Source: Pseudoflavonifractor sp. 524-17 (lineage in GTDB: Bacteria > Bacillota > Clostridia > Oscillospirales > Oscillospiraceae). From it: a stretch of 64,000 bases of DNA. Made by a program: the position numbers and the translations under genes. The stretch lies in assembly GCF_009935845.1 (NCBI RefSeq), contig NZ_QWEK01000006.1, forward strand, positions 62,001-126,000, in the 5' to 3' direction. The notes under the pieces were generated by a model. It was not told the origin of the DNA. It worked only from the letters and a program-made list of their open reading frames with translations, and ran no database searches. Shown here piece by piece: positions 1 through 64,000 of this stretch. The stretch's first letter is position 1, and every line of letters starts with the position of its first letter.

Positions 1-39
1 AAAATTGGGAAAGGATTGTGTTGATGGGAGGAAGCACAG

Positions 40-894
40 ATGAAACGGATTCGCGCTTTTGTCTTTACGCTGCTACTGTGCCTGGCTCTGATGCCGGCGG
101 CCTCCGCGGATATGGGTCCCAAGCCATCGCTGACCATTCAGGTCAAAAACGCCCCGGAGGGCGTTTATTATCTGGACCTGCTGATCCCGGAGGAGAAGCG
201 GGGGGACTATGACAATCTGGGGGACCGGGACTATGACGAAACCCTCCTGGCCGGGCTTCGCGGCTGGGAGGGCGAGGGGTGGCATCCCGCCTTTGCCGGC
301 GGCACCAGGGCCCCGCTGTTTGGGGATCTGGTCCCGGGGGAGGACGGACTCCACCGCTTCGGCTACCATGGCCTTCCGGAGACCTTCCGCGTCGCGGTGT
401 CCGGGCCGGAGGGAAGCCGGGCCACAGAACAGACCTTCACCCGCGCCGCGTTTTACACCAACCTGGTCTACGACTACGAGAGCAATACCATCGTAAAGGG
501 GACGGCGGGATGGCAGGCGGTTGCGGTCCAGTTTCTCTTTACCCTCATCCCCACTTTAGTGGTGGAGGGGTTCTTGCTGCTGGCCTTCGGATTCCGGTGG
601 CGGGAGAACTGGCGGGTCTTTCTGCTGGCCAATCTGGCCACCCAGGCGGGGCTCCATCTGTTTTTACGGGGACAGCTGGTTGGGGCAATATGCAGCTACT
701 TCCCGTTTTATCTGCTCATCCTCGCCCTTCCGGAGCTGGTCATCCTTCTGGCGGAGACGGCGGTCTATGTCAAGTGCCTCAAGGGGCGGGGCAAAGGCCG
801 GCGGGCGGCCTATGCCGTCACAGCCAACCTGGCCAGCCTGGCGGCGGGCTTTCTGCCCCTGGGACTCATGGTCCAAGTGCTGATGAGGCTGTGA
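40..894 (+). CDS. Membrane protein with signal peptide, function unknown
   Basis: No family recognised. The 284-residue product starts with a signal-peptide-like segment (basic MKRIR, a hydrophobic run, then a small-residue AASA site near residue 23). About 135 residues follow that would lie outside the cytoplasmic membrane. From about residue 160 to the end there are at least three or four hydrophobic segments with basic loops such as KGRGKGRR. A GGGAGGA ribosome site precedes the ATG. It ends 40 bases before the alanyl-tRNA editing gene on the same strand. A role in the envelope is inferred from topology only. Confidence 0.7.
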   Translation: MKRIRAFVFTLLLCLALMPAASADMGPKPSLTIQVKNAPEGVYYLDLLIPEEKRGDYDNLGDRDYDETLLAGLRGWEGEGWHPAFAGGTRAPLFGDLVPGEDGLHRFGYHGLPETFRVAVSGPEGSRATEQTFTRAAFYTNLVYDYESNTIVKGTAGWQAVAVQFLFTLIPTLVVEGFLLLAFGFRWRENWRVFLLANLATQAGLHLFLRGQLVGAICSYFPFYLLILALPELVILLAETAVYVKCLKGRGKGRRAAYAVTANLASLAAGFLPLGLMVQVLMRL

Positions 895-934
895 ATGCGG
901 CGTCTGAACTGTGGAGATACAAGGAGGAGAGAAC

Positions 935-2110
935 ATGCCAACCCAGCGGATTTACTACGAGGACAGCCACGCCAGGACTTTTGAAGGGGTGGTGACCGCC
1001 TGCGAGCCGGGGAAGGCCGGATACCGGATCGCCCTGGACCGGACCTGCTTCTTCCCGGAGGGCGGGGGGCAGTATGGGGACCGGGGAAGCCTGCGCACGC
1101 CGTCAGGGGAGATAATATCCGTCGCCGACACCCGCGAGCGGGAGGGGGTCATCTGGCACAGCGGGGACAAGCCCCTGCCGGTGGGGAGCCCGGTGACGGG
1201 AGAGCTGGACTGGGAACTGCGCTTTGCCAGAATGCAGTGCCACACCGGGGAGCATATTGTCTCCGGCCTGTTCCACCGGCTGTACGGGCTGGAAAACGTG
1301 GGCTTCCACCTGGGGGACGAAGAGATGACCATCGACCTGAGCGGGGGAGTGACCTGGGCCCAGGCCCAGGAGGTGCAACGCCTGGCTAACCGGGGGGTGG
1401 CGGAGGATGTGCCGGTCTCCTGCGCCGTCCCGCCGCCGGAGGAGCTGGCCCGGCTGGAATACCGGAGCAAGCTGGCCCTGACGGAGAACGTGCGCATTGT
1501 GACCATACCGGGCTACGACGTGTGCGCCTGCTGCGCCCCCCACGTAAAGCGGACGGGGGAGATTGGGCTGATCCATCTGGCGGGGATTCAGAACTGGAAA
1601 GGAGGCGTACGCATCCGGATGCTGTGCGGCAGCCGGGCGGTGGCGGACGTGATGGCCAAGCAGAACCAGATTTCAGCCATCTCCGCCCTCCTCTCCGCCA
1701 AGCAGGAGGGGGCGGCCCAGGCGGTTGAGCGGCTGAGCGGGGCGCTGGAGACAGCCAAGCACCGCGCGGCCCAGCTGGGGAAGGCGCTGGCGGAGCGCAA
1801 GGCGGAGGCTCTGCCCCAAGGGGAGCGGTGTTTGCTTCTCTTCGAAACGCTGGACACCGCCGCCCTGCGTACGCTGGTAAACGCCGCCCTGGACCGGGAT
1901 ACCGGCCTGTGCGCCGCTTTCGCCCCGGAGGGGGACCGGTTCCAATACATCATAGGCAGCGGCCAGACCGATCTGCGGCCTTTGGTGAAGGAGATGAACG
2001 GGACGCTGCGCGGCCGCGGCGGCGGCAGCGCCCAGATGGTCCAGGGCAGCGTCCAGGCTGGCCGGCGGGAGATTGAGGCGTGGTGGAACACAGTTGTGAA
2101 TAAATCGTAA
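935..2110 (+). CDS. Alanyl-tRNA editing protein, AlaX-L type with DHHA1-like C-terminus
   Basis: Predicted trans-editing hydrolase that removes mischarged amino acids (Ser or Gly) from tRNA-Ala in the cytoplasm. The 391-residue protein has the FFPEGGGQYGD motif of the AlaRS editing domain near residue 40. The zinc ligands are HTGEH (about residue 100) and CACCAPH (about residue 200). A coiled region and a C-terminal DHHA1-like part ending in GRGGGSAQMVQGSVQ follow. This length fits the long AlaX-L class. The ATG at 935 is preferred over a GTG at 911 because AAGGAGGAG stands just before it. Confidence 0.88.
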   Translation: MPTQRIYYEDSHARTFEGVVTACEPGKAGYRIALDRTCFFPEGGGQYGDRGSLRTPSGEIISVADTREREGVIWHSGDKPLPVGSPVTGELDWELRFARMQCHTGEHIVSGLFHRLYGLENVGFHLGDEEMTIDLSGGVTWAQAQEVQRLANRGVAEDVPVSCAVPPPEELARLEYRSKLALTENVRIVTIPGYDVCACCAPHVKRTGEIGLIHLAGIQNWKGGVRIRMLCGSRAVADVMAKQNQISAISALLSAKQEGAAQAVERLSGALETAKHRAAQLGKALAERKAEALPQGERCLLLFETLDTAALRTLVNAALDRDTGLCAAFAPEGDRFQYIIGSGQTDLRPLVKEMNGTLRGRGGGSAQMVQGSVQAGRREIEAWWNTVVNKS

Positions 2111-2147
2111 AAGTTCCGCCAGCGAGAAAAGCGGCGCATTTTAGGGG

Positions 2148-2176
2148 TTGAAAGCCGGTCTTGTTTCCTGTATAAT
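2148..2176 (+). promoter_or_regulatory. Sigma-A type promoter of the prolyl isomerase gene
   Basis: TTGAAA at 2148-2153 and TATAAT at 2171-2176 with a 17-base spacer, about 60 bases before the start codon at 2238. It lies in the gap after the AlaX gene, so the isomerase can be transcribed on its own. Confidence 0.75.
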
Positions 2177-2237
2177 GGGAAGTCGTTCCGCGAAGGAAGC
2201 TGTCCCGCGGGAATTACTACGAGAGGACTGAGTTACA

Positions 2238-3803
2238 ATGAGCGCATCCAGAGAAAAGAAGCAGCGCCAGAGTGACCCCAACCAGGGGCTGACCCAGAAA
2301 CAGATAAAGGAACAGAAAGAGGCCGCCGCCCAAAAACGCAGCCGGACCATCTACACCCTCATCGGCGTGGCAGCCGTGGCGGCTGTGGCGGCGCTGCTGA
2401 TCTGGGACTCCGGATTTTTCCAGAGCCGTACCACCGCTATGACGGTGAACGGCAAAAATTATACCCCTGGCCAGGTGTCCTACTACTACGGCGCCGCCCG
2501 GGACGACTATGGTTTTATCCTTAGCTATATGGGCTATGACGCCAGCAAGCCCGACCGGGAGCAGATCTTCAACGAGGAGAGCGGCCAGACCTATTACGAC
2601 CTGTTTATGGAGGGCGCCAAGTCCAAGATGATTCAGAATGCGTCCCTGGCGGACGCGGCCCGGGCGGAGGGCGTGACCCTCTCCGAGGAGAGCCGTACCC
2701 AGGTGGACGCCGCCCTGGCGCAGTATGAGGCCACCGCCGCCCAGTACGGCTACCCTCTCAACGCCTTCCTCAAGCTGAACTTTGGGGAGTATATGACTAA
2801 GGGGGTACTGCGCTCCTGCCTGGAGGAGCAGTTTTTGGCCGAGCAGTTCCGGCAGGACTATTCCGACGGCCTGACCTATGACGACGCCGCCCTGGAAGAA
2901 TACTACAGCGAGCACAGCGAGGATCTGGATACCTTTGAATACGACGTGTGCTTTATCAGCGGCACGCCCGAGGCTAAGACCGATGAGGACGGCAACACTG
3001 TGGAGGCCACCGACGAGGAGAAGACCGCGGCCCTGGAGCAGGCCAAGACCGAGGCCGACGCTCTGGTGGGCAAGGTAGAGGACGGCGAGGACTTTGAAGT
3101 CCAGGCTAATTTGATAGTGAACAAGATTGACGGCTCCTCCGTCACGGTAGACAACCGCCTGACCGGCAGCGGCGTGTCGTCCACCTACAAATCCTGGCTG
3201 GCTGAGGCCGGCCGGAAGGCGGGGGATATCACCGTTATTGAGTCGGAGAGCGGCTGCTATGTGGTGCGCTTCAACAGCCGGGAGCGGGTAGAGGATGACT
3301 TTGGCGAGGCCAATATCCGCCACATTTTGGTAAAGGCGGAGACCACCGACGCAGACGCCACCGATGCCAGCGGCTACCCCGTTCCCTCTGACGCGGCCAT
3401 TGCCGCCGCTGAGGAGAAGGCAAAGTCCATTCTGGCTGAGTTTGAGGCGGGGGACAAGACGGCAGAGTCCTTTGCCGCCCTGGCCGCAGCCAACTCCGCA
3501 GACCCGGGCTCCAAGGACAACGGGGGCCTGTATGAGAACGTGACCCGCAGCACCGGCTTCTTCCAGGCTTTCCTGAACTGGATTTTTGAGGACGGCCGTC
3601 AGGTGGGGGACACTGGTCTGGTGGAGAACACCCAGTCCGGCCAGCAGGGCTGGCACATAATGTACCTGGACTCCACCGGGGACAGCCTGTGGAAGTACAC
3701 CGCCGACAGCGCCCTGCGCTCCGCCGCTGTGAGCGACTGGGAAGAAAGCCTGAAAGCGGGCTATGAAGCTGTAGAGGGTTCCGGCGCCAGATATCTGGGC
3801 TGA
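2238..3803 (+). CDS. Membrane-anchored parvulin-type peptidyl-prolyl isomerase (PrsA/SurA-like)
   Basis: Predicted extracytoplasmic foldase. The 521-residue protein has a charged cytoplasmic N-terminus, one membrane anchor at about residues 36-56 (IYTLIGVAAVAAVAALLIW) and a SurA-like N-terminal chaperone region starting with TTAMTVNGKNYT. The PpiC domain begins near ANIRHILVKAE (about residue 355) and contains the NSADPGSKDNGGLYE segment typical of parvulins. There is no lipobox cysteine, so it is anchored by a helix rather than a lipid as in classical PrsA. It has its own promoter upstream and a GC-rich hairpin downstream. Confidence 0.88.
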   Translation: MSASREKKQRQSDPNQGLTQKQIKEQKEAAAQKRSRTIYTLIGVAAVAAVAALLIWDSGFFQSRTTAMTVNGKNYTPGQVSYYYGAARDDYGFILSYMGYDASKPDREQIFNEESGQTYYDLFMEGAKSKMIQNASLADAARAEGVTLSEESRTQVDAALAQYEATAAQYGYPLNAFLKLNFGEYMTKGVLRSCLEEQFLAEQFRQDYSDGLTYDDAALEEYYSEHSEDLDTFEYDVCFISGTPEAKTDEDGNTVEATDEEKTAALEQAKTEADALVGKVEDGEDFEVQANLIVNKIDGSSVTVDNRLTGSGVSSTYKSWLAEAGRKAGDITVIESESGCYVVRFNSRERVEDDFGEANIRHILVKAETTDADATDASGYPVPSDAAIAAAEEKAKSILAEFEAGDKTAESFAALAAANSADPGSKDNGGLYENVTRSTGFFQAFLNWIFEDGRQVGDTGLVENTQSGQQGWHIMYLDSTGDSLWKYTADSALRSAAVSDWEESLKAGYEAVEGSGARYLG

Positions 3804-3847
3804 TTGGACCCGGCGGAATCAACAGATTGTTATAAATAGAGCAAAAA

Positions 3848-3885
3848 TGCGGGCGGGGCGGTGCGGGCTCCGCCCGCGGCTTTTG
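3848..3885 (+). terminator. Hairpin after the isomerase gene
   Basis: GCGGGCGG and CCGCCCGC form a strong stem followed by GGCTTTTGC. It overlaps the leader of the next gene, so it could act as terminator or attenuator ahead of tcdA. Confidence 0.5.
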
Positions 3886-3906
3886 CTGGCGAAGGAGGCA
3901 GACCCT

Positions 3907-4620
3907 ATGGAGGAGGCGTTTCTCCGTACCGGCATGATGCTGGGAGAGGCGGCGATGGAGCGGCTGTGGAACAGCCATGTGGCGGTGTTCGGCCTTGGGG
4001 GTGTGGGCAGCTGGGCGGCGGAGGCTCTGGCCCGGTCCGGGATCGGGGCCCTCACCCTTATCGATCAGGACGAGGTGGGGACCACCAATCTCAACCGGCA
4101 GATTGTGGCCCTGCACTCCACCCTGGGACAGTCCAAGGCGGAGGTAATGGCCCGGCGGGTACTGGATATCAGTCCCCGGTGCCGGGTGACGCCCCTGACC
4201 GCCCGGTATGAGGGGGTGGACCGGGCGCGGTTTTTCCAGGAGACATACGACTATATTGTGGACGCCATTGATCTGGTGTCCTGCAAGCTGGACCTGATCG
4301 AGACCGCCCTCGCCCGAAAGATCCCCATCCTGTCCGCCCTGGGGACGGGGAACAAGCTGGACCCCACGTTGCTGCGCATTGGGGATATCTCTAAGACGGA
4401 GGGGTGTCCCCTGGCCCGGGTGGTACGCAGGGAGCTGCGCAATCGGGGGATTGTCCACCACCGGGTGCTCTGGTCCCCGGAGGGGCCCGCCGCCGCCGGA
4501 CCCTCCGGAGAGGCGCCGCCCCCTGGCCGCCGGAGCATCCCGGCCAGCGTGCCCTGGGTTCCCTCCTGTGCGGGATTGATGATGGCGGGGGACGTGGTCC
4601 GTCGTCTGGCTGGCGTTTAA
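3907..4620 (+). CDS. tcdA: tRNA threonylcarbamoyladenosine dehydratase (TcdA/CsdL family)
   Basis: E1-like ATP-dependent enzyme that cyclises t6A37 of tRNAs to ct6A. The 237-residue product has the nucleotide-binding GLGGVGSWAAEALARSGIG near residue 30, then DQDEVGTTNLNRQ, the adenylate-binding signature of ThiF/MoeB/E1 proteins. The segment DAIDLVSCKLDLI is typical of the YgdL/TcdA subfamily. The ATG at 3907 follows GAAGGAGGCAGACCCT. The C-terminus is proline and glycine-rich before VPSCAGLMMAGDVVRRL. A MITE-like repeat begins at its stop codon. Confidence 0.9.
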   Translation: MEEAFLRTGMMLGEAAMERLWNSHVAVFGLGGVGSWAAEALARSGIGALTLIDQDEVGTTNLNRQIVALHSTLGQSKAEVMARRVLDISPRCRVTPLTARYEGVDRARFFQETYDYIVDAIDLVSCKLDLIETALARKIPILSALGTGNKLDPTLLRIGDISKTEGCPLARVVRRELRNRGIVHHRVLWSPEGPAAAGPSGEAPPPGRRSIPASVPWVPSCAGLMMAGDVVRRLAGV

Positions 4621-4735
4621 AAGCTGCACCATGTGCCAAAACATGCAAATTTGCCAGGCAAAACTGCCCAGGGCAAGATCCCACGGCAATCCAGTATTCA
4701 CCGGTTGTAAATGCAGCTTCTAAAAACAAAACGTA
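4617..4735. repeat. Dispersed repeat family B, copy 1
   Basis: Non-coding segment with inverted ends (AAAGCTGCA near 4621 and TGCAGCTTCTAAAA near 4714). Its right end, CCGGTTGTAAATGCAGCTTC followed by TAAAAAC, matches CCGGTTGTGAATACAGGTTC followed by TAAAAAC at 60990-61013. A third copy ends at about 40690. Gene-free, MITE-like. Confidence 0.45.
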
Positions 4736-4740
4736 TAAAA

Positions 4741-4780
4741 CCCTCCCTCCATTGGGAAAATAAAGCCAATGGAGGGAGGG
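4741..4780 (+). promoter_or_regulatory. Perfect 15-bp hairpin covering the ribosome site of the TauE-like gene
   Basis: CCCTCCCTCCATTGG (4741-4755) pairs perfectly with CCAATGGAGGGAGGG (4766-4780). The right arm contains the GGAGGGAGGG ribosome site of the gene starting at 4787. The stem would hide it, suggesting translational control. It could also act as a weak terminator for upstream transcripts. Confidence 0.6.
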
Positions 4781-4786
4781 TTTGCA

Positions 4787-5152
4787 GTGAAAAAGAGAAG
4801 CAAATGGACAGCTTCTGCCCTTGCCGGCGGAGCGGCGGGACTGGCCAACGGATTTTTTGGCGGGGGCGGAGGCATGGTGCTGGTGCCCCTGCTGACAGGG
4901 CGGTGCGGCCTGGACCAGCGGCGGGCCTTCGCCACGTCAGTGGCCGTGATTCTGCCCCTGTGCATGCTGTCCGCAGGGATCTACTGGTGGAAGGGCGGTC
5001 TGGACTTCGTGCTGGCGCTGCCCTATTTGCTCGGGGGATTTTTAGGGGGCTTTCTGGGCGGGAAGCTCTTCCGGGGGGTAAATATGGTGTGGCTGCGGCG
5101 GGCGTTTGCCCTGCTGATCCTCTACGGCGGCGGGAAGGCGCTGTTCTTTTGA
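4787..5152 (+). CDS. Half-size TauE/SafE family membrane protein (first of a pair)
   Basis: TauE/SafE proteins are inner-membrane carriers linked to sulfite, sulfonate or other organic anion export. This 121-residue product is only half the usual 240-270 residues. It shows the repeat motif GLANGFFGGGGGMVLVPLL at its N-terminus and three to four hydrophobic helices. The GTG at 4787, seven bases after GGAGGGAGGG, is chosen over an ATG at 4769 that would lie inside the hairpin. It overlaps the next half-gene by four bases, so the two are probably translationally coupled and form a heteromeric carrier. The substrate is unknown. Confidence 0.75.
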   Translation: MKKRSKWTASALAGGAAGLANGFFGGGGGMVLVPLLTGRCGLDQRRAFATSVAVILPLCMLSAGIYWWKGGLDFVLALPYLLGGFLGGFLGGKLFRGVNMVWLRRAFALLILYGGGKALFF

Positions 5153-5553
5153 TCGGGTGGCTGACGGCCCTCCTGGCCGGGATGGTGACCGGTATTCTGT
5201 CCGGCTTCGGCGTGGGCGGGGGGACGCTGCTGCTGGTCTACCTCACCGCCTTTGCCGGGGTGCCCCAAAACCAGGCCCAGGGGATCAACCTGCTGTACTT
5301 TCTGCCTGCCGCGGCTATGGCGCTGCCTGCCCACTATAAAAACGGCTACATCCACCGTCCTACCGTGGGGCCCGCTGCTGCGGCGGGGCTGGCCGCCGCA
5401 GCTGTGGCGGCCTGGATCGCCACAGCTATGGATGTACAGCTCCTCCACCGGTGCTTTGGGGGCTTTCTGCTGATCATCGGCATGCGGGAGCTCTTTCAAA
5501 AGGAAGAGGGCCAGACGCCGGAAGAGAAAACATCAGAGGAAGGGAGGCGTTAA
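5149..5553 (+). CDS. Half-size TauE/SafE family membrane protein (second of a pair)
   Basis: The 134-residue partner of the preceding gene. It carries the same internal TauE repeat (GMVTGILSGFGVGGGTLLLV near the N-terminus) and a charged C-terminal tail EEGQTPEEKTSEEGRR. No ATG fits. The TTG at 5149 overlaps the TGA stop of the first half (TTGA) and gives a full first helix; the next in-frame ATG at 5182 would cut it. Its stop codon overlaps that of the convergent monooxygenase gene. Confidence 0.72.
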   Translation: MIGWLTALLAGMVTGILSGFGVGGGTLLLVYLTAFAGVPQNQAQGINLLYFLPAAAMALPAHYKNGYIHRPTVGPAAAAGLAAAAVAAWIATAMDVQLLHRCFGGFLLIIGMRELFQKEEGQTPEEKTSEEGRR

Positions 5554-5855
5554 TCTTTGGGCGGGTCAAAACGGCGGACTTCCACGCCGTCTACATGGAG
5601 CCCCTCGATGGACTGCATGGTTTTGAAGTGGGGGCCGGCCACATGGGCGTCCATGTTGGCCTGACTGTCCCATTGCTCGGCCAGCAGCAGCCGGTCCGGA
5701 GTGTCCGCTGCGGCGAACATCTCGTACTGGAGACAGCCGGCCTCCTGCCGGATCCGGTCTAACACGCCGTCCTCCGCCAGAGCGTTGAGAAAGGCGGAGG
5801 CCATACCGGGCTTGAGGGTGTAGATCACATTCAGGGTAATAACAGACTGGGACAT
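5550..5855 (-). CDS. Antibiotic biosynthesis monooxygenase (ABM) domain protein
   Basis: Small dimeric ferredoxin-like fold protein of 101 residues, the usual size for YgiN/YdhR-type ABM proteins, some of which oxidise quinols. It shows NVIYTLKPGMASAFLNAL, GCLQYEMF, LLLAEQWDSQANMDAHV and HFKTM. The start at 5855 follows AAGGAGGTATACC. A specific substrate cannot be read from the sequence. It ends where the TauE pair ends (convergent) and lies downstream of ruvX on the same strand, 29 bases away. Confidence 0.8.
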   Translation of the reverse strand: MSQSVITLNVIYTLKPGMASAFLNALAEDGVLDRIRQEAGCLQYEMFAAADTPDRLLLAEQWDSQANMDAHVAGPHFKTMQSIEGLHVDGVEVRRFDPPKD

Positions 5856-5884
5856 GGTGTATACCTCCTTAAATTTGTCCAGGC

Positions 5885-6310
5885 TCACGGGCCGGATTGG
5901 AGCCTGCGCCGGGTGAGATATCCCTCTAAAATCAGAGTGGCGGCCACGGCGTCCACCGTCTTTCTGTGGGCTTTCATCTTCTTGCCGCCGGCGTGGAGAA
6001 TGCCGTGGGCCTCCACCGTGGTGCGCCGCTCGTCCCAGAGGACGGGGGTGAGGCCGGTGAGCGCGGCGAGCTGCCCGGCAAAGTCCCGGCACAGCTGGGC
6101 CCGGGGTCCCTCCGTGCCGTCCATGTTCCGGGGCAGGCCCAGGACCAGCCCGTCCACCTGACGGGTCTGAACCAGGGCCTGGATCTCCCGGAGCATCCCC
6201 TCCCGGGAACGGCTGTGAATCACCGTAGTAAAGCCCGCCAGCAGGCCGGCGGCGTCGGAGATGGCGATTCCCGTCCGGGCGTCGCCGTAGTCGATTGCCA
6301 TAATGCGCAT
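5885..6310 (-). CDS. ruvX: Putative pre-16S rRNA nuclease / Holliday junction resolvase-like YqgF
   Basis: RNase H-fold nuclease of the YqgF/RuvX family. The 141-residue product (usual 135-150) begins MRIMAIDYGDARTGIAISD with the metal-binding Asp, and continues with LVLGLPRNMDGTEGPRA, LWDERRTT and a terminal DAVAATLILEGYL. The start at 6310 follows GGAGGGAGCTTCCC. It is divergent from the rpmG-secE-nusG promoter. Confidence 0.9.
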   Translation of the reverse strand: MRIMAIDYGDARTGIAISDAAGLLAGFTTVIHSRSREGMLREIQALVQTRQVDGLVLGLPRNMDGTEGPRAQLCRDFAGQLAALTGLTPVLWDERRTTVEAHGILHAGGKKMKAHRKTVDAVAATLILEGYLTRRRLQSGP

Positions 6311-6401
6311 GGGAAGCTCCCTCCTGGTGTTGGTAGTATCATTATCAGCCATAAGGGGGGAATGTGTCAAATCTTTTTTGCGGGGCGGAGGGAAAAAGTA
6401 C

Positions 6402-6430
6402 TTGACAGGAAGAAACAGGCGTGATAGACT
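6402..6430 (+). promoter_or_regulatory. Promoter of the rpmG-secE-nusG-rplK-rplA operon
   Basis: TTGACA (6402-6407), 17-base spacer, TAGACT (6425-6430). The leader of about 215 bases to rpmG (6437-6652) contains no gene. It has GC-rich self-complementary stretches around 6478-6610 that I cannot assign to a known leader family. No tRNA gene is visible there. Confidence 0.8.
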
Positions 6431-6652
6431 AATGCCACCTATGAAAGAGGGCTCTTTTTTTGTGCGCGTTTTTACGGTGTGACGGGCATAAAACCCTTCC
6501 CTCCCCGCGAGGACATAGGGAGGCAGACATGCCGAGTCCGCACCGTGACGAGGGGCGCAGTGCGCCCGCGTTGCTGGATTCGGCCCAGGGCCGCGTCCGG
6601 CATTTTGTTTTATGTCAGAACGCGGCCAATAATTGAAGGAGGTGCCGAACAC

Positions 6653-6817
6653 ATGGCAAAGGCTGGTTCCCGGGTGAAGATCACCCTGCGCTGCTCTGAG
6701 TGCAAACAGCGCAATTACAACACCAACAAGAACAAGAAGAATACCCCTGACCGTTTAGAGCTGAACAAGTACTGCCCCTTCTGCAGAAAGCACACGGTCC
6801 ACAATGAGACGAAGTAA
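6653..6817 (+). CDS. rpmG: 50S ribosomal protein L33
   Basis: Zinc-ribbon type L33 of 54 residues with two CxxC pairs (CSEC and CPFC). The typical segment [20 protein letters not shown] lies between them. Preceded by GAAGGAGGTGCCGAACAC. First gene of the secE-nusG operon, the common order in Firmicutes. Confidence 0.96.
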
Positions 6818-6855
6818 TGAGAGCGCAGGCCTCACTGGAAAGAAGGGTGTACTGA

Positions 6856-7131
6856 ATGCCTGAGAACGAGAAGGCCAACCAGGCCTCCGAAAAGTCTGAA
6901 AAGACCAAGAAGAGCAAAAAGGACAAGCCCGGTTTCGGCGCCCGTGCGGGCAAGTGGTTCCGGGAGATGAAGGCCGAGCTGAAGAAGGTCCAGTGGCCCA
7001 CAAAGAAGCAGACGATTAACAACACCGTGATCGTGATTGTCTGCTGCGTCGTTGTGGGCGTGTGCATCTGGCTGTTCGATACACTGGCCAGCGCTGTCTT
7101 CAAGGCCCTGATTAATCTGTTTAACAGCTAA
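6856..7131 (+). CDS. secE: Preprotein translocase subunit SecE
   Basis: Single-span SecE of 91 residues. A long basic N-terminus leads into the conserved amphipathic segment WFREMKAELKKVQWPTKKQT. One transmembrane helix follows (VIVIVCCVVVGVCIWLF). It stabilises SecY in the Sec channel. Lies between rpmG and nusG, 11 bases before nusG. Confidence 0.95.
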   Translation: MPENEKANQASEKSEKTKKSKKDKPGFGARAGKWFREMKAELKKVQWPTKKQTINNTVIVIVCCVVVGVCIWLFDTLASAVFKALINLFNS

Positions 7132-7142
7132 GGGGCGGGGAG

Positions 7143-7664
7143 ATGGCAGATAACGCGAAATGGTATGTGGCCCATACCTACTCCGGCTATGAAAACGCAG
7201 TGGCCGCCGCCATTGAAAAGGCGGTGGAAAACCGCAACATGCGGGATTTGATCCACGGCGTGAATATCCCCATGGAGACGGTCACCGAGATTACGGACAA
7301 CGGCCCCAAGACGGTGGACCGGAAAGTTTTCCCCGGCTATGTGCTGGTGAAGATGGTGATGACAGACGAGACGTGGCACCTGGTGCGCAACGTCCGCGGC
7401 GTCACCGGCTTTGTGGGATCCGGAAACAAAGCCATTCCACTCACGGAGGAGGAAGTCGCCTCCATGGGAGTGGAGAAGAAAGAAATTGTCGTCGGCTACG
7501 AGGTGGGCGACCGGGTCAAGATCACAGAGGGCGCGCTGGAGTCCTTCCTGGGCGCTGTGGAGGAGATCGACCTGGAGCGCAGCAAGGTGCGCGTGGTCGT
7601 CGAAATGTTTGGCCGGGAGACCCCTGTGGAGCTGGAGCTGGATCAGATTGAGCCGGTGGGCTGA
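7143..7664 (+). CDS. nusG: Transcription termination/antitermination factor NusG
   Basis: The 173-residue protein has an NGN domain starting WYVAHTYSGYENAVA and containing KVFPGYVLVKM, VRGVTGFVG and GNKAIPL. A C-terminal KOW domain follows (GDRVKITEGALESF). NusG binds the RNA polymerase clamp and couples it to Rho or ribosomes. GGGGCGGGGAG precedes the ATG at 7143. Confidence 0.96.
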   Translation: MADNAKWYVAHTYSGYENAVAAAIEKAVENRNMRDLIHGVNIPMETVTEITDNGPKTVDRKVFPGYVLVKMVMTDETWHLVRNVRGVTGFVGSGNKAIPLTEEEVASMGVEKKEIVVGYEVGDRVKITEGALESFLGAVEEIDLERSKVRVVVEMFGRETPVELELDQIEPVG

Positions 7665-7694
7665 CGAGGTTTTCCGTTTTCCCCGCACGTGGGA

Positions 7695-7710
7695 GGAATG
7701 AATTCATTCC
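7695..7710. promoter_or_regulatory. Perfect 16-bp palindrome before rplK
   Basis: GGAATGAATTCATTCC lies between nusG and rplK. In RNA it would form a short stem with an AATT loop. The position fits an mRNA element upstream of rplK-rplA, where L1 autoregulation acts in many bacteria. Binding of L1 here is inference. Confidence 0.4.
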
Positions 7711-7747
7711 GTCTCAACCACATTTATCGTAGGAGGTGCTGTTTCAA

Positions 7748-8173
7748 ATGGCACAGAAAATTACAGGTTATGTCAAATTACAGATTCCCGCCGGAAAGGC
7801 TACGCCCGCTCCCCCCGTAGGCCCCGCCCTCGGCCAGCACGGCGTGAACATTGCCGCTTTTACCAAGGAGTTCAACGAGCGCACCAAGAATGACGTGGGT
7901 ATGATCATCCCCGTGGTTATCACCGTGTACGCCGACCGCTCCTTCTCCTTCATCACCAAGACCCCTCCCGCCGCCGTGCTGATCAAAAAGGCGTGCAATA
8001 TCGAGTCCGGCTCCGGTGTTCCCAACAAGACCAAGGTTGCCACCATCAGCAAGGAGGATGTGCGCAAGATCGCGGAGACCAAGATGCCCGACCTGAACGC
8101 GTCCAGCATCGAGTCCGCCATGAGCATGATCGCCGGCACCGCCCGCTCCATGGGCGTCGTGGTGGGCGACTAA
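7748..8173 (+). CDS. rplK: 50S ribosomal protein L11
   Basis: Full-length L11 of 141 residues. It has the N-terminal proline-rich segment [20 protein letters not shown] and the C-terminal rRNA-binding domain ending [12 protein letters not shown]11 forms the GTPase-associated centre with 23S rRNA. The ATG at 7748 follows GGAGGTGCTGTTTCAA. Confidence 0.97.
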
Positions 8174-8193
8174 GGGCGAAGGAGGGATAGGAA

Positions 8194-8886
8194 ATGTTTA
8201 GAGGAAAGAAATATACCGAGAGCGCCAAGAAGATCGAAAAGGGCGTTCTGTACGATACGGCCGACGCGATGGATCTTGTGGTAAAGACCGCCACCGCCAA
8301 GTTTGACGAGACCGTAGAGCTGCATGTAAAGCTGGGCGTGGACTCCCGCCACGCCGACCAGCAGGTCCGCGGCGCCATTGTCCTGCCCCACGGCACCGGC
8401 CGTACCCAGCGGGTGCTGGTCTTCGCCAAGGGCGACAAGGCCGAGGCCGCCAAGGAGGCCGGAGCGGATTTCGTGGGCGAAATGGACCTGGTGCAGAAGA
8501 TTCAGTCTGAGAACTGGTTCGACTATGACGTGGTGGTCGCCTCCCCCGACATGATGGGCGTCGTGGGCCGTCTGGGTAAGGTTCTGGGCCCCAAGGGCCT
8601 GATGCCCTCCCCCAAGGCAGGCACCGTCACCCCCGATGTGGCCAAGGCCGTCAAGGAGATTAAGGCCGGTAAAGTGGAGTACCGCCTGGACAAGACCAAT
8701 ATCATCCATTGCCCCATCGGCAAGGTGTCCTTCGGCCCTGAGAAGCTGACCGAGAATTTCAACGCCCTCATGGGCGCCATCATCAAGGCCAAGCCCGCCG
8801 CCGCCAAGGGCCAGTACGTGCGCAGCTGCGTCACTGCCACCACCATGGGTCCCGGCGTGAAGATCAACGCCGCCAAGCTGGTGTAA
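8194..8886 (+). CDS. rplA: 50S ribosomal protein L1
   Basis: L1 of 230 residues with the signatures [37 protein letters not shown] and the C-terminal STMGPGVKI-like [15 protein letters not shown]1 forms the mobile stalk and usually represses its own operon. Twenty bases after rplK, with ribosome site AAGGAGGGA. Confidence 0.97.
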
Positions 8887-8921
8887 TCAGCGCGCGCGGC
8901 TCCAATTTCTGATATATCAAA

Positions 8922-8966
8922 CCTGGACAGGTTGTGCTTGACACAGCCTGTCCAGGATGATATAAT
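8922..8966 (+). promoter_or_regulatory. rplJ-rplL promoter straddled by a 10-bp inverted repeat
   Basis: TTGACA (8938-8943), 17-base spacer, TATAAT (8961-8966). The inverted repeat CCTGGACAGG (8922-8931) / CCTGTCCAGG (8947-8956) encloses the -35 box. It may be the terminator of rplK-rplA or an operator. Both readings fit the position. Confidence 0.75.
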
Positions 8967-8980
8967 ACTTTTCGTGTTCA

Positions 8981-9085
8981 AAGACAGCAGGCATTGATAA
9001 GTCCTGCCGAGAATGCAGCAAATATCTGTTTGAGGGTGAATGCTGTCTTCGTGCTTTGGGCATGAAAGCAGCATTTTTGATTTTA
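8981..9085 (+). ncRNA. Ribosomal protein L10 leader with transcription attenuator
   Basis: Leader RNA directly upstream of rplJ. AAGACAGCA (8981-8989) pairs with TGCTGTCTT (9041-9049) to close the leader domain. Competing with it, AATGCTG (9039-9045) pairs with CAGCATT (9069-9075) and GCTTT (9052-9056) with AAAGC (9065-9069), followed by TTTTGATTTT, a terminator. The position and fold match the L10(L12) leader that lets excess L10 shut off rplJ-rplL. Confidence 0.8.
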
Positions 9086-9101
9086 TGGAGGTGAATCCCA
9101 C

Positions 9102-9650
9102 ATGCCTAACGCAAAGGTTCTGAGTGAAAAGCAGGCCATCGTTGCCGAGCTGACTGAGAAGCTGAAGAACGCGTCCAGTGGTGTTCTGGTGGATTACAAG
9201 GGTATCACCGTCGCCCAGGATACCGCCCTGCGCACCGAGTGCCGCAACAACGGCGTGGACTATGCGGTGGTGAAGAATACGCTGGTGCGTTTCGCCATTA
9301 ACAACGTGGGTTTGGAAGAGATGGACAGCGTACTCAACGGTACCACGTCTCTGGCCCTGAGCGACAGCGATCCTATCGCGCCCATGCGCGTGATCGCCAA
9401 GTTCGCCAAGCAGTTCAACGGTGAGAAATTTACCATCAAGGCCGGCTTCATGGACGGCAAGGTGCTGGAGCTGAGCGAGATCAACGCTCTGGCTGAGCTG
9501 CCCTCCAAGGAAGTGCTCCAGGCCCAGGTGCTGGGTACCATGCTGGCCCCCATTACCAGCCTGGCTATCGTCCTGAAGGCCATTGCCGAGGAGAAGGGCG
9601 GCTTTGTGGAGGCCGAGCCCGCTGCCGAGGAGGCCCCTGCCGCCGAGTAA
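9102..9650 (+). CDS. rplJ: 50S ribosomal protein L10
   Basis: L10 of 182 residues: [19 protein letters not shown], the NTLVRFAI segment, and a C-terminal helix that binds L7/L12, ending in an Ala/Glu-rich tail. It carries the flexible stalk. Preceded by GGAGGTGAATCCCAC. Expression is probably set by the L10 leader upstream. Confidence 0.96.
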
Positions 9651-9728
9651 TTGGCGTTCCCCTGCGTCTCCCCCAGGGGCAGACGTTGTTCTATCTACTT
9701 TGATTTATAATTTAGGAGGTATCTTATC

Positions 9729-10106
9729 ATGGCTAGCGAGAAGATCACTGCTTTGATTGAGGAAGTTAAGGGCCTGACCGTTCTGGAGCTGTCTGAGCTG
9801 GTACATGCTCTGGAGGATGAGTTCGGCGTTTCCGCCGCTGCGATGGCCGCTCCCGCCGCCGGCGGTGCCGCCGCTCCCGCTGCGGAGGAGAAGACTGAGT
9901 TTGACGTGGTTCTGGCCGGCTTTGACGCCGCCGCGAAGATCAAGGTCATCAAGGTGGTCCGCGAGATTACCGGCCTGGGTCTGGCCGATGCCAAGGCGAT
10001 GGTCGAGGGCGCTCCCAAGACCCTGAAGGAGGCCGTGGGCAAGGACGAGGCCGAGGAGCTGAAGAAGAAGCTGGAGGAGTCCGGCGCCAAGGTGGAGCTG
10101 AAGTAA
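9729..10106 (+). CDS. rplL: 50S ribosomal protein L7/L12
   Basis: The 125-residue protein has an N-terminal dimerisation helix ([19 protein letters not shown]), an Ala/Pro hinge and a globular C-terminal domain with [20 protein letters not shown]. It recruits translation factors. AGGAGGTATCTTATC precedes the ATG. A strong terminator follows and no rpoB is found next to it. Confidence 0.97.
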
Positions 10107-10122
10107 TTCCACTCTTTCTGAC

Positions 10123-10159
10123 AAAAAGCGCGTACCCGGAAACGGGTACGCGCTTTTTT
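10123..10159 (+). terminator. Rho-independent terminator of rplJ-rplL
   Basis: GCGCGTACCCG, GAAA loop, CGGGTACGCGC, then TTTTTT, with an A run on the left side as well. Confidence 0.93.
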
Positions 10160-10264
10160 GAGTTGGAAGAGGAAGGATTAAGAATTTTCTAAGAATTTAC
10201 CCTGGGAGCTGCTAAGAAAGGGAAGGTATCCTAAGGGTGGAGACAGAAAGGAAGGTCTGAACGA

Positions 10265-10978
10265 ATGAACGAGTGTGTGCTGGTGGTGGACGATGACCGG
10301 CAGATTGTCAACGCCATCTCCATCCTGCTGGAGCGGGAGGGCTACCGTGTGCTGCGGGCTTATAACGGGGTGGAGGCCCTGGCCCTGGCGGCGGAGCAGT
10401 CGGTTCAGCTGATTGTGCTGGATGTGATGATGCCCCGGCTGGACGGCCTGTCTGCCCTGATGAAGATCCGGGAGCGGCGCAACCTGCCCATCATTCTCCT
10501 GTCGGCCAAGAGCGAGGAGAGCGACAAGATTTTGGGCCTGTCCATGGGGGCGGACGACTATATCGCAAAGCCCTACCATCCCCAGGAGCTGGTGGCCCGG
10601 GTGCGCAGCCAGCTGCGGCGCTATACCAGCCTGGGCGACATCAACGCCCAGCGGCGGGCGGGGGAGATCGTCAATGGGCGGCTGACCTACCGGCCGGAAG
10701 AGCGGCTGCTGCTGGCGGACGGCGAGCCGGTGCGGCTGACAGCCACAGAACTGAAAATCGTGGATCTGCTCATCCGCAATCTGGGCCGGGTCTTCCCGGC
10801 GGAGGAGATCTACCGCCGGGTGTGGGAGGATGCGGCCGCCTTCGCCACGGAAAACACGGTAATGGTACACATACGGCACATTCGGGAGAAGATCGAACTG
10901 AATCCCAAAGAACCGGAATATGTAAAGGTGGTGTGGGGGATTGGATACAAAATGGACAAGAAAAAAAGCGGTCATTAG
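10265..10978 (+). CDS. OmpR/PhoB-family response regulator
   Basis: The 237-residue DNA-binding regulator starts with a receiver domain: acidic VVDDD at residues 7-11, phosphoacceptor Asp53 in VLDVMMP, Lys102 in YIAKPY. A winged-helix output domain follows (LTATELKIVDLLIRN; ENTVMVHIRHIREKI; VWGIGYKM). The kinase gene overlaps its end, so they form a two-component pair. Promoter targets cannot be seen. It lies downstream of rplL, separated by a terminator. Confidence 0.92.
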   Translation: MNECVLVVDDDRQIVNAISILLEREGYRVLRAYNGVEALALAAEQSVQLIVLDVMMPRLDGLSALMKIRERRNLPIILLSAKSEESDKILGLSMGADDYIAKPYHPQELVARVRSQLRRYTSLGDINAQRRAGEIVNGRLTYRPEERLLLADGEPVRLTATELKIVDLLIRNLGRVFPAEEIYRRVWEDAAAFATENTVMVHIRHIREKIELNPKEPEYVKVVWGIGYKMDKKKSGH

Positions 10979-13031
10979 CCTGCTGGCTTTCGTCGTGGGG
11001 ATAAACCTGACGGTTATCTTCAGCGGTCTGGCAGTTCTGCTGATGATTGACGTGGGACCGCGGCGGGTGATGGACGCCTTTCAGGGCGACTACCAGAAGA
11101 CCCGGCTCTTTCGCACGCAGACGGGGTGTTATTTGGAAGCCCTTATCAGCTACGCCCTAGAGGTTGACGGGGACGGGAGGGCAGCTGAGGCGGTGCGGGA
11201 TGAGAACATCCGCTATGAGATTTGGAACAAGGGCGTCTTAGTGGCGTCAAAAACCAGTGGCATTCAAGGCAGTCTGGAGAATCGGGAACAGGACGGGTAC
11301 AATTTCTATTTACAGTATCGAGACGGAGCGGTGCAGATTTGGAAGGATGGAGCGGAGCTGGATCTCTACGGCGACGGGTTCTACCGGGAAGGGTGGGATC
11401 AGTGGCGGCTGCCTGGCTACTCCAACCTGGATACCGGAAGCTTTTTGAGACTTGCCTATCCGGAGGAGTGGGACTGGAGCGGCATCGTAATTCAAATGGC
11501 TGTGGCGGAAAAGCCTCTGGACTATGGGGACTCCTCCGGCATGTACTATGTTTCAGATTCCATGGTCCACTACCGGAGGGAGGTATATGCGGTGGCCATC
11601 CCGCTTTTGCTGGGGCTGGCGCTGACCATATGGAGCATCCTGTGGCGGCGGCATCTCAGGCAGGCCCTCCAGACCGTCGGCGGGTGGACGGGGCAGCTCT
11701 GGCTGGAGATAAAGCTCCTGCTGCTGGCGCCGCTGCTTTTGATGTGCTATGGAGCGGTTAGCGCTATATATTATCTGTTCTGGTACCGGCAGCTCCGAGG
11801 CGGTCCACTTGTCCTTCTTCCCATTGCGTTCTGTGGGGCGTTGCTCTACTGTAACGACGCCAAGTGGAACTGGGACAGACTGCGGATCCACAGCTTCTGC
11901 GGCTGGCTGGCCCGTCAGTTCCGAACGGGGGAGGATAAGCTGGCCCTTCAAACCCGAATCCGCCGCCGGGCGGTGATAATGGTGACGGCGGCGGCTGTCC
12001 TGGCGGCGGGAGTGGCGGTGTGCGATATCCTGCTCTTCCGGCAGAGCTGGCGGCACAGGAGCATAGCCGGCGTAGCCGTCAGCCTGCTGATGGGTGTGCT
12101 GGGACTGGCGATCTTCGTATGGCTCAGGTATTTTTGGCGGCGGGAAAAGGAGCTGTCAGAGGATCTGGGCAGGCTCTGGAAGCAGGTGGAGGCCGTCCGG
12201 AGCGGGGACTACAGCGCAAAGGCGGAGATACCGGAGGACGGGGATTTGGCGGTGCTCTCCCAGGCACTGAGAGAGATTCAAAGCGGGCTGGAAAACGCCC
12301 TGGAGGAGCGCACCCGAAGCGAGCGGATGAAAGTCGAGCTGATCACGAATGTCTCCCACGACCTGAAAACGCCGCTGACCTCCATTCTAAGCTACGCCGA
12401 CCTGTTGGATGGAGAGGACCTGCCGGACCATGTCCGGGACTATGTAACCATCCTGCGGCAGAAGGCTTTCCAACTGCGGGACATGGTGCAGGAGGTTTTT
12501 GAGGTGAGCAAGGCCTCCTCCGGGGAGCTGAGCCTGCGGTGGGAGGCGCTGGATCTGGCCAAGCTGCTCCGCCAGACTCTGGCGGATCTGGCCGAGCCTA
12601 TCGCGGCCAGCACGCTGGTGTTTCGTCCTCAGCTCCCGGAGGAGCCGGTCATGGTCTGGGCGGATGGGGATCGGCTGTACCGGGTGTTCCAGAATCTGAT
12701 TCAAAACACACTGCAATACGCCATGGAGGGGTCTAGAGTCTATGTGGTCCTGCGGGTGCAGGATAACTCCGCTGTTGTCCGGGTACAGAATATTTCCCGG
12801 GAAGAGTTACCCCAGGGGGTGGACTTCACCGCCCGCTTTGTCCGCGGGGACGCCAGCCGCACCGACGGAGGCAGCGGCCTGGGCCTGGCCATCGCCAGCA
12901 GCTTTACCCGGGCCTGCGGCGGCGCGTTCCAGGTGGAGATCAACGGGGACCTCTTTACCGCAGAGGTGGTGTTTCCCCTGTACGTGGGGCCGGAGCCCCC
13001 GGTGGCGGGTATGTCGGAGAAAACGGTTTAA
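10941..13031 (+). CDS. Membrane sensor histidine kinase
   Basis: The 696-residue partner of the preceding regulator. One N-terminal helix precedes an extracytoplasmic region of about 180 residues. At least five hydrophobic segments lie between residues about 215 and 390. A linker or HAMP-like region is followed by HisKA with VSHDLKTPLTSILSY (His near 473) and an HATPase_c domain ending in GGSGLGLAIASS. The only plausible start in this frame is TTG at 10941, which overlaps the regulator gene by 38 bases and implies coupling. The multi-span sensor module is unusual; the signal is unknown. Confidence 0.88.
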   Translation: MDTKWTRKKAVISLLAFVVGINLTVIFSGLAVLLMIDVGPRRVMDAFQGDYQKTRLFRTQTGCYLEALISYALEVDGDGRAAEAVRDENIRYEIWNKGVLVASKTSGIQGSLENREQDGYNFYLQYRDGAVQIWKDGAELDLYGDGFYREGWDQWRLPGYSNLDTGSFLRLAYPEEWDWSGIVIQMAVAEKPLDYGDSSGMYYVSDSMVHYRREVYAVAIPLLLGLALTIWSILWRRHLRQALQTVGGWTGQLWLEIKLLLLAPLLLMCYGAVSAIYYLFWYRQLRGGPLVLLPIAFCGALLYCNDAKWNWDRLRIHSFCGWLARQFRTGEDKLALQTRIRRRAVIMVTAAAVLAAGVAVCDILLFRQSWRHRSIAGVAVSLLMGVLGLAIFVWLRYFWRREKELSEDLGRLWKQVEAVRSGDYSAKAEIPEDGDLAVLSQALREIQSGLENALEERTRSERMKVELITNVSHDLKTPLTSILSYADLLDGEDLPDHVRDYVTILRQKAFQLRDMVQEVFEVSKASSGELSLRWEALDLAKLLRQTLADLAEPIAASTLVFRPQLPEEPVMVWADGDRLYRVFQNLIQNTLQYAMEGSRVYVVLRVQDNSAVVRVQNISREELPQGVDFTARFVRGDASRTDGGSGLGLAIASSFTRACGGAFQVEINGDLFTAEVVFPLYVGPEPPVAGMSEKTV

Positions 13032-13078
13032 ATTTTGTCCGCGCCTGCGGGCGTGAACGCTGCGAGGTTTTTCAACAG

Positions 13079-13115
13079 TCCGGGGGCTGCCTTTTCAGAC
13101 AGCCCCCGGATTTGT
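13079..13115 (+). terminator. Terminator after the two-component operon
   Basis: TCCGGGGGCTG (13079-13089) pairs with CAGCCCCCGGA (13100-13110), followed by TTTG. It may serve the convergent gene too. Confidence 0.7.
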
Positions 13116-13126
13116 ATTGGCCATTG

Positions 13127-13765
13127 TCAGCCAATGACATGGGTCCTGTGGTATTGAATAAAGCCATCCCTTGAAAAATCCGGCAGAAATCCAAATTCGT
13201 CCAGCATCAATTTTAGCATGGCGGCTGTTCTCGCCTGGGTATTGACGCTTTTTGCCGGATTAAACTCAATGTCTGTAAAATAATTGTACGCTGAGATCAG
13301 GCGGATCTCTGCGTCGGTCAGCGACTGCTTTACCGCCGCCAGGTAGATGTAGTCATAGAATACCGTCTTGGGGCTTAGAGGAAACCGCTCTTCCTGATAA
13401 CAAAATCCCTGCAACTGCCCGGAATTGATTAATCTTTTATCCCGCTTTGCCTCCCTGGGTGGTATTTGGAGCAGATCCAGATAGGGACCGCCCTGGTCAA
13501 AGACCTTGGCGCTTTGAAATAGATTTTCAAGGGTGTGGCCATTCAGCCTCAGAGTAAACGCGCTCAGCTGAACGCCGAGGGCTGTTTTACTTTTGGTGCT
13601 GATTTCCAAGGGTCTGGCCTGTGGATCCGCGCTCCGGATGGCGTCGTGGAGGCTTTCAATGGATTTCTGCTTTTGGGATACCGCAAAGCCGGGAAACCAC
13701 GCAAAGGAGTATGTTCTGCTGCTTACGTTCCCATTCTGATTGAAAAATGCGGGCCGTTCTGCCAT
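13127..13765 (-). CDS. NADAR-like protein, resembling the DarT1-associated antitoxin family
   Basis: The 212-residue product has conserved-looking blocks: SFAWFPGFAVSQKQKSIESL, LEISTKSKTALGVQLSAF, FQSAKVFDQGGPYLDLL, FYDYIYLAAV and FTDIEFNPAKSVNTQAR. From memory these match a family related to NADAR ADP-ribosylglycohydrolases found as antitoxins of DarT1 DNA ADP-ribosyltransferases. No DarT toxin gene is seen nearby, so the role is open. The ATG at 13765 follows GGGAGGGATTGC. It lies 43 bases downstream of a Nudix gene on the same strand. Confidence 0.55.
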   Translation of the reverse strand: MAERPAFFNQNGNVSSRTYSFAWFPGFAVSQKQKSIESLHDAIRSADPQARPLEISTKSKTALGVQLSAFTLRLNGHTLENLFQSAKVFDQGGPYLDLLQIPPREAKRDKRLINSGQLQGFCYQEERFPLSPKTVFYDYIYLAAVKQSLTDAEIRLISAYNYFTDIEFNPAKSVNTQARTAAMLKLMLDEFGFLPDFSRDGFIQYHRTHVIG

Positions 13766-13808
13766 GCAATCCCTCCCTGCGGTCAATCAAGACACGCGCC
13801 GCCCGCCG

Positions 13809-14435
13809 TCAGTCAAACAGGGCGTCCCAATGCGGAGCGTGATAGGCGTCAAAACACATTTCAACCTGAGTTCTTGTCGTTTTGTCCTCCCCCAGAGGGG
13901 GCAGCTCGTCCAGGCCGAAATAGCCGCTGTCCACTGTCTCGATGTTGGGGCGGAAGCACCCGCCCACCACAGAGCACAGCACAAAGATTTTGCAGATTTT
14001 GTAAGCATAGACAGGGCGGTTGTGCTTTTCCCGGTCCTGTACAGCGATGATCCGCTCTGCGGTCACATCCAGCCCGGCCTCTTCCTTTACCTCTTTGATG
14101 ACATTCTCCTTTACGGACCGATCCACATCCACCCAGCCCCCAGGCAGAGACCAGGTGCCGTTGCTCTCCTTGACCAAAAGGATTTTGCCGTCCCGGAAAA
14201 TAGCGGCCCGGGTATCCAGTTTGGGGGTCTGGTAGCCCGTCTCACCGCAGAACAGATCCCGCACCGTTTCCATGGGGATCTGCGTCTTTTCGCTGATCAT
14301 CTCCGCGGCAATGGCGCGTATCCGCTCATAGCGCTCCAAATCAAAGGGATCTTTGCCGTAAAACAGGCCGGCCTGAGCCAGACTTTGCAGCTCTACCGCC
14401 CACTTGAGCCACTTCTCATTCTTCTCCATGCGCAC
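13809..14435 (-). CDS. Nudix hydrolase with Nudix_N domain (CDP-Chase/ADP-ribose pyrophosphatase-like)
   Basis: The 208-residue enzyme starts with a helical Nudix_N domain (LKWAVELQSLAQAGLFYGKD), followed by a Nudix fold with TRAAIFRDGKILLVKE and the Nudix box from GGWVDVD to KEVKEEAGL. The first Glu of the box is Arg (GGWVDVDR) and the canonical Arg is Lys. The metal-binding EVKEE glutamates remain, so hydrolysis of a nucleotide-diphosphate-linked substrate is still plausible. Likely co-transcribed with the NADAR-like gene. Confidence 0.8.
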   Translation of the reverse strand: MRMEKNEKWLKWAVELQSLAQAGLFYGKDPFDLERYERIRAIAAEMISEKTQIPMETVRDLFCGETGYQTPKLDTRAAIFRDGKILLVKESNGTWSLPGGWVDVDRSVKENVIKEVKEEAGLDVTAERIIAVQDREKHNRPVYAYKICKIFVLCSVVGGCFRPNIETVDSGYFGLDELPPLGEDKTTRTQVEMCFDAYHAPHWDALFD

Positions 14436-14474
14436 GCCTCCTGTTCCGGTTCGTCCTGCTTCCAGAGGTAAACT

Positions 14475-15047
14475 TCAGCGCCGGCGCCTCAGTGCGGCGT
14501 TCAGCGCAAAGTATACCGCCGCAGACAGGATAACTCCGATTCCATTCAAAATAATATCATTGATATCAAAGCTGCGGCCAAACAGCGGCTGCACCAGCTC
14601 AATGGCCAGAGAGACTGTCAGGCCCGCCGCCACAGTACGCCCCCATCCGGCGCGCCTGCTGAACTGGGGATAGAGTACGCCGAAGGGCAGGTACATTAAA
14701 ATATTACCCAGGTTCTCTGAGCCAAAATGGAGAAAGAAATCAGGGATAAGGTCGTATTCAAACACAAACTGAAAATACCGGCTGCCGCTGGGCATATGAT
14801 AAAACAGATAGTAATATATATCACCGATGATTTTGATCAAGAGGGTTAGGCATATGAGCCCTGTCAGATAGCAGACAAACAGAGCCGGCCATACAGCGCC
14901 GCCTGCGGAACCTCTCGACCTCCGTCTGCCCCGGCAGAGCGCGTAAAGAATCCCGGCAGTCAGGGCGATAGGAAGGACCTGCAAAAAGTACCCTGGATAG
15001 GTATCAAAAAAGAAATATTGAAAATTCATATCCTCTGGAAAATACAC
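14475..15047 (-). CDS. VanZ-family membrane protein
   Basis: The 190-residue polytopic protein has VanZ-type segments: DFFLHFGSENLGNILMYLPF and later SLAIELVQPLFGRSFDINDI. VanZ-like proteins affect envelope or glycopeptide tolerance in some bacteria; resistance cannot be inferred here. The GTG at 15047, seven bases after AGGAGG, is preferred over an upstream ATG at 15101 without a good ribosome site. Forty bases separate it from the Nudix gene downstream. Confidence 0.8.
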   Translation of the reverse strand: MYFPEDMNFQYFFFDTYPGYFLQVLPIALTAGILYALCRGRRRSRGSAGGAVWPALFVCYLTGLICLTLLIKIIGDIYYYLFYHMPSGSRYFQFVFEYDLIPDFFLHFGSENLGNILMYLPFGVLYPQFSRRAGWGRTVAAGLTVSLAIELVQPLFGRSFDINDIILNGIGVILSAAVYFALNAALRRRR

Positions 15048-15240
15048 GCTTAAGCCTCCTGCAAGAAAAGTGAGAAGATTCTCCCATAAAAAGTATATCA
15101 TGCCGCCCTGGAAAGATCAACCTTCGCCGCCAGAGGGAGGCTCCTTGAGGCGCGGCGGTGGAAATTTGGCGGCGGCGATGGTAAAATATAAAAATACAGC
15201 GTGTGAAAAGGCAACTGTCAGAGTCCCGTCGAGGGCGGCC

Positions 15241-15269
15241 TGGACCGTTTACGTCCAGGCGGATATAAT
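15241..15269 (+). promoter_or_regulatory. Promoter of the histidine phosphatase gene
   Basis: TGGACC (15241-15246), 17-base spacer, TATAAT (15264-15269), ending about 30 bases before the ATG. Good -10, weak -35. Confidence 0.6.
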
Positions 15270-15300
15270 AAAGAATCAATATGTGGAACGGGAGGCTTTT

Positions 15301-15978
15301 ATGGAACAGCACACCACGATCTATCTGGTCCGCCACGGGCAGACCATGCTTAATCTGCTGGACCGTGCCCAGGGGTGGAGCGACTCTCCTCTCACCCCGG
15401 CGGGGCGGGACAGCGCCGCCTGTCTGGGACAGGCCTTGGGCCGGGAGGGGGTGCGGTTTGGCTCCGCCTGGTCCAGCGACAGCGGCCGGGCCATTGAGAC
15501 CGCCAGACTGATTCTCCAGCACAGCGGCCAGGAGGTGCTCCCTCTGAACCAGGATCCCCGGCTGCGGGAGTGGTGTTTGGGCCATATGGAGGGCGGACCC
15601 AACCGGGAGTTTCTCACCGCCCTGCGCCAGCTGGACGGCGCCCCTTTTCCCCTGGATCAGCTGGATACCCACCTTCCCCAGGTAGCCGACTACATCCACC
15701 AGCACCTGGACCGCATCGGCATGAGCCAGCCCTTTGACCAGATTGCCCAGCGTCTTACCAATGCCTTTCACGATCTGGCTCAGGACGCCGCTGAAAAGGG
15801 CGGGGACGCCCTGGTGGTCTCCCACGGCCTGTCCATCAAGACGCTGATCTTTCTGCTGGCCCGGGACCGTCTGGAAGAAGTTTCGTATTTGAAAAACACC
15901 AGTGTGTGCCGCTTCTCCTGGGACGGCGTTCAGTTCTGTCCCCTGGCGCTCAACGACGTCCACTATTTGTCCCAGTAA
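15301..15978 (+). CDS. Histidine phosphatase (phosphoglycerate mutase-like) family protein
   Basis: The 225-residue cytoplasmic enzyme has the catalytic RHG motif YLVRHGQTMLN near residue 11, the SSDSGRAIETA segment and a second catalytic His in VVSHGLSIKTLIF. The branch contains phosphatases and mutases of varied substrates, so no specific reaction is assigned. The ATG at 15301 follows GGGAGGCTTTT. Monocistronic by its own promoter. Confidence 0.87.
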   Translation: MEQHTTIYLVRHGQTMLNLLDRAQGWSDSPLTPAGRDSAACLGQALGREGVRFGSAWSSDSGRAIETARLILQHSGQEVLPLNQDPRLREWCLGHMEGGPNREFLTALRQLDGAPFPLDQLDTHLPQVADYIHQHLDRIGMSQPFDQIAQRLTNAFHDLAQDAAEKGGDALVVSHGLSIKTLIFLLARDRLEEVSYLKNTSVCRFSWDGVQFCPLALNDVHYLSQ

Positions 15979-16106
15979 TCTGGTATGCGGGGCGATAGAT
16001 GCGCTTTTCCGGCGCTTTTTTATAAAAAGTATACTGTGTTTTCCCCGATGCACCCGCCGCCGGAGAAAGCGGATTGAATTCTGCAAGGCTTTTTGACAGG
16101 CTGGGG

Positions 16107-16140
16107 CGGCGAAAGAAAACCATTTAGGTTTCTTTCGCCG
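16107..16140 (+). terminator. 12-bp perfect hairpin upstream of the transketolase genes
   Basis: CGGCGAAAGAAA (16107-16118) pairs with TTTCTTTCGCCG (16129-16140). No U-run follows directly. It may end upstream transcription or act in a leader. Confidence 0.45.
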
Positions 16141-16147
16141 TCCCTAC

Positions 16148-16176
16148 TTGCGTATTGGGTCTGTGTGGGATATACT
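16148..16176 (+). promoter_or_regulatory. Promoter of the split transketolase operon
   Basis: TTGCGT (16148-16153), 17-base spacer, TATACT (16171-16176), about 44 bases before the start codon. Confidence 0.7.
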
Positions 16177-16219
16177 GAATGTATCCAGTCAAAAGCATAG
16201 AAAAGGATAGGTGAATGAT

Positions 16220-17065
16220 ATGGAACAGGCAAAGCTCCACACGCTGGCGATCTCTGCGGCGAAGGCCCGCCTGCTGGGCATGGACATGGTCCACACCGCG
16301 GCCTCCGGCCACATCGGCGGCGCACTGTCCGCGATGGACCTGCTGACCGTCCTGTATTTCCACGAAATGCGGATAGACCCCGCCAACCCAAAGGACCCCG
16401 GCCGGGACCGGTTTGTCCTCTCCAAAGGGCACTGCACTCCGGCGCTGTATGCGGTGCTGGCCCTGCGGGGGTATTTCCCCCAGGAGCAGTTAAAACTCTT
16501 CCGCTCCATTGAGGGGCACTTCTCCGGCCACCCGGACATGGTGAACGTGCCTGGGGTGGACATGTCCACCGGCAGTCTGGGACAGGGACTGTCCGCCGCG
16601 GCGGGCATGGCCCTGGCGGGAAAGATGGACAAAAAGGACTACCGGGTGTACGCTGTACTGGGCGACGGCGAGCTGGCCGAGGGCCAGATCTGGGAGGCCG
16701 CCATGGCGGCGGCCAAGTACAAACTGTCTAACCTGTGCGCCATTGTGGACGTGAACGGCCTGCAAATCGACGGCAAAACTGCAGATGTTATGCCTACTGA
16801 GCCCCTGGATCAAAAATTTGCCGCCTTCAACTGGAACGTAGAGCAGGTGGACGGCCACGACTGCGCCGCCATTGCCCAGACACTGGAGCGGGCTCGGGCC
16901 TGCACGGATCGGCCCACAGTCATCCTGGCGAAAACGGTGAAGGGCAAAGGGGTCTCCTTTATGGAGAACGACGCCGGATGGCACGGCAAGGCCCCCAATG
17001 ACCAGCAGTATGAGCAGGCCAAGGCCGAGCTGGAAGCCGCGCTGAAGGAATTGGAGGGAAAGTAA
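16220..17065 (+). CDS. Transketolase, N-terminal (thiamine diphosphate-binding) subunit
   Basis: The 281-residue half enzyme corresponds to the first third of full transketolases. It shows ASGHIGGALSAMDLLTVLYF, SKGHCTPALYAVLALRG, the TPP-binding GDGELAEGQIWEAAM and NGLQIDGKT. It needs the next gene for the pyrimidine-binding half, and together they transfer two-carbon units in the pentose phosphate pathway. The ATG at 16220 is preferred; a GTG at 16211 is also possible. The partner starts one base after its stop. Confidence 0.92.
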   Translation: MEQAKLHTLAISAAKARLLGMDMVHTAASGHIGGALSAMDLLTVLYFHEMRIDPANPKDPGRDRFVLSKGHCTPALYAVLALRGYFPQEQLKLFRSIEGHFSGHPDMVNVPGVDMSTGSLGQGLSAAAGMALAGKMDKKDYRVYAVLGDGELAEGQIWEAAMAAAKYKLSNLCAIVDVNGLQIDGKTADVMPTEPLDQKFAAFNWNVEQVDGHDCAAIAQTLERARACTDRPTVILAKTVKGKGVSFMENDAGWHGKAPNDQQYEQAKAELEAALKELEGK

Positions 17066-17066
17066 G

Positions 17067-18020
17067 ATGGGTGACAAAATTGCGACGAGAGGCGCCTTTG
17101 GTGAGGCCCTGGTAGAATTGGCGGAGACCTATCCCGAGCTGGTGGTGTTGGATGCGGACCTGTCCGGCGCCACCATGACCAAGGCCTTTTCCAAGGCCTA
17201 TCCGGACCGCTTTTTTAATATGGGCATTGCCGAGTGCAATATGGTGGGCGTGGCGGCCGGCCTGGCCACCTGCGGCAAGAAGCCCTTTGCCGCCACCTTT
17301 GCCATGTTTGCCTCCGGCCGGGCGTTTGAGCAGGTGCGCAACAGTGTGGCCTACCCTGGTCTGAACGTAAAGATTGTGGGCTCTCACGGAGGGCTGTCCG
17401 TGGGCGAGGACGGGGCCACCCACCAGTGCTGCGAGGACTTCGCCACCATGCGCGCCATCCCCGGAATGCTGGTGTGCTGTCCCTGCGACGGGCACGAGAT
17501 GAAGCTGGCCGTCAAGGCCCTGTTGGACTATGACGGTCCGGCCTATCTGCGCCTGGGCCGCCTGGCGGTGGAGCAGGTGACGGACAGCATCCCCGGCTAC
17601 TCCTTTACGCTGGGGAAGGGCAGCATCCTCCGGGCCGGGGGAGATGTGACCATTGCAGCCACCGGCATGATGGTACAGATGGCTCTGAAGGCGGCGGATC
17701 TGCTGGCCAAGGAGGGTGTGGACGCCCGGGTCATCGACATGCACACCATCAAGCCCTTGGATGAGGCGCTGCTCCTCCAGGCGGCCCGAGAGACCGGCGC
17801 CATTGTCACGACTGAGGAGCACAACATTCTGGGCGGCCTGGGAGAGGCCGTGGCGGGCTATTTGTCCGAGGTGTATCCCGTGCCGGTGGTACGCCACGGC
17901 GTCGGCGACGTGTTTGGCCGCTCCGGAAAGGCCCCCCTGGTGCTGGAGCACTATGGTCTGACTCCCGAGGCACTGGCAGAAAAGGCCAAAGCGGCCCTGG
18001 CCCTGAAGGGGCAGAAATAG
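17067..18020 (+). CDS. Transketolase, C-terminal subunit
   Basis: The 317-residue half contains the pyrimidine-binding domain (FNMGIAECNMVGVAAGLA; SHGGLSVGEDGATHQ) and the C-terminal domain (GDVTIAATGMMVQMALKAA; TTEEHNILGGLGEAVAGYL). It forms a heteromer with the preceding subunit. Split transketolases are common in Firmicutes. Followed by a terminator. Confidence 0.93.
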   Translation: MGDKIATRGAFGEALVELAETYPELVVLDADLSGATMTKAFSKAYPDRFFNMGIAECNMVGVAAGLATCGKKPFAATFAMFASGRAFEQVRNSVAYPGLNVKIVGSHGGLSVGEDGATHQCCEDFATMRAIPGMLVCCPCDGHEMKLAVKALLDYDGPAYLRLGRLAVEQVTDSIPGYSFTLGKGSILRAGGDVTIAATGMMVQMALKAADLLAKEGVDARVIDMHTIKPLDEALLLQAARETGAIVTTEEHNILGGLGEAVAGYLSEVYPVPVVRHGVGDVFGRSGKAPLVLEHYGLTPEALAEKAKAALALKGQK

Positions 18021-18033
18021 GCTTGGAATCAAA

Positions 18034-18072
18034 CAGGCGGCGGGAGACTCAATATCCCACCGCCTGCTTTTC
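18034..18072 (+). terminator. Terminator of the transketolase operon
   Basis: CAGGCGG and GGGA pair with TCCC and CCGCCTG around a nine-base loop (one mismatch), followed by CTTTTCC. Confidence 0.75.
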
Positions 18073-18140
18073 CTTAAATATCCTAAAAACCTCATTTTTA
18101 AAAACAGATAGCGATAAACTCTGTATTAACAGTGGCACCT

Positions 18141-18180
18141 TGACCGCTGTGGAGCTGCAATCTCCCAGCGGTCACTTTTT
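18141..18180 (+). terminator. Second hairpin terminator in a gene-free stretch
   Basis: TGACCGCTG (18141-18149) pairs with CAGCGGTCA (18166-18174), followed by CTTTTT. No gene lies between it and the transketolase terminator, so it is either redundant or ends a small untranslated RNA from about 18075. The remaining gap 18181-18400 holds a repeat A copy and nothing else recognisable. Confidence 0.6.
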
Positions 18181-18247
18181 CTTGAAATACATCCAGTATT
18201 CCTGCGAAAAATTGTCTTTGCCTGGTGAAAAAACGCTTTGTCTTTGG

Positions 18248-18277
18248 GCATAGTTCCATTTTTCAAACAGACTCTAG
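18248..18277 (-). repeat. Dispersed repeat family A, copy 1 (minus orientation)
   Basis: GCATAGTTCCATTTTTCAAA and the following CAGACTCTA match, in reverse complement, the segments TTAGACCTTGTTTGAAAAAT at about 40391 and TTAGGCCTTGTTTGAAAAAT at about 57784. Three intergenic copies in one window suggest a genome-wide repeat. Confidence 0.5.
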
Positions 18278-18400
18278 GGCAAAAACGGAGATAGGGGATG
18301 AAGCATTTGAAAGAGCTTAGGAAAAAACGGGCGGTTGCTGTGCGAAGGAAGCGGAAAAGGGAGGTGAAGCCATCGAAGAAATAGCAGAAAAGGCGTTACT

Positions 18401-19063
18401 ATGAACCAGATACCAAATCCGGATGCAATTTTCCCCAATGAGTATGGGACATCCTGCTTTTTGAAAAATGTAATCAAAGCGCCTAATATCTCAGTGGGGG
18501 ACTATACCTACTACGACGACCCGGTGGACCCCACAGCCTTTGAGGAGAACAATGTGCGTTTTAACTGGCCGGAGTTCGGCGACCGGCTGATAATCGGAAA
18601 ATTCTGCTCCATTGCCAGCGGGGTGCAGTTTATTATGGGCAGCGCCAACCACCGGCTGAGCAGCATCAGCACCTATCCTTTCCATGTATTTGGCGGGGCG
18701 TGGGCGGAACACACACCGCCCCACCTGTCCCAGCTCCCCTTCAAAGGAGATATTGTGGTGGGAAATGATGTGTGGATCGGGAGGGAGAGCACCATCCTGC
18801 CAGGGGTGAAAATTGGCGACGGGGCGATTGTGGCCGCCTGCTCTGTGGTGGCCAAGGATGTGGAGCCCTATACCGTAGTGGGTGGCAACCCGGCCCGGCC
18901 CATCAAGAAACGGTTTGACGGGGAATTGATTGCTCTGCTGCTTCGTCTGCGCTGGTGGGACTTTGATCCGGAGAAGCTGACAGAATTTCTCCCCACCCTG
19001 TGCGAAGAGGATTTAGAACAAGTACGTGAACATTTGAGGCAGATGGTGGAAAACAGGCGCTGA
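18401..19063 (+). CDS. Vat/CatB-type xenobiotic O-acetyltransferase (left-handed beta helix)
   Basis: The 220-residue hexapeptide-repeat acetyltransferase has hallmarks of the XAT class: VGDYTYYDDP, LIIGKFCSIASGVQFIMG, catalytic His in SANHRLSSISTYPFHVF, GNDVWIGRESTILPGVKIGD and VGGNPARPIKKRF. Vat enzymes acetylate streptogramin A and CatB enzymes chloramphenicol. Layout and length fit Vat-like members, but resistance activity cannot be concluded, as many chromosomal homologues are uncharacterised. No ideal ribosome site; AAAGGCGTT precedes the ATG. Confidence 0.83.
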   Translation: MNQIPNPDAIFPNEYGTSCFLKNVIKAPNISVGDYTYYDDPVDPTAFEENNVRFNWPEFGDRLIIGKFCSIASGVQFIMGSANHRLSSISTYPFHVFGGAWAEHTPPHLSQLPFKGDIVVGNDVWIGRESTILPGVKIGDGAIVAACSVVAKDVEPYTVVGGNPARPIKKRFDGELIALLLRLRWWDFDPEKLTEFLPTLCEEDLEQVREHLRQMVENRR

Positions 19064-19088
19064 GCAGGGAAAAAGCGCTGAAAACTGC

Positions 19089-19130
19089 GCTCAGCCTGCC
19101 GAAAAATCTTTTCGGCAGGCTGAGCTTTTT
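19089..19130. terminator. Bidirectional terminator between the acetyltransferase and Na/Pi cotransporter genes
   Basis: GCTCAGCCTGCCGAAAA (19089-19105) pairs perfectly with TTTTCGGCAGGCTGAGC (19109-19125), followed by TTTTT. It lies between convergent genes. Confidence 0.9.
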
Positions 19131-19137
19131 CTGTTTA

Positions 19138-20922
19138 CTATTGTGCGGCGAGGTCCTCCAGGGGGGCATAGTACTTTTTGCGGTACTTTTGGAACATCTG
19201 GTCAAACTCCTTGTCCATACCATGGTGGAGATCGTGGATATAGGCGTGGGAGTCGGTCCGGATGAGGGCGTCCCGGGGGGCGGTCTGACGGATGATATAG
19301 AGGGCGATATTGGAGCAGTGGTCAGAGATACGCTCTAGATTGATCAAAAGCTCCAGAAACTGAGAGCCCAGCTCTACGGTACAAGTGCCGTTTTTCAACC
19401 GCTCTACGTGGCGCAGCCGGAGCTCGTCCCGCATCAGATCCACAACTTCCTCAATGGGCTCTACCCATATGGCCTCCTCGGGAGAGCGGTGCTCATAGCA
19501 CTCCACAGCCCGATCTATGGTTTCGCCCACGGCGCTGGTCATGGAGGCCAGCTCGATTTTCGCGGTCCCGGAGAAGGTCAGTCCCCGGTTGTGCAGCAGG
19601 GCGGCGCACTCAGAGAGATTGACGGAGTAGTCGCCGATCCGCTCGAAATCAGACAGGGTGTGGAGCAGCTCGGAGACATGGGCGCTTTCAGCGGGGGAGA
19701 GGGAGTGGTCAGACAGTTTGATGAGATAGTTGTCCAGCAGGCTCTCCAGCTTATCCAGCGCCACCTCCGTCTCGTTTAGCCGCTCCAGCTTCTTGGCGTC
19801 GTAGTGGGTGAGGAGCTCCACTGCCAGGTGGTAGTTTTCCTGGGCAAAGCGTCCCATTTGAACCACTGCCTCATGGCACTTCTCCAGAGCGAGGGAGGGG
19901 GAGGAGAGGAAGCGCTCGTCCAGAACGGAGACCTCCCGCTGGTCCGCGTCACCTGGGATAATGCGCTCTACCAACACGACCAGCAGCCGGTTGAAGGGGA
20001 GCAGCAGGGCGGTACAGCCCAGGTTGAAGGCCAGGTGGAGGTTGGCGATGCTGCCCCGGTCCATGCCAGAAAGCCAGAAGGGAAAGTGGAACAGTGCATT
20101 TCCGCCGTAGAGCACCACCAGGAAAAAGGCCGTGCCCAGCACGTTGAAGAGCAGGTGGAGTCCGGCGGTGCGCCTGGCGTTTTTGCTGGCCCCGATACTG
20201 GAGAGCAGAGCGGTGATACAGGTACCGATGTTCTGTCCCATAATCAGGGGGACGGCGATGTTGAATGTGACAACACCGGTAGAGGTCATAGCCTGAAGGA
20301 TACCCATGGAGGCGGAGGAGCTTTGAATCAGGGCGGTGACCAAAGCGCCCACCAGCACACCCAGCACGGGATTGGAGAAGGCCACAAAGAGGGCCTGGAA
20401 CTCTGGCATCTCCTGAAGAGGGGCCACGGAGGTCTCCAGCGTCTTCATGCCGATGAAGAGCAGGCCCAGACCCAGAATAATCTGGCCGACTACCTTTTTC
20501 CGTCCGCCGCTGAGGAACATATAGAAGAAAATGCCGATGACGGCCAAAATGGGGCCCAGAGTGGCGGGCTTGAGGAGGAGCAGGAAAAAGTTGTCCGAAG
20601 AGATGTCGCCCAGCCGCAGAAGCTGTGCGGTTACGGTGGTGCCGATGTTGGCGCCCATGATGATGCCTACCGTCTGGCGCAGCTTCATGATGCCGGCGTT
20701 GACAAAGCCTACGCACATCACGGTAGTGGCCGCGGAGCTCTGAATCAGGCCGGTAACCAGGGCGCCCAGCAGAACTCCCTTGAATACATTGCTGGTCAGG
20801 CGCTCCAGAATGCTCTCCAGCCGGCCGCTGGACAGCTTTTCCAGGCCATCGGTCATCGTCGTCATTCCAAAGAGAAATGTGGCAATTGCCCCAAACATGG
20901 ATATGACATTGGTTAGACTCAC
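19138..20922 (-). CDS. Na/phosphate cotransporter with C-terminal PhoU-like domain
   Basis: The 594-residue membrane protein has two inverted Na/Pi repeats with the signature motifs GLIQSSAATTVMCVGF and ALIQSSSASMGILQAM. About eight to nine helices come first, then a helical PhoU-like C-terminal domain from about residue 340. Predicted sodium-coupled phosphate uptake, or export. It starts at GTG 20922 after AGGAGTGTGATGAC and is divergent from sigK. Confidence 0.88.
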   Translation of the reverse strand: MSLTNVISMFGAIATFLFGMTTMTDGLEKLSSGRLESILERLTSNVFKGVLLGALVTGLIQSSAATTVMCVGFVNAGIMKLRQTVGIIMGANIGTTVTAQLLRLGDISSDNFFLLLLKPATLGPILAVIGIFFYMFLSGGRKKVVGQIILGLGLLFIGMKTLETSVAPLQEMPEFQALFVAFSNPVLGVLVGALVTALIQSSSASMGILQAMTSTGVVTFNIAVPLIMGQNIGTCITALLSSIGASKNARRTAGLHLLFNVLGTAFFLVVLYGGNALFHFPFWLSGMDRGSIANLHLAFNLGCTALLLPFNRLLVVLVERIIPGDADQREVSVLDERFLSSPSLALEKCHEAVVQMGRFAQENYHLAVELLTHYDAKKLERLNETEVALDKLESLLDNYLIKLSDHSLSPAESAHVSELLHTLSDFERIGDYSVNLSECAALLHNRGLTFSGTAKIELASMTSAVGETIDRAVECYEHRSPEEAIWVEPIEEVVDLMRDELRLRHVERLKNGTCTVELGSQFLELLINLERISDHCSNIALYIIRQTAPRDALIRTDSHAYIHDLHHGMDKEFDQMFQKYRKKYYAPLEDLAAQ

Positions 20923-21140
20923 GTCATCACACTCCTATAAGTAGATCGCGCACGAAAATAGGGACACTTAATTTTCACCGCCTAAATTATATACATCTTT
21001 TGTTGGTTCGTAAATCCTTCTGGGCGAGTTTGTCGAAAATTTCTGTTTCGAATAAATTTGATGAAAGTTTTTCGTCAAATTTGATATGTTTCACGATTTT
21101 AACATAGGGACAGTCCTAAGAGAAATAGAATGGTGAAAAA

Positions 21141-21155
21141 TGCGCATCATGCGCA
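21141..21155. promoter_or_regulatory. Palindrome before sigK
   Basis: TGCGCAT, C, ATGCGCA: a perfect 7-bp inverted repeat just upstream of the AAAGGAGGAG ribosome site of sigK. The rest of 20923-21140 is AT-rich with a direct repeat AAATTTGAT near 21055 and 21075. I could not fix a mother-cell promoter. Confidence 0.4.
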
Positions 21156-21178
21156 GCGGAAAAGGAGGAGATGTCAGA

Positions 21179-21610
21179 ATGCTTCCGGCATGGATTGCGC
21201 TGATGGTCAACAGCCTGTTCGTCACACTGCGGCTCTCGGGCGGAGAGAGCAGCTCCTTCCCACGGCCGCTGAAGGCGGAGGAGGAGCGGGACTGCCTGGA
21301 GCGGATGCTCCAGGGAGATATGGAGGCCCGAAATACCCTGATTGAACACAACCTGAGACTGGTGGCCCACATTGTAAAGAAGTATTATACACCCAACGGA
21401 GACCAGGACGATTTGATTTCCATTGGCACGATTGGCCTGATCAAGGGAATCACCACCTTCAAGCCGGGGAAAAATGTCCGTCTGGCGACCTATGCGAGCA
21501 GGTGCATTGAAAATGCAATCCTCTCGCAATGGCACACATCGGCACTCCATTCCCAAAAGAAACATCTCGGTGGCGTCCGTTGTTCTGCTTGGCCTGCGGT
21601 CTGTATATGA
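21179..21610 (+). CDS. sigK: sigK, 5' portion, interrupted by the skin-like element
   Basis: N-terminal part of the late mother-cell sigma factor. Codons 1-112 (21179-21514) are genuine sigma-K: a hydrophobic pro-sequence-like start (MLPAWIALMVNSLFVTL), SSFPRPLKAEEE, NTLIEHNLRLVAHIVKKYY, LISIGTIGLIKGITTF and ATYASRCIEN. From codon 113 the frame enters foreign DNA and stops at 21610 with 31 unrelated residues. ATG 21179 follows AAAGGAGGAG. Without excision it yields a sigma fragment with region 2 only. The matching 3' half starts at 40057. Confidence 0.93.
   Translation: MLPAWIALMVNSLFVTLRLSGGESSSFPRPLKAEEERDCLERMLQGDMEARNTLIEHNLRLVAHIVKKYYTPNGDQDDLISIGTIGLIKGITTFKPGKNVRLATYASRCIENAILSQWHTSALHSQKKHLGGVRCSAWPAVCI
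21505..21523 (+). other. attL of the sigK intervening element
   Basis: Left recombination site CATTGAAAATGCAATCCTC within sigK codons Ile-Glu-Asn. It shares AAATG (21511-21515) with attR at 40053-40057. Host sequence lies left of the core, element sequence right of it. Confidence 0.85.
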
Positions 21611-21708
21611 TGTGCCGCCGTACCATCAGCAACGGGATTGCTGTCGGGCTGCTCTATATCCATAGCTTCCGGCCCCTTCTGGCTCACACCTTTGCCGAAA
21701 CGGAACGG

Positions 21709-22116
21709 ATGGTGCAGACTACCCCGGGAGCCCTTACAACCATAGCGGACAAGCTGCGATATTACCGTCATGTACATGGACTGGAACAACAGGAAGTCGC
21801 CGTTTATGTCAGCTTACACAGAGGAACATACGCTGGCTATGAGACACCAGGAGCCAGGGATTACTACCCCTTGGACAAGCTCTCCGCCCTGGCAGAACTG
21901 TTCAATGTCCCCCTGGAGTATCTTCTGGACGATTACAACGCCTTCCTCTACAAGGGCCAGGGACGGCAGGTCCAGAGACTTCGGGAGAGCATGGGACTTT
22001 CCAGGAGAGAATTTGCGGACAGGTTTGGGATTTGGCCGTCTACTGTCCGGGACTGGGAGACGGATTCTATCCGTATGACCAAGCAGACATGGGAGAAGCT
22101 ATTCAAATCGCAGTAA
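21709..22116 (+). CDS. XRE-like regulator with two helix-turn-helix units, next to attL
   Basis: Taken from the ATG at 21709 this is 135 residues. The first HTH is IADKLRYYRHVHGLEQQEVA to HRGTYAGYE; the second is RLRESMGLSRREFADRFG to STVRDWE. The frame is open without a stop back to the element boundary at 21517, and an in-frame ATG also occurs at 21529. No good ribosome site marks a start. It is co-oriented with sigK and no terminator separates them, so sigK transcription could reach it. In the excised circle the recombinase frame runs into it. Role may be control of element genes or excision. Confidence 0.65.
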   Translation: MVQTTPGALTTIADKLRYYRHVHGLEQQEVAVYVSLHRGTYAGYETPGARDYYPLDKLSALAELFNVPLEYLLDDYNAFLYKGQGRQVQRLRESMGLSRREFADRFGIWPSTVRDWETDSIRMTKQTWEKLFKSQ

Positions 22117-22117
22117 A

Positions 22118-22155
22118 AAGTAAAGGGGGGCCGGATCTCCCGGTCCCCTTTACTT
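22118..22155. terminator. Bidirectional hairpin terminator
   Basis: AAGTAAAGGGG and CCGG pair with CCGG and CCCCTTTACTT between the convergent HTH gene and the 72-residue ORF. Confidence 0.75.
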
Positions 22156-22156
22156 G

Positions 22157-22375
22157 CTATGTACAGATGGCGTCGATCAACTCCTTTTTTTGTTCGGCGG
22201 AGCAGTTCAGCTTCTTCACCTTGGCAATAATGGCATCCGCATGGGCCTGCGCGACACGCCGCTCCAGCTCGGCAGTGTTCACAGGATGATGTACAACGAT
22301 ATTGAATCCATATGCGGTATCTTCCACCACAACACCTCCCCGTTTAGGAGCGTATGCTTTAGCCTTGTCCATCAT
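22157..22375 (-). CDS. Small protein, 72 residues, unknown
   Basis: Begins MMDKAKAYAPKRGG and ends SAEQKKELIDAICT; no family recognised. A strong ribosome site GTAGGAGGTGGGG lies 9-10 bases before the ATG. Its start overlaps (ATGA) the stop of a 14-codon leader ORF, arguing that it is translated. Acidic and basic helices in the C-terminal half (TAELERRVAQAHADAIIAKV). A small accessory factor is possible, function open. Confidence 0.55.
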   Translation of the reverse strand: MMDKAKAYAPKRGGVVVEDTAYGFNIVVHHPVNTAELERRVAQAHADAIIAKVKKLNCSAEQKKELIDAICT

Positions 22376-22416
22376 ACCGCCCCACCTCCTACACGGATAA
22401 AATCAAACTGACTCAT
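22372..22416 (-). CDS. 14-codon ORF coupled to the 72-residue gene
   Basis: MSQFDFIRVGGGAV, preceded by AAAGGAGGTCAAC and ending in ATGA overlap with the next start. The Gly-rich end is encoded by the ribosome site of the next gene (GGAGGTGGGGCG), so the peptide sequence may be incidental and the ORF serve translational coupling. Confidence 0.4.
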   Translation of the reverse strand: MSQFDFIRVGGGAV

Positions 22417-22554
22417 GTTGACCTCCTTTTGCGCAGCTTGCGCCAAAAAAATTTGCAAAAGACATAGGCCAACTGAGTGGACAACTGAGCATAGTGCCAG
22501 CTGAATGCACCATAGAGGCATTTCGTAAGAAAAAGCCCAACTGAGCCGTTGCGA

Positions 22555-22617
22555 TAAAAAGCCCACTGGAACAGAATGCGAGTAATCTCACACTCTTGCT
22601 CCAGCGGGCTTCTTCAA
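22555..22617 (-). terminator. Long hairpin terminator, copy 1 of 2 in the element
   Basis: On the minus strand AGCCCGCTGGAGCA pairs with TGTTCCAGTGGGCT, then TTTTTATC. The loop (AAGAGTGTGAGATTACTCGC and following bases) closely resembles that of the hairpin at 35213-35275. It follows the stop codon of the metallophosphoesterase remnant. Confidence 0.7.
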
Positions 22618-22770
22618 TTATGGCGTGCCCCCACCCCAAAAGGCGAGGATATCCTCAAGGCTGACAGGGGACATCCCATTTGCATCTACCCCAACATCAA
22701 AACGCCGCACCCCAGCAACTCGGAGGATGTTGTTGTGAAAAGAATGTGTATCTGCGGTAAAATAAATCAT
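22618..22770 (-). pseudogene. Internally deleted metallophosphoesterase remnant, 50 residues
   Basis: The frame starts MIYFTADTHSFHNNILR, the N-terminus of calcineurin-like phosphodiesterases (D-x-H metal site). It jumps directly to VGVDANGMSPVSLEDILAF, the usual C-terminal end of that family. The roughly 100 residues with the remaining metal ligands are missing, without frameshift. AGGAGGAAAGGCT stands before the ATG at 22770. Either a deletion relic or a short retained peptide. No catalysis expected. Confidence 0.6.
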
Positions 22771-22799
22771 AGCCTTTCCTCCTGAAGCGCAAGATCAAA

Positions 22800-23093
22800 T
22801 CAGGGATGGTAGTCCTTTATAAAGGGAAAGTACACTACTGCATCTGCGTCAACAGAATCTGTATATACATAATCCACATTCGTACCTTCGAGTTCTTCGA
22901 TGGCAGAATCGTCAATCTCCTTTGCCGCCAAGAAGCTGGATAGCTGTTCTAATGCGTCAAAAAAATTGCGGTCAGGTTTTACGATAAAAGCCAGGGTTGT
23001 AACCATCTCTCCAAGAAACGTAGAGCCTGAATAATTTTCAATTACCTCATAATTATTTGTATTACAGAATTCACGAATTAGGTCGGCTAACAT
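22800..23093 (-). CDS. Small acidic protein, 97 residues, unknown
   Basis: No family recognised. MLADLIREFCNTNNYEVIEN, a middle segment FFDALEQLSSFLAAKEIDDS and a very acidic C-terminus with DYVYTDSVDADAVVYFPF. The start at 23093 follows GGAGGGATAATT. It lies 22 bases downstream of the resolvase gene on the same strand and may share its transcript. Confidence 0.6.
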   Translation of the reverse strand: MLADLIREFCNTNNYEVIENYSGSTFLGEMVTTLAFIVKPDRNFFDALEQLSSFLAAKEIDDSAIEELEGTNVDYVYTDSVDADAVVYFPFIKDYHP

Positions 23094-23115
23094 AATTATC
23101 CCTCCATATACCCTT

Positions 23116-23730
23116 CTACACTCGATCAGCGGCCTGCAAGAATGAACGCCGCATTTTATAATACGTGGTCTTCTTTACACCCAGCTCACGCATTGCCTCG
23201 ACCGCTTTCAACTGGCCAGAGTCAACCAGCGCCATGACCATCTCGAAATTATCAGGTTTGGCGACAACTGGCCTGCCGAAAACTACCCCCTTCTCCTGAG
23301 CAATGGCGATGCCCTCTGCTTGCCGCTGATGGATTTTGACACGCTCCTCCTCGGCTACGCTGGCCATCACTTCAATCAGGATGTCAGACACCATATCAAG
23401 TACCCAGTCCTGGCCTTCGCAATCCAGCAAGGTTGTCGGCACATTCAAAATCTTGACACGAATGCCCTCTGCCCTGAACCATTCCAGTTCTTCTCTGATT
23501 TTTGCCTTATTCCGACCAAGGCGGTCTAACTCCTTGACAACAAGGGTATCGCCCCGGCGGAGCCACTTCTCTTTCAGAGAAAGATAACCAAGGCGGTTAA
23601 AGTCCTTGCCAGACTCTTTGTCCACCACGATATTGCGTTCTTCGATACCATAGTCCAGCAGAGCCTGAACCTGTCGGTCCTCATGCTGGCGAGCTGTACT
23701 AACTCTGGCATAGCCAAATTCTTTTTGCAC
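23116..23730 (-). CDS. Small serine recombinase (resolvase/invertase family)
   Basis: 204 residues, the standard resolvase size. Catalytic Ser11 in GYARVST; YGIEERNIVVDKESGKDFNR; GDTLVVKELDRLGRNK; EVMASVAEEERVKIHQRQ; a C-terminal HTH (GQLKAVEAMRELGVKKTTYY). GTG 23730 with upstream GGGAGGTGGC is preferred to farther in-frame starts. It probably resolves multimers or inverts DNA within the element. It is distinct from the large recombinase that ends at attR. Confidence 0.88.
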   Translation of the reverse strand: MQKEFGYARVSTARQHEDRQVQALLDYGIEERNIVVDKESGKDFNRLGYLSLKEKWLRRGDTLVVKELDRLGRNKAKIREELEWFRAEGIRVKILNVPTTLLDCEGQDWVLDMVSDILIEVMASVAEEERVKIHQRQAEGIAIAQEKGVVFGRPVVAKPDNFEMVMALVDSGQLKAVEAMRELGVKKTTYYKMRRSFLQAADRV

Positions 23731-23809
23731 AGAAAATAGCCACCTCCCAATTTTTATCAAGTTAACCGCCCGTAAACGTCCCCATGGATGAGCGAACGTC
23801 CGAAAGCTG

Positions 23810-24130
23810 TTATTCACTCTCTTGCTCCGCCATCTTACATCTGACTCTGTGGCGTGCAAGGATGAGCTTTCGACGGTAAAGCGTGAGTATCAGGACTATA
23901 TGCGGAAGTAATGATATGGGTTTTGTCAGCTTTCGGGGCAGCTGATAATCGTCGTCGGAAAACTGCTCAAATCTATATAAAACCAACAAAAACCAGCGCA
24001 AAACTTGTAGCATTTTAGCCACTTCCCATTTGCTGCGGTCAAGAGTTATAGTACGACCACCGTTCGGAAAACCATACTTAAACGGGCCAGCTGCTCCGGC
24101 CTTTGCTGGTGTTGGAACTGCGTTCAACAA
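23810..24130 (-). CDS. Doubtful 106-residue ORF
   Basis: The TTG start overlaps the stop of the upstream gene, which could allow coupling. The product has a hydrophobic centre (VLRWFLLVLYRF; LLPHIVLILTLY) and basic ends, without a known family. No ribosome site is visible. It could simply be the 5' leader of the resolvase gene. Confidence 0.25.
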   Translation of the reverse strand: MLNAVPTPAKAGAAGPFKYGFPNGGRTITLDRSKWEVAKMLQVLRWFLLVLYRFEQFSDDDYQLPRKLTKPISLLPHIVLILTLYRRKLILARHRVRCKMAEQESE

Positions 24131-24831
24131 CCTGTGGTTTTTCCTTTGGTAGAGTTTATATAATAGGACTGCATATCTTTGAACGCATACCCCAGAGCCG
24201 TCGGGTCAATATCGTCTAACAGGTTCAATGTAAAACTGCGGGAGGTCAGAGCAAGATACAGTACAGCCTTGAAATACTTATCGAGGTTTGATTTGTCCAC
24301 CGTGAAAGAATCTACCCCCGCAATATGAGCCTCAATCCAATTAAGCTGTCGCAGAGAGAATTCCTCATGCACATCGACAGGATCACGGGCAAGCCGGAGC
24401 CGGAGCAGAGCCTTCTTCAAAGCGCCAAGGTCTGCAAGAGAATAGACCTCTTCGGGGCAGGATTGAGCGTCAAAAAGCAAAGCGTACAGCTTATCAGATA
24501 TGCGCTTCATCCGAAGTCTGAAAGTGGTCTGCTGTAGGCCACATAAAGCACCAATAAAGTTAAGCGGAGTGCCTTTCCGAATATAGCCAACAATCTCACG
24601 GACAACCTCATTCTCCGTCCACTCACACGAGAACAAATAGTCCTCCAGTTCCGTCACATAGGTCTGGCGAATATCCACGCCCTCAAACACGAATCGATTC
24701 TGGGCGATACGCCACTTCTCAAGCTCCTCCTCCGAAAAGCCTGAAGTGTCGAGACTCAATATTGACTCCAATCTTGCCTTCAAAGTGTCCAGCACCTTGA
24801 ATATATTTGGGTTCCTTGCTGAACCATCCAT
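24124..24831 (-). CDS. Unknown protein with a sigma-region-4-like helix pair, 235 residues
   Basis: Not recognised. The C-terminal two thirds are helical. Residues around 95-120 (NFIGALCGLQQTTFRLRMKR) resemble a helix-turn-helix of the type found in sigma factors and phage regulators. The start at 24831 follows AGGAGGTGCATCTT; a GTG at 24840 is an alternative. First gene of a minus-strand group with the resolvase. A DNA-binding role is only a suggestion. Confidence 0.55.
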   Translation of the reverse strand: MDGSARNPNIFKVLDTLKARLESILSLDTSGFSEEELEKWRIAQNRFVFEGVDIRQTYVTELEDYLFSCEWTENEVVREIVGYIRKGTPLNFIGALCGLQQTTFRLRMKRISDKLYALLFDAQSCPEEVYSLADLGALKKALLRLRLARDPVDVHEEFSLRQLNWIEAHIAGVDSFTVDKSNLDKYFKAVLYLALTSRSFTLNLLDDIDPTALGYAFKDMQSYYINSTKGKTTGC

Positions 24832-24962
24832 AAGATGCACCTCCTAAAAACTGTAATTGAAATTTGTAACTTCAAGGGGCTGACCAGCCCCTCACCAGCC
24901 TTTCATTTTTTCCAGAACCCCGGCTCTGACAAGGGTATTCAGCGAAAGAACACAAAGAGAGC

Positions 24963-24981
24963 AAAATAAGTTACTTATTTT
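24963..24981. promoter_or_regulatory. Palindrome upstream of the minus-strand regulator group
   Basis: AAAATAAGT and ACTTATTTT are perfect 9-bp arms with one central base, about 130 bases upstream of the gene starting at 24831. Candidate operator. Confidence 0.35.
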
Positions 24982-25263
24982 ACATAAGTTGAAATCAAGG
25001 TTTGTAACAGCGAAGTCGGAAACGCAAAGTGGAGAAGTAATTAAATGACCATCTCAAAATACAAAAAATGAGGACTTTTGGAGCAAAGGAGAAAACCACA
25101 AACGGTTGGATTAACTACCCCAAGGGCTGTTAGCGATACACCGCAAGCCACCAGATGGGGAAATATATGGCGTTACGGCTACCGCACCTCGCTGCGATCC
25201 ACCCACGCACAAAACCTCCCATGTGGCAGAGTAAATGAAACCAGCAAAGACCAAATCACAGCA

Positions 25264-25400
25264 GCAAAGGATTTCTCAAATCAAGGCAGAATGGCTGCTC
25301 TCAATTTCAGAAGATATCACGACAGCCCAGACGAGGTAAAAACAACACAAAGATTTTTCAAGTCAAAACAGAGAGACTGCTTTCAAATTCAGAAGAAATT
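25264..25400 (+). repeat. Imperfect direct repeat, two copies 83 bp apart
   Basis: GCAAAGGATTTCTCAAATCA and CTGCTCTCAATTTCAGAAGA (25264-25316) recur as ACAAAGATTTTTCAAGTCAA and CTGCTTTCAAATTCAGAAGA (25347-25400). Confidence 0.6.
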
Positions 25401-25479
25401 AAAACAACATAGTTTCACTTGGAACAGCGCAGACATACTCAAAATAAGTACATGACAGTCCACAGGGAAACGAGCATGG

Positions 25480-25512
25480 AAAAGGCGGAGAGCATATAGC
25501 CCTCCGCCTTTG
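25480..25512. terminator. Terminator at the 3' end of the SLH gene
   Basis: AAAGGCGGAG (25481-25490) pairs with CTCCGCCTTT (25502-25511). It reads as a hairpin on both strands, about 80 bases beyond the SLH gene stop. Confidence 0.6.
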
Positions 25513-25593
25513 GTGCGCACTCACGCATAGACTGCCTGTAAAGATCGCTTAAAAATCATGATCTTCGTTTCAAACACCTTTCTCCTTATGACA

Positions 25594-26895
25594 TTACATG
25601 AGATCACTGACACGGATCAGCGCATAATTGTTGATATCCTCCACATCTTCCAAAAGGGTAGTAACTTCGGAAGAATCCTTTTTGTCTTCTTGATATTCTG
25701 TTGTTCCAAGTATATTCAGACGCAGACACAGGCCGTCGTATTCTTTCGGCATATAGACTGTCAAGGTAGCATCCATGGAGACAACCGCCTGCTGCTCAGA
25801 AGTATTGCCTCCCTCCTTACGAACCCAAGCTGACTTATCAACGTTTTGCGTTACACTCTCCATACAGCTGACAGAGTAGGTGACGTCTTTGTATGTGATA
25901 TCAATGGCATTTCCTGAAGCAGCGGTCGGCTTATTCTCGCTTGTAGACAAATACTTACTGGGGAGCACAATACCAGTATAATAGTCAAATAAACCGATGC
26001 TCTTACAATCCCAACTCCAATTAAAATTTCCGACAAATTTAGACAAATCTTGCGTCAATGTTGTAGTGAAATTGATCCGGTAGGGGATTGTCAGCTGAAC
26101 CATACCATCCACATCTGCTTCAACGACTGAAATATTCCCAATCGTGTAGCTGGCATCTACCACATCGGTGATGGAAAGCCCATCAATAGATGTCGGCCTT
26201 CTGCTTGACGTATCCCTCAAAAAAGTGAAAGCGGGGATCGTATAGCCTTTCGCTTTGGAGAATGACAGACCATTCGCTTCTGCATAGGGGGTCACCTCCG
26301 TAGACTCCAGCCCTCGGTAGAGGAAGGTCACAATCTGTCCACGGGTGCAGACACTGTCCGGGGAAAAGGTGGTGGCTGAGGTGCCAGCGGTCACACCTTG
26401 CTCCACAGCCCACGCCACTGCACTGGCATATTCTGCTCCAGCGGAGACGTCTGTGAAGCTGGCGGCTTTGGCACTGGGACTGTCAGCCGCCTTCCACATA
26501 TACGTCACTGCCATGCTCCGGGTACAAGGTGCATTCCCGCCAAAGGCGGTACCAGAAACCATGCCCTTTTCATAGGCCCAGGTAGCGGCATCTGCGTACC
26601 AGTCGCCACTCTTTACATCGGAAAAAGGATTGGCTGTCGTGGGCTTGGGAGAGCCGTTGGCTCGCCAGAGGAACGTCAAAATCTGCGCTACGGTACAGTT
26701 TGCACTGGGGGAGAAAGTTGTTGCTGAAGTACCAGCGGTAATGTTCTTCTCTACCGCCCACCTCACAGGTTCCGCAAACCAGTCGCCTGCCTTTACATCG
26801 GTGAAATTGCCCACTGTACCTGCCGCAAATGCTGGGACAGTCAGGCCCAGGCACATCGCCAAGGCCAGCGCAAGGGATAACAGTTTTTTCTTCAT
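25594..26895 (-). CDS. Secreted protein with three SLH domains
   Basis: The 433-residue product has a signal peptide (MKKKLLSLALALAMCLGLTV, cleavage after AFA). Three S-layer homology repeats follow at about residues 28-80, 90-145 and 150-205 (FTDVKAGDWFAEPVRWAVEK; FSDVKSGDWYADAATWAYEK; FTDVSAGAEYASAVAWAVEQ). The C-terminal region of about 220 residues is unassigned and beta-rich. SLH domains bind pyruvylated wall polymers, so it should sit on the cell surface. The start at 26895 follows AAAGGAGATATATCCTA. Cargo of the element, controlled by a palindromic operator. Confidence 0.88.
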   Translation of the reverse strand: MKKKLLSLALALAMCLGLTVPAFAAGTVGNFTDVKAGDWFAEPVRWAVEKNITAGTSATTFSPSANCTVAQILTFLWRANGSPKPTTANPFSDVKSGDWYADAATWAYEKGMVSGTAFGGNAPCTRSMAVTYMWKAADSPSAKAASFTDVSAGAEYASAVAWAVEQGVTAGTSATTFSPDSVCTRGQIVTFLYRGLESTEVTPYAEANGLSFSKAKGYTIPAFTFLRDTSSRRPTSIDGLSITDVVDASYTIGNISVVEADVDGMVQLTIPYRINFTTTLTQDLSKFVGNFNWSWDCKSIGLFDYYTGIVLPSKYLSTSENKPTAASGNAIDITYKDVTYSVSCMESVTQNVDKSAWVRKEGGNTSEQQAVVSMDATLTVYMPKEYDGLCLRLNILGTTEYQEDKKDSSEVTTLLEDVEDINNYALIRVSDLM

Positions 26896-27008
26896 TAGGA
26901 TATATCTCCTTTCTGTTTCCTGTCTGCAACGCCCCCAGAACTCCTTTTTGCCATTCCAGGGACTATTGCCCACCAGTTTCACCTGACTACGACAGTTTAT
27001 CATGTGCG

Positions 27009-27038
27009 ATTATAACCTAATTAAGTTATAGTTGTCAA
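27009..27038 (-). promoter_or_regulatory. Promoter of the SLH gene with a palindromic operator in its spacer
   Basis: On the minus strand TTGACA (27038-27033), 18-base spacer, TATAAT (27014-27009). The spacer is filled by TATAACCTAATTAAGTTATA (27011-27030), which is palindromic at 18 of 20 positions. A repressor here would block the promoter. The divergent XRE gene at 27122 is the obvious candidate. Confidence 0.7.
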
Positions 27039-27068
27039 CAGCTACCCCTTTTGTTCATCTACTGGATA

Positions 27069-27116
27069 ATACCCGCTTTCGATATACTTCCTTTCATAAT
27101 GACGAAAGTGGGGTAT
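27069..27116. promoter_or_regulatory. Inverted repeat before the XRE regulator gene
   Basis: ATACCCGCTTTCG (27069-27081) and CGAAAGTGGGGTAT (27103-27116) pair with one mismatch and one extra base. Directly upstream of the start at 27122. Candidate autoregulatory operator or mRNA hairpin covering the translation start. Confidence 0.45.
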
Positions 27117-27121
27117 ACTGG

Positions 27122-27457
27122 ATGATAGAGAACGAGGTCTTGCAGCGTATCCGAGAGTTTCTGAAGTTGAACCGCTGGAGCATTTACAAGCTGGCCAAGG
27201 AGTCAGGCATTCCCTACTCAAGCCTTAACAACTGCTTCCTTCGGAACACCTGCCCCACGATCCCCACCTTGGAAAAGCTGTGTGCAGGCTTAGGTATAAG
27301 CCTTTCGGACTTTTTCAATTTTAAGGAAAACCCTCTCCGTGACACGAGTTTATCGGAAGATGAACAGAACCTTCTGAGCGCATACAGGAAGTTATCTATA
27401 AGAGATAAAGAGCTTCTCAACGCTTACCTCGACGGTTTGAGCAGGAAAAGGAGATAG
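27122..27457 (+). CDS. XRE-family HTH regulator
   Basis: The 111-residue cytoplasmic regulator has an N-terminal HTH (VLQRIREFLKLNRWSIYKLA; GIPYSSLNNCF; PTIPTLEKLCAGLGISLSDF). A short helical tail follows (LSEDEQNLLSAYRKLSIRDK). Divergent from the SLH gene and next to two candidate operators. Start ATG 27122 has only a weak GTGGGG ribosome site. It is followed by a GC-rich stretch without genes and a terminator at 27682. Confidence 0.82.
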   Translation: MIENEVLQRIREFLKLNRWSIYKLAKESGIPYSSLNNCFLRNTCPTIPTLEKLCAGLGISLSDFFNFKENPLRDTSLSEDEQNLLSAYRKLSIRDKELLNAYLDGLSRKRR

Positions 27458-27681
27458 GCCATAGGCCGACCGGGCCGGGAGTTCCGGGCACGGCCCCGCA
27501 GGCCAGCCCACAGGCGCACAGGAGGGCCGGGAAGAACGGCCCCGTGTGCGCCCCTGTGAGGCCCCGTGTTGGCCCGGACAGGGCCGGGGGAGGGTTTAGG
27601 GTACCCCCGGAAGCCACCAGAGGCCACAGGAGGCACCAGAGGGCCAAAGTCGCCACCCCCCAAAAGTGGCCGCTACCCCCC

Positions 27682-27730
27682 AAAAAAGCGACCCGTCTGA
27701 GCCGACAATCAACTCAGACGGGTCGCTTTG
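27682..27730. terminator. Bidirectional terminator
   Basis: An A run, GCGACCCGTCTGAG, an 11-base loop, CTCAGACGGGTCGC, then TTTG. It sits between the convergent XRE gene and the end of the DUF262 operon. The preceding 27458-27680 is very G+C-rich with no gene I can support. Confidence 0.85.
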
Positions 27731-27739
27731 TCACTCGCA

Positions 27740-28471
27740 TCAACCTCGACCGATATGGCTGATTTTTGCGCTCTCCTCCGGGGAGAACAGGTACTCATCC
27801 CGATACTTTGCCCGCAGCTCGGCCAGAGGCGTGTCCGACAGAGCGGCACGCATATCCTGCTGGAGCAAAGCTATGACACGGGCGAAGGTTGGCGTATTGT
27901 AAATCTCGCGTTCCCGGCGTTTCAGCCCAGATAAAGGGTCGTTGGGATCGACTCGACCGCCTTGATAGATAGTCTCGAAAAAGTCGATCATCGTCTCAAT
28001 ATCATTGAACAAAAGGTACTCTACCGGAAGCCAATACAGGGGGTAGCCATCCTTCCCAGCAATATCTTCCAGTAAGGTTGCCAGCCAGATAAAAAAGTCG
28101 TTGTAGGACTTGGACTCCCATTGGCTGCAGTGCGCCTGATAGAAAGCCTCGCTCTCCGGGTCCTTCTTCAGGCTGTCCTCACCGATGAAGCTGAACACGG
28201 TTACCCTTGCGGCCTCGTAAAAACTCCTCTGGAAGCGATCGAACTCCTTATCCCCGCATTTCTTTTCCAAATAGTCCCAAAGCAGCTCAATGGCGGTTCC
28301 AATGATCTCCGGGGTGGGTTCCTCTGGGGCCATATGCTTGTAAGAATTCCACCAGCGTGTAAAGATCAGGGCCATGGCCAGACGCTGGAGTTCAAGGGGT
28401 TCCTTTTCAAAGCACGACTCCATGTCGTCTTGGGGGCGGGTCATTAATTCATAACGCTCTTCTGGACTCAT
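27740..28471 (-). CDS. Unknown 243-residue protein, last gene of the DUF262 operon
   Basis: No recognised domain. Rich in aromatic and acidic residues: LAMALIFTRWWNSYKHMAPE, FDRFQRSFYEAARVTVFSF, YNDFFIWLATLLEDIAGKDG. Probably helical and cytoplasmic, with no signal or membrane segment. Its ATG overlaps the stop of the upstream gene by four bases, so it is translated with it. The operon context (DUF262 protein, a family frequent in restriction and defence loci) hints at a defence role, which is inference. Confidence 0.65.
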   Translation of the reverse strand: MSPEERYELMTRPQDDMESCFEKEPLELQRLAMALIFTRWWNSYKHMAPEEPTPEIIGTAIELLWDYLEKKCGDKEFDRFQRSFYEAARVTVFSFIGEDSLKKDPESEAFYQAHCSQWESKSYNDFFIWLATLLEDIAGKDGYPLYWLPVEYLLFNDIETMIDFFETIYQGGRVDPNDPLSGLKRREREIYNTPTFARVIALLQQDMRAALSDTPLAELRAKYRDEYLFSPEESAKISHIGRG

Positions 28472-28923
28472 GGAAAAAAATCAATCGCATAAAAAGGTCG
28501 CCATTCTGGACAGTGATCGGCAGAAATGATCACAAAGTCGCTGTAGCCTTCTCCCTCGGATATCGTTTTAAGAGGGAGCAGGCGACGCTCAATTTCCGCT
28601 ATATCCTCGTGCTTGATACTGGCGAACTCGTTTCCGCTTCTACTGCGCCGAACGCACAGAATACTGCCACGAAAAAAATCATGAATCTTTTCGCCGTCCA
28701 TCCAGGCACGATTGAGAGGATCAGGATTGAAAGAAAATTGCCAGAGCTTGGCCGCATCTTGACAAATTACAACGATTTCAGGCGTCAGGGACACGACTCG
28801 GAGCAGAGTGCAATTGATATAGCTTTGAAATGCCTTAACCGTGTTTTCAACCCGCCAAATATAACCACGGTATGGCCCGTCGTAATTACATCGGAGGATG
28901 TAGGCATCAATCATCGCCGCCAT
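28468..28923 (-). CDS. Unknown 151-residue protein of the DUF262 operon
   Basis: Not recognised. MAAMIDAYILRCNYDGPYRG, YIWRVENTVKAFQSYINCTL, ILCVRRSRSGNEFASIKHED and a terminal WRPFYAIDFFP. Mixed alpha/beta character. The start overlaps the end of the DUF262 gene by 17 bases and its stop overlaps the next start (ATGA), so the three are tightly coupled. Confidence 0.65.
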   Translation of the reverse strand: MAAMIDAYILRCNYDGPYRGYIWRVENTVKAFQSYINCTLLRVVSLTPEIVVICQDAAKLWQFSFNPDPLNRAWMDGEKIHDFFRGSILCVRRSRSGNEFASIKHEDIAEIERRLLPLKTISEGEGYSDFVIISADHCPEWRPFYAIDFFP

Positions 28924-30211
28924 CTGTTTTACCCCCGTCAGGGATTACTACCCCCGCACCATTCTCACGATCCATATCGCCGTCATTTGGGGCCGTCTTG
29001 TTCTCGGATACCCCATAATTGGGAGCGTCCTCAGCGGAGACATCATCAGCAGGCACGTCGCTGGGAAGCTCGGAGTTTTCCGCAGTGCTTGGGTCAGTGG
29101 CGGCAGCTTCACCTACCCCATCAAGCCTGAAACTATCGGGATACAGGGGGATTTCCTCCGCAAACGGCTTGCGTACCGCTTCGGCTTTCCAGCCAAAATA
29201 CTGGCACATAGCAAGGAACATGACACGCAGGCGCATCTGTACCTTTGGAGCCTTGATGTTGCCAGAGCCGCTGGCCTCCTCGTAATGCGGATAAACATTG
29301 TTGCTGAACTCGCATATGAATGTCTTAAAGTCCTTGGGCGATACCCCTTGCTCCTGCGCAACCTTGGCGCACACACCCACGATTGGGACGTTGTTCTTGC
29401 GCAGGAACTTCATCTTCTGGAGGAACGTATTGTCCAAATACTCCACAAGGTCTTGAAGCATATCCTTTTTGTCCCCGTTGTAGGTGTTGCGGATGCTCTC
29501 AGCGTAGGCAAGGCAGGTGGCCGCTGAGATATTCTTGTACTCTCGGCCCTCGTGACGATTATCCAGCAGAAGCATCGTCTGGAGCAGGAGCAGCAGATCA
29601 TCCTCCCGTTTGGCTTGGGCTTCGGTGAGGTTGACGGATTGCGTGAAGAAACCGCTCGTGAGCAGCCCATTGAAGAATTCCATGTTCTCGTTGCCCAATT
29701 TGGCCTTCGACTTTTGGATTGTCGAAAGCGCAACCCCACTGTTGATGTTGAAAAACAGCTTCTCCACCTCGGGGTATGTATAGTTTTCCAAGGCTTGGAT
29801 GGAGAAGCGATACCCCTTGATCGCGTCCTGTAACTCCGGCTCCAGCTCGCTGAATTTTTTCCCGGCGATGTCATAGGTGAAGCCGTCAAACTCAATCGGC
29901 TCAATCGAGCCGTGCAAGGCCCACCTATCGTCCAAGAATTCAAATAGGCTGGTGAGCCGCTGCTGGCCGTCCAGAATCTCATAGCGGCAAATATCTTTTC
30001 CCTTATCGTTCGTGCCGACCTTGTCCTTAAGGAAAACGACTGCCGGGATAAAGGAATCGCTCAGGACGCTGGCCACCAAGCTGCTCTTGGTAATCAGGTT
30101 CCACATACCGCTGTTCCGCTGGAAGCTAAGGGAACACCTCAGCGTCTGCTCACTGGAAGTCCAGTACTTATAAAGCGCCATTACGCCGAGGGGTAACGAA
30201 CTTCTATTCAT
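28907..30211 (-). CDS. DUF262 (GmrS/ParB-like nuclease fold) protein
   Basis: The 434-residue protein has an N-terminal DUF262 domain: the SFQRNSGMWNL segment and the hallmark DGQQRLTSLFEFLDD near residue 80 (NTP-sensing DGQQR motif of GmrSD and SspE-type proteins). A helical middle follows, then an acidic low-complexity tail. No C-terminal DUF1524/HNH nuclease motif is visible, so nuclease activity would need a partner or the DUF262 fold itself. Start 30211 follows GAGGAGGACTGCGCCG and overlaps the upstream stop by 8 bases. Confidence 0.82.
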   Translation of the reverse strand: MNRSSLPLGVMALYKYWTSSEQTLRCSLSFQRNSGMWNLITKSSLVASVLSDSFIPAVVFLKDKVGTNDKGKDICRYEILDGQQRLTSLFEFLDDRWALHGSIEPIEFDGFTYDIAGKKFSELEPELQDAIKGYRFSIQALENYTYPEVEKLFFNINSGVALSTIQKSKAKLGNENMEFFNGLLTSGFFTQSVNLTEAQAKREDDLLLLLQTMLLLDNRHEGREYKNISAATCLAYAESIRNTYNGDKKDMLQDLVEYLDNTFLQKMKFLRKNNVPIVGVCAKVAQEQGVSPKDFKTFICEFSNNVYPHYEEASGSGNIKAPKVQMRLRVMFLAMCQYFGWKAEAVRKPFAEEIPLYPDSFRLDGVGEAAATDPSTAENSELPSDVPADDVSAEDAPNYGVSENKTAPNDGDMDRENGAGVVIPDGGKTDGGDD

Positions 30212-30680
30212 CGGCGCAGTCCTCCTCTCCGTCCTCTTTGACATCCTTGGCCTCACTCTCCACGGGGCAATCCCAAGCTATGAGCGGATGATACCCCAGG
30301 GCATTGGCACAGCACATATTCGCCTCAAAGCCTTGGAGCATATATGCTCCAGACGCACCGTTATCAAACACATAGCTGGAAACCATAGGCTGCGCCTTCT
30401 GGAGTTTCAGGCCAGACAGGTCAACATACCCCTGCCGTACCAGCGAAGCGAGTACCTCTCTGACAAAATCATTGGACAGGTTTCCGAGCAGGGCAGTGCC
30501 TCCTGTGGCGATGTCATGAACGTTGGCCTTGGAGAGGAAAGACAGCCCATTTGCTGAGTCGATGTTTGTAGCGCACTCACACAGCCGCACCTCACGTCCA
30601 TTGAACGCTATCCGCTGCTCGCTGACAGCACTGACCCTTTCAATCGCCATTACTGTGCCGTTTGGCATCATTACACGCAT
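30204..30680 (-). CDS. Unknown 158-residue protein upstream of the DUF262 gene
   Basis: Unrecognised. MRVMMPNGTVMAIERVSAVS, FNGREVRLCECATNI, NDFVREVLASLVRQGYVDLS and an acidic tail. The segment around residues 85-115 could be a small winged-helix-like or scaffolding region. ATG 30680 after GCGAGGATTTT is taken; a GTG at 30725 extends it by 15 residues. Overlaps the DUF262 start by 8 bases, so the two products are probably partners. Confidence 0.6.
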   Translation of the reverse strand: MRVMMPNGTVMAIERVSAVSEQRIAFNGREVRLCECATNIDSANGLSFLSKANVHDIATGGTALLGNLSNDFVREVLASLVRQGYVDLSGLKLQKAQPMVSSYVFDNGASGAYMLQGFEANMCCANALGYHPLIAWDCPVESEAKDVKEDGEEDCADE

Positions 30681-30775
30681 AAAATCCTCGCTTTCTCCGA
30701 TAAATTGGGAAAATTTTTTTAGCACAATTTAACACTCAACTATCACCGAAAACACCGAATGCCCCCGGCTCCAAA

Positions 30776-31180
30776 CTACCCCCATGTATCCAGCTCAGGA
30801 CTGCCGTCTTCCATACGGTAAGCGTCCTCAACATCTTCGCAAATTGCAATGATTCCAGCAAAATCGTCCTTGATATACAGACTTATTATTCTATAGACGC
30901 ATTGAAGTATGGCTATACGCTGAGAGGGTGTCGCTTTTGCCACACCAAGCAGCCGAATTTTAAGTAAATCTCTCTTGAGAGAAGGAATACTCCCCTCGTA
31001 GAGTTCCAGAAGTAGCATGAAAAAAGCACCATTAAATCGTTTGGTTTCCTGCTCTCTGAATTTATCTGCAAGCGCCGCTATTCCTGGAGCGAAGTCAGCG
31101 TCTGGATCACGGCAGACCTCTTCTTTGAATTTTGACAGAAGCATTTCATGCTTACTTGGAATCAACGCAATGGGAAGCAC
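30776..31180 (-). CDS. Unknown helical 134-residue protein of the DUF262 operon
   Basis: Unrecognised, predicted all-helical: SKHEMLLSKFKEEVCRDPDA, FNGAFFMLLLELYEGSIPSL, AILQCVYRIISLYIKDDFAG. Start is uncertain. AAAAGGAGG lies so close to the GTG at 31180 that an ATT nine bases further in or a later ATG may be used. Its stop codon TAG is part of a GGGGGTAGTT motif. Confidence 0.55.
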   Translation of the reverse strand: MLPIALIPSKHEMLLSKFKEEVCRDPDADFAPGIAALADKFREQETKRFNGAFFMLLLELYEGSIPSLKRDLLKIRLLGVAKATPSQRIAILQCVYRIISLYIKDDFAGIIAICEDVEDAYRMEDGSPELDTWG

Positions 31181-31205
31181 CTCCTTTTCAAACTACCCCA
31201 TCGGC

Positions 31206-31466
31206 TTACCGCAATCCGAAGAACACCCTGAAGTATCGAGCTGCCAAATCTCCCTCGATGACAATTTGCTCGTCTGTGGAGACAGGAACAGCATCCCTCA
31301 CGCCATCCAGATCAAGGCGTTCAAGGGCCGCTCTTGCGGCATCGACTGTGTCTACCGCTTGTAGGCATATCCACGACACCACCCGATGGCTCTTGAGATC
31401 ACGCAGGTGAGGTTGGCAAATGCAGACTTTCCCCGGATGCTCACGCCGCAAGTCTTGGAATCTCAC
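31206..31466 (-). CDS. Unknown 86-residue protein, first gene of the DUF262 operon
   Basis: Unrecognised. Starting with GTG 31466, seven bases after GGAGGTG: RFQDLRREHPGKVCICQPHL, LQAVDTVDAARAALERLDLD and a C-terminal AARYFRVFFGLR. Compact alpha/beta look. A sigma-A promoter lies at 31603-31631 on this strand. Confidence 0.55.
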   Translation of the reverse strand: MRFQDLRREHPGKVCICQPHLRDLKSHRVVSWICLQAVDTVDAARAALERLDLDGVRDAVPVSTDEQIVIEGDLAARYFRVFFGLR

Positions 31467-31602
31467 ATACTCACCTCCTCTCCCAACAGAAGAATCAGGA
31501 CTCATTTCGGGGTCGCTTCGAGCGTTTTTGGGGCATCGTAGCAAGAAATGCGAAGCGCCATTTTGCTACCCCCGAACGCCCAGACAAACCCAGAGTGGTG
31601 GT

Positions 31603-31631
31603 ATGTTAGCTCTGGCTTTAACAGTTGTCAA
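31603..31631 (-). promoter_or_regulatory. Promoter of the six-gene DUF262 operon
   Basis: Minus strand: TTGACA (31631-31626), 17-base spacer, TAACAT (31608-31603), about 140 bases before the first gene. Confidence 0.7.
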
Positions 31632-31737
31632 GCAACTCATATGACCTTATTCAAAAATGTTTTAGGGGATAAATAACTACCCCGGAAATCACCGTTTTTT
31701 CGGAATCTACCCCTAATAACTAACATTTTTCCAAAAT

Positions 31738-31768
31738 AAAAAGGCCATAGATTGTCTATGGCCTTTGA
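31738..31768. terminator. Hairpin terminator
   Basis: AAAGGCCATAGA, TTG loop, TCTATGGCCTTT with A/T flanks. It insulates the DUF262 promoter from the array region and is flanked by AACTACCCC motifs at 31675 and 31808. Confidence 0.75.
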
Positions 31769-31894
31769 AAGCTAAATGAAGCGGTTTATTCAGTTTTAAC
31801 GGAGGGTAACTACCCCGATACTGGCGAGGGACAATCAACTACATCAAACAAGTGATACTAACCCGCACAGGAAACAGTTACCCCACCAAGGGAG

Positions 31895-32253
31895 CAATGC
31901 CGCCAACGGCGGGAAACTATCCCAAACAAGAGGCCAATGCCGCCAACGGCGGGAAACTATCCCAAACAAGAGGCCAATGCCGCCAACGGCGGGAAACTAT
32001 CCCAAGCAAGAGGCCAATGCCGCCAACGGCGGGAAACTATCCCAAGCAAGAGGCCAATGCCGCCAGCTGCGGGAAACTACCCCATCGAGGGGCCAATGCC
32101 GCCAACGGCGGGAAACTATCCCAAGCAAGAGGCCAATGCCGCCAACGGCGGGAAACTATCCCAAGCAAGAGGCCAATGCCGCCAGTGGCGGGAAACTACC
32201 CCATCAAGGGGCTAATGCCGCCAACGGCGAGGAACTACCCCAAGACTGGCGAG
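31895..32253 (+). repeat. Nine-unit tandem array of a 39-40 bp hairpin-forming repeat
   Basis: Unit starts at 31895, 31935, 31975, 32015, 32055, 32094, 32134, 32174 and 32213. Each carries CAATGCCGCCAACGGCGGGA (with internal stem CCGCC-AAC-GGCGG) followed by AACTATCCC or AACTACCCC and a short variable spacer (AAACAAGAGGC, ATCGAGGGGC, ATCAAGGGGC). Framed by two near-identical segments AACTACCCCGATACTGGCGA (31808) and AACTACCCCAAGACTGGCGA (32233). All three frames are open by chance of composition; I do not call a protein. Confidence 0.85.
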
Positions 32254-33022
32254 TGCCAACCAAATCAAGACAGAACCCCCATCTTCACCAACCCCAGGAA
32301 AGAATTGATACCCTGTACAGCGCAGATTTCTCGGCACAGATCAACCTTTCTAACATACCTTGGCGGCATCGTCCTGAGCGGTGACACAACAGATTTGCGG
32401 TTTGCGGACACGTGAAAGAGCTGCATTGGCAAAATTCTCCCTTCCTGTCACGGCTCCCATATCATCTTGAGCGATTTGGCTCTGCCTCGGTGTTTGCGCT
32501 TCACAGCCTATTTTGCGATACCCTATGGCAATAGGGAAAAAGGATATACCACATACTCGACAGAACTCCCGGCTACGAACCGCCACGGCGGGGGACTCGG
32601 GGTGCTGTCTGCTATAGCCGGGTCGCTACGTCCTCTGCCAATGCGGTCAGTGGCTGACTGAGATTATTATCATGGATGTACTCAGAATCCCAGCGGTTTA
32701 CGAACCAGTGTGTATTGGCAATCATCCTTGTCCAAGCATGCGTCAACTGATCGAAAACCTCAATCAATTACAGACTGAAAAACATAGTTGTCGTTACTTA
32801 AATAGAATGAAAAAGTCATTGTATACAAACGGATTATTAGAAAAATACAATCAACATCACAACAAAAGCCATGAAATACTGAAATCACCCCTGGGATACT
32901 TTCATAATTCGCACCATACTTTGACGCCTCAATCTTCCGCTTGGCATTTTAACTCTCTGTTATTCTTCAACATTTAGAGCCACATTCCATAAATTGCCGA
33001 GGCTTCGGTTGTCCTTTAAGAA
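32254..33022. other. Stretch of about 770 bp without a supportable gene
   Basis: A Cys-containing frame on the minus strand (32350-32586, CRVCGISFFPIAIGY) and a plus-strand frame (32672-32977) exist, but neither has a ribosome site or recognisable product. From about 32650 the sequence turns AT-rich. It may be degenerate mobile DNA. Confidence 0.5.
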
Positions 33023-33057
33023 AGAGACGCTTCGTGTCCCGAAGCGTCCCTTCTCTA
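33023..33057 (-). terminator. Terminator of the DUF927 gene
   Basis: Minus strand: GACGCTTCG and CGAAGCGTC stem with a short loop, followed by TCTTTCTT. Confidence 0.7.
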
Positions 33058-33129
33058 CAACGACACATACCAAAAAGATGATGTTTAAATAAAAAATGTT
33101 GCCTCCACGTAGCTTTTTGTTTTGCAATA

Positions 33130-34989
33130 TTAACCTTCGTAATCGTCTTCGTCGAACGGATCATATTTGCCAAATTGCATTGTTTCATATATCATTTCAT
33201 CTTCGTGGTTACAGTATAAAACATAGCACTTCATCGGGCCCTTCTCAAGCAATACTTCGCAAGTACATCTGTGATTGTCTTTTACCTGAAGAAAATGTGC
33301 ATCACGAAGTTCATGGGCTACCACAACAGGTGAAAATCCTCCATTTTCTAAAATCTCCTCAAAACAATTACACCAAAACACAATCTGCCATCGATATTCT
33401 TTTCCATTAATTATTCGCTTCTTATTTGCTCGCCTAGTAAATCCTTTTGTTTGTTTGGTGATATAATATGTATTAAACTGCGTTATACATCTCTCTTCCC
33501 CCAGGAAGTCGTCTGGGTGTTCGGCGACATATCGAAGCAGGTACTCACGCGCACGCTCTCCAAGATTCACCTCATCAGCATTAACAGTAATAACATGAAG
33601 ATAGCAAAATTTACATATCTCGTCCACATTAAGATTTATGCCTACAACTTCGTTTGCAATTTCAGCTGCAAGAGTGAATAAAGCAACAAACTCACTTATC
33701 CGTTGCCCGACGGCAAGTCGAATCTTCTCCTCATCCATTTGCTTTTTGATTTTATCTTGGATCTGATCCCACCTGGTCTTCCACCTATTAGAGTTATTTA
33801 GTAACTCTTGGGCAACAAGCGGGGCTACACAGCCGTAATTATCTCTCAAGCAGTCATAAATTGCGTCTGCCTGCTCCTTTGAATCAGTCCACTTCACATT
33901 GCGAAACTCCACACATCGTGCTCTGATTCCTGCATTGGCGGAGCACTTTTTCAATATAGAAATCTCTCCACTTGAGAGAACGATTGTACTAAAATTTGCT
34001 GAATCACATAAAGCAGTTCCGCCAGCCTTTAATCTGTCCTTCTCCTCTCCATTGCCGATAGCATAAACGAAGTCAGTGTATTCCTTCTTACTTCCTGATG
34101 ATAGCTCATCAATGCTGACTGGAAACCCTTGGTTATGTCCAATTCGGCGGATCAACGCAGCTAAAGATGACTGATGATTGAGCCAAAGCCCAGACTTCTC
34201 ATTAAAAGGATTTGAAGCTAGGCCAGCATGGAGCCTCAAAGATGTGGATTTACCTGAGGTGCTATTACCTACAAGATGCAGAATCATATTATTCATACTT
34301 TTCCCCCAAACGTCCTTGGCAAAGGGAAGCACAATTGAAGCAACACTAAATGCAATAATTGCTTCTAAAGGACTCCATTCTGATGTAGATAATATCTGGC
34401 TCTTGATTATACGGACAATATTGTCAAGCGTACCCTTCGGTCTGATATCCAACTTTCCCATGTACTCTGAGCTTTCATTGTCAGATGAAATTATATTCTG
34501 ACAGCAAAAAGCTAAACCATCTGTTCTCTCAATCCAGCCTAACTTTGTATGGCCATACATGACTTCAAAAAGATTGTGCTCTATACATGTTTTAATATCT
34601 TGCATCAACACATTAAGCAAGTCATTCCAATCAGTCGGTGCGCCTCCATTTTTAGTGACGCAGTTCTTAAGAGTTTTTGGCGTCAAATCTGCATAACAAA
34701 CTTTCGCATATTTTATTCCTTCTAAAAGAAGGCTTTGAATTCTTAATGTTATTACTGGCAATTCTCCATCTAATATTGTTATGCTATCAATTTCAACGGG
34801 GCTGCGCATTTGCTGTACTGAAGAACTATCACAATCCTGTATAGTGTCCATCTTACATGTGCAGGTACCTGAGCTTTTCGGAGTAGTTTCTTTCTGCTCA
34901 ATGGTCTCGGGGGATTGGCTTTCTGAGAAAACGGGGCTCATTTCTTGACCTTCTTTCTGCAACGCTTTTGACCTGTCTTCCATAATCAT
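33130..34989 (-). CDS. DUF927 helicase/primase-associated ATPase
   Basis: The 619-residue protein has Walker A GNSTSGKST near residue 240 and the DUF927 blocks LWLNHQSSLAALIRRIGHNQ, FPVSIDELSSGSKKEYTDFV, GNGEEKDRLKAGG and ANAGIRARCVEF. DUF927 proteins resemble superfamily 3 helicases and occur with phage or plasmid replication primases. Here they suggest past or present autonomous replication of the element. Start 34989 follows AAGGAGGAAAACAAA. No primase domain is evident in the N-terminal 200 residues. The gene is visibly AT-richer than the host genes. Confidence 0.82.
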   Translation of the reverse strand: MIMEDRSKALQKEGQEMSPVFSESQSPETIEQKETTPKSSGTCTCKMDTIQDCDSSSVQQMRSPVEIDSITILDGELPVITLRIQSLLLEGIKYAKVCYADLTPKTLKNCVTKNGGAPTDWNDLLNVLMQDIKTCIEHNLFEVMYGHTKLGWIERTDGLAFCCQNIISSDNESSEYMGKLDIRPKGTLDNIVRIIKSQILSTSEWSPLEAIIAFSVASIVLPFAKDVWGKSMNNMILHLVGNSTSGKSTSLRLHAGLASNPFNEKSGLWLNHQSSLAALIRRIGHNQGFPVSIDELSSGSKKEYTDFVYAIGNGEEKDRLKAGGTALCDSANFSTIVLSSGEISILKKCSANAGIRARCVEFRNVKWTDSKEQADAIYDCLRDNYGCVAPLVAQELLNNSNRWKTRWDQIQDKIKKQMDEEKIRLAVGQRISEFVALFTLAAEIANEVVGINLNVDEICKFCYLHVITVNADEVNLGERAREYLLRYVAEHPDDFLGEERCITQFNTYYITKQTKGFTRRANKKRIINGKEYRWQIVFWCNCFEEILENGGFSPVVVAHELRDAHFLQVKDNHRCTCEVLLEKGPMKCYVLYCNHEDEMIYETMQFGKYDPFDEDDYEG

Positions 34990-35212
34990 TTTGTTTTCCT
35001 CCTTGTCGTTTTTCGCAAATGTTCGCACAGTTCAAACTGGCCCATTTTGGGCCGCCGCTTTCACAACAATGCGAAAACTTACACACCACATAGACAAATT
35101 AAGAGGTCAACTCAAAATGAGGACAAACTGAAGATCAGAGCAGCATATTAGGAAAAAAGCAAGCTGAGGCTGTATACCCCAGATCTAAATATGAAATTGC
35201 ACAACACAATAA

Positions 35213-35275
35213 AAAGTCCACTGGAACAGAATGCGAGAAATCAAAGACTCTTGTTCCAGCAGGCTTTTTAATTTT
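35213..35275 (-). terminator. Long hairpin terminator, copy 2
   Basis: Minus strand: AAGCCTGCTGGAACA pairs with TGTTCCAGTGGACTT, followed by TTTATTG. Same stem and loop elements (CTCGCATTCTGTTCCAGTGG) as the hairpin at 22555-22617. Thirteen kilobases apart in one element, so duplicated. Confidence 0.7.
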
Positions 35276-35349
35276 TACGGCTGCAAAAGACATACCTTTT
35301 CTCTTTCATTATAGACATTACATAGTCATGGGGAGCTAAGGTTTTACAT

Positions 35350-35540
35350 TCTCAATCGAGCATCCGCAACAATACTATTCTTTGTAAAACAGTGGGAAAA
35401 TTGGGATTTCAATCCCCATCGAGCACCTGTAATAATACTGCTCTTTGTAAAAACAGTGGGAAATTGGGATTTTACTCCCCTCCAAGCACCTGCAATAATA
35501 CTGCTCTTTGTAAAAACAGTGGGAAATTGGGATACTATAC
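35350..35540 (+). repeat. Three tandem 63-bp repeats
   Basis: AATACTATTCTTTGTAAAAC (35371), AATACTGCTCTTTGTAAAAA (35434) and the same again (35497), each followed by CAGTGGGAAATTGGGAT or a one-base variant. Exact 63-bp period. No unique spacers, so not CRISPR. Confidence 0.85.
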
Positions 35541-35667
35541 ATGCCCCCGCTGAAAATCCGCCATCTTTCGCTTGAAAAGTTCATAAGTACAACTGATTTT
35601 AATGTAAAACTCAACTAAAATTTAGGAGTAAAAGCCTATCTGTTTTCTACTGAGTGATATGGAAGTC

Positions 35668-35725
35668 TTGACATTTCCCTTATTATCCGATATTATTTAA
35701 GGGAACCGAGCCGGAGGTAAGGGAA
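35668..35725 (+). promoter_or_regulatory. fic promoter with three TAAGGGAA operator-like sites
   Basis: TTGACA (35668-35673), 17-base spacer, TATTAT (35691-35696). TTCCCTTA (35675-35682) and TAAGGGAA (35698-35705) form a perfect inverted repeat around the -10 box. A third TAAGGGAA (35718-35725) covers the ribosome site and ends in the start codon. This layout suggests tight repression. Confidence 0.75.
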
Positions 35726-36771
35726 TGAAAATCTTTAACTACTCTATGATCCGAAGCCAGAAATGGGACTCTGACATTTTAGGCTTGATTGCCGCTATCT
35801 ACAAAGAGGCCGGAAAGCAGGAGCTATATTTGAAGCAGCGCCCGGATGAATTGGAAAAACTGGTTGAGATTGCTAAGATACAGAGCACAGAAGCCTCTAA
35901 CGCCATTGAGGGTATCGTTACTACCAGCACCCGCATCAAGCAGCTTGTGGAGGAAAAAACCACGCCCAGGAACAGAGATGAGCAGGAGATCGCGGGATAC
36001 CGTGATGTGCTGAATATCATCCATGAGAGCTTTGACACCATCCCGATTACGCAAAACTATATCCTACAACTCCACAAGATTTTATATAGCCACATGAACA
36101 ATCCAATGGCCGGGCGGACGAAGAACGTGCAGAATTACATTAGTGCAACCTACCCCGACGGTTATACAGAAACCCTGTTTACGCCCCTTGCGCCATTTGA
36201 AACACCTGAAGCATTGGACAAAATCTGCGAGGAATACAGCCGGGTCATTGGAAACATGGAACTGGAGCCTTTGATTGCAATCCCAATCTTTATTCATGAC
36301 TTTTTGTGTATCCACCCATTTAACGATGGGAACGGCAGGATGAGCAGGCTGCTTACAACGTTATTGCTATACCGAAGCGGCTTTTTTGTTGGAAAATATA
36401 TCTCGTTGGAGGCGAAAATCGCCAAAAATAAAGACCTGTATTATGACGCTTTGGCAAGGTCACAGGACGGCTGGTATGAGGGTACAGAAGACGCTGTCCC
36501 TTTCATCAAATATATTCTTGGAATAATCCTTTCCGCCTATAAGGATTTTGAGGATCGCTTTGCTCTTGTAGAGACAAAGCTGCCCGCAGTTGAAATCGTC
36601 AGGCAGGCAACGCTCCAAAAAATCGGACGGTTCACCAAGCAGGACATTCGAGAACTCTGCCCTTCTCTCAGTGTGAGTTCCATCGAGGGGGGCTTGCGTA
36701 AGCTGGTTGCATCCGGCGACTTAAAACGGGAAGGAAGCGGGAAAAAAACCTACTATGTCAGACTCAAGTAA
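35725..36771 (+). CDS. Fic-domain protein (AMPylase/toxin-type) with C-terminal winged helix
   Basis: The 348-residue protein has the Fic core motif HPFNDGNGRMSR at about residues 198-209, intact for AMP transfer from ATP. An N-terminal inhibitory helix contains S-x-x-x-E-G (SNAIEG, residue about 59), making it a self-inhibited class II Fic. A C-terminal winged-helix segment follows (FTKQDIRELCPSLSVSSIEG, GLRKLVASGDLKREG), which may bind the TAAGGGAA sites of its own promoter. Targets unknown. Starts with ATG 35725 after CCGGAGGTAAGGG. Confidence 0.9.
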   Translation: MKIFNYSMIRSQKWDSDILGLIAAIYKEAGKQELYLKQRPDELEKLVEIAKIQSTEASNAIEGIVTTSTRIKQLVEEKTTPRNRDEQEIAGYRDVLNIIHESFDTIPITQNYILQLHKILYSHMNNPMAGRTKNVQNYISATYPDGYTETLFTPLAPFETPEALDKICEEYSRVIGNMELEPLIAIPIFIHDFLCIHPFNDGNGRMSRLLTTLLLYRSGFFVGKYISLEAKIAKNKDLYYDALARSQDGWYEGTEDAVPFIKYILGIILSAYKDFEDRFALVETKLPAVEIVRQATLQKIGRFTKQDIRELCPSLSVSSIEGGLRKLVASGDLKREGSGKKTYYVRLK

Positions 36772-36783
36772 TTTCTGAACGCT

Positions 36784-36812
36784 TTGTAACACATTGGGTG
36801 AGGTGGTATAAT
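36784..36812 (+). promoter_or_regulatory. Promoter of the DUF4869-ATPase-recombinase operon
   Basis: TTGTAA (36784-36789), 17-base spacer, TATAAT (36807-36812). A sigma-A-like pattern rather than a mother-cell one. The transcript could continue through the recombinase into the sigK 3' half. Confidence 0.65.
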
Positions 36813-36854
36813 ACCATTGCACCTATGAGAATACTATCCAAGGGGTGAAAGGCG

Positions 36855-37313
36855 ATGCTGAATATCTATTTCGGAGAAATGCCTGAAAAGGATTTTCCCA
36901 ACTATATATATAATACCAGTGTATATTTTGACAACACATATCTGGATTCCTGGATCACAGATGAATTCTCGCAGAAAATGATAAAGGATATTGACAAGGC
37001 AGTCGTACTGAGCCCAAATGCCATTGATAGCAAGGCACTGGGCGTGATTCCAGTTAAGCAGCTCTCCGGTGGTGTGAAGACACTGCTGCTGCTGCTGCAT
37101 GATCCATCTAAAATTTTTAACGTGTCCACCTGCGGAGATAACTGCGCAAAGTGGGTGCTCAAAATAGCGGAAGCCACAGATCATGACATTACGATTAACC
37201 TCCGTCACTTGATGGACTTTGGCGAAAAGCCCTTCGAGTTTAGACTGGTTAATAACGGCATGATCGTCCATAATATGCAGGAATATGTGACTTCTGCCGG
37301 AATCTATTTATAA
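36855..37313 (+). CDS. DUF4869-like protein
   Basis: 152 residues: MLNIYFGEMPEKDFPNYIYN, FDNTYLDSWITDEFSQKMIK, VIPVKQLSGGVKTLLLLLHD, GDNCAKWVLKIAEATDHDIT and LVNNGMIVHNMQEYV. From memory this is the DUF4869 family, found beside a P-loop ATPase in gut Clostridia. Preceded by AAGGGGTGAAAGGCG. Twelve bases separate it from the ATPase gene, so they likely work as a pair. No known activity. Confidence 0.7.
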   Translation: MLNIYFGEMPEKDFPNYIYNTSVYFDNTYLDSWITDEFSQKMIKDIDKAVVLSPNAIDSKALGVIPVKQLSGGVKTLLLLLHDPSKIFNVSTCGDNCAKWVLKIAEATDHDITINLRHLMDFGEKPFEFRLVNNGMIVHNMQEYVTSAGIYL

Positions 37314-37325
37314 GGCGGTGGGAAG

Positions 37326-38294
37326 ATGACAGGAAAATATGATATTGTGGTACAAAACCGCCGCCTGCAGTATAAATTTACCGTTGAACGAAACATTACA
37401 GTTTTGCGCGGCGACAGCGCAACAGGGAAGACGACTCTGATCGATATGATCGCTGCCTACCAGCAGAATGGCAAGGACAGCGGCATTACGGTTTCCTGCG
37501 AAAAGACTTGTACCACCCTGACGGGTCTGCGCTGGCAGGAAAATCTGGCACTGATCCATGACAGCATCGTTTTTATTGATGAGGGTGATAAATTCGTTCT
37601 CTCCGAGGACTTTGCCAAGGCTGTCAAAAATTCAGATAACTATTATGTGATCGCTACCCGTGCCCCCTTGACGAACCTGCCCTACAGCGTGGACGAGATA
37701 TATGGGATCAAAAATAGCGCAGGAAATCGTTATCAGGGAACAAAACGGCTGTACTCTAAGTTCTATAACTTATGTGATACCAAAGTGGACTCAATTTCCA
37801 AGCCGGATCTGGTGATTGTTGAGGACTCCAACGCAGGACATCAATTCTTCGCCAAACTTTTTTTCCAGTATAAAATCCCCTGTATATCAGCAAAAGGTAA
37901 AAGCAACGTCTATCAGGAACTTTTGCAGCAGACCTACTCAACAGCCCTTGTAATCGCAGATGGTGCCGCATTTGGCCCTGAAATTGAGAAGGTTCTGTCT
38001 CTGAATAAACTCCAGGATAAAAAGCTGATAATCTATTTGCCAGAGTCCTTCGAGTGGATGATACTGAAGTCAGGGCTTCTGAAACAAGGACGGATACAAG
38101 CAATACTCGAGAAGCCTTATGACCATATTGAGAGTGAAAAGTTTTTTAGCTGGGAGCGCTTTTTCACCTCACTGCTGGTTGATGAGACAAGCGGTACATA
38201 TCTGCAATATAATAAGACCTCTCTAAACCATGCTTATTTGAATCCAAAAGAGCAGGCTGCTATCGTTAGTATGATGCCTGAGATGCTATTCTAA
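37326..38294 (+). CDS. P-loop ATPase, partner of DUF4869
   Basis: The 322-residue protein has Walker A GDSATGKTT (residues 29-37), Walker B-like IVFIDEGDKF (about 81-90) and a possible sensor segment NYYVIATRAPLTN. The C-terminal half (KPDLVIVEDSNAGHQFF, STALVIADGAAFGPEIEKVL) has a second Rossmann-like part. It begins after GGCGGTGGGAAG. The recombinase gene begins 24 bases after its stop, so the three genes form one operon. It may help the recombinase or be independent cargo. Confidence 0.7.
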   Translation: MTGKYDIVVQNRRLQYKFTVERNITVLRGDSATGKTTLIDMIAAYQQNGKDSGITVSCEKTCTTLTGLRWQENLALIHDSIVFIDEGDKFVLSEDFAKAVKNSDNYYVIATRAPLTNLPYSVDEIYGIKNSAGNRYQGTKRLYSKFYNLCDTKVDSISKPDLVIVEDSNAGHQFFAKLFFQYKIPCISAKGKSNVYQELLQQTYSTALVIADGAAFGPEIEKVLSLNKLQDKKLIIYLPESFEWMILKSGLLKQGRIQAILEKPYDHIESEKFFSWERFFTSLLVDETSGTYLQYNKTSLNHAYLNPKEQAAIVSMMPEMLF

Positions 38295-38318
38295 ATAGTG
38301 CAGAGAGAGGAAACAATT

Positions 38319-40058
38319 ATGAATATATCATCAGAACAACAGGTTTTTGCGATCTATTCCAGAAAATCAAAATTTACAGGTAAAGGTGAAAGCATCGAAA
38401 ACCAGATTGAGATGTGCCGCCAGTACATCTCCCGCTGCTTTGGGCAGGAACAGGCGGACAGCGCCTTGGTCTATGAGGACGAGGGCTTCTCCGGCGGCAG
38501 CACAAAGCGTCCCAACTTCCAACGGATGATGAAGGATGTACATAGCGGCAAGATTCAGACCATCGTATGCTACCGCCTGGACAGGCTCACCCGCAATACC
38601 AAGGACTGCTTTGAGTTCGTGGAGGAGCTGGAGCACTGCGGAGCGGCCTTCATCTCCATCAAGGAGAATTTCGACCTGACTACCCCCACCGGACGGCTCA
38701 TGTTTACCTTTGTTGCGGCCTTGGCCCAAATGGAGCGAGAAACCATTGCCGACCGCATCCGTGACAATCTTCAGGAGCTGGCCAAGACAGGCCGCTGGCT
38801 GGGCGGCAATACCCCTCTCGGCTACGAATCGGAGGGCACCGAATACTGCAAGGTGGATGGGAAAAAGCGCAAGACTTTCCACCTGAAGCTGATCCCAGAG
38901 GAAGCCCAGCTGGTGCAGATGATTTTCTCCAAGTTTTTAGAATTGAAGTCCTTAACGAAGCTGGAAACCTACCTGCTCAACCAGGATTACAAGACCCGCC
39001 AGGGAAAGCCTTTCTCCCGCTTTGCCATCCGGGAACTCATTATGAACCCCGTCTACGCAAAGGCAGACGGGGCTATGTACCAGTATTTGATTGCCAATGA
39101 AGTCCAACCCTTCTCCGATCAAAGTACCTTTGACGGGAGCCACGGCATCATGGCCTACAACCGCACGGAGCAAACCAAGGGCAGCACTACCCGAAAGAAG
39201 CCTATAGAAGAATGGGTGGTATCGGTAGGGGAGCATGAGGGCATCGTATCCGGCGAGGACTGGATCGCCGTCCAGGGACTGCTGGACGAAAACAAAAGCA
39301 AGAGCTATCGCTGGCGGGCGGGGCAGAGCAATGAGGCCCTGTTGTCGGGCCTTTTGCATTGCCGCTGCGGATACTGTATGCGGCCCAAGGTTACCAGCCG
39401 CACGACAGGTGACGGAGAGCGGCACTTCCGCTATTTGTGCGAGCTGAAGGAAAAGAGCCGCCGCCATAAATGCGATAACAAGGACATCAACGGCAACCAT
39501 CTTGATCGTGCGGTATGTTTTGAAATCAAGAGACTTGCAGAGGACAAAAGCGAACTTAACCGTCGCTTGGCGACAGGAAAAAAAGCCTTTGTGGACAAAA
39601 GCAACCAGCTCACAACAGACCTGGAACGGCTCAAAAAGGCCCAGAGAGAGAACCAGAGGGAGATCAGCGCACTGGTAGACTCCCTGGCGAAAATGACTAG
39701 TATCCCCGGAAAGCAGAGCATCCTGGACGGCATCAACGAGCGTTCCGAACGGAATAAGAGTATTCAGGAGAATATCCAGGAGCTGGAGCAGATCCTCCAA
39801 GAGCAGAACCTGCAATCCCAATCTTTTGAGATCCTGAGGGATATGCTGCGCTCTTTTGCGGCTACCATGGACGATATGACCGTGGAGCAAAAACGCCTGG
39901 CCATCCGGGTGATTGTCAAGGACGTCGTATGGGACGGGAAGAAAGTCCACATCTACCTCTTTGGCGACGATGACCCCAGCGGGGACGATATCGACTTCCC
40001 GCCACCTGACGATGGACAAGATAATCCTGATGGGCCACTGTGTGAGGATAGCAAATGA
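38319..40058 (+). CDS. Large serine recombinase of the sigK element (SpoIVCA-like)
   Basis: 579 residues: N-terminal resolvase domain with catalytic Ser14 (IYSRKSKFTGKGESIENQIE), DEGFSGGSTKRPNFQRM, VCYRLDRLTRNTKD and ALAQMERETIADRI. A Recombinase domain (PEEAQLVQMIFSKFLEL) and zinc ribbon CRCGYCMRP near residue 350 follow, then a long coiled coil at about 430-520. Predicted integrase/excisionase that restores sigK. ATG 38319 after AGAGAGGAAACAATT; a GTG at 38298 is less likely. Its TGA stop (40056-40058) overlaps the attR core, so recombination removes the stop codon. Confidence 0.95.
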   Translation: MNISSEQQVFAIYSRKSKFTGKGESIENQIEMCRQYISRCFGQEQADSALVYEDEGFSGGSTKRPNFQRMMKDVHSGKIQTIVCYRLDRLTRNTKDCFEFVEELEHCGAAFISIKENFDLTTPTGRLMFTFVAALAQMERETIADRIRDNLQELAKTGRWLGGNTPLGYESEGTEYCKVDGKKRKTFHLKLIPEEAQLVQMIFSKFLELKSLTKLETYLLNQDYKTRQGKPFSRFAIRELIMNPVYAKADGAMYQYLIANEVQPFSDQSTFDGSHGIMAYNRTEQTKGSTTRKKPIEEWVVSVGEHEGIVSGEDWIAVQGLLDENKSKSYRWRAGQSNEALLSGLLHCRCGYCMRPKVTSRTTGDGERHFRYLCELKEKSRRHKCDNKDINGNHLDRAVCFEIKRLAEDKSELNRRLATGKKAFVDKSNQLTTDLERLKKAQRENQREISALVDSLAKMTSIPGKQSILDGINERSERNKSIQENIQELEQILQEQNLQSQSFEILRDMLRSFAATMDDMTVEQKRLAIRVIVKDVVWDGKKVHIYLFGDDDPSGDDIDFPPPDDGQDNPDGPLCEDSK

Positions 40059-40068
40059 GATTTTGATG
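40044..40068 (+). other. attR of the sigK intervening element
   Basis: GAGGATAGCAAATGAGATTT followed by TGATG, with the shared core AAATG at 40053-40057. Left of it is the recombinase end, right of it sigK codons Glu-Ile-Leu-Met. Joined with attL on the element side it gives GAGGATAGCAA / ATGCAATCCTC, a palindrome except at the centre and one pair. Confidence 0.85.
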
Positions 40069-40470
40069 TACTTCCGGTCCATCAAAAAATTTCAGGGGGA
40101 CGTTTCACTCTCTGACTCGCTGGATGGGGATGGAGATGGGGGGTCCCTGTCCATTCTGGACACCATCCATGTGGATGACAACATGTTGGAGGAGCTGGAC
40201 ACCAGAGACTGCTGTGCCAAAGTACGTCAATGCGTGGGGCGATGCCTGGATGAGCGGGAGGCTATGGTAATATCTCTGCGCTATGGGCTGAATAATGACC
40301 AGCCTCTCACTCAGCGGGAGATCGCCGCTAAATGCGGAATTTCCCGGTCCTATGTATCCCGCCGCGCTTATTGTAAGCGGCGGGATACGGTTAGACCTTG
40401 TTTGAAAAATGTCAAAACAGCAGTTTTTCCGCCATACAGGGTAAAAAACTTGAAATATGCAACCTTATAA
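40057..40470 (+). CDS. sigK: sigK, 3' portion, interrupted gene
   Basis: No start codon of its own. In frame with codon 112 at 21514 it adds 137 residues, giving a 249-residue sigma-K. It covers the end of region 2 (EILMYFRSIKKFQGDVSLSD), LSILDTI, VGRCLDEREAMVISLRYGL and region 4.2 TQREIAAKCGISRSYVSR. After SYVSR the usual IEKKAL helix is missing. It is replaced by 35 unrelated residues encoded by an inverted duplication (40354-40388) and a repeat A copy. Function of the last helix is therefore doubtful. Confidence 0.88.
   Translation, partial: EILMYFRSIKKFQGDVSLSDSLDGDGDGGSLSILDTIHVDDNMLEELDTRDCCAKVRQCVGRCLDEREAMVISLRYGLNNDQPLTQREIAAKCGISRSYVSRRAYCKRRDTVRPCLKNVKTAVFPPYRVKNLKYATL
40354..40388. 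repeat. Inverted duplication inside the sigK 3' end
   Basis: GTATCCCGCCGC (40354-40365) and GCGGCGGGATAC (40377-40388) are perfect 12-bp arms. Counting GCTTA-TTG-TAAGC the hairpin is nearly closed. The right arm copies the codons for VSR in inverted sense, replacing the normal end of the recognition helix. Confidence 0.75.
40391..40420 (+). repeat. Dispersed repeat family A, copy 2
   Basis: TTAGACCTTGTTTGAAAAAT then GTCAA, matching 57784-57812 and the reverse of 18248-18277. It overlaps the aberrant 3' end of sigK. Confidence 0.55.
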
Positions 40471-40485
40471 TATCCTGCACTATAG

Positions 40486-40530
40486 AAAAAAGCTCTTGCC
40501 GATGACAGCACCGGTAAGAGCTTTCTCTTT
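40486..40530 (+). terminator. Terminator after sigK
   Basis: AAAGCTCTTGCCG and CGGTAAGAGCTTT stem (one mismatch) with A-run before and CTCTTTCT after. Confidence 0.75.
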
Positions 40531-40605
40531 CTGCACGAAACAGATCAGACAGGCCGCGAACGCATTGAGACCAGTCAATCGACAGCGGCCTCTTAGGACC
40601 TGTAT

Positions 40606-40690
40606 TTATGACCGGGAGATACTGGATCTCCAGGGAATTTTACAAAAGGTCCAACGAGACAGCATGCAGCAGCCGTGAATACAGGTTTTT
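40606..40690. repeat. Dispersed repeat family B, copy 2
   Basis: Inverted ends ACCTGTATTTATGAC (from about 40608) and CCGTGAATACAGGTTTTTAT (ends about 40692). The right end matches GTTGTGAATACAGGTTCTAA at about 60992. It overlaps the stop codon of the minus-strand radical SAM gene. Confidence 0.45.
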
Positions 40691-41573
40691 ATAATCCCCG
40701 GCCATACTCGCTGCGGATCAGCGCTTCGTCCTTCAGGGCGGCGTCGATGGCGGCCAGCATGGTATCCCGGTCCTCGGGAAGCCCTCCCTTCAAAGGGAGA
40801 TAGTTGGAGGCGTGATCGCAGGTGAAGTGAAGGGGATTTACTTCCAGATGCTCCAGCAGCAGCCGGGTCTCCTCCAGGGCCTCCGCCCCGGTGATGAGCT
40901 GAAACTCTCCCCGCTCCACCTGGTCCCCCAGTTTGGTCCCCGGTTCCGCCAGCAGGGTGAGGGCGGACAGGTGCCGGGGGCGCATCTGGTTGATTAGGTC
41001 TGCGGTGGCCAGAATATGCCGGCGGGAGGGCGCTCCCGGCCCTGCCAGTCCCAGCAGAATCATCACCCACAGGTCCAGCCCCGCCTCCCGCAGGGCGGCG
41101 CCGGCGGCCAGCATCTCCACGCCGTTAACCCCCTTCTTGATGGCGTGCAGCAGGGCGCTGTCCCCAGTCTCCACCCCCAGGTACACCCGGTAGAGGCCCG
41201 CCGCTTTCAAGGCGGCCAGCTCCTCCGGCGTCTTGCTCAGGGTGGAACGGGGTCCGGTGTAGGCCGATACCCGCTCCAGCTGGGGAAAGACGTCGTAAAG
41301 CCGTTCCAGCACCGCCAGCAGGTCGCCGGTTTTCTGAATGATTGCGTCCCCGTCGCACAGAAAGACCCGCTTTACCGGCTGTCCAATCCGGCCATAGTAC
41401 GCTTTGGCCAGCTCAATGTCCTCAAAAATCTCCTCCAGCGGCCGCACCCGAAACCGTTTCCCCTTATACATACTGCAAAAGGTACACTGATTGTGGGAAC
41501 AGCCGATGGTTACCTGGAGCAGATAGCTCCGCCACTCCCCGGGCGGGCGGAAGATAGTTCCCTCGTAGCGCAT
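40689..41573 (-). CDS. Radical SAM protein with a CX4CX2C cluster motif
   Basis: The 294-residue enzyme has YLLQVTIGCSHNQCTFCSMY at about residue 20. The cysteines are spaced CxxxxCxxC instead of the usual CxxxCxxC. GVETGDSALLHAIKKGV and WVMILLGLAGPG are typical of the radical SAM barrel. No extra ferredoxin or B12 domain. Substrate unknown. Start 41573 has AAGGATAGGGGGAAAT before it. Nine bases downstream of hisC, same operon. Confidence 0.83.
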   Translation of the reverse strand: MRYEGTIFRPPGEWRSYLLQVTIGCSHNQCTFCSMYKGKRFRVRPLEEIFEDIELAKAYYGRIGQPVKRVFLCDGDAIIQKTGDLLAVLERLYDVFPQLERVSAYTGPRSTLSKTPEELAALKAAGLYRVYLGVETGDSALLHAIKKGVNGVEMLAAGAALREAGLDLWVMILLGLAGPGAPSRRHILATADLINQMRPRHLSALTLLAEPGTKLGDQVERGEFQLITGAEALEETRLLLEHLEVNPLHFTCDHASNYLPLKGGLPEDRDTMLAAIDAALKDEALIRSEYGRGL

Positions 41574-41581
41574 ATTTCCCC

Positions 41582-42646
41582 CTATCCTTTCCGGCCGGTA
41601 AGCTGTGCCAGGGCGGCGACCAGGGCGTCCATCTCCTCTTCCGTGCCGATGGTAATGCGCAGCCAGTCCCGGATACGGGGCTTGTCCCACCAGCGCACCA
41701 GAATGCCCTGCTCCCGCAGGCCGTCCAGCAGCGCCTTTCCCCGGAAAGCGCGGTGGCAGACGAAGAGGAAGTTGGCCTGGGAGGGGCAGACGGAAAATCC
41801 TAAATTGGCCAGTTTTCTGGCGGTTTGCTCCCGGGTTTCCATGATTTTTCTCCGGATCCTCTGAAAATAGTCCTCGTCCTCCACCGAGCCCAGAGCGGCT
41901 GCCAGGGCCACCCGATCCATGGTGTAGGAATTAAAGGAGTTTTTCACGCAGTCCAGCCCGGCGATGAGATCCGCGCTGCCCACGGCATAGCCGATCCGCA
42001 TCCCCGCCAGGGAGCGGGACTTGGACATGGTGCGCACCACCAGCAGATTAGGGAAGCGCCCCAGCAGGGGCAGAGCGGTCTGGGCGCCAAAGTCCACATA
42101 GGCTTCGTCAATAATGACAACCGCCTTAGGATTCCCGCCAGCCAGCCGCTCCACCTCTCTCAGGGGGAGGGCGATGCCGGTGGGGGCGTTGGGGTTGGGC
42201 AGAACCACGCCGCCCTCCCGGAGAAAGTCGTCCACCGGCACGGTAAAATCCTCGTTCAAGGGAACCTCTCGGTAGGGTGCGCGGAACAGGGCGGCGTACA
42301 CAGGATAAAAGCTATAAGTCACATCGGGGAAGCAGACCGGCTGCTCCGGACCGAAAAAGGCCTGAAAGCAGAAAGCCAGTACCTCGTCAGAGCCGTTTCC
42401 CACAAAAATTTGATTTGCCGCTACCCCGTGGTAGCTGGCCAGCGCCTGGCGCAGGGCGGCGGCCTCCGGATCGGGGTAGAGCCGCAGATTCTCCCCCAGG
42501 GCCGCCTTTGCCGCCGCCAGAGCCCGCTCTGACGGGGGATAGGGGTTTTCGTTGGTGTTCAGCTTGATAAAGGACCGATCCTTGGGCTGCTCTCCCGGCG
42601 TATAGGGGATCATATATTGAATCCGGCTGCTCCAGAATTCCTTCAT
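41582..42646 (-). CDS. hisC: Histidinol-phosphate aminotransferase
   Basis: Fold-type I PLP enzyme of 354 residues (usual 345-370). KLNTNENPYPPSERAL at the N-terminus, VGNGSDEVLAFCFQAFF, LPNPNAPTGIAL, VIIDEAYVDFG and the PLP-lysine site MSKSRSLAGMRIGYAVG. It converts imidazole acetol-phosphate in histidine synthesis, though orphan HisC-like enzymes can also act on other amino acids. No other his gene is present nearby. Start overlaps the upstream DUF951 stop by four bases. Confidence 0.88.
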   Translation of the reverse strand: MKEFWSSRIQYMIPYTPGEQPKDRSFIKLNTNENPYPPSERALAAAKAALGENLRLYPDPEAAALRQALASYHGVAANQIFVGNGSDEVLAFCFQAFFGPEQPVCFPDVTYSFYPVYAALFRAPYREVPLNEDFTVPVDDFLREGGVVLPNPNAPTGIALPLREVERLAGGNPKAVVIIDEAYVDFGAQTALPLLGRFPNLLVVRTMSKSRSLAGMRIGYAVGSADLIAGLDCVKNSFNSYTMDRVALAAALGSVEDEDYFQRIRRKIMETREQTARKLANLGFSVCPSQANFLFVCHRAFRGKALLDGLREQGILVRWWDKPRIRDWLRITIGTEEEMDALVAALAQLTGRKG

Positions 42647-42837
42647 GGCTGCGCCTCCTCGCTCCGTTTGATTTTTTTCACGCTCTTTTCAGCCTTGCTG
42701 CGGGGAATCATCAGCTCGTGCCCGCAGCCCTGACAGCGCAGGCGAAAGTCCATCCCCACCCGCAAAACCAGCCAGTTCCGGCTGCCGCAGGGGTGCTGCT
42801 TTTTCAGCTCCAGCACATCCCCCACCCGGATATCCAT
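42643..42837 (-). CDS. DUF951 small zinc-ribbon-like protein
   Basis: 64 residues: MDIRVGDVLELKKQHPCGSR, WLVLRVGMDFRLRCQGCGHE and LMIPRSKAEKSVKKI. This is the DUF951 pattern of a beta-barrel with CxxC, widespread in Firmicutes, function unknown. The start at 42837 has only a G-rich weak ribosome site. Coupled to hisC by ATGA overlap. Confidence 0.83.
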   Translation of the reverse strand: MDIRVGDVLELKKQHPCGSRNWLVLRVGMDFRLRCQGCGHELMIPRSKAEKSVKKIKRSEEAQP

Positions 42838-43015
42838 CCAGCCCGCCCCTTTCTGCTTCAGAAGTTTCCATATTCCTATTATAATGCATACGAACCAAAG
42901 CCGCAAGCCCAAGCATACCGAAATAAAACGGACCAAATTCCGCCCTTTATTCTGTCAATTTCACAATCCAACCCGCATATAGTGCCCTAGCCGGATTTTT
43001 GCGCAAGGAAAGGAT

Positions 43016-43963
43016 TTGGTCGCTTTGACATATTTTTTGCCGCCTGAGGGCCGTCTGCTGGATACGCCGGAAAACCGCGCCGCCTGCGCCTGTCTGGACG
43101 GCCTGGCCCAGGCCCGCGCCCAGGGCGCCATTCTGGAGGGGACCGCCCTGCTGTGTGATATGGAGCATAATCTGACGGTGGCCCTGGGAAATGGGCTGGT
43201 GGGCCGCATTCCCCGGGAGGAGGCCGCGCTGGGCATCGCAGAGGGCACCACCCGGGACATCGCCATTCTCTCCCGGGTGGGCCGGCCGGTCTGCTTTATG
43301 GTGGAGGACATTCAAAGCGCTGGGGACCAGCCCCGGCTTCTCCTCTCCCGGCGGCGGGCCCAGCGCATGGCGCTGGACCGGCTGATGTCCAGCGCCTGCC
43401 CCGGCACCGTTCTCCCCGCCGCCGTCACCCGGCTGGAGCCCTTTGGCGCCTTTGTAGACGTGGGCTGCGGCGTGGTGTCCATGATCGGCATTGAGCACAT
43501 CTCCGTCTCCCGCATCTCCCACCCGGATCAGCGGTTTGCCCCCGGACAGCATATCTACGCCGCCGTTCTGGATCGGGACTTGGAGCGGGAGCGTCTTTAT
43601 CTGACCCACCGGGAGCTGCTGGGCACCTGGCAGGAAAATGTCGAAAACTTCCACCCGGGGATGACGGTCCCCGGCGTGGTCCGTAGCGTGAAGGAGTACG
43701 GCCTCTTTGTGGAACTGGCCCCCAATCTCTCCGGGCTGGCGGAGTACCGCCCCGGCCTTGAGGAGGGGCAGCGGGTGTCGGTCTACGTGAAATCCATCAC
43801 CCCGGAGCGGATGAAGATCAAGCTGCTCATCATCGATCAGCTCCCCCCGGCGCCTCCGGCCCCTCTGTCTTACGCGGTCCGGGAGGGCCGCCTGACCCAC
43901 TGGCGCTACGCCCCGCCCGGCTGTACAAAGGTCGGCGCTGAGACGGTGTTTTTAGACTGGTGA
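43016..43963 (+). CDS. S1 RNA-binding domain protein
   Basis: The 315-residue protein has an N-terminal degenerate S1-like part (ILEGTALLCDMEHNLTVALG) and two clear S1 domains: GTVLPAAVTRLEPFGAFVDV and GMTVPGVVRSVKEYGLFVEL with LSGLAEY. Resembles the small S1-like proteins of Clostridia, likely RNA or ribosome binding. It has no ATG start: TTG at 43016 or 43025 after AAGGAAAGGA. Divergent from DUF951-hisC. Confidence 0.78.
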   Translation: MVALTYFLPPEGRLLDTPENRAACACLDGLAQARAQGAILEGTALLCDMEHNLTVALGNGLVGRIPREEAALGIAEGTTRDIAILSRVGRPVCFMVEDIQSAGDQPRLLLSRRRAQRMALDRLMSSACPGTVLPAAVTRLEPFGAFVDVGCGVVSMIGIEHISVSRISHPDQRFAPGQHIYAAVLDRDLERERLYLTHRELLGTWQENVENFHPGMTVPGVVRSVKEYGLFVELAPNLSGLAEYRPGLEEGQRVSVYVKSITPERMKIKLLIIDQLPPAPPAPLSYAVREGRLTHWRYAPPGCTKVGAETVFLDW

Positions 43964-43985
43964 CGGCCAATCCGGCATCAATCGC

Positions 43986-44022
43986 GCCCCGCCCGGCGAA
44001 AAGGTCCCTCCGCCGGGCGGGG
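43986..44022 (+). terminator. GC-rich hairpin after the S1 gene
   Basis: CCCCGCCCGGCG pairs with CGCCGGGCGGGG over a 12-base loop. No U run follows, so efficiency is uncertain. Confidence 0.5.
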
Positions 44023-44036
44023 GGGAAAATTCAGGG

Positions 44037-44064
44037 TTGCATTTCGGGAAAAGCCTGCTATAAT
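44037..44064 (+). promoter_or_regulatory. Promoter of the FMN riboswitch-ribU unit
   Basis: TTGCAT (44037-44042), 16-base spacer, TATAAT (44059-44064). Confidence 0.75.
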
Positions 44065-44090
44065 AAAGACAGGACAACTGAACAGAATGT

Positions 44091-44221
44091 CTTCAGGGCA
44101 GGGTGAAAATCCCGATCGGCGGTAAAGTCCGCGAGCCTCCTTAATCGGCGGCCGACCCGGTGGAACTCCGGGACCGACAGTGACGCGCATACCAGCGGGC
44201 GCGGAGTCTGGATGGAAGAAG
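44091..44221 (+). ncRNA. FMN riboswitch (RFN element)
   Basis: The diagnostic RFN boxes are present in order: CTTCAGGGCAGGGTGAAAAT, CCCGATCGGCGGTAAAG, CCGCGAGCC, CCGACCCGGTGGAACTCCGG, GACCGACAGTGA and the closing GTCTGGATGGAAGAAGATG. It binds flavin mononucleotide and controls the riboflavin transporter downstream. Confidence 0.96.
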
Positions 44222-44279
44222 ATGTGTCAACGGGGAACGGCCTGTACCGTTCCAGCCACGCACCTCCTAGATTGTGTTT

Positions 44280-44312
44280 GACACCTGAAAGACATCCTCT
44301 TTCAGGTGTTAC
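44280..44312 (+). promoter_or_regulatory. Expression platform hairpin of the FMN riboswitch
   Basis: ACACCTGAAAGA pairs with TCTTTCAGGTGT over CATCC, ending about 10 bases before the AAGGAG ribosome site. It lacks a U-run. An anti-ribosome-site CACCTCCT lies upstream at about 44261-44268, so translational control is as likely as termination. Confidence 0.6.
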
Positions 44313-44333
44313 TTGCAAAAAGGAGTGTTTTTT

Positions 44334-45023
44334 ATGTCCAGCCCCTCTCTCACAAAAACCGATTCCCGCTTCCTGCACAGCACCAGAACGATGGTGACCT
44401 TGGGGATGCTCACCGGCGTGGCCTTTGTGGTGATGCTGCTGTCCAAGCTGATTCCCAGCGTTAACGGATTCTTGGATTTCGACTTCAAGGACGTGGTGAT
44501 CTGCATCGGCGGCTTTACCTTTGGCCCCACCGCGGCGGCGGTGATCTCCATTGTGGTGGGCCTGATTGAGATGCTTACCATCAGCCATACCGGGCCCATC
44601 GGGCTGCTGATGAACGTGCTGGCCACCGCCAGCTTCTGCTGCACGGCCTCCTTTGTCTATAAGCGCCGGCACACCCGCTCCGGCGCCCTGGTGGGCCTGG
44701 TGGTCGGCGGCGTGGTGATGACCGGGGTGATGCTGCTGTGGAACTATCTGGTTACTCCCATCTATCAGGAGATCCCCAGAGAGGTGGTGGCTGGTATGCT
44801 GGTGCCGGTGTTCCTGCCCTTTAACGCGGTAAAGGCGGGGATGAACACCGCGGCCACGCTGCTGCTGTATAAGCCGGTGGTCACCGCTCTGCGGCAGGCT
44901 GGCTTGATTCCGCCCTCCCAGTCCGGGGAGAAGGGCGGCTCCAATGTGGGCTTCTTCCTGTTCTCTGTAGCCCTGCTGGCCACCTTTGTGGTGCTGGCCC
45001 TGGTGCTGCTGAAGATTTTGTAA
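44334..45023 (+). CDS. ribU: Riboflavin ECF transporter substrate-binding subunit RibU
   Basis: The 229-residue integral membrane S component of an energy-coupling-factor transporter. Hydrophobic segments are preceded by the RibU-typical FLDFDFKDVVICIGGFTFGP and GPIGLLMNVLATASF. It imports riboflavin with a shared EcfAAT module encoded elsewhere. ATG 44334 follows AAGGAGTGTTTTTT. The FMN riboswitch upstream supports the assignment. Confidence 0.92.
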   Translation: MSSPSLTKTDSRFLHSTRTMVTLGMLTGVAFVVMLLSKLIPSVNGFLDFDFKDVVICIGGFTFGPTAAAVISIVVGLIEMLTISHTGPIGLLMNVLATASFCCTASFVYKRRHTRSGALVGLVVGGVVMTGVMLLWNYLVTPIYQEIPREVVAGMLVPVFLPFNAVKAGMNTAATLLLYKPVVTALRQAGLIPPSQSGEKGGSNVGFFLFSVALLATFVVLALVLLKIL

Positions 45024-45044
45024 CGGCAATTATCAGAACAAAAC

Positions 45045-45077
45045 GCCGGGCGGTCCCTTTTTCTGGGACTGCCCGGC
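45045..45077. terminator. Bidirectional terminator between ribU and the nitroreductase gene
   Basis: CCGGGCGGTCCC, TTTTTCT, GGGACTGCCCGG with one mismatch, flanked by AAAAC and TATGTTTTAT. Confidence 0.85.
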
Positions 45078-45102
45078 CTATGTTTTATGGATCGAATACA
45101 GA

Positions 45103-45621
45103 CTAAAAGGCGTTGTAGTGGACGCGCTCATCGAAGGCTTTACGAGGCTTGGGCTCGCCAACCTCAGCGGGGACGCCCAGGGGAAGGATCGTGCGGACGG
45201 TCTTGCCCTGGGGCGCGTTGAGCAGCTTGGCGATGGCGGCATTGGCCGCAGGGGCCTTGGTCATGCCGTCCATCCAGACTGTGGCGTAGCCCAGGGCAGT
45301 GGCGGCCAGGAGCATATTTTCTACCGCGGCGGCGTAGTCCTCCACCTCGAAGGGGAGGCCGCAGGGGGCCACCACATGCTCAGACAGGACCACCAGGATC
45401 ACGGGGGCGGTCTGGGTAGCGGGAGTAGCCAGCTGTTCAGAGATGGCCTTGCGCAGGGCCGGGTCAGTGACCACCACAAAGGAGGTGGTCTGGCAGTTCT
45501 GGCCGGAGGGGGCCTGAATGCCGGCGGTGACGATTTTGCGGACATCCTCGTCCGGCACGGGCTGGTCCAGGAAGGGGGTACGGTGGCTGTAACGCTTGGC
45601 GGCTGCTTCAAAGAAATCCAT
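45103..45621 (-). CDS. Nitroreductase family flavoprotein
   Basis: The 172-residue FMN-binding oxidoreductase has SHRTPFLDQPVPDEDVRKIV, AGIQAPSGQNCQTTSFVVV, DYAAAVENMLLAATALGYAT and VWMDG, then a C-terminal LPLGVPAEV. Smaller than NfsB-type enzymes, like many clostridial members of unknown substrate. ATG 45621 with GAGGTGAATGTG before it. Confidence 0.87.
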   Translation of the reverse strand: MDFFEAAAKRYSHRTPFLDQPVPDEDVRKIVTAGIQAPSGQNCQTTSFVVVTDPALRKAISEQLATPATQTAPVILVVLSEHVVAPCGLPFEVEDYAAAVENMLLAATALGYATVWMDGMTKAPAANAAIAKLLNAPQGKTVRTILPLGVPAEVGEPKPRKAFDERVHYNAF

Positions 45622-45684
45622 CACATTCACCTCGTTGATTGGGAGCGGCCGCTCCAAGGGCGGCATTCTCCGCTGGATAGACCC

Positions 45685-45713
45685 AGTATACTGCTTTTCC
45701 GCCGGTTCCGCAA
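45685..45713 (-). promoter_or_regulatory. Promoter of the nitroreductase gene
   Basis: Minus strand: TTGCGG (45713-45708), 17-base spacer, TATACT (45690-45685). Confidence 0.7.
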
Positions 45714-45874
45714 GAAATTTTAAGGAAAGAGAGATTCTGTACCGGGGTGACAAAAGAGGCTGGGAGCTGGGAGCGTAAAACGGCGGCTGTGTCCGTTTCC
45801 GCCTCCAGCTATGGACGAGCCGCAAAAAAGACGGATTTTTGTCCCTTTTCAGGTATTCTCTCCAATGACAGACA

Positions 45875-45903
45875 TTGACAAAATGCCTGATTTCCACTAA
45901 AAT
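45875..45903 (+). promoter_or_regulatory. Promoter of the hybrid kinase gene
   Basis: TTGACA (45875-45880), 17-base spacer, TAAAAT (45898-45903), about 100 bases before the ATG. The rest of 45714-45874 shows no gene. Confidence 0.75.
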
Positions 45904-46006
45904 AAATATTATTGTGCGCAGCCTGAGGGGACTCGCGGGAGAGATGACCCCCTTTTTCAAAATAGATAGGCCAAAACCTTCACTTTGCGCGGGGAGGAAA
46001 GCGATT

Positions 46007-49000
46007 ATGTACCACTGCCACATTCAGTTTTATCTAATTGGATGCCAAAAGGATACCGCATCACTGATTCAGAGGATCCCGCCGCTGGAGCAGTTTACCC
46101 ATCGTTTTTTGGAGAGCGCGCAGCTGGATCTGTCCCTGGCGGCCAAGGCGGATGTAATCCTGGCCGAACTGGGGGGAGAGAACGTCAGGGAGGCGGTAGA
46201 GGCGCTGACTGCGGCCAAGCGTCCGGAGGCGGAGCTCATCCTGCTGGCAGGCAAGGAACAGATTGCCTGTTTGCCGGAACTGCTCACTGATGTGACAGAT
46301 ATCTGGATCACGCCTTTGGGAGAGGCGGAGACCCGCTTTCGGTTCCAGAAATGGCAGCAGGCGTGCAAGCGCAGCAAAGACAGCTGGCAGACCGCCCAGT
46401 ATCTGGAGGCCACCATCAACAGCGTGCCTAATTTGATCTGGTACAAGGACAAGGACGGCGTCCATGAGAAGGTAAACGACAGCTTCTGCAAAGCCGTCAA
46501 TAAGACAAGAAAACAGGTAGAGGGCCACAGGCACGCCTACATATGGGATGTGGAGCAGGATGATCCCGCCTGCATTGAGTCTGAGCGCGAGGTGATGGAA
46601 AAGCGGGAGACCTGCATCTCAGAGGAAACCGTCCAGACCGGCGAGGGGACCAAGCTGCTGACCACCTATAAATCTCCCCTGTATAACCTGGACGGCAGCG
46701 TTATGGGAACCGTTGGAGTGGCCATTGATATTACCCGGGAGCGGAGCTTTGAACAGGAGATTGTGGCGAGAAACCGCAGCCTGGAGGCCATCTTTACCAC
46801 CATGGACTGCGGCGTCATGTGCCACTCCCTGGACGGGCAGCAGGTCATCAGCATTAACCGGGCGGCCCTGAGTATTTTAGATTATGAGACCCCGGAGGAG
46901 CTGCTGGCCGACGGATTTGATATGGTAGCGTCCACCGTGGTGGCGGAGGACCGGGAGCGGCTGCGCACCTGTATTGAAACACTAACGAACATAGGGGACA
47001 GCGTCAGTGTGGCCTATCGGGTGCGCCATAAGGATGGGTCGCTGCTCCACATTATGGGCAATATCAAGCTGGTAGAGGAGGATGGAGCGCAATTTTACCA
47101 GCGCTTCCTTTTGGACTGCACCGCTCAGAAGCAGCGGGAGCAGCAGGAGCGGGCGGAGAGCGAACGCCGTCAGAAGGAGCTGGTACACGCGCTGACTGAG
47201 GACTATAGCCTGGTCTGCTTCTTCGACCTGGACTCCGGAACGGGCTCCCTGCTCCAGAGCGCCGGCGCCATGGAGCAGAATTTCGCCTCTATGTTTGCCG
47301 GAACCCTTGACTTTGAACAGCTTATGGAGGAGTACACCCAGCGATTTGTCCATGGAGAGGATCGGGAGTCTCTGCGGCAGATGCTCTCCCAGGTCAATCT
47401 CAAGACGGAGCTGTCTGACCGGAAGACCTTTTACGCGAATTTCCGCATCTATCTTGACGGAGAGACCAGGTATTATCAGGTCAAGGTGGTGCGGACCGGC
47501 GACTGGGACTGCCGCCGGAGCATTGTGCTGGGGTTCCGCAATGTGGACGAGGAGACCCGGATGGAGATGGAGAAGAAGGCCATTCTGGAGGATGCCCTCT
47601 CCCAGGCCAACCGGGCCAGCAAGGCCAAGAGCGTGTTTCTGTCCAATATGTCCCACGATATCCGTACGCCGATGAACGCCATTGTGGGCTTTACCACGCT
47701 GGCCATTACCCATATTGAGCAGAAGGAGCGGGTGGAGGAGTATCTGAAAAAGATTTTGACCTCCGGCAACCACCTGATCAGCCTGATTAACGATGTCTTG
47801 GATATGAGCCGGATCGAGAGCGGCAAGATGTGCCTGGAGGAGACCCTGTGCAGCCTGCCGGATATCCTCCACGGCCTGCGCAATATTGTCCAGGCGGACA
47901 TCCGGGCCAAGCAGCTGAATCTGTACCTAGACGCGGTGGATGTGCTGAATGAGGAGATCTACTGCGACAAACTGCGGCTGAATCAGGTGCTGCTGAATAC
48001 GCTGGGCAACTCTATCAAATATACCGGCGCGGGGGGCACCGTCAGCTTGCAGGTGGTGGAAAAGCCCGGCGCCCCGCAGGGATATGCCAACTATGAGTTC
48101 CACGTCAAGGATACCGGTATTGGTATGAGCCAGGAGTTTGTGGCCCATATCTTTGAGCCCTTCGAGCGGGAGCGCAACTCCACCATCAGCGGCATTCAGG
48201 GCACCGGGCTTGGTATGGCCATCACCAAAAACATTGTGGACATGATGAATGGTACCATTGAGGTACACAGCGAGCAGGGCGTGGGAACGGAGTTTATTTT
48301 CAGCCTGACCTTCCGTCTGAGTGCGGAGCCGCGGAAGATTCAGACGATTCCCCGGCTGCAGGGCTGCCGGGCTTTGGTGGTGGACGACGACTTCAACACC
48401 TGCGACAGCGTAACCTATATGCTCCAGCAGCTGGGGATGCGGGCGGAGTGGACACTCTCCGGCCGGGAGGCGGTGCTTCGCACCCGGCAGGCGATTATGC
48501 GGGACGACAGCTACTGCGTCTATCTCATTGACTGGCTGATGCCTGATATGAACGGGATCGAGGTAGTCCGGAGAATCCGGAAAGAGACCGGCGAAAATGT
48601 GCCGGTGATCGTCCTTACCGCCTATGATTGGAGCGATATTGAAGAGGAGGCCCGGGAGGCGGGCGTGTCGGCGTTCTGCGCAAAACCGCTGTTCCTTTCC
48701 GAGTTGCGCAGCTGCCTGTACTCCGTGGTAGACAGCGAGGAAGTTGGAAAGCGTGTCTCCCAGGCGCCGGTCAAGTGCCGCACAGGGCGGATCCTGCTGG
48801 CGGAGGACAATGAGCTGAACCAGGAAATTGCCGTGGCCATTCTGGAAGAGGCCGGATTTGAAGTGGACGTGGCGGGAAACGGCGAGGAGGCAGTGGCAAA
48901 GCTGAGCGGAGCGGAGCCGAACCACTACCAGCTTGTGTTAATGGACGTTCAGATGCCGGTGATGGACGGTTACCAGGCCACAAAGAAAATTAGGGCCCTA

Positions 49001-49159
49001 GGGGTCCCGGACTTGGCCCGCATTCCTATTTTGGCCATGACGGCCAACGCCTTTGCGGAGGACCGCCAGACGGCGCTGAAGTGCGGGATGAACGGACATA
49101 TCGCCAAGCCCATTGATATTGCAAAGCTGCTTGAGACGCTGGAGCAGGTACTGGACTGA
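46007..49159 (+). CDS. Soluble hybrid histidine kinase with PAS domains and two receivers
   Basis: 1050 residues without a membrane segment, so probably cytoplasmic. Order: N-terminal degenerate receiver-like part, PAS (NSVPNLIWYKDKDGV), PAS (TTMDCGVMCHSLDG), a third PAS-like part, HisKA with NMSHDIRTPMNAIVGFTTL (His near 550), HATPase_c (GIQGTGLGMAITKNIVDMM), receiver 1 (VVDDDFN; LIDWLMPDMNG) and receiver 2 (LAEDNELNQEI; LVLMDVQMPVMDG). ATG 46007 follows GGGGAGGAAAGCGATT. No response regulator gene next to it, so output is through a phosphorelay elsewhere or protein contact. Confidence 0.9.
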   Translation: MYHCHIQFYLIGCQKDTASLIQRIPPLEQFTHRFLESAQLDLSLAAKADVILAELGGENVREAVEALTAAKRPEAELILLAGKEQIACLPELLTDVTDIWITPLGEAETRFRFQKWQQACKRSKDSWQTAQYLEATINSVPNLIWYKDKDGVHEKVNDSFCKAVNKTRKQVEGHRHAYIWDVEQDDPACIESEREVMEKRETCISEETVQTGEGTKLLTTYKSPLYNLDGSVMGTVGVAIDITRERSFEQEIVARNRSLEAIFTTMDCGVMCHSLDGQQVISINRAALSILDYETPEELLADGFDMVASTVVAEDRERLRTCIETLTNIGDSVSVAYRVRHKDGSLLHIMGNIKLVEEDGAQFYQRFLLDCTAQKQREQQERAESERRQKELVHALTEDYSLVCFFDLDSGTGSLLQSAGAMEQNFASMFAGTLDFEQLMEEYTQRFVHGEDRESLRQMLSQVNLKTELSDRKTFYANFRIYLDGETRYYQVKVVRTGDWDCRRSIVLGFRNVDEETRMEMEKKAILEDALSQANRASKAKSVFLSNMSHDIRTPMNAIVGFTTLAITHIEQKERVEEYLKKILTSGNHLISLINDVLDMSRIESGKMCLEETLCSLPDILHGLRNIVQADIRAKQLNLYLDAVDVLNEEIYCDKLRLNQVLLNTLGNSIKYTGAGGTVSLQVVEKPGAPQGYANYEFHVKDTGIGMSQEFVAHIFEPFERERNSTISGIQGTGLGMAITKNIVDMMNGTIEVHSEQGVGTEFIFSLTFRLSAEPRKIQTIPRLQGCRALVVDDDFNTCDSVTYMLQQLGMRAEWTLSGREAVLRTRQAIMRDDSYCVYLIDWLMPDMNGIEVVRRIRKETGENVPVIVLTAYDWSDIEEEAREAGVSAFCAKPLFLSELRSCLYSVVDSEEVGKRVSQAPVKCRTGRILLAEDNELNQEIAVAILEEAGFEVDVAGNGEEAVAKLSGAEPNHYQLVLMDVQMPVMDGYQATKKIRALGVPDLARIPILAMTANAFAEDRQTALKCGMNGHIAKPIDIAKLLETLEQVLD

Positions 49160-49208
49160 GCGAAGTACGGACCGTGCGTACCGGCCGGAAAGCGGGAAGC
49201 AATGGCAT

Positions 49209-49246
49209 AAAAAGGGGCGGTGTTGGAAGACAACGCCCCTTTTTTC
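49209..49246 (+). terminator. Terminator after the hybrid kinase
   Basis: AAAAGGGGCG-GTGTTG pairs with CAAC-CGCCCC, followed by TTTTTT. The rest of 49160-49489 holds the promoter of the next gene. Confidence 0.8.
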
Positions 49247-49368
49247 ATCCTGTTTTTAACTGGATTCTCAATGACGGCGGGGCGGGTACAGGCGCTGGCG
49301 GCAGCGGAAAATCCGGGGTAAGAAAAGGGGCGTTTCGGCATTTTCCACAAAAAACTTTGGATTGCCTA

Positions 49369-49397
49369 TTGAAAAGAACAAAAATAGCCGTTATAAT
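49369..49397 (+). promoter_or_regulatory. Promoter of the PucR/CdaR-type regulator gene
   Basis: TTGAAA (49369-49374), 17-base spacer, TATAAT (49392-49397), about 90 bases before the ATG. Confidence 0.75.
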
Positions 49398-49489
49398 AGA
49401 TTCATTCGAGAAAGACAGAATTGAGATCTGCGTGTGAATTTGTGAGAAGGGTTCCCAACGCAACGAATAACGGGTAAGGGGGCAATCAA

Positions 49490-50581
49490 ATGTCTGGCAG
49501 GATTTTCCAGAGCATTGTGCTTCAGATGAAGGACAGTACGGACCGGGCAATCGGCGTGATCGACTCCGAGGGTACGGTGGTGGCCTGCAATGAGCTGAGC
49601 TGTATCGGGGAACGCTGGCCCGCGGTGGTAGAGGCGGTGAACCGGGGAGAGGGCAGCCCCGTGGCCTATGAGGGGCGCACATTCAAGTCCCTGACCGGCT
49701 GGGGATATCAGTTTGACTACGCCGCCTTTGTGCGGGGGGACGACGCAGAGGCCAAGCTGGTCTGCTCCATGGCGGCGGTGGCCCTAAACGGCGCCAAGGC
49801 CTACTATGAGGAGAAAAACGATAAGGCGACCTTCATTAAAAATATTATCTCGGACAATATCCTGCTGGGCGACATCTATATTCGTGCCAAGGAGCTGCAT
49901 TTCATCTCCGAGGTCCCCCGGGCGGTCTTTCTCATCCGCCAGGTGGAGAGCAGCGAGGTAGCGGCCATTGACACGGTGCAGGGTATGTTCCCCGACAAGC
50001 AGGCGGATTTCGTCCTGTCCATCAGCGAGACGGATATGGCCCTGATCAAGCAGCTCAACGAGGGGACGGAGGGCAAGGACCTGTACAAAATCGCCCGCCA
50101 GGTGGAGGAGACCTTGGCTGAGGAGCTCAACATCAAGGTAGTGGTGGGGATCGGCACGGTGGTGGGCCATATCCGGGATTTGGCCAGGGCCTATAAGGAG
50201 GCGCAGGCCGCCATCGACGTGGGTAAGGTCTTCGATACAGAGAAGACCATCATCAATTTTGAGAATCTGGGAATCGGACGGCTGATCTACCAGCTGCCTA
50301 CCACCCTGTGCGAAATGTTTTTGCAGGAGGTTTTTAAGAAAAACCCCATTGACGCGCTGGATCAGGAAACCTTGTTTACCATCAATAAGTTCTTTGAAAA
50401 TAATCTGAACGTCTCGGAGACTGCCCGCAAGCTCTTTGTCCACCGGAATACGCTGGTCTACCGGCTGGAGAAGATCAAAAAGCTCACTGGCCTGGATCTG
50501 CGGGAGTTCGACGACGCCATTACCTTCAAGGTGGCGCTGATGGTCAAGAAATATCTGATCTCCCGCAATATTGACAGCTGA
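49490..50581 (+). CDS. PucR/CdaR-type transcriptional regulator
   Basis: The 363-residue protein has an N-terminal sensory region with IGVIDSEGTVVACNE, a GGDEF-like middle (VVVGIGTVVGHIRDLARAYK) and the C-terminal PucR HTH (NNLNVSETARKLFVHRNTLV). It lies 115 bases upstream of ftsE on the same strand. The metabolite sensed is unknown; a link with division or cell-wall genes is only positional. ATG 49490 follows AAGGGGGCAATCAA. Confidence 0.85.
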   Translation: MSGRIFQSIVLQMKDSTDRAIGVIDSEGTVVACNELSCIGERWPAVVEAVNRGEGSPVAYEGRTFKSLTGWGYQFDYAAFVRGDDAEAKLVCSMAAVALNGAKAYYEEKNDKATFIKNIISDNILLGDIYIRAKELHFISEVPRAVFLIRQVESSEVAAIDTVQGMFPDKQADFVLSISETDMALIKQLNEGTEGKDLYKIARQVEETLAEELNIKVVVGIGTVVGHIRDLARAYKEAQAAIDVGKVFDTEKTIINFENLGIGRLIYQLPTTLCEMFLQEVFKKNPIDALDQETLFTINKFFENNLNVSETARKLFVHRNTLVYRLEKIKKLTGLDLREFDDAITFKVALMVKKYLISRNIDS

Positions 50582-50696
50582 GGCTTTCATAGATTATCAT
50601 ACAGAGACAGACAATCCGGCGACGGATGATGCAGAATGCAGAAGGAGAGAATGGTTCTGTATTCTGCATTCTTTACGTATCATTTAAGGGGTTATT

Positions 50697-51386
50697 ATGA
50701 TTCGCTTTATCGATGTCTATAAATCCTACGACAACGGGACAAAGGCCCTCAAGGGAATTTCCATGCGCATTGACGATGGGGAGTTTGCCTTCCTGGTTGG
50801 GCCCTCCGGGTCAGGCAAATCCACCATTATCAAGCTCATTACCGCCGAGGTAGCCCCCAGCGAGGGGCGTCTGATGGTCAACGGTTATAATCTGAACACC
50901 ATCCCGCCCAGACAGGTGCCCCATATGCGCCGCACCCTGGGGGTTATCTTTCAGGACTTCCGCCTGATTGAGAAGAAGAGTATTTATGAAAACCTGACCT
51001 TCGCCATGCGGGTGGTGGGCGCCTCCCCACGGGAGATCAAAAAGCGGGTGGCCTACGTGCTGGAGCTGGTGGGTCTGGAGGCCAAGGCCGACCGCCGGCC
51101 GGACGAGCTGTCCGGGGGCGAGCAGCAGCGGGTGGCCATCGCCCGGGCCCTGGTGAACAACCCCAGCATGATCATCGCCGACGAGCCAACAGGAAACCTG
51201 GACCCACAGCGTTCCCTGGAGATTATGATGCTGCTGGAGAAGATCAACGAGCTGGGGACCACCGTGCTGGTGGTGACACATGAAAAGGAACTGGTCAACC
51301 GCTTTGCCAAGCGGGTGATTGCCATAGAGAACGGACGTATCATCAGCGACGGATTGGGTGGGTATTACAACAATGAGACGATTTAA
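50697..51386 (+). CDS. ftsE: Cell division ABC transporter ATP-binding protein FtsE
   Basis: The 229-residue ATPase has Walker [11 protein letters not shown]-loop region [20 protein letters not shown], signature [15 protein letters not shown] and Walker [13 protein letters not shown]. With FtsX it activates peptidoglycan hydrolases at the septum or side wall. Starts with ATG 50697 after AAGGGGTTATT. Its end overlaps ftsX by 14 bases. Confidence 0.95.
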
Positions 51387-52260
51387 TCACGGCTACTTTT
51401 TTATGGAGGGCTTTCGGAGCATCTTCACCCATGGGCTGATGTCCTTCGCCGCCCTGTGTATGATTATCTGCTGTCTGCTTATTATGGGATCCTTCTCTCT
51501 GGTGGCGGTAAATCTGGACAATATGTGGGGCCGCTACGAGCAGCAGAACGAGTTTCTGGCCTTTGTGGAGGAGACTTATGACGACGCCCAGTCCCGGGGG
51601 CTGGAAAGACAGATTTTAGCAATCCCAAATGTGAAATCGGTGAAGTTTGAGAGCAAAGGAGAGGCCAAGATCGCCTTTGCCGAGGGAAAAGAGGAGAATG
51701 ACCTCTACAACTCCCTGCCGGACGAGGTCTTCCGGGACCGGTATCACATTAAGGTGGACGACCTGGAGCAGCTGACCGCCACGGTGGCCCAGGTGGAGGC
51801 CGTCCCCGGCGTGGCGGATACCAGCGCCGCCCCTAAGATTGCCCAGGGTTTTGTGGTGGTGCGCAATATCGCCTCCGGCGTGGCCATCATTCTGGTGAGC
51901 ATCCTGCTGCTGGTGTCCCTGTTTATCATCACCAACACCATCAAGCTGGCCACCTTCAACCGCCGGGAGGAGATCGCCATTATGAAGATGTGCGGCGCCA
52001 CCAACAGCTTTGTCCGCTGGCCCTTTGTGTTTGAGGGGCTGATTATCGGCGTCACCGGGGCGTTGCTCTCCTTTTTCATGCAGTGGGGCATCTATACGCT
52101 GATCAGCAGGGCCATTACCGGGTCAGATACCATGCGTCTGATCACGGTGCTCCCCTTCGGAGGCATGGCCGGCAATGTACTGATTGTATTTTTGGTTACC
52201 GGCTTTGTGATCGGCGTGGGAGGCAGTGTACTGGCCATCCGCCGGTTCCTTCAGGTTTAA
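51373..52260 (+). CDS. ftsX: Cell division ABC transporter permease FtsX
   Basis: The 295-residue protein has four membrane segments: one at about 25-45, an extracellular loop of about 120 residues, then three near the C-terminus (VAIILVSILLLVSLFIITNT; GLIIGVTGALLSFFM; VLIVFLVTGFVIGVGG), with the FtsX segment EEIAIMKMCGATNSFVRWPF. Partner of FtsE. The M23 peptidase following is a plausible target of FtsEX activation. Confidence 0.94.
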   Translation: MRRFNHGYFFMEGFRSIFTHGLMSFAALCMIICCLLIMGSFSLVAVNLDNMWGRYEQQNEFLAFVEETYDDAQSRGLERQILAIPNVKSVKFESKGEAKIAFAEGKEENDLYNSLPDEVFRDRYHIKVDDLEQLTATVAQVEAVPGVADTSAAPKIAQGFVVVRNIASGVAIILVSILLLVSLFIITNTIKLATFNRREEIAIMKMCGATNSFVRWPFVFEGLIIGVTGALLSFFMQWGIYTLISRAITGSDTMRLITVLPFGGMAGNVLIVFLVTGFVIGVGGSVLAIRRFLQV

Positions 52261-52277
52261 AGAATAGGAGAGACAGA

Positions 52278-53540
52278 ATGGCGACAAAGGGACACAACAG
52301 AAAGCCTGCAAAGCCCAGAAAAGATAAGCGGAAGGTTTTAAGCGCGGTGCTGGCGCTGCTGTTGGCGCTGGTGCTTATCCTGCCCATGCTGACCATGGTA
52401 CTGGGGAGCGCCGGGGCGGTGACTCAGTCGGAGATTGATCGGCTGAAGGAGGAGCGGCAGGCCTCCCGAGACCGGCAGCAGGCGCTTCAGTCCGAGCTGG
52501 CGGACATCCGGGCGGACCAGGCCGCCGCGGAGAAGCGGCGGAATATTTTGCTCCAGGAGCTGGACGCCATCCAGGATGAGATTGACAACATCGACCTTCA
52601 GATCGCCTACTATGACCAGGAGATCGCCAAAAAGGAAGTGGAGCAGGCCGAGGCGGAGGAACGGGAGCAGGCCCAGTTTGAGCTGTTCTGCCGCCGGGTG
52701 CGGGCCATGGAGGAGGAGGGAGAGACCTCCTATTGGGCGGTGATCTTCGAGGCAAAGGATTTTTCCGACCTGCTCAGCCGGATTGCCGATATCGACCAGA
52801 TTATGGCCTATGACGACGCGGTGATGGACGAGCTTATCGCCATTCGGGAGGAGATTGTCCGCATCCGGGAGGAGTTGGAGGCCAGCCGTGCGGAGCAGCA
52901 GCGTATCCGGGGCGAAAAAGAACAGGCCAAGGCCAACCAGGAGAGCAAGGTCAAAGAGGTTGAGGCTCTGTTGGAGGAGATCAACGCTGATGAGGAGAAG
53001 GTCAACGCCGCCCTGAACGCGGAAAAAGCCGCCGAGGCCAAGGTAGACGCCGAGATCTCCCAGAAGCAGAAGCAGATGGAGGCGGAGCGGGAGAAGAACA
53101 ATGTGGTGCTGGACCCCGGCGGAGACTATATGTGGCCCCTGCCCGGACACTACCGGCTGACCTCCAAGTTCGGCTATCGTATTCATCCCATCTCCCACCG
53201 GCCACAGAGCCATACCGGCACGGACATCCCCGCCCCCGCCGGTACCCCTATCCTGGCCGCCAAGGGGGGACAGGTGATCACTTCTGCCCGTCATAGCTCC
53301 TATGGCAATTATGTGGTCATTGACCATGGCGGCGGCAACTCCACGCTTTACGCCCACATGAGCAGCCGGGCGGTGTCCGAGGGACAGATGGTGAGCCAGG
53401 GGCAGGTCATCGGCTACGTGGGCACCACCGGATCCTCCACCGGCAACCACCTCCACCTGGAGGTGCGGGTGAACTACAGCCGGGTGGACCCGGAGCGGTG
53501 CTTCCCCGGCCTGTACAATTCCTTCGTCCGGGCCTATTAG
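52278..53540 (+). CDS. M23 peptidase with coiled coil (EnvC/PcsB-like hydrolase partner of FtsEX)
   Basis: The 420-residue product has a membrane anchor or signal (VLSAVLALLLALVLILPMLT) and two long coiled coils between about 50 and 270. A C-terminal LytM/M23 domain with zinc ligands in HTGTDIPAPAG and HLHLEVRVN and GNYVVIDHGGG follows. It would cleave peptidoglycan crosslinks. Coiled coil and gene order match FtsEX-controlled hydrolases such as EnvC or PcsB. ATG 52278 after AGGAGAGACAGA. Confidence 0.92.
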   Translation: MATKGHNRKPAKPRKDKRKVLSAVLALLLALVLILPMLTMVLGSAGAVTQSEIDRLKEERQASRDRQQALQSELADIRADQAAAEKRRNILLQELDAIQDEIDNIDLQIAYYDQEIAKKEVEQAEAEEREQAQFELFCRRVRAMEEEGETSYWAVIFEAKDFSDLLSRIADIDQIMAYDDAVMDELIAIREEIVRIREELEASRAEQQRIRGEKEQAKANQESKVKEVEALLEEINADEEKVNAALNAEKAAEAKVDAEISQKQKQMEAEREKNNVVLDPGGDYMWPLPGHYRLTSKFGYRIHPISHRPQSHTGTDIPAPAGTPILAAKGGQVITSARHSSYGNYVVIDHGGGNSTLYAHMSSRAVSEGQMVSQGQVIGYVGTTGSSTGNHLHLEVRVNYSRVDPERCFPGLYNSFVRAY

Positions 53541-53560
53541 CCCAACAGGCGGCATAGCAT

Positions 53561-53597
53561 AGACGCAGAGGGGAGATCGCTTCCCTCTGCGTCTTTC
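53561..53597 (+). terminator. Terminator of the ftsEX-peptidase operon
   Basis: AGACGCAGAGGGGA and TCCCTCTGCGTCT stem followed by TTCC. Confidence 0.8.
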
Positions 53598-53623
53598 CAT
53601 ATTATCCAAAAGGAGCGCGGCAT

Positions 53624-54817
53624 ATGAGACAAAGAGAAAAAGAGCGGCGGCGGTTTGGGCCGGCGGCGCTGGCGGTCACTGCGGCAACCACTTTTTTAAT
53701 CACTCTGGCGGCGGTGGTTTTGGCGGCGTGGCTGTTCATCGGACCGGACGGCCTTACCCTTCTGAGCGGCTTTGGGGTGATCCGCACCCAGTTCGTGGGG
53801 GAGTACGACCAGGAAGAGGGGATCGACATGGCGCTGTCCGGCCTGGTGGCGGGGACCGGGGACCGGTGGTCCTACTACCTGAACCGGGAGCGCTATGCGT
53901 CTGAGCGGGAGCGCCGGGAGAACATCTATGTGGGCATCGGCGTTACTGTGGACTACAGCCGGGAGGAGGGGGTGACCATCCAGAGCGTCACTCCCGGCGG
54001 CCCAGCGGAGGCGGCGGGCCTGAAGGCAGGAGAGGTCATCACCGCGGTGGACGGCGTCTCCATCGCCGGAGACGCCCGGCAGGAGGCGGTGGAGCGCATC
54101 CAGGGCAAGGAGGGCACGCAGGTGGTCCTCTCCCTCCTGGCGCCGGACGGGAGCCGGCGGGAGGTGACGGTGTGCCGGGGGCGGATTGAGACCGACCCGG
54201 TGGCCTATGAGCTGCTGGACGGCGGCGTAGGGTACATCCAGGTGAAAAACTTCTTCCGCCGCAGCGCGGAGCAGGTGGAAGCGGCGGCCCAGGCCCTCCG
54301 GGACCAGGGGGCGACGGCTCTGATCTTCGACATGCGCAACAACAGCGGCGGTTATCTGGATGAGCTGATCCCCATGCTGGACGCCCTGCTGCCGGAGGGG
54401 CCCATCTTCCGCACCCGGAGCAACCGGGGGAAGGAGGAGGTCTACCAGTCCGACGACAGGTGTGTGGATCTGCCTATGGCGGTACTGGTGAATGAGAGCA
54501 CCTACAGCGCGGCAGAGATCTTTGCCGCCGAGCTCCGGGAGCGGGGGGCGGCGGTGATTGTGGGGGTGCCTACCAGCGGAAAAGGGTATTCTCAGCAGAT
54601 CTTTCCCCTGCCCAACGGCGGCGCGCTGGGCATCTCCACTGCGGAGTACTTCACCGGGGAGGGAACCTCCCTTGTGGGTACCGGCCTGACCCTGGATCAG
54701 GAGATCGCACTGTCCGAGGAGGACGATGCGCAGCAGAAGGCCGGCACGCTGCCCAAGGAAAAGGACTGGCAGCTCCAGGCGGCTCTGGCTTTGCTGAATC
54801 CAGACGCCAAGGTGTGA
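53624..54817 (+). CDS. S41 family C-terminal processing peptidase with PDZ domain (CtpA-like)
   Basis: 397 residues: one N-terminal membrane anchor (VTAATTFLITLAAVVLAAWL), a PDZ domain (GIGVTVDYSREEGVTIQSVT; GGPAEAAGLKAGEVITAVDG) and the S41 core with FDMRNNSGGYLDEL, catalytic Ser in NESTYSAAEIFA and Lys in TSGKGYSQQ. It degrades or processes proteins outside the membrane. Follows the M23 peptidase, a conserved neighbourhood. ATG 53624 after AAAAGGAGCGCGGCAT. Confidence 0.92.
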   Translation: MRQREKERRRFGPAALAVTAATTFLITLAAVVLAAWLFIGPDGLTLLSGFGVIRTQFVGEYDQEEGIDMALSGLVAGTGDRWSYYLNRERYASERERRENIYVGIGVTVDYSREEGVTIQSVTPGGPAEAAGLKAGEVITAVDGVSIAGDARQEAVERIQGKEGTQVVLSLLAPDGSRREVTVCRGRIETDPVAYELLDGGVGYIQVKNFFRRSAEQVEAAAQALRDQGATALIFDMRNNSGGYLDELIPMLDALLPEGPIFRTRSNRGKEEVYQSDDRCVDLPMAVLVNESTYSAAEIFAAELRERGAAVIVGVPTSGKGYSQQIFPLPNGGALGISTAEYFTGEGTSLVGTGLTLDQEIALSEEDDAQQKAGTLPKEKDWQLQAALALLNPDAKV

Positions 54818-54905
54818 GCGTGAGGACCAGTATTTTTCTGACAGGAGGCCCAATCAGGCATAGGATCGCCCAGAGCGGCATATCCTTGGGGCGAGGTGAG
54901 GGCAG

Positions 54906-55664
54906 ATGATCGGATGGTTGCTGCCGGAGGAGCGCAGAGGGTGGCGAATCCGGCTGGAAGAGGACCGGACAGAGGGCATTCGGTTGCTGCGGGCCTCCAT
55001 TCCCCTCCGCCCAGGGGGGGATAAGGCCATTCAAGCCAGACAGATTGCCAGAGCAGCCCTCCGGCTGCGGGGGCGGGGCTGCCGCCGGGCGGTGGCCCCG
55101 CCAGGCTTCGGCCAGTGGGACGCAGTACAGGCGGGGGGACTTGCCCAGGTAGATTTGGGGCCGATGTGTCAGTCTCTGGCGGCACCGTTGGCTCTGCGCT
55201 GCCTGGCGCTGCGGGGCATTCCGGCGGATCAGGCAGTGGTGGCGCTGCGGGGGCGGCGGGTGAACCGCTGGCTGTTTGAAACCGCCGGCGCCCTGTGCCC
55301 CCTGGTGCGCAATCTGGTACTGGCGGCGGACGACGGCGGGGAGGATTTGACCCGCTGGCTGGAGGGGGAGTACGGCCTGCCCGGCCTGCGGGATCCGGCC
55401 CAAGCCCACCTGTGCCTCCACTTCTCTGTGCCGGTTCAGCCGCCGGGGAAGGAGGATCTGGTGCTGTGTGGGCCGGCGCCTGTGCTGGGGCCGGTGGCGC
55501 TGCGGTGCAGGCGGGCAGAGCATCCCGGGATAGACCCGTTGGCCCTCCTTGGCCTCCTCTGGGAGGAGGGAAAGGTGAAGAGAGAGGAAATAGAAATAAT
55601 TTCCAACTCCTCGCGGGAATCACTTGACAGAAAAGGACAAACTACCTATAATAGAGAACTGTGA
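54906..55664 (+). CDS. Unknown 252-residue protein between the S41 peptidase gene and greA
   Basis: No family recognised. Ala, Leu and Arg-rich: RLLRASIPLRPGGDKAIQAR, GRGCRRAVAPPGFGQWDAVQ, VNRWLFETAGALCPLVRNLV, ALLGLLWEEGKVKREE. No signal peptide or membrane segment. AGGTGAGGGCAG precedes ATG 54906. Coding bias is the same as neighbours, so it is a real gene. The greA promoter lies inside its 3' end. Confidence 0.65.
   Translation: MIGWLLPEERRGWRIRLEEDRTEGIRLLRASIPLRPGGDKAIQARQIARAALRLRGRGCRRAVAPPGFGQWDAVQAGGLAQVDLGPMCQSLAAPLALRCLALRGIPADQAVVALRGRRVNRWLFETAGALCPLVRNLVLAADDGGEDLTRWLEGEYGLPGLRDPAQAHLCLHFSVPVQPPGKEDLVLCGPAPVLGPVALRCRRAEHPGIDPLALLGLLWEEGKVKREEIEIISNSSRESLDRKGQTTYNREL
55624..55652 (+). 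promoter_or_regulatory. Promoter of greA-lysS
   Basis: TTGACA (55624-55629), 17-base spacer, TATAAT (55647-55652): a consensus sigma-A promoter inside the end of the upstream gene. Confidence 0.85.
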
Positions 55665-55787
55665 AAAAGCAGACTCAATTTAGGAAGAGCCGGAATAGGT
55701 CTCAGACAGGCGGTTTTATCCACGGTTTGGGCCGGAAACGGCTCGTTTCTCATATTTCCAGCGAAAAGAAAGGTGTGCACAGAGAAA

Positions 55788-56267
55788 ATGGCAAAGGAAT
55801 ACAAGCTGAGCCCGGAGCGTTTTGAGGAGCTGAAGGAGGAGCTCAATTACCTGAAGACAGTGCGGGAGAAGGAAGTGGCGGAACAGATCAAGGAAGCCCG
55901 CTCTTTCGGCGACCTGAGCGAGAACAGCGAATACGACGAGGCCAAAAACGAGCAGGGCAAGCTCTACTCCCGGATTGCCCAGGTGGAGGAGATTCTGGGC
56001 AACTGCGTGATTATTGAGGATGAGCACAACGAGGACCACACCGTCGTCCGTCTGGGCAGCCGCATCCGGGCCCTGGACAAGGAGTTTGACGAGGAAGTGG
56101 AGTACGAGATCGTGGGCTCTCAGGAAGCCGACCCCATGAACGGCCGAATCTCGGAGGACTCTCCCTTTGGCAAGGCGCTGCTGGGCAAGAGCATCGGGGA
56201 CGATGTGGAGGTCGAGGCCCCGGCAGGCACCGTGCGCTACCGGATTCTGGATATCCAGAAGGCATAA
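55788..56267 (+). CDS. greA: Transcription elongation factor GreA
   Basis: 159 residues, standard size. N-terminal coiled coil with EARSFGDLSENSEYDEAKNE (the tip acidic residues insert in the polymerase channel) and C-terminal FKBP-like domain ending SPFGKALLGKSIGDDVEVEA. It rescues backtracked polymerase. ATG 55788 chosen by family start MAKEYKLS. Forms an operon with lysS, 20 bases away. Confidence 0.95.
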   Translation: MAKEYKLSPERFEELKEELNYLKTVREKEVAEQIKEARSFGDLSENSEYDEAKNEQGKLYSRIAQVEEILGNCVIIEDEHNEDHTVVRLGSRIRALDKEFDEEVEYEIVGSQEADPMNGRISEDSPFGKALLGKSIGDDVEVEAPAGTVRYRILDIQKA

Positions 56268-56287
56268 AAAAGTGAGGATGTGTACCA

Positions 56288-57787
56288 ATGAGTGAAGAAA
56301 AGAACCTCCCCCAGCAGGAGCCCTCTGTGTCCGAGCTGCTGCAAATCCGCCGCGACAAGCTGAGAGAGCTTCAGGACGCGGGACAGGATCCCTTCCATAC
56401 CACCCGCTTCCTCGTGGATGCCCACAGCCAGGAGATCAAAGACGGCTTCGACACCTTGGAGGGCCAGTGCAAGTCCGTCGCCGGCCGGCTGATGTCCAAG
56501 CGGGGGATGGGCAAGGCCATGTTCTGCGATTTGCAGGACGGCCAGGGCCGCATCCAGATCTATGTGCGCATTGACGAGCTGGGGGAGGAGGCGTTCGCCC
56601 AGTTCAAAAAGGTAGACATCGGCGATATTGTAGGGGTAGAGGGCGAGGTGTTCCGCACCAAGCGGGGGGAGATCTCCGTGAAAGCCCATTCGGTGATGCT
56701 GCTGTCCAAGTCCCTGCGCCCCCTGCCGGAGAAGTTCCACGGCCTAACCGATCGGGAGACCCGCTACCGCCAGCGGTATGTGGATCTGATCATGAACCCG
56801 GAGGTGCGGCGGACTTTTGTGGTGCGCTCCAAGTTCATTAAGCATGTGCGTGATTTCCTGGACGGGCGGGACTTTATGGAGGTGGAGACCCCGGTGCTCA
56901 ATACCATTTCCGGCGGCGCCACCGCCCGGCCCTTCATCACCCACCACAACACTCTGGACATCGACATGTACATGCGCATCGCCACCGAGCTGCCCCTGAA
57001 GCGGCTGGTGGTGGGGGGTATGGAGCGGGTATACGAGATCGGCCGCATCTTCCGCAATGAGGGTATGGATCCCAAACATAACCCGGAGTTTACCACGGTA
57101 GAGCTCTACCAGGCCTATGCCAACTTCAACGATATGATGGACCTGTTTGAGGAGCTGCTCTCCTCCGCCGCTGAGAAGATTCTGGGGACCTACCAGGTGG
57201 AGTGGCAGGGGGAGCGCATCGACCTCACCCCCGGCTGGCCCCGGCTGGCCATGTACGAGGCGGTGAAGCAGTACACCGGCCTGGACTTCATGGCGGTGTC
57301 CGGCGATGCTGAGGCGGTGGCACTGGCGGCGTCTATCGGCGTCAAGCTGCCGGAAGGCAAAGAGCCCACCTGGGGCAACGCGCTGTATGAGTGCTTTGAC
57401 CAGCGGGTGGAGGAGAAGCTGATCCAGCCCACCTTTATTACGATGCACCCGGTGGATGTGTCTCCTTTGGCCAAGCGGTCCCCCAAGGACCCCCGGCTGA
57501 CCGAGCGGTTTGAGCTGTTCATCTGCCACAGCGAGATGGGCAACGCCTTCTCCGAGCTCAACGACCCTATTGACCAGCGCGCCCGCTTCCAGAAGGAAGT
57601 GGAGGCCCGTGCCAAGGGGGACGACGAGGCCGGTATGATGGACGAGGACTATATTACCGCCTTGGAGTACGGCCTGCCTCCCACGGGCGGCCTGGGGATC
57701 GGCATTGACCGCTGTGTTATGATGCTGACCAACAGCGACTCCATCCGGGATGTAATTTTGTTCCCCACCATGAAGCCGCTGGATTAG
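56288..57787 (+). CDS. lysS: Lysyl-tRNA synthetase, class II
   Basis: 499 residues. OB-fold anticodon domain ([20 protein letters not shown]), class II motif 1 ([18 protein letters not shown]), motif 2 ([17 protein letters not shown]) and motif 3 ([19 protein letters not shown]). It charges tRNA-Lys. Full length. The stop codon overlaps the beginning of a repeat A copy. Confidence 0.97.
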
Positions 57788-57815
57788 GCCTTGTTTGAAA
57801 AATGGCAATATGCTC
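57784..57815 (+). repeat. Dispersed repeat family A, copy 3
   Basis: TTAGGCCTTGTTTGAAAAAT then GGCAATATGC. The surrounding block 57784-57892 begins TTAGGC and ends TTTGCCTAGA, giving short inverted ends. Confidence 0.55.
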
Positions 57816-57848
57816 AGCGGCGAGATATTTTTTCGCCAGGCTTGGGAC

Positions 57849-57880
57849 GGTTTTCAAAATTTCAAGAAATTTTGAAAACC
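57849..57880 (+). terminator. AT-rich 15-bp perfect hairpin after lysS
   Basis: GGTTTTCAAAATTTC and GAAATTTTGAAAACC separated by two bases. It may end greA-lysS transcription or belong to the repeat A block. Confidence 0.5.
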
Positions 57881-57893
57881 GGTTTGCCTAGAC

Positions 57894-57924
57894 GCGAAAG
57901 GGAACCCTGACGGTTCCCTTTCGC
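57894..57924 (+). terminator. Terminator hairpin upstream of trkH
   Basis: GCGAAAGGGAACC, CTGAC loop, GGTTCCCTTTCGC, then ACTATCCTTTT. Confidence 0.7.
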
Positions 57925-58020
57925 ACTATCCTTTTCTCCGGACCCATTGGTTCACTGGTTTTTGACAGCAGCGGGCTGCGCCCGCTGTGTGTCTGCTTGA
58001 CTGCATAAGGGGGGCGCGCG

Positions 58021-59409
58021 GTGAGAGAAAAGATGGGACTGGGCGGGGTGCGGCGCCTGCGCCTGCTGGGGCGGCGGGGAATCAACCCCACCCGGGTGGT
58101 GGCGGCGTCCTTCGGCTGCATCATTTTGCTGGGGGCCCTGTTGCTGACGCTGCCTGTCGCCTCCCGGAGCGGTGTGAGCGCCGGCTTTTTCACCGGTCTG
58201 TTTACCGCCACGTCGGCCACCTGCGTCACCGGGTTGATTGTGGCGGACACCTGCCTGCAATGGAGCCCCTTTGGCCAGGCGGTGATTTTAATCATGATCC
58301 AGCTGGGCGGCTTGGGCTTTATGACAGTGATCACACTGCTCTCTCTGGCGCTGCACCGGCGCATTGGCCTGTCAGAACGGCTGGTGATGGCCTCCACCTT
58401 TAACCTGAAGGATATGGATGGGGTGGTGCGTATGGTGCGCCACGCGCTGGCAGGCACCTTTCTGCTGGAGGGGATGGGCGCGGTGGTGCTGTCTGTCCGG
58501 ATGATCCCCCGATTTGGCGTGACAGGCGGCCTGTGGCGCGGGATGTTTCACAGCGTGTCCGCCTTCTGCAATGCGGGATTTGACCTGATGGGGGACGCCT
58601 GCGGCGCTTTTTCCAGCGTGACCGGGGTAAACGGGGATCCGGTGATCCTCCTTACCACCGCCGTCCTGGTGGTAGTGGGCGGTCTGGGCTTCTTCGTGTG
58701 GGAGGACATCCTGCGCAGCCGCAGCTGGCGGAAGCTGTCTCTGTACAGCCGTCTGGTGCTGGGGATGACGGCGGCGCTGCTGCTGGGGGGCGCGGTTTTC
58801 TTCTTCTGCGCGGAGTACCGCAATCCGGACACGCTGGGGGCCATGCCTGGGTGGAAGAAGGGGCTAAACGCCCTGTTTCAGTCGGCAACCCTGCGCACGG
58901 CGGGCTTTGACGCCCTGAACCAGGGGAATCTGGGGGAGGGGAGCAAGGCGGTGGCCATTGTGCTGATGCTGGTGGGGGGGAGCTCCGGCTCCACTGCGGG
59001 GGGCATCAAGACTGCCACTCTGGCGGTGCTGCTGCTGGCCTTCCGGGCGGGCCTGCGGGGCCGGGAGCAGGTAACCCTGCGGGGCTGGGCCATCTCCTAC
59101 CGGCAGGTGCTCAGCGCCATGACCCTCACGCTGGTGGTGCTGGCGCTGTTCTTCCTGGGGGCGCTGAGTCTGTCGGGGCTGGAGCGCCTGCCCCTGATTG
59201 ACTGCGCGTTTGAGACGGCCTCCGCCCTGGGGACGGTGGGACTGACCGCCGGCATTACGCCGGGGCTGAGCCGTCCCTCTCAAAGCCTGCTGATTGGGTT
59301 TATGTACCTGGGCCGGGTGGGCATACTGTCCTTCTCTCTGGCGTTTCTGACGGGAAAGCGGCAGACGGCCCGGATCCGGTACCCCGATATGGACATAATG
59401 ATCGGGTAA
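58021..59409 (+). CDS. Potassium uptake protein, TrkH/KtrB family
   Basis: The 462-residue membrane protein has four pore repeats with selectivity segments such as TATSATCVTGL, HSVSAFCNAGFDL, SATLRTAGFDAL and ETASALGTVGLT. Predicted K+ (Na+- or H+-coupled) translocation subunit. GTG 58021 after AAGGGGGGCGCGCG. Paired with the TrkA-type regulator 13 bases downstream. Confidence 0.92.
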   Translation: MREKMGLGGVRRLRLLGRRGINPTRVVAASFGCIILLGALLLTLPVASRSGVSAGFFTGLFTATSATCVTGLIVADTCLQWSPFGQAVILIMIQLGGLGFMTVITLLSLALHRRIGLSERLVMASTFNLKDMDGVVRMVRHALAGTFLLEGMGAVVLSVRMIPRFGVTGGLWRGMFHSVSAFCNAGFDLMGDACGAFSSVTGVNGDPVILLTTAVLVVVGGLGFFVWEDILRSRSWRKLSLYSRLVLGMTAALLLGGAVFFFCAEYRNPDTLGAMPGWKKGLNALFQSATLRTAGFDALNQGNLGEGSKAVAIVLMLVGGSSGSTAGGIKTATLAVLLLAFRAGLRGREQVTLRGWAISYRQVLSAMTLTLVVLALFFLGALSLSGLERLPLIDCAFETASALGTVGLTAGITPGLSRPSQSLLIGFMYLGRVGILSFSLAFLTGKRQTARIRYPDMDIMIG

Positions 59410-59422
59410 AAAGGAGTAGCGT

Positions 59423-60073
59423 ATGAAGACATTTGTAGTGATTGGACTGGGCCGGTTCGGCACGGCGGTGGCCACTGAGCTGTGCGAGCTGGGCCACGAG
59501 GTGCTGGCCATCGACACCGACGTGGAAAAGGTCCAGCGCATGGCCAGCCAGGTGACCCATGCCGCCGCCGGGGACGCCAAGGACGCTGCGGTGCTCCACG
59601 CCCTGGGGGTGGGCAACTATGAATGCGCGGTGGTAGCCACCGGGGGCGACGTGGGCAGCAGCGCCCTTATTACCCTGAATTTAAAGGAGATTGGGGTGGC
59701 GCGGGTGATTTGCAAGGCCCAGAGCCACATCCACCGAAAGGTGCTGGAGAAGATCGGGGCGGACCGGGTGCTCTTTCCGGAGCACGAGCTGGGCATCAAG
59801 CTGGCCCAGGGGCTGTCCCACTCCAATGTACTCAACTTCATCGAGCTGTCGGAGGACTTTGGCATCATGGAGCTGGCGGCGCCCCGGGATTGGCTGGGAC
59901 GCACCATCCGGGATCTGGACATCCGGGCCAAATACCGGGTGAACGTCATCGCTGTGCGGGACAAAGACGGAGAGCTGAACATCGCCCCCGGGGGCGACTA
60001 TATCGTGGTTCAGGGGGATGAGCTGGTGTGCCTGGGTTCCAACGAGCATCTGAACCAGCTCCACGGGGGGTAG
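59423..60073 (+). CDS. TrkA/KtrA-type RCK regulatory subunit
   Basis: The 216-residue cytoplasmic protein has an N-terminal Rossmann RCK_N domain (FVVIGLGRFGTAVATEL; DTDVEKVQRMASQVTHAAAG) and a C-terminal RCK_C domain (VNVIAVRDKDGELNIAPGGD). It binds nucleotides and gates the preceding potassium channel. AAAAAGGAGTAGCGT before the ATG. Confidence 0.93.
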   Translation: MKTFVVIGLGRFGTAVATELCELGHEVLAIDTDVEKVQRMASQVTHAAAGDAKDAAVLHALGVGNYECAVVATGGDVGSSALITLNLKEIGVARVICKAQSHIHRKVLEKIGADRVLFPEHELGIKLAQGLSHSNVLNFIELSEDFGIMELAAPRDWLGRTIRDLDIRAKYRVNVIAVRDKDGELNIAPGGDYIVVQGDELVCLGSNEHLNQLHGG

Positions 60074-60075
60074 CC

Positions 60076-60855
60076 ATGGAGCGGATTACAAGCCGGCACA
60101 ACCCTCTGTGCCAGCACATCAGGAAGCTGGGGAGGGATCGGAAATACCGCCGCAGCCAGGGCCAGTTCCTGGCCGAGGGAGACAAGCTGGCAGCGGAGGC
60201 CATGCGCTGGGGGGCCTGTGTGGATGTTGTGGTCCTCACGGAAGGGACTCCGCCCCCGAAAGAGCTGCCGGCGGGGGTCCGCCTGGCGGAGGTGCCACCG
60301 GCGCTGATGGAGGCCCTGTCCACCGTGGACAGCCCTCAGCATATGCTGGCGGTGTGCGCTGTCCCGCCAACCGCCCTGCCGGAGGGCGTCCTGGGGGGCG
60401 TTCTGGTGTTGGACGGAGTGCAGGACCCAGGGAATGTAGGCACCATCTGGCGTACCGCCGACGCCTTTGGGGCGGCGGGACTCTTTCTGGTCAACGGATG
60501 CGCTGACCCCTTTTCTCCCAAGACCGTGCGCTCCACCATGGGGGCCTGCTTCCGCCTGCCAGTGTGGGAGGGGGAGCTGGACCAGGCGGCCGCTTTGCTT
60601 CGGGCGGGGGGCGTCTCCCTGTACGCTGCGGCGCTGGGGGAGGAGACCTGGGATATCCGGGACCTGGACCTGACCGCCGCCGCCGTGATCATCGGCAGCG
60701 AAGGCAGGGGGGTGTCTTCCCAGGGGCTGGCGCTGAGCGAGAAAACAGTAAAAATTCCCATGACGGACCGGTGCGAGTCGCTCAACGCCGCCGCCGCCGC
60801 CGCGGTGGTGCTGTGGGAAATGGCCCGAGGGCGTCTTTCCCCGGGAAATGGATAA
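60076..60855 (+). CDS. TrmH/SpoU family RNA 2'-O-methyltransferase
   Basis: The 259-residue protein has an N-terminal substrate-binding domain (SRHNPLCQHIRKLGRDRKYR; FLAEGDKL) and a SPOUT knot with VLDGVQDPGNVGTIWRTAD, AVIIGSEGRGVS and the PMTDRCESLNAAAAAAVVLW motif that binds SAM. rRNA is the likely target. It begins two bases after the trkA stop. Confidence 0.9.
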   Translation: MERITSRHNPLCQHIRKLGRDRKYRRSQGQFLAEGDKLAAEAMRWGACVDVVVLTEGTPPPKELPAGVRLAEVPPALMEALSTVDSPQHMLAVCAVPPTALPEGVLGGVLVLDGVQDPGNVGTIWRTADAFGAAGLFLVNGCADPFSPKTVRSTMGACFRLPVWEGELDQAAALLRAGGVSLYAAALGEETWDIRDLDLTAAAVIIGSEGRGVSSQGLALSEKTVKIPMTDRCESLNAAAAAAVVLWEMARGRLSPGNG

Positions 60856-61013
60856 GAACCTGATATGTACACCATCTGAGCGGTCCTTTTCCCGGCATAC
60901 CGCGTCGCTTTCCCCCGCAATCCGGCAGGATTGCCGCGGAAAATCTCCTTGGCTGACGGAAAAAATCTCCGTCTATCCGGCGTCTCCCGGTTGTGAATAC
61001 AGGTTCTAAAAAC
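60856..61013. repeat. Dispersed repeat family B, copy 3
   Basis: Inverted ends AGAACCTGATATGTAC (from 60854) and TTGTGAATACAGGTTCT (ends near 61008). Internal hairpin GACGGAAAAAATCTCCGTC. Gene-free between the methyltransferase and dprA. Confidence 0.5.
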
Positions 61014-61027
61014 GAGGAGGAGCGGGC

Positions 61028-62251
61028 ATGTCTACCGTGAAATACTGGCTGTGGCTGACCACCCGGCCGTCCATGCGGCCTGGGGAGGCCGCCGCGCTGG
61101 CGGACCACTTCGGCGGGCCGGAGCGGGTCTACTTCGCCGACCCGGCGGAGTACGAGCTGGCGGGACTGCCCGCCCCGCTGCGGCAGGAGCTGGCCAGCAA
61201 GAGCATGGACTATCCGGAGCAGGTGCTCCGGGACTGTGACCGCCTGGGCGTCCGGGTGCTCACCATTCAGGACGCGCAGTACCCGGAACGCCTGCGGCAG
61301 ATCGACGCGCCCCCCGCGGTGCTCTACGTGAAAGGCTGGCCCATCCTCTTTGACGAGGAGGTCGCCATCGGCGTGGTGGGCTCCCGCAAGCCCTCGGGAT
61401 ACGGCCTGAGAATGGCGGAGCGTCTGGGCGGGGATCTGGCCCGGCGGGGCGCTGTTGTAGTGTCCGGCGTGGCCCAGGGAATTGACTCCGCCGCCCTGTG
61501 GGGCGCGCTGCGGTCGGGGGGCCGGGTGTGCTCCGTGCTGGGCGGCGGTATTGACATGGTCTATCCCGCCGGCAGCGCCAAATTATATGAGTGCATTCCG
61601 GACAGCGGACTGCTGGTAAGCGAGTATCCGCCGGGGACCACCAACGATGGGCGGCACTTCCCGGTGCGCAACCGGATCATCAGCGGCCTGAGCCTGGGAG
61701 TAGCGGCGGTGGAGGCCACTGAGCGCAGCGGCACCCTCATCACCGCCCGAAAGGCCCTGGACCAGAACCGGGATGTGTTCGCCTTTCCCGGCCCCGCGGA
61801 TGTCCCCGCCAACCGGGGCACGAACCTGCTGATTCAGCGGGGAGAGGCCAAGCTGATCTTGTCCGCTCAGGACGTGCTGGAGGAGTATGAGGACTTGTAT
61901 CCCGGGCGTTTGAGGGGGAGCAGGAGCGGATCGGGAGAACGGGTGTCCCGCCCCGAACGGGGAAAGCGCCCTGTCCCTCCGCCGGAGGAAGCCGGTGAAA
62001 AGGGGCCAGAGGCGCCGCCGGAGCGGCCCCACAAGACTCTGGAGGCCGCCGGCGTGGCCTTTACCGACGACGAGCGGGATATTCTCCTGGTCCTGGGGGA
62101 GCAGACCCTGCGGCCCGACGACCTGGTGGAGCGTACCGGGATCCCGGCCCGGCGGGTGCTGTCGGCGCTGACCATGCTCCAGGTTCAGGGCTTTGTGCGG
62201 GAGAAGCCAGGCAGCGGCTTTGAGGCCGCCATTGTGATTACATTGGGCTGA
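61028..62251 (+). CDS. dprA: DNA-processing protein DprA
   Basis: 407 residues. N-terminal SAM-like part, Rossmann fold with GVVGSRKPSGYGLRMAERLG, VVSGVAQGIDSAALWGAL, LGGGIDMVYPAGSAKLYECI and SGTLITARKALDQNR. A linker and C-terminal winged helix (LRPDDLVERTGIPARRVLSA) follow. It loads RecA on incoming single strands during transformation. ATG 61028 after AACGAGGAGGAGCGGGC. Upstream of topA as in many Firmicutes. Confidence 0.94.
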   Translation: MSTVKYWLWLTTRPSMRPGEAAALADHFGGPERVYFADPAEYELAGLPAPLRQELASKSMDYPEQVLRDCDRLGVRVLTIQDAQYPERLRQIDAPPAVLYVKGWPILFDEEVAIGVVGSRKPSGYGLRMAERLGGDLARRGAVVVSGVAQGIDSAALWGALRSGGRVCSVLGGGIDMVYPAGSAKLYECIPDSGLLVSEYPPGTTNDGRHFPVRNRIISGLSLGVAAVEATERSGTLITARKALDQNRDVFAFPGPADVPANRGTNLLIQRGEAKLILSAQDVLEEYEDLYPGRLRGSRSGSGERVSRPERGKRPVPPPEEAGEKGPEAPPERPHKTLEAAGVAFTDDERDILLVLGEQTLRPDDLVERTGIPARRVLSALTMLQVQGFVREKPGSGFEAAIVITLG

Positions 62252-62300
62252 CGGAACCTTGCCGGATTTCAGGGCGGCCCCAATCTTTGGAGGTAGTGCT

Positions 62301-64000
62301 GTGGCGAAAACCAATCTTGTTATTGTGGAGTCGCCTGCCAAGGCGAAGACCATTGGAAAATATCTGGGCCCCGGCTATCAGGTGAAGGCGTCCATGGGGC
62401 ACGTCCGGGATCTGCCCAAGAGCAAGCTGGGTGTGGACGTGGCGCACGGCTTTACGTTGGACTATCAGCCCATCAAGGGAAAGGAAGAGGTCATCGACGA
62501 CCTGCAAAAGGCGGCGAAGAAGAGCGGAAAGGTCTTCCTGGCCACCGACCCGGACCGGGAGGGGGAGGCTATCTCCTGGCATCTGAAAGAGCTGCTGGAG
62601 ATCCCGGACGATAAGACCTACCGGGTGACGTTTAATGAGATTACCAAAAAGGTGGTCAACGACGCCATTGCCGCCCCCCGGGCCATAGACAAAAATCTGG
62701 TGAACGCCCAGCAGGCCCGCCGGGTGCTGGACCGCATCGTGGGCTATCAGATCTCCCCGCTGCTGTGGAAGAAGATCCGCCGGGGGCTGAGCGCCGGGCG
62801 GGTGCAGTCGGTGGCCACCCGCCTGGTGGCGGAGCGGGAGGCGGAGATTAAGGCCTTCACCCCCCAGGAATACTGGTCCATCCAGGTGGATTTAGCCCGG
62901 ATTGCCCCCAACATGGGCCGTTTCCAGGCGGCGTTTTACGGCCGGGAGAAGAAGCTGGAGCTCCACAGCGAGGAAGAGGTGGACCAGGTGCTCTCCGCGG
63001 TCCAGGCCGCGCCCTTTGCAGTGGCGGGGGTGAAGCGGCAGGACAAGCAGCGCAACCCCGCGCCCCCCTTTACCACATCGACGCTCCAGCAGGAGGCCAG
63101 CCGCAAGCTGAACATGACCCCGCGGCGCACGATGTCCATCGCCCAACAGCTCTATGAGGGGGTGGACGTCGAGGGAGAGGGTACCATCGGCCTTATCACC
63201 TATATGCGTACCGACTCTCTGCGTCTGTCCGACGAGGCCACGGCGGCGGCCCGGCAGTTTATCCAGAGCCGGTACGGCCAGAGCTACTACCCCGGCAAGC
63301 CCCGGATATACAAGACCAAGTCCGGCGCCCAGGACGCCCATGAGGCCATCCGTCCCTCCGACGTGAACCTGACCCCGGAGCAGCTGAAAAAGGATCTGAC
63401 CAGCGAGCAGTTCCGGCTGTACAAGCTGATTTGGAGCCGGTTTTTGGCCTGCCAGATGGCCAGCGCGGTATATGACAGCGTGAGCATTGATGTGGAGAGC
63501 GCCGGATACCACTTCCGGGCCAACCACTCGGCGCTGAAGTTCGCCGGTTATACCGCTGTCTACGTGGAGGGCAAGGACGAGGAGGATGAGGAGGTAAAGC
63601 AGTCCCCTCTGCCGGATCTGAAGGAGGGGGAGGCGGTACGGCTGGAGAGCAGCCGTAAGGATCAGCACTTCACCCAGCCTCCCGCCCGTTATTCCGAGGC
63701 CACCCTTATTAAGGCCCTGGAAGAGAAGGGGATTGGCCGGCCCTCTACCTACGCCCCTACCATTTCCACCATTCTGGATCGGGAATATGTGGTCAAGGAG
63801 GGAAAGAACCTGCGCACCACCCCTCTGGGGGAGGTGGTCAATAACCTGATGAAGGACAAATTTCCCGACATTGTGGATACCGCTTTCACCGCCCGAATGG
63901 AGGAGCGCCTGGACGAGGTGGAGGAGGGCAAGGAGAACTGGACGGACATTTTGGCCCACTTCTACGGCGGCTTTGAGAAGGAGCTCCAGGGCGCGGAGCA
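62301..64000 (+). CDS. topA: DNA topoisomerase I (partial, runs off the window)
   Basis: The first 566 codons of a type IA topoisomerase. TOPRIM with VIVESPAKAKTIGKYLG and ATDPDREGEAISWH, SAGRVQSVATRLVAERE, active-site Tyr near residue 301 in ITYMRTDSLRLS, HEAIRPSD, PARYSEATLIKALEEKGIGR. It relaxes negative supercoils. Begins with GTG 62301 after TTGGAGGTAGTGCT, 50 bases after dprA. The C-terminal zinc-finger region lies beyond the window. Confidence 0.95.
   Translation, partial: MAKTNLVIVESPAKAKTIGKYLGPGYQVKASMGHVRDLPKSKLGVDVAHGFTLDYQPIKGKEEVIDDLQKAAKKSGKVFLATDPDREGEAISWHLKELLEIPDDKTYRVTFNEITKKVVNDAIAAPRAIDKNLVNAQQARRVLDRIVGYQISPLLWKKIRRGLSAGRVQSVATRLVAEREAEIKAFTPQEYWSIQVDLARIAPNMGRFQAAFYGREKKLELHSEEEVDQVLSAVQAAPFAVAGVKRQDKQRNPAPPFTTSTLQQEASRKLNMTPRRTMSIAQQLYEGVDVEGEGTIGLITYMRTDSLRLSDEATAAARQFIQSRYGQSYYPGKPRIYKTKSGAQDAHEAIRPSDVNLTPEQLKKDLTSEQFRLYKLIWSRFLACQMASAVYDSVSIDVESAGYHFRANHSALKFAGYTAVYVEGKDEEDEEVKQSPLPDLKEGEAVRLESSRKDQHFTQPPARYSEATLIKALEEKGIGRPSTYAPTISTILDREYVVKEGKNLRTTPLGEVVNNLMKDKFPDIVDTAFTARMEERLDEVEEGKENWTDILAHFYGGFEKELQGAE

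Follow-up and report, generated by a model that had tools for sequence, protein, structure and literature searches.

Skin-like elements in sigK with an attachment site predicted to lie inside a recombinase-HTH gene

Introduction

The integrase of the Myxococcus phage Mx8 is a tyrosine recombinase. In mycobacteriophage BPs, the attachment site is said to be located in a gene, so that integration alters the encoded protein, which is reportedly the repressor. Integration-dependent immunity is described for this phage (PMC4557955). For Mx8, a review describes an attP within the int coding sequence, with integration giving int a new 3′ end, and reports that int shows a changed specificity but no loss of activity after integration (PMC6070905).

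The skin elements of Clostridium difficile and Bacillus subtilis are described as forming a circle with attP, and excision of skinCd is assigned to the recombinase CD1231, encoded by a coding fragment of 1518 bp, together with the recombination directionality factor (RDF) CD1234 (PMC5025042). Engineered fusion of a serine integrase to an RDF is described as shifting the direction of recombination (PMC5737554). How serine integrases stay in integration or excision mode is an open question of practical relevance.

The locus described here was found in a stretch of 64,000 nucleotides from Pseudoflavonifractor sp. 524-17 (contig NZ_QWEK01000006.1, positions 62,001 to 126,000 of the forward strand), in the following called the window, to which all coordinates refer. 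It carries a sigK-intervening element in which the recombinase gene ends in the attachment core. An earlier note on this DNA, made from the sequence alone, had proposed that excision removes the recombinase stop codon and fuses the frame to a protein with two helix-turn-helix (HTH) units.

Results and Discussion

Structure of the element and its attachment sites

In the window, sigK is interrupted by a skin-like element of 18,542 bp that is bounded by two copies of AAATG (Table 1). Rejoining of the flanks in silico resulted in the sequence ...ASRCIEN-EILMYFRS... of SigK, and Pfam searches placed sigma-70 region 2 in the 5′ part and region 4 in the 3′ part of the gene. The element can be assigned to the sigK-intervening (skin) elements, as sigK is interrupted and precise excision, modeled by joining in silico, would restore the ORF. 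The recombinase is the last gene of the element and is a large serine recombinase of the phage integrase type, having the domains PF00239, PF07508 and PF13408 and a match to the phrog_95 integrase; an alternative start is possible at a GTG at position 38298.

Table 1. Features of the sigK element in the window
Feature	Position	Strand	Evidence and remarks
sigK (gene of the sporulation sigma factor K), 5′ part; forms the upstream half of attB	21140..21513	+	Pfam Sigma70_r2, E 2.5e-15 on 21140-21607
attL core AAATG	21511..21515	+	Direct repeat with 40053-40057
Detached C-terminal tail of the recombinase (predicted)	21514..22116	+	From the core on, recombinase frame remains open over 200 codons up to a stop
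Tail linker, 77 codons	21514..21744	+	Conserved Trp, YIHSF-type motif (alignments; open-frame test)
First HTH of the tail	21751..21939	+	Pfam HTH_19, E 1.8e-6; residues 75-137 (ORF starting at 21529)
Second HTH of the tail	21973..22101	+	Pfam HTH_3, E 3.3e-12; best stretch at residues 149-191 (ORF starting at 21529)
Large serine recombinase, integrated (short) form, 579 aa	38319..40058	+	Pfam Resolvase, Recombinase, Zn_ribbon_recom; phrog_95 integrase, E 2.3e-116
P arm of attP (TGTGAGGATAGC)	40041..40052	+	Codes for recombinase residues CEDS directly 5′ of the core
attR core AAATG	40053..40057	+	Direct repeat with 21511-21515
TGA stop of the recombinase	40056..40058	+	Host sigK sequence (aaTGAg) if exchange occurs at AA
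3′ part of sigK	40057..40470	+	Pfam Sigma70_r4, E 7.3e-11; unusual C-terminus after ...SRSYVSR

The TGA of the recombinase lies in the attR core exactly as the earlier note had placed it. Joining of the element ends in silico also reproduced the predicted fusion to the codon: at the circle junction (GAT AGC AAA TGC AAT CCT CTC GCA ATG) the TGA is turned into TGC, and a stop-free frame of 779 codons (579 + 5 + 195) runs through the end of the two-HTH ORF at 22116.

The two cores are identical over 5 bp, and any crossover inside AAATG therefore yields one and the same product. The arms of related elements form an inverted repeat, GAGGATAGC / GCTATCCTC, around AAAT, and left and right arms taken together read TGTGAGGATAGC-AAAT-GCTATCCTCACA; in many relatives the recombinase reads ..EDSK or ..EDSE at the core. 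The left core is AAAA in place of AAAT in five elements (L116, L138, G632, G605, G475) and AAAC in G447, and the right core is GAAT in several elements, so that the bases common to all of them are the central AA. From these variants we infer that the DNA exchange takes place at the central AA of the core, which in attL would most likely be 21512-21513; in this case, the stop codon of the recombinase would consist entirely of host DNA. In the tail-bearing inverted elements G288 and G080, TT is found at the core centre, as expected if the central dinucleotide sets the orientation.

The two-HTH reading frame at the left end of the element, in the following called the tail, matched mostly families of HTH regulators, besides other generic HTH proteins. 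The HTH_19 match of its first unit reached 28.2 bits, slightly below the Pfam cut-off of 30.2. The structure predicted from an alignment of four sequences consists of strands followed by two HTH units, with a confident HTH half and low confidence for the linker, and a Foldseek search with this model gave no match at E <= 0.001, returning generic HTH hits and a few others.

Further observations were made on the gene and on the cargo of the element. After ...GISRSYVSR, the 3′ end of sigK (40351-40470) reads RAYCKRRDT..., where relatives have IEKRALEKL..., and this divergence is located at a palindromic stretch (about 40359-40395); due to this replacement, a rebuilt SigK would have an altered C-terminus. 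A replacement of the same kind occurs in G078 (L010) and not in the other seven of the eight relatives compared. Two tandem arrays are located inside the element, one with a 40-bp unit in 8.8 copies (31895-32244) and one with a 63-bp unit in 2.8 copies (35355-35533). The region directly 5′ of the recombinase (35725-38294) encodes a Fic protein, a DUF4869 protein and a product that weakly matches AAA ATPases; as a guess, these could be defence or toxin-antitoxin cargo.

End of the recombinase frame in related elements

Named genomes were scanned with the recombinase alignment and the best 80 of at least 492 confirmed loci were analyzed. The relatives are mostly draft or metagenome assemblies, and in several of them the two arms are located on different contigs. 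A sigK junction was detected in 75 of these best 80 named relatives, and none was seen at the other five loci. In 69 of the 75 relatives with a sigK junction (among the best 80 of 492), the element provides no stop for the recombinase ahead of the core: 52 end on the host TGA in the core, 14 have a host CGA at this place (sigK AAC-GAG), so that the recombinase continues into sigK, and three are inverted, likewise with no stop ahead of the core. The exceptions are three elements in which a stop of the element precedes the core (L080, L130, L156) and three that are out of phase (L089, L098, L119). The earlier note had suggested that the stop-in-core layout be looked for in relatives and had named a stop well inside the element as the finding that would speak against it; the former was found in the 52 relatives ending on the host TGA, and the latter fails to appear in the 69 (both of 75, among the best 80 of 492). 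In a set of 33 loci that overlaps with the 75 relatives, the recombinase frame enters the core in phase without exception (28 tail-bearing and five tail-less loci).

Other arrangements in the same gene were observed as well. At L012, L017, L090, L125 and L147, a recombinase of the same type is present in sigK in inverted orientation, and its frame runs out antisense to the 5′ half of sigK. At L053 and L052 (G112:C1 and G091:C29), an interval of about 8-11 kb in turn divides the 5′ half of sigK near query residue 60, which suggests two different insertions in one gene.

Occurrence and conservation of the HTH tail

The two-HTH protein was searched for in 300 family genomes, 394 order genomes, viral contigs and the named loci, resulting in 37 tail loci after L246 (the same stretch as L245), L149 (the same tail as G606) and 14 weaker two-HTH matches (L071, L072, L076, L266-L273, L275-L277) had been excluded. 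L149, from Acutalibacter sp. 1XD8-33, has its two ends on a single contig, and its tail is truncated at the end. A sigK junction is touched by 33 of the 37 (31 in normal and two in inverted orientation) and not by G086, G050, G538 and L245. In 31 of the 33 sigK-touching tails, both orientations included, the HTH part lies in the recombinase frame across attP, for which 1 in 3 would be expected; in G248 it is out of frame and in G585 the frame is broken inside. The tail of G209 stops early at codon 147 and that of vL247 runs off the contig, and 29 of the 33 are both in frame and open over at least 168 codons. With this layout in 31 of 33 tail-bearing sigK elements, the view that excision changes the C-terminus of the recombinase by fusing a two-HTH frame to it, and its likeness to phage systems with attP in a gene, both put forward in the earlier note, are supported.

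The linkers of 30 tails contain no stop in the circle frame and 2-18 stops in the other two frames together. The absence of stops is partly by construction, as an open frame was part of the definition of a tail and G248, G209 and G112 had been dropped (G585 and vL247 are not included in the set, G538 and L245 are). Base shuffling gave, over 15 clusters with less than 60% identity, a summed log10 probability of -27 that the linker is open. This value is to be taken as a guide and not as a P value, since the tails were selected by their open frame and by similarity, and the clusters are not independent.

The linker Trp is invariant in 14 aligned tails and absent from the divergent G112 tail. Across 21 elements with both parts, a set that omits the inverted elements, G112, G209, G248 and G538, recombinase and tail identities are correlated (Mantel r 0.83, p 1e-4). 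The dN/dS ratio was computable for nine of 13 pairs in the HTH part (0.04-0.31) and for 12 of 13 pairs in the linker as a whole (0.11-0.62); for the first 35-46 linker codons it was 0.17-0.79, and once 2.0 on few changes, which amounts to weak protein constraint. In the same 35-46 codons, synonymous change is below that of the HTH part in all 13 pairs, and this low synonymous change near attP indicates that constraint at the DNA level contributes there.

Judged from one genome, the default view would be a neutral accident, with the stop falling in the core by chance and an ORF following by chance, and tail-less elements do tolerate a read-through of 0-86 codons. The in-phase and open-frame counts over divergent clusters and the joint divergence of recombinase and tail make an accident of this kind highly improbable; as far as sequence comparison goes, the recurrence of the layout in dozens of related bacteria suggests a real switch.

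Beyond the tails counted above, two-HTH ORFs of another family, which seem to lack a clear start codon, are located beside other genes (L266, L267, L269, L271, L287, L076, L071); in L267 and L287 the neighbour resembles what we take to be a split macrodomain gene. In G178 (L287), a distant two-HTH case for which both ends are available, attP is an inverted repeat and the frames of tail and recombinase are shifted by one base, for which reason the proposal of an attP within a gene is not extended to the weaker two-HTH matches. The viral contig L245 carries a tail of the sigK type next to what is presumably a fragment of a phage terminase gene, judging by resemblance, and the tail module may thus also be present at another target than sigK.

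Start codons of the tail in the integrated state

HTH regulators are common in such elements, and the tail could be an ordinary separate regulator gene that abuts attL and is translated from the sigK mRNA, the match in frame being a by-product. Start codons were tabulated for the integrated state, counting ATG, GTG and TTG only. The tail of the window has an ATG at codon 5, a possible host-side ATG or GTG is present at codon -4 in 10 of 28 tails, G373 and G154 have in-frame starts on the host side (codons -4 and -60), and six of 17 tails tabulated show some SD-preceded start if a looser SD motif is allowed, all of which would fit a separate gene. Against it, no start position is common to all 28 tails, and with the strict SD motif an SD-preceded in-frame start occurs in three of the 28, at codons 80, 83 and 21. 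L116 and G447, both with a stop just upstream, and G288 have no in-frame ATG, GTG or TTG before the conserved Trp. The recombinase frame in 31 of 33 tails, compared to 1 in 3 expected, also speaks against a separate gene, as does the order of the parts, which holds in the two inverted elements, where transcription of sigK would read the tail antisense. In 15 of 28 tails, that of the window among them, the frame is closed by a stop two codons 5′ of the core, and the integrated tail is out of frame with sigK.

Due to the lack of a common start position, the rarity of SD motifs and the three tails without a start before the Trp, the tail as an independent gene was rejected as the main reading and is considered unlikely. 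In the integrated state, the tail is probably not a gene of its own.

Transfer between hosts

Ten pairs of elements with close tails were compared, of which two involve G538, which has no sigK junction, leaving eight. In all eight pairs, identity is higher between the element ends than between the host sigK genes. For G099 and G511, which belong to different families, the first 600 nt of the tail-bearing end are 96% identical and the adjacent sigK 58%; over the same length, the values for element end and sigK are 89% and 55% for G214/G557, 92% and 61% for G377/G373, and 97% and 75% for G022/G246. Over up to 1,400 nt (in G099/G511 one locus comprises only 1,053 nt), two of the eight pairs stay at 94-95% and six drop to 60-74%. 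This drop beyond the ends makes the element interiors look mosaic, with ends that travel. Recombinase and tail travel together in G377/G373, G022/G246 and G632/L138, with protein identities of 95% for the recombinase and 92-94% for the tail. The near-identical ends in diverged sigK genes indicate that tail-bearing elements enter new hosts, across genera and families.

These data bear on the proposal of the earlier note that the fusion inactivates the recombinase and makes the switch one-way. According to this lock, the fused tail would inactivate or retarget the recombinase after excision, so that sigK is not interrupted again in the mother cell, to which a final excision would be well suited. 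A fusion of serine integrase and directionality factor is described as lowering attP x attB recombination (PMC5737554), in line with such a lock. However, the spread of tail-bearing ends between genera and families requires integration from a free form, and the incoming free form would encode the fusion, which argues against the fusion simply killing integration. In addition, tail-less relatives exist, and the tail matches generic HTH families, with nothing marking it as a directionality factor. The one-way switch was thus not supported, given tail-bearing ends that are 96% identical in sigK genes of 58% identity, and a lock appears improbable. On the sequence comparisons, the long form is probably compatible with integration, or used for it.

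Tail-less elements and searches for the free form

About 15 related sigK left arms lack the tail and stop after 0-86 codons, and the fusion is therefore not universal. In G132/L129, G029, G091, G106, L108, L123, L135 and L136, the left arm is closed by a stop after 17-86 codons, and the searches detected no homologue of the tail for any of them; G023 (56 codons) and G032 (73) also stop early, and a recombinase is not clearly present at their other end. Five left arms from Lacrimispora and Clostridium species (L106, L109, L120, L127, L130) start with GA, so that this codon would again read TGA in the circle. A single base in the core codon can thus keep the stop, which the tail-bearing group does not do.

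Neither an uninterrupted recombinase-HTH gene nor a free circle was found in 400 family genomes or in the viral contigs. A search for the attP pattern gave no hits in the viral contigs and, with at most one mismatch, five hits in the 400 family genomes, namely three attR junctions and two chance sites, and no circle. The G022 tail gave one weak hit against phage records, and the tail alignment detected four loci in viral contigs, with sigK upstream in L244 and L247 and not in L245 and L246.

Proposed two-state recombinase

Taken together, we regard it as probable that attP is located inside a recombinase-HTH gene which is split by integration and restored by joining of the ends, with the long form made in the free and the short form in the integrated state. 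One long gene would comprise the large serine recombinase and a tail of about 200 residues with a conserved linker and two HTH units. The sequences show that insertion into sigK splits this gene at the core and leaves the catalytic part intact. A host codon closes the recombinase, as AAT-GAG of sigK reads TGA one frame over, with a run-on in hosts with AAC-GAG. The tail is stranded at the opposite end of the element, where it lacks a conserved start and does not share the frame of sigK, and joining of the ends restores sigK and the long frame together. The free circle would make the long recombinase-HTH protein, and the integrated element the short one only, so that the enzyme would carry a physical mark of the state of its element. 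An enzyme that is long when free and short when integrated is the most economical reading of the sequences.

For the function of the two forms, we lean slightly towards a recombinase that, in a widespread group of sigK elements, has its HTH domain only in the free circle and whose state sets its activity, integrating or regulating when free and excising when integrated. The long form would act on arrival in a new cell or just after excision, either in the integration step or in the control of element genes. The short form, together with a separate directionality factor, would excise the element during sporulation.

If this holds true, evolution seems to have tied the domain composition of an enzyme to the integration state of its element, using a host codon as the stop, and the layout might supply natural self-switching integrases. 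Genome annotators should be aware that what looks like a left-end HTH "gene" in these elements is probably one part of a gene that has been split in two.

Comparison with known systems

No description of this layout was found in the literature searched, which consisted mostly of titles and abstract openings and does not prove that the layout is unpublished. The closest precedent is given by the phages Mx8 and Mx9 of Myxococcus, with attP inside the integrase gene as described in the review cited above (PMC6070905). Reading of both ends, with the circle predicted, places attP inside the coding frame here as well, with a changed 3′ end. The enzyme is not a tyrosine integrase of the Mx8 type but, according to Pfam, a large serine recombinase; moreover, a whole two-HTH module is removed, a host stop codon provides the new end, and the target is a sporulation gene that is rebuilt on excision. 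In mycobacteriophage BPs, the altered protein is reportedly the repressor, whereas here it is the recombinase.

With the skin elements of C. difficile and B. subtilis, the element shares the location in sigK, a large serine recombinase and the restoration of sigK by excision; unlike here, the description of those elements mentions neither an attP inside the recombinase gene nor an HTH tail (PMC5025042). The Alicyclobacillus phage MMB025 is likewise integrated in sigK and has an integrase of the SpoIVCA family beside the core, but its core TCTC is described as lying directly upstream of the integrase gene and not within it (PMC13141910). As in the integrase-RDF fusions, in which the extra domain is described as being able to steer direction (PMC5737554), an extra domain would be fused to an integrase; unlike in these laboratory constructs, the HTH tail is natural and would be attached only in the predicted free form. 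The sigK elements with serine recombinases would thus follow a logic like that of Mx8, to which the removal of a whole module and the use of a host codon as the stop would be new additions.
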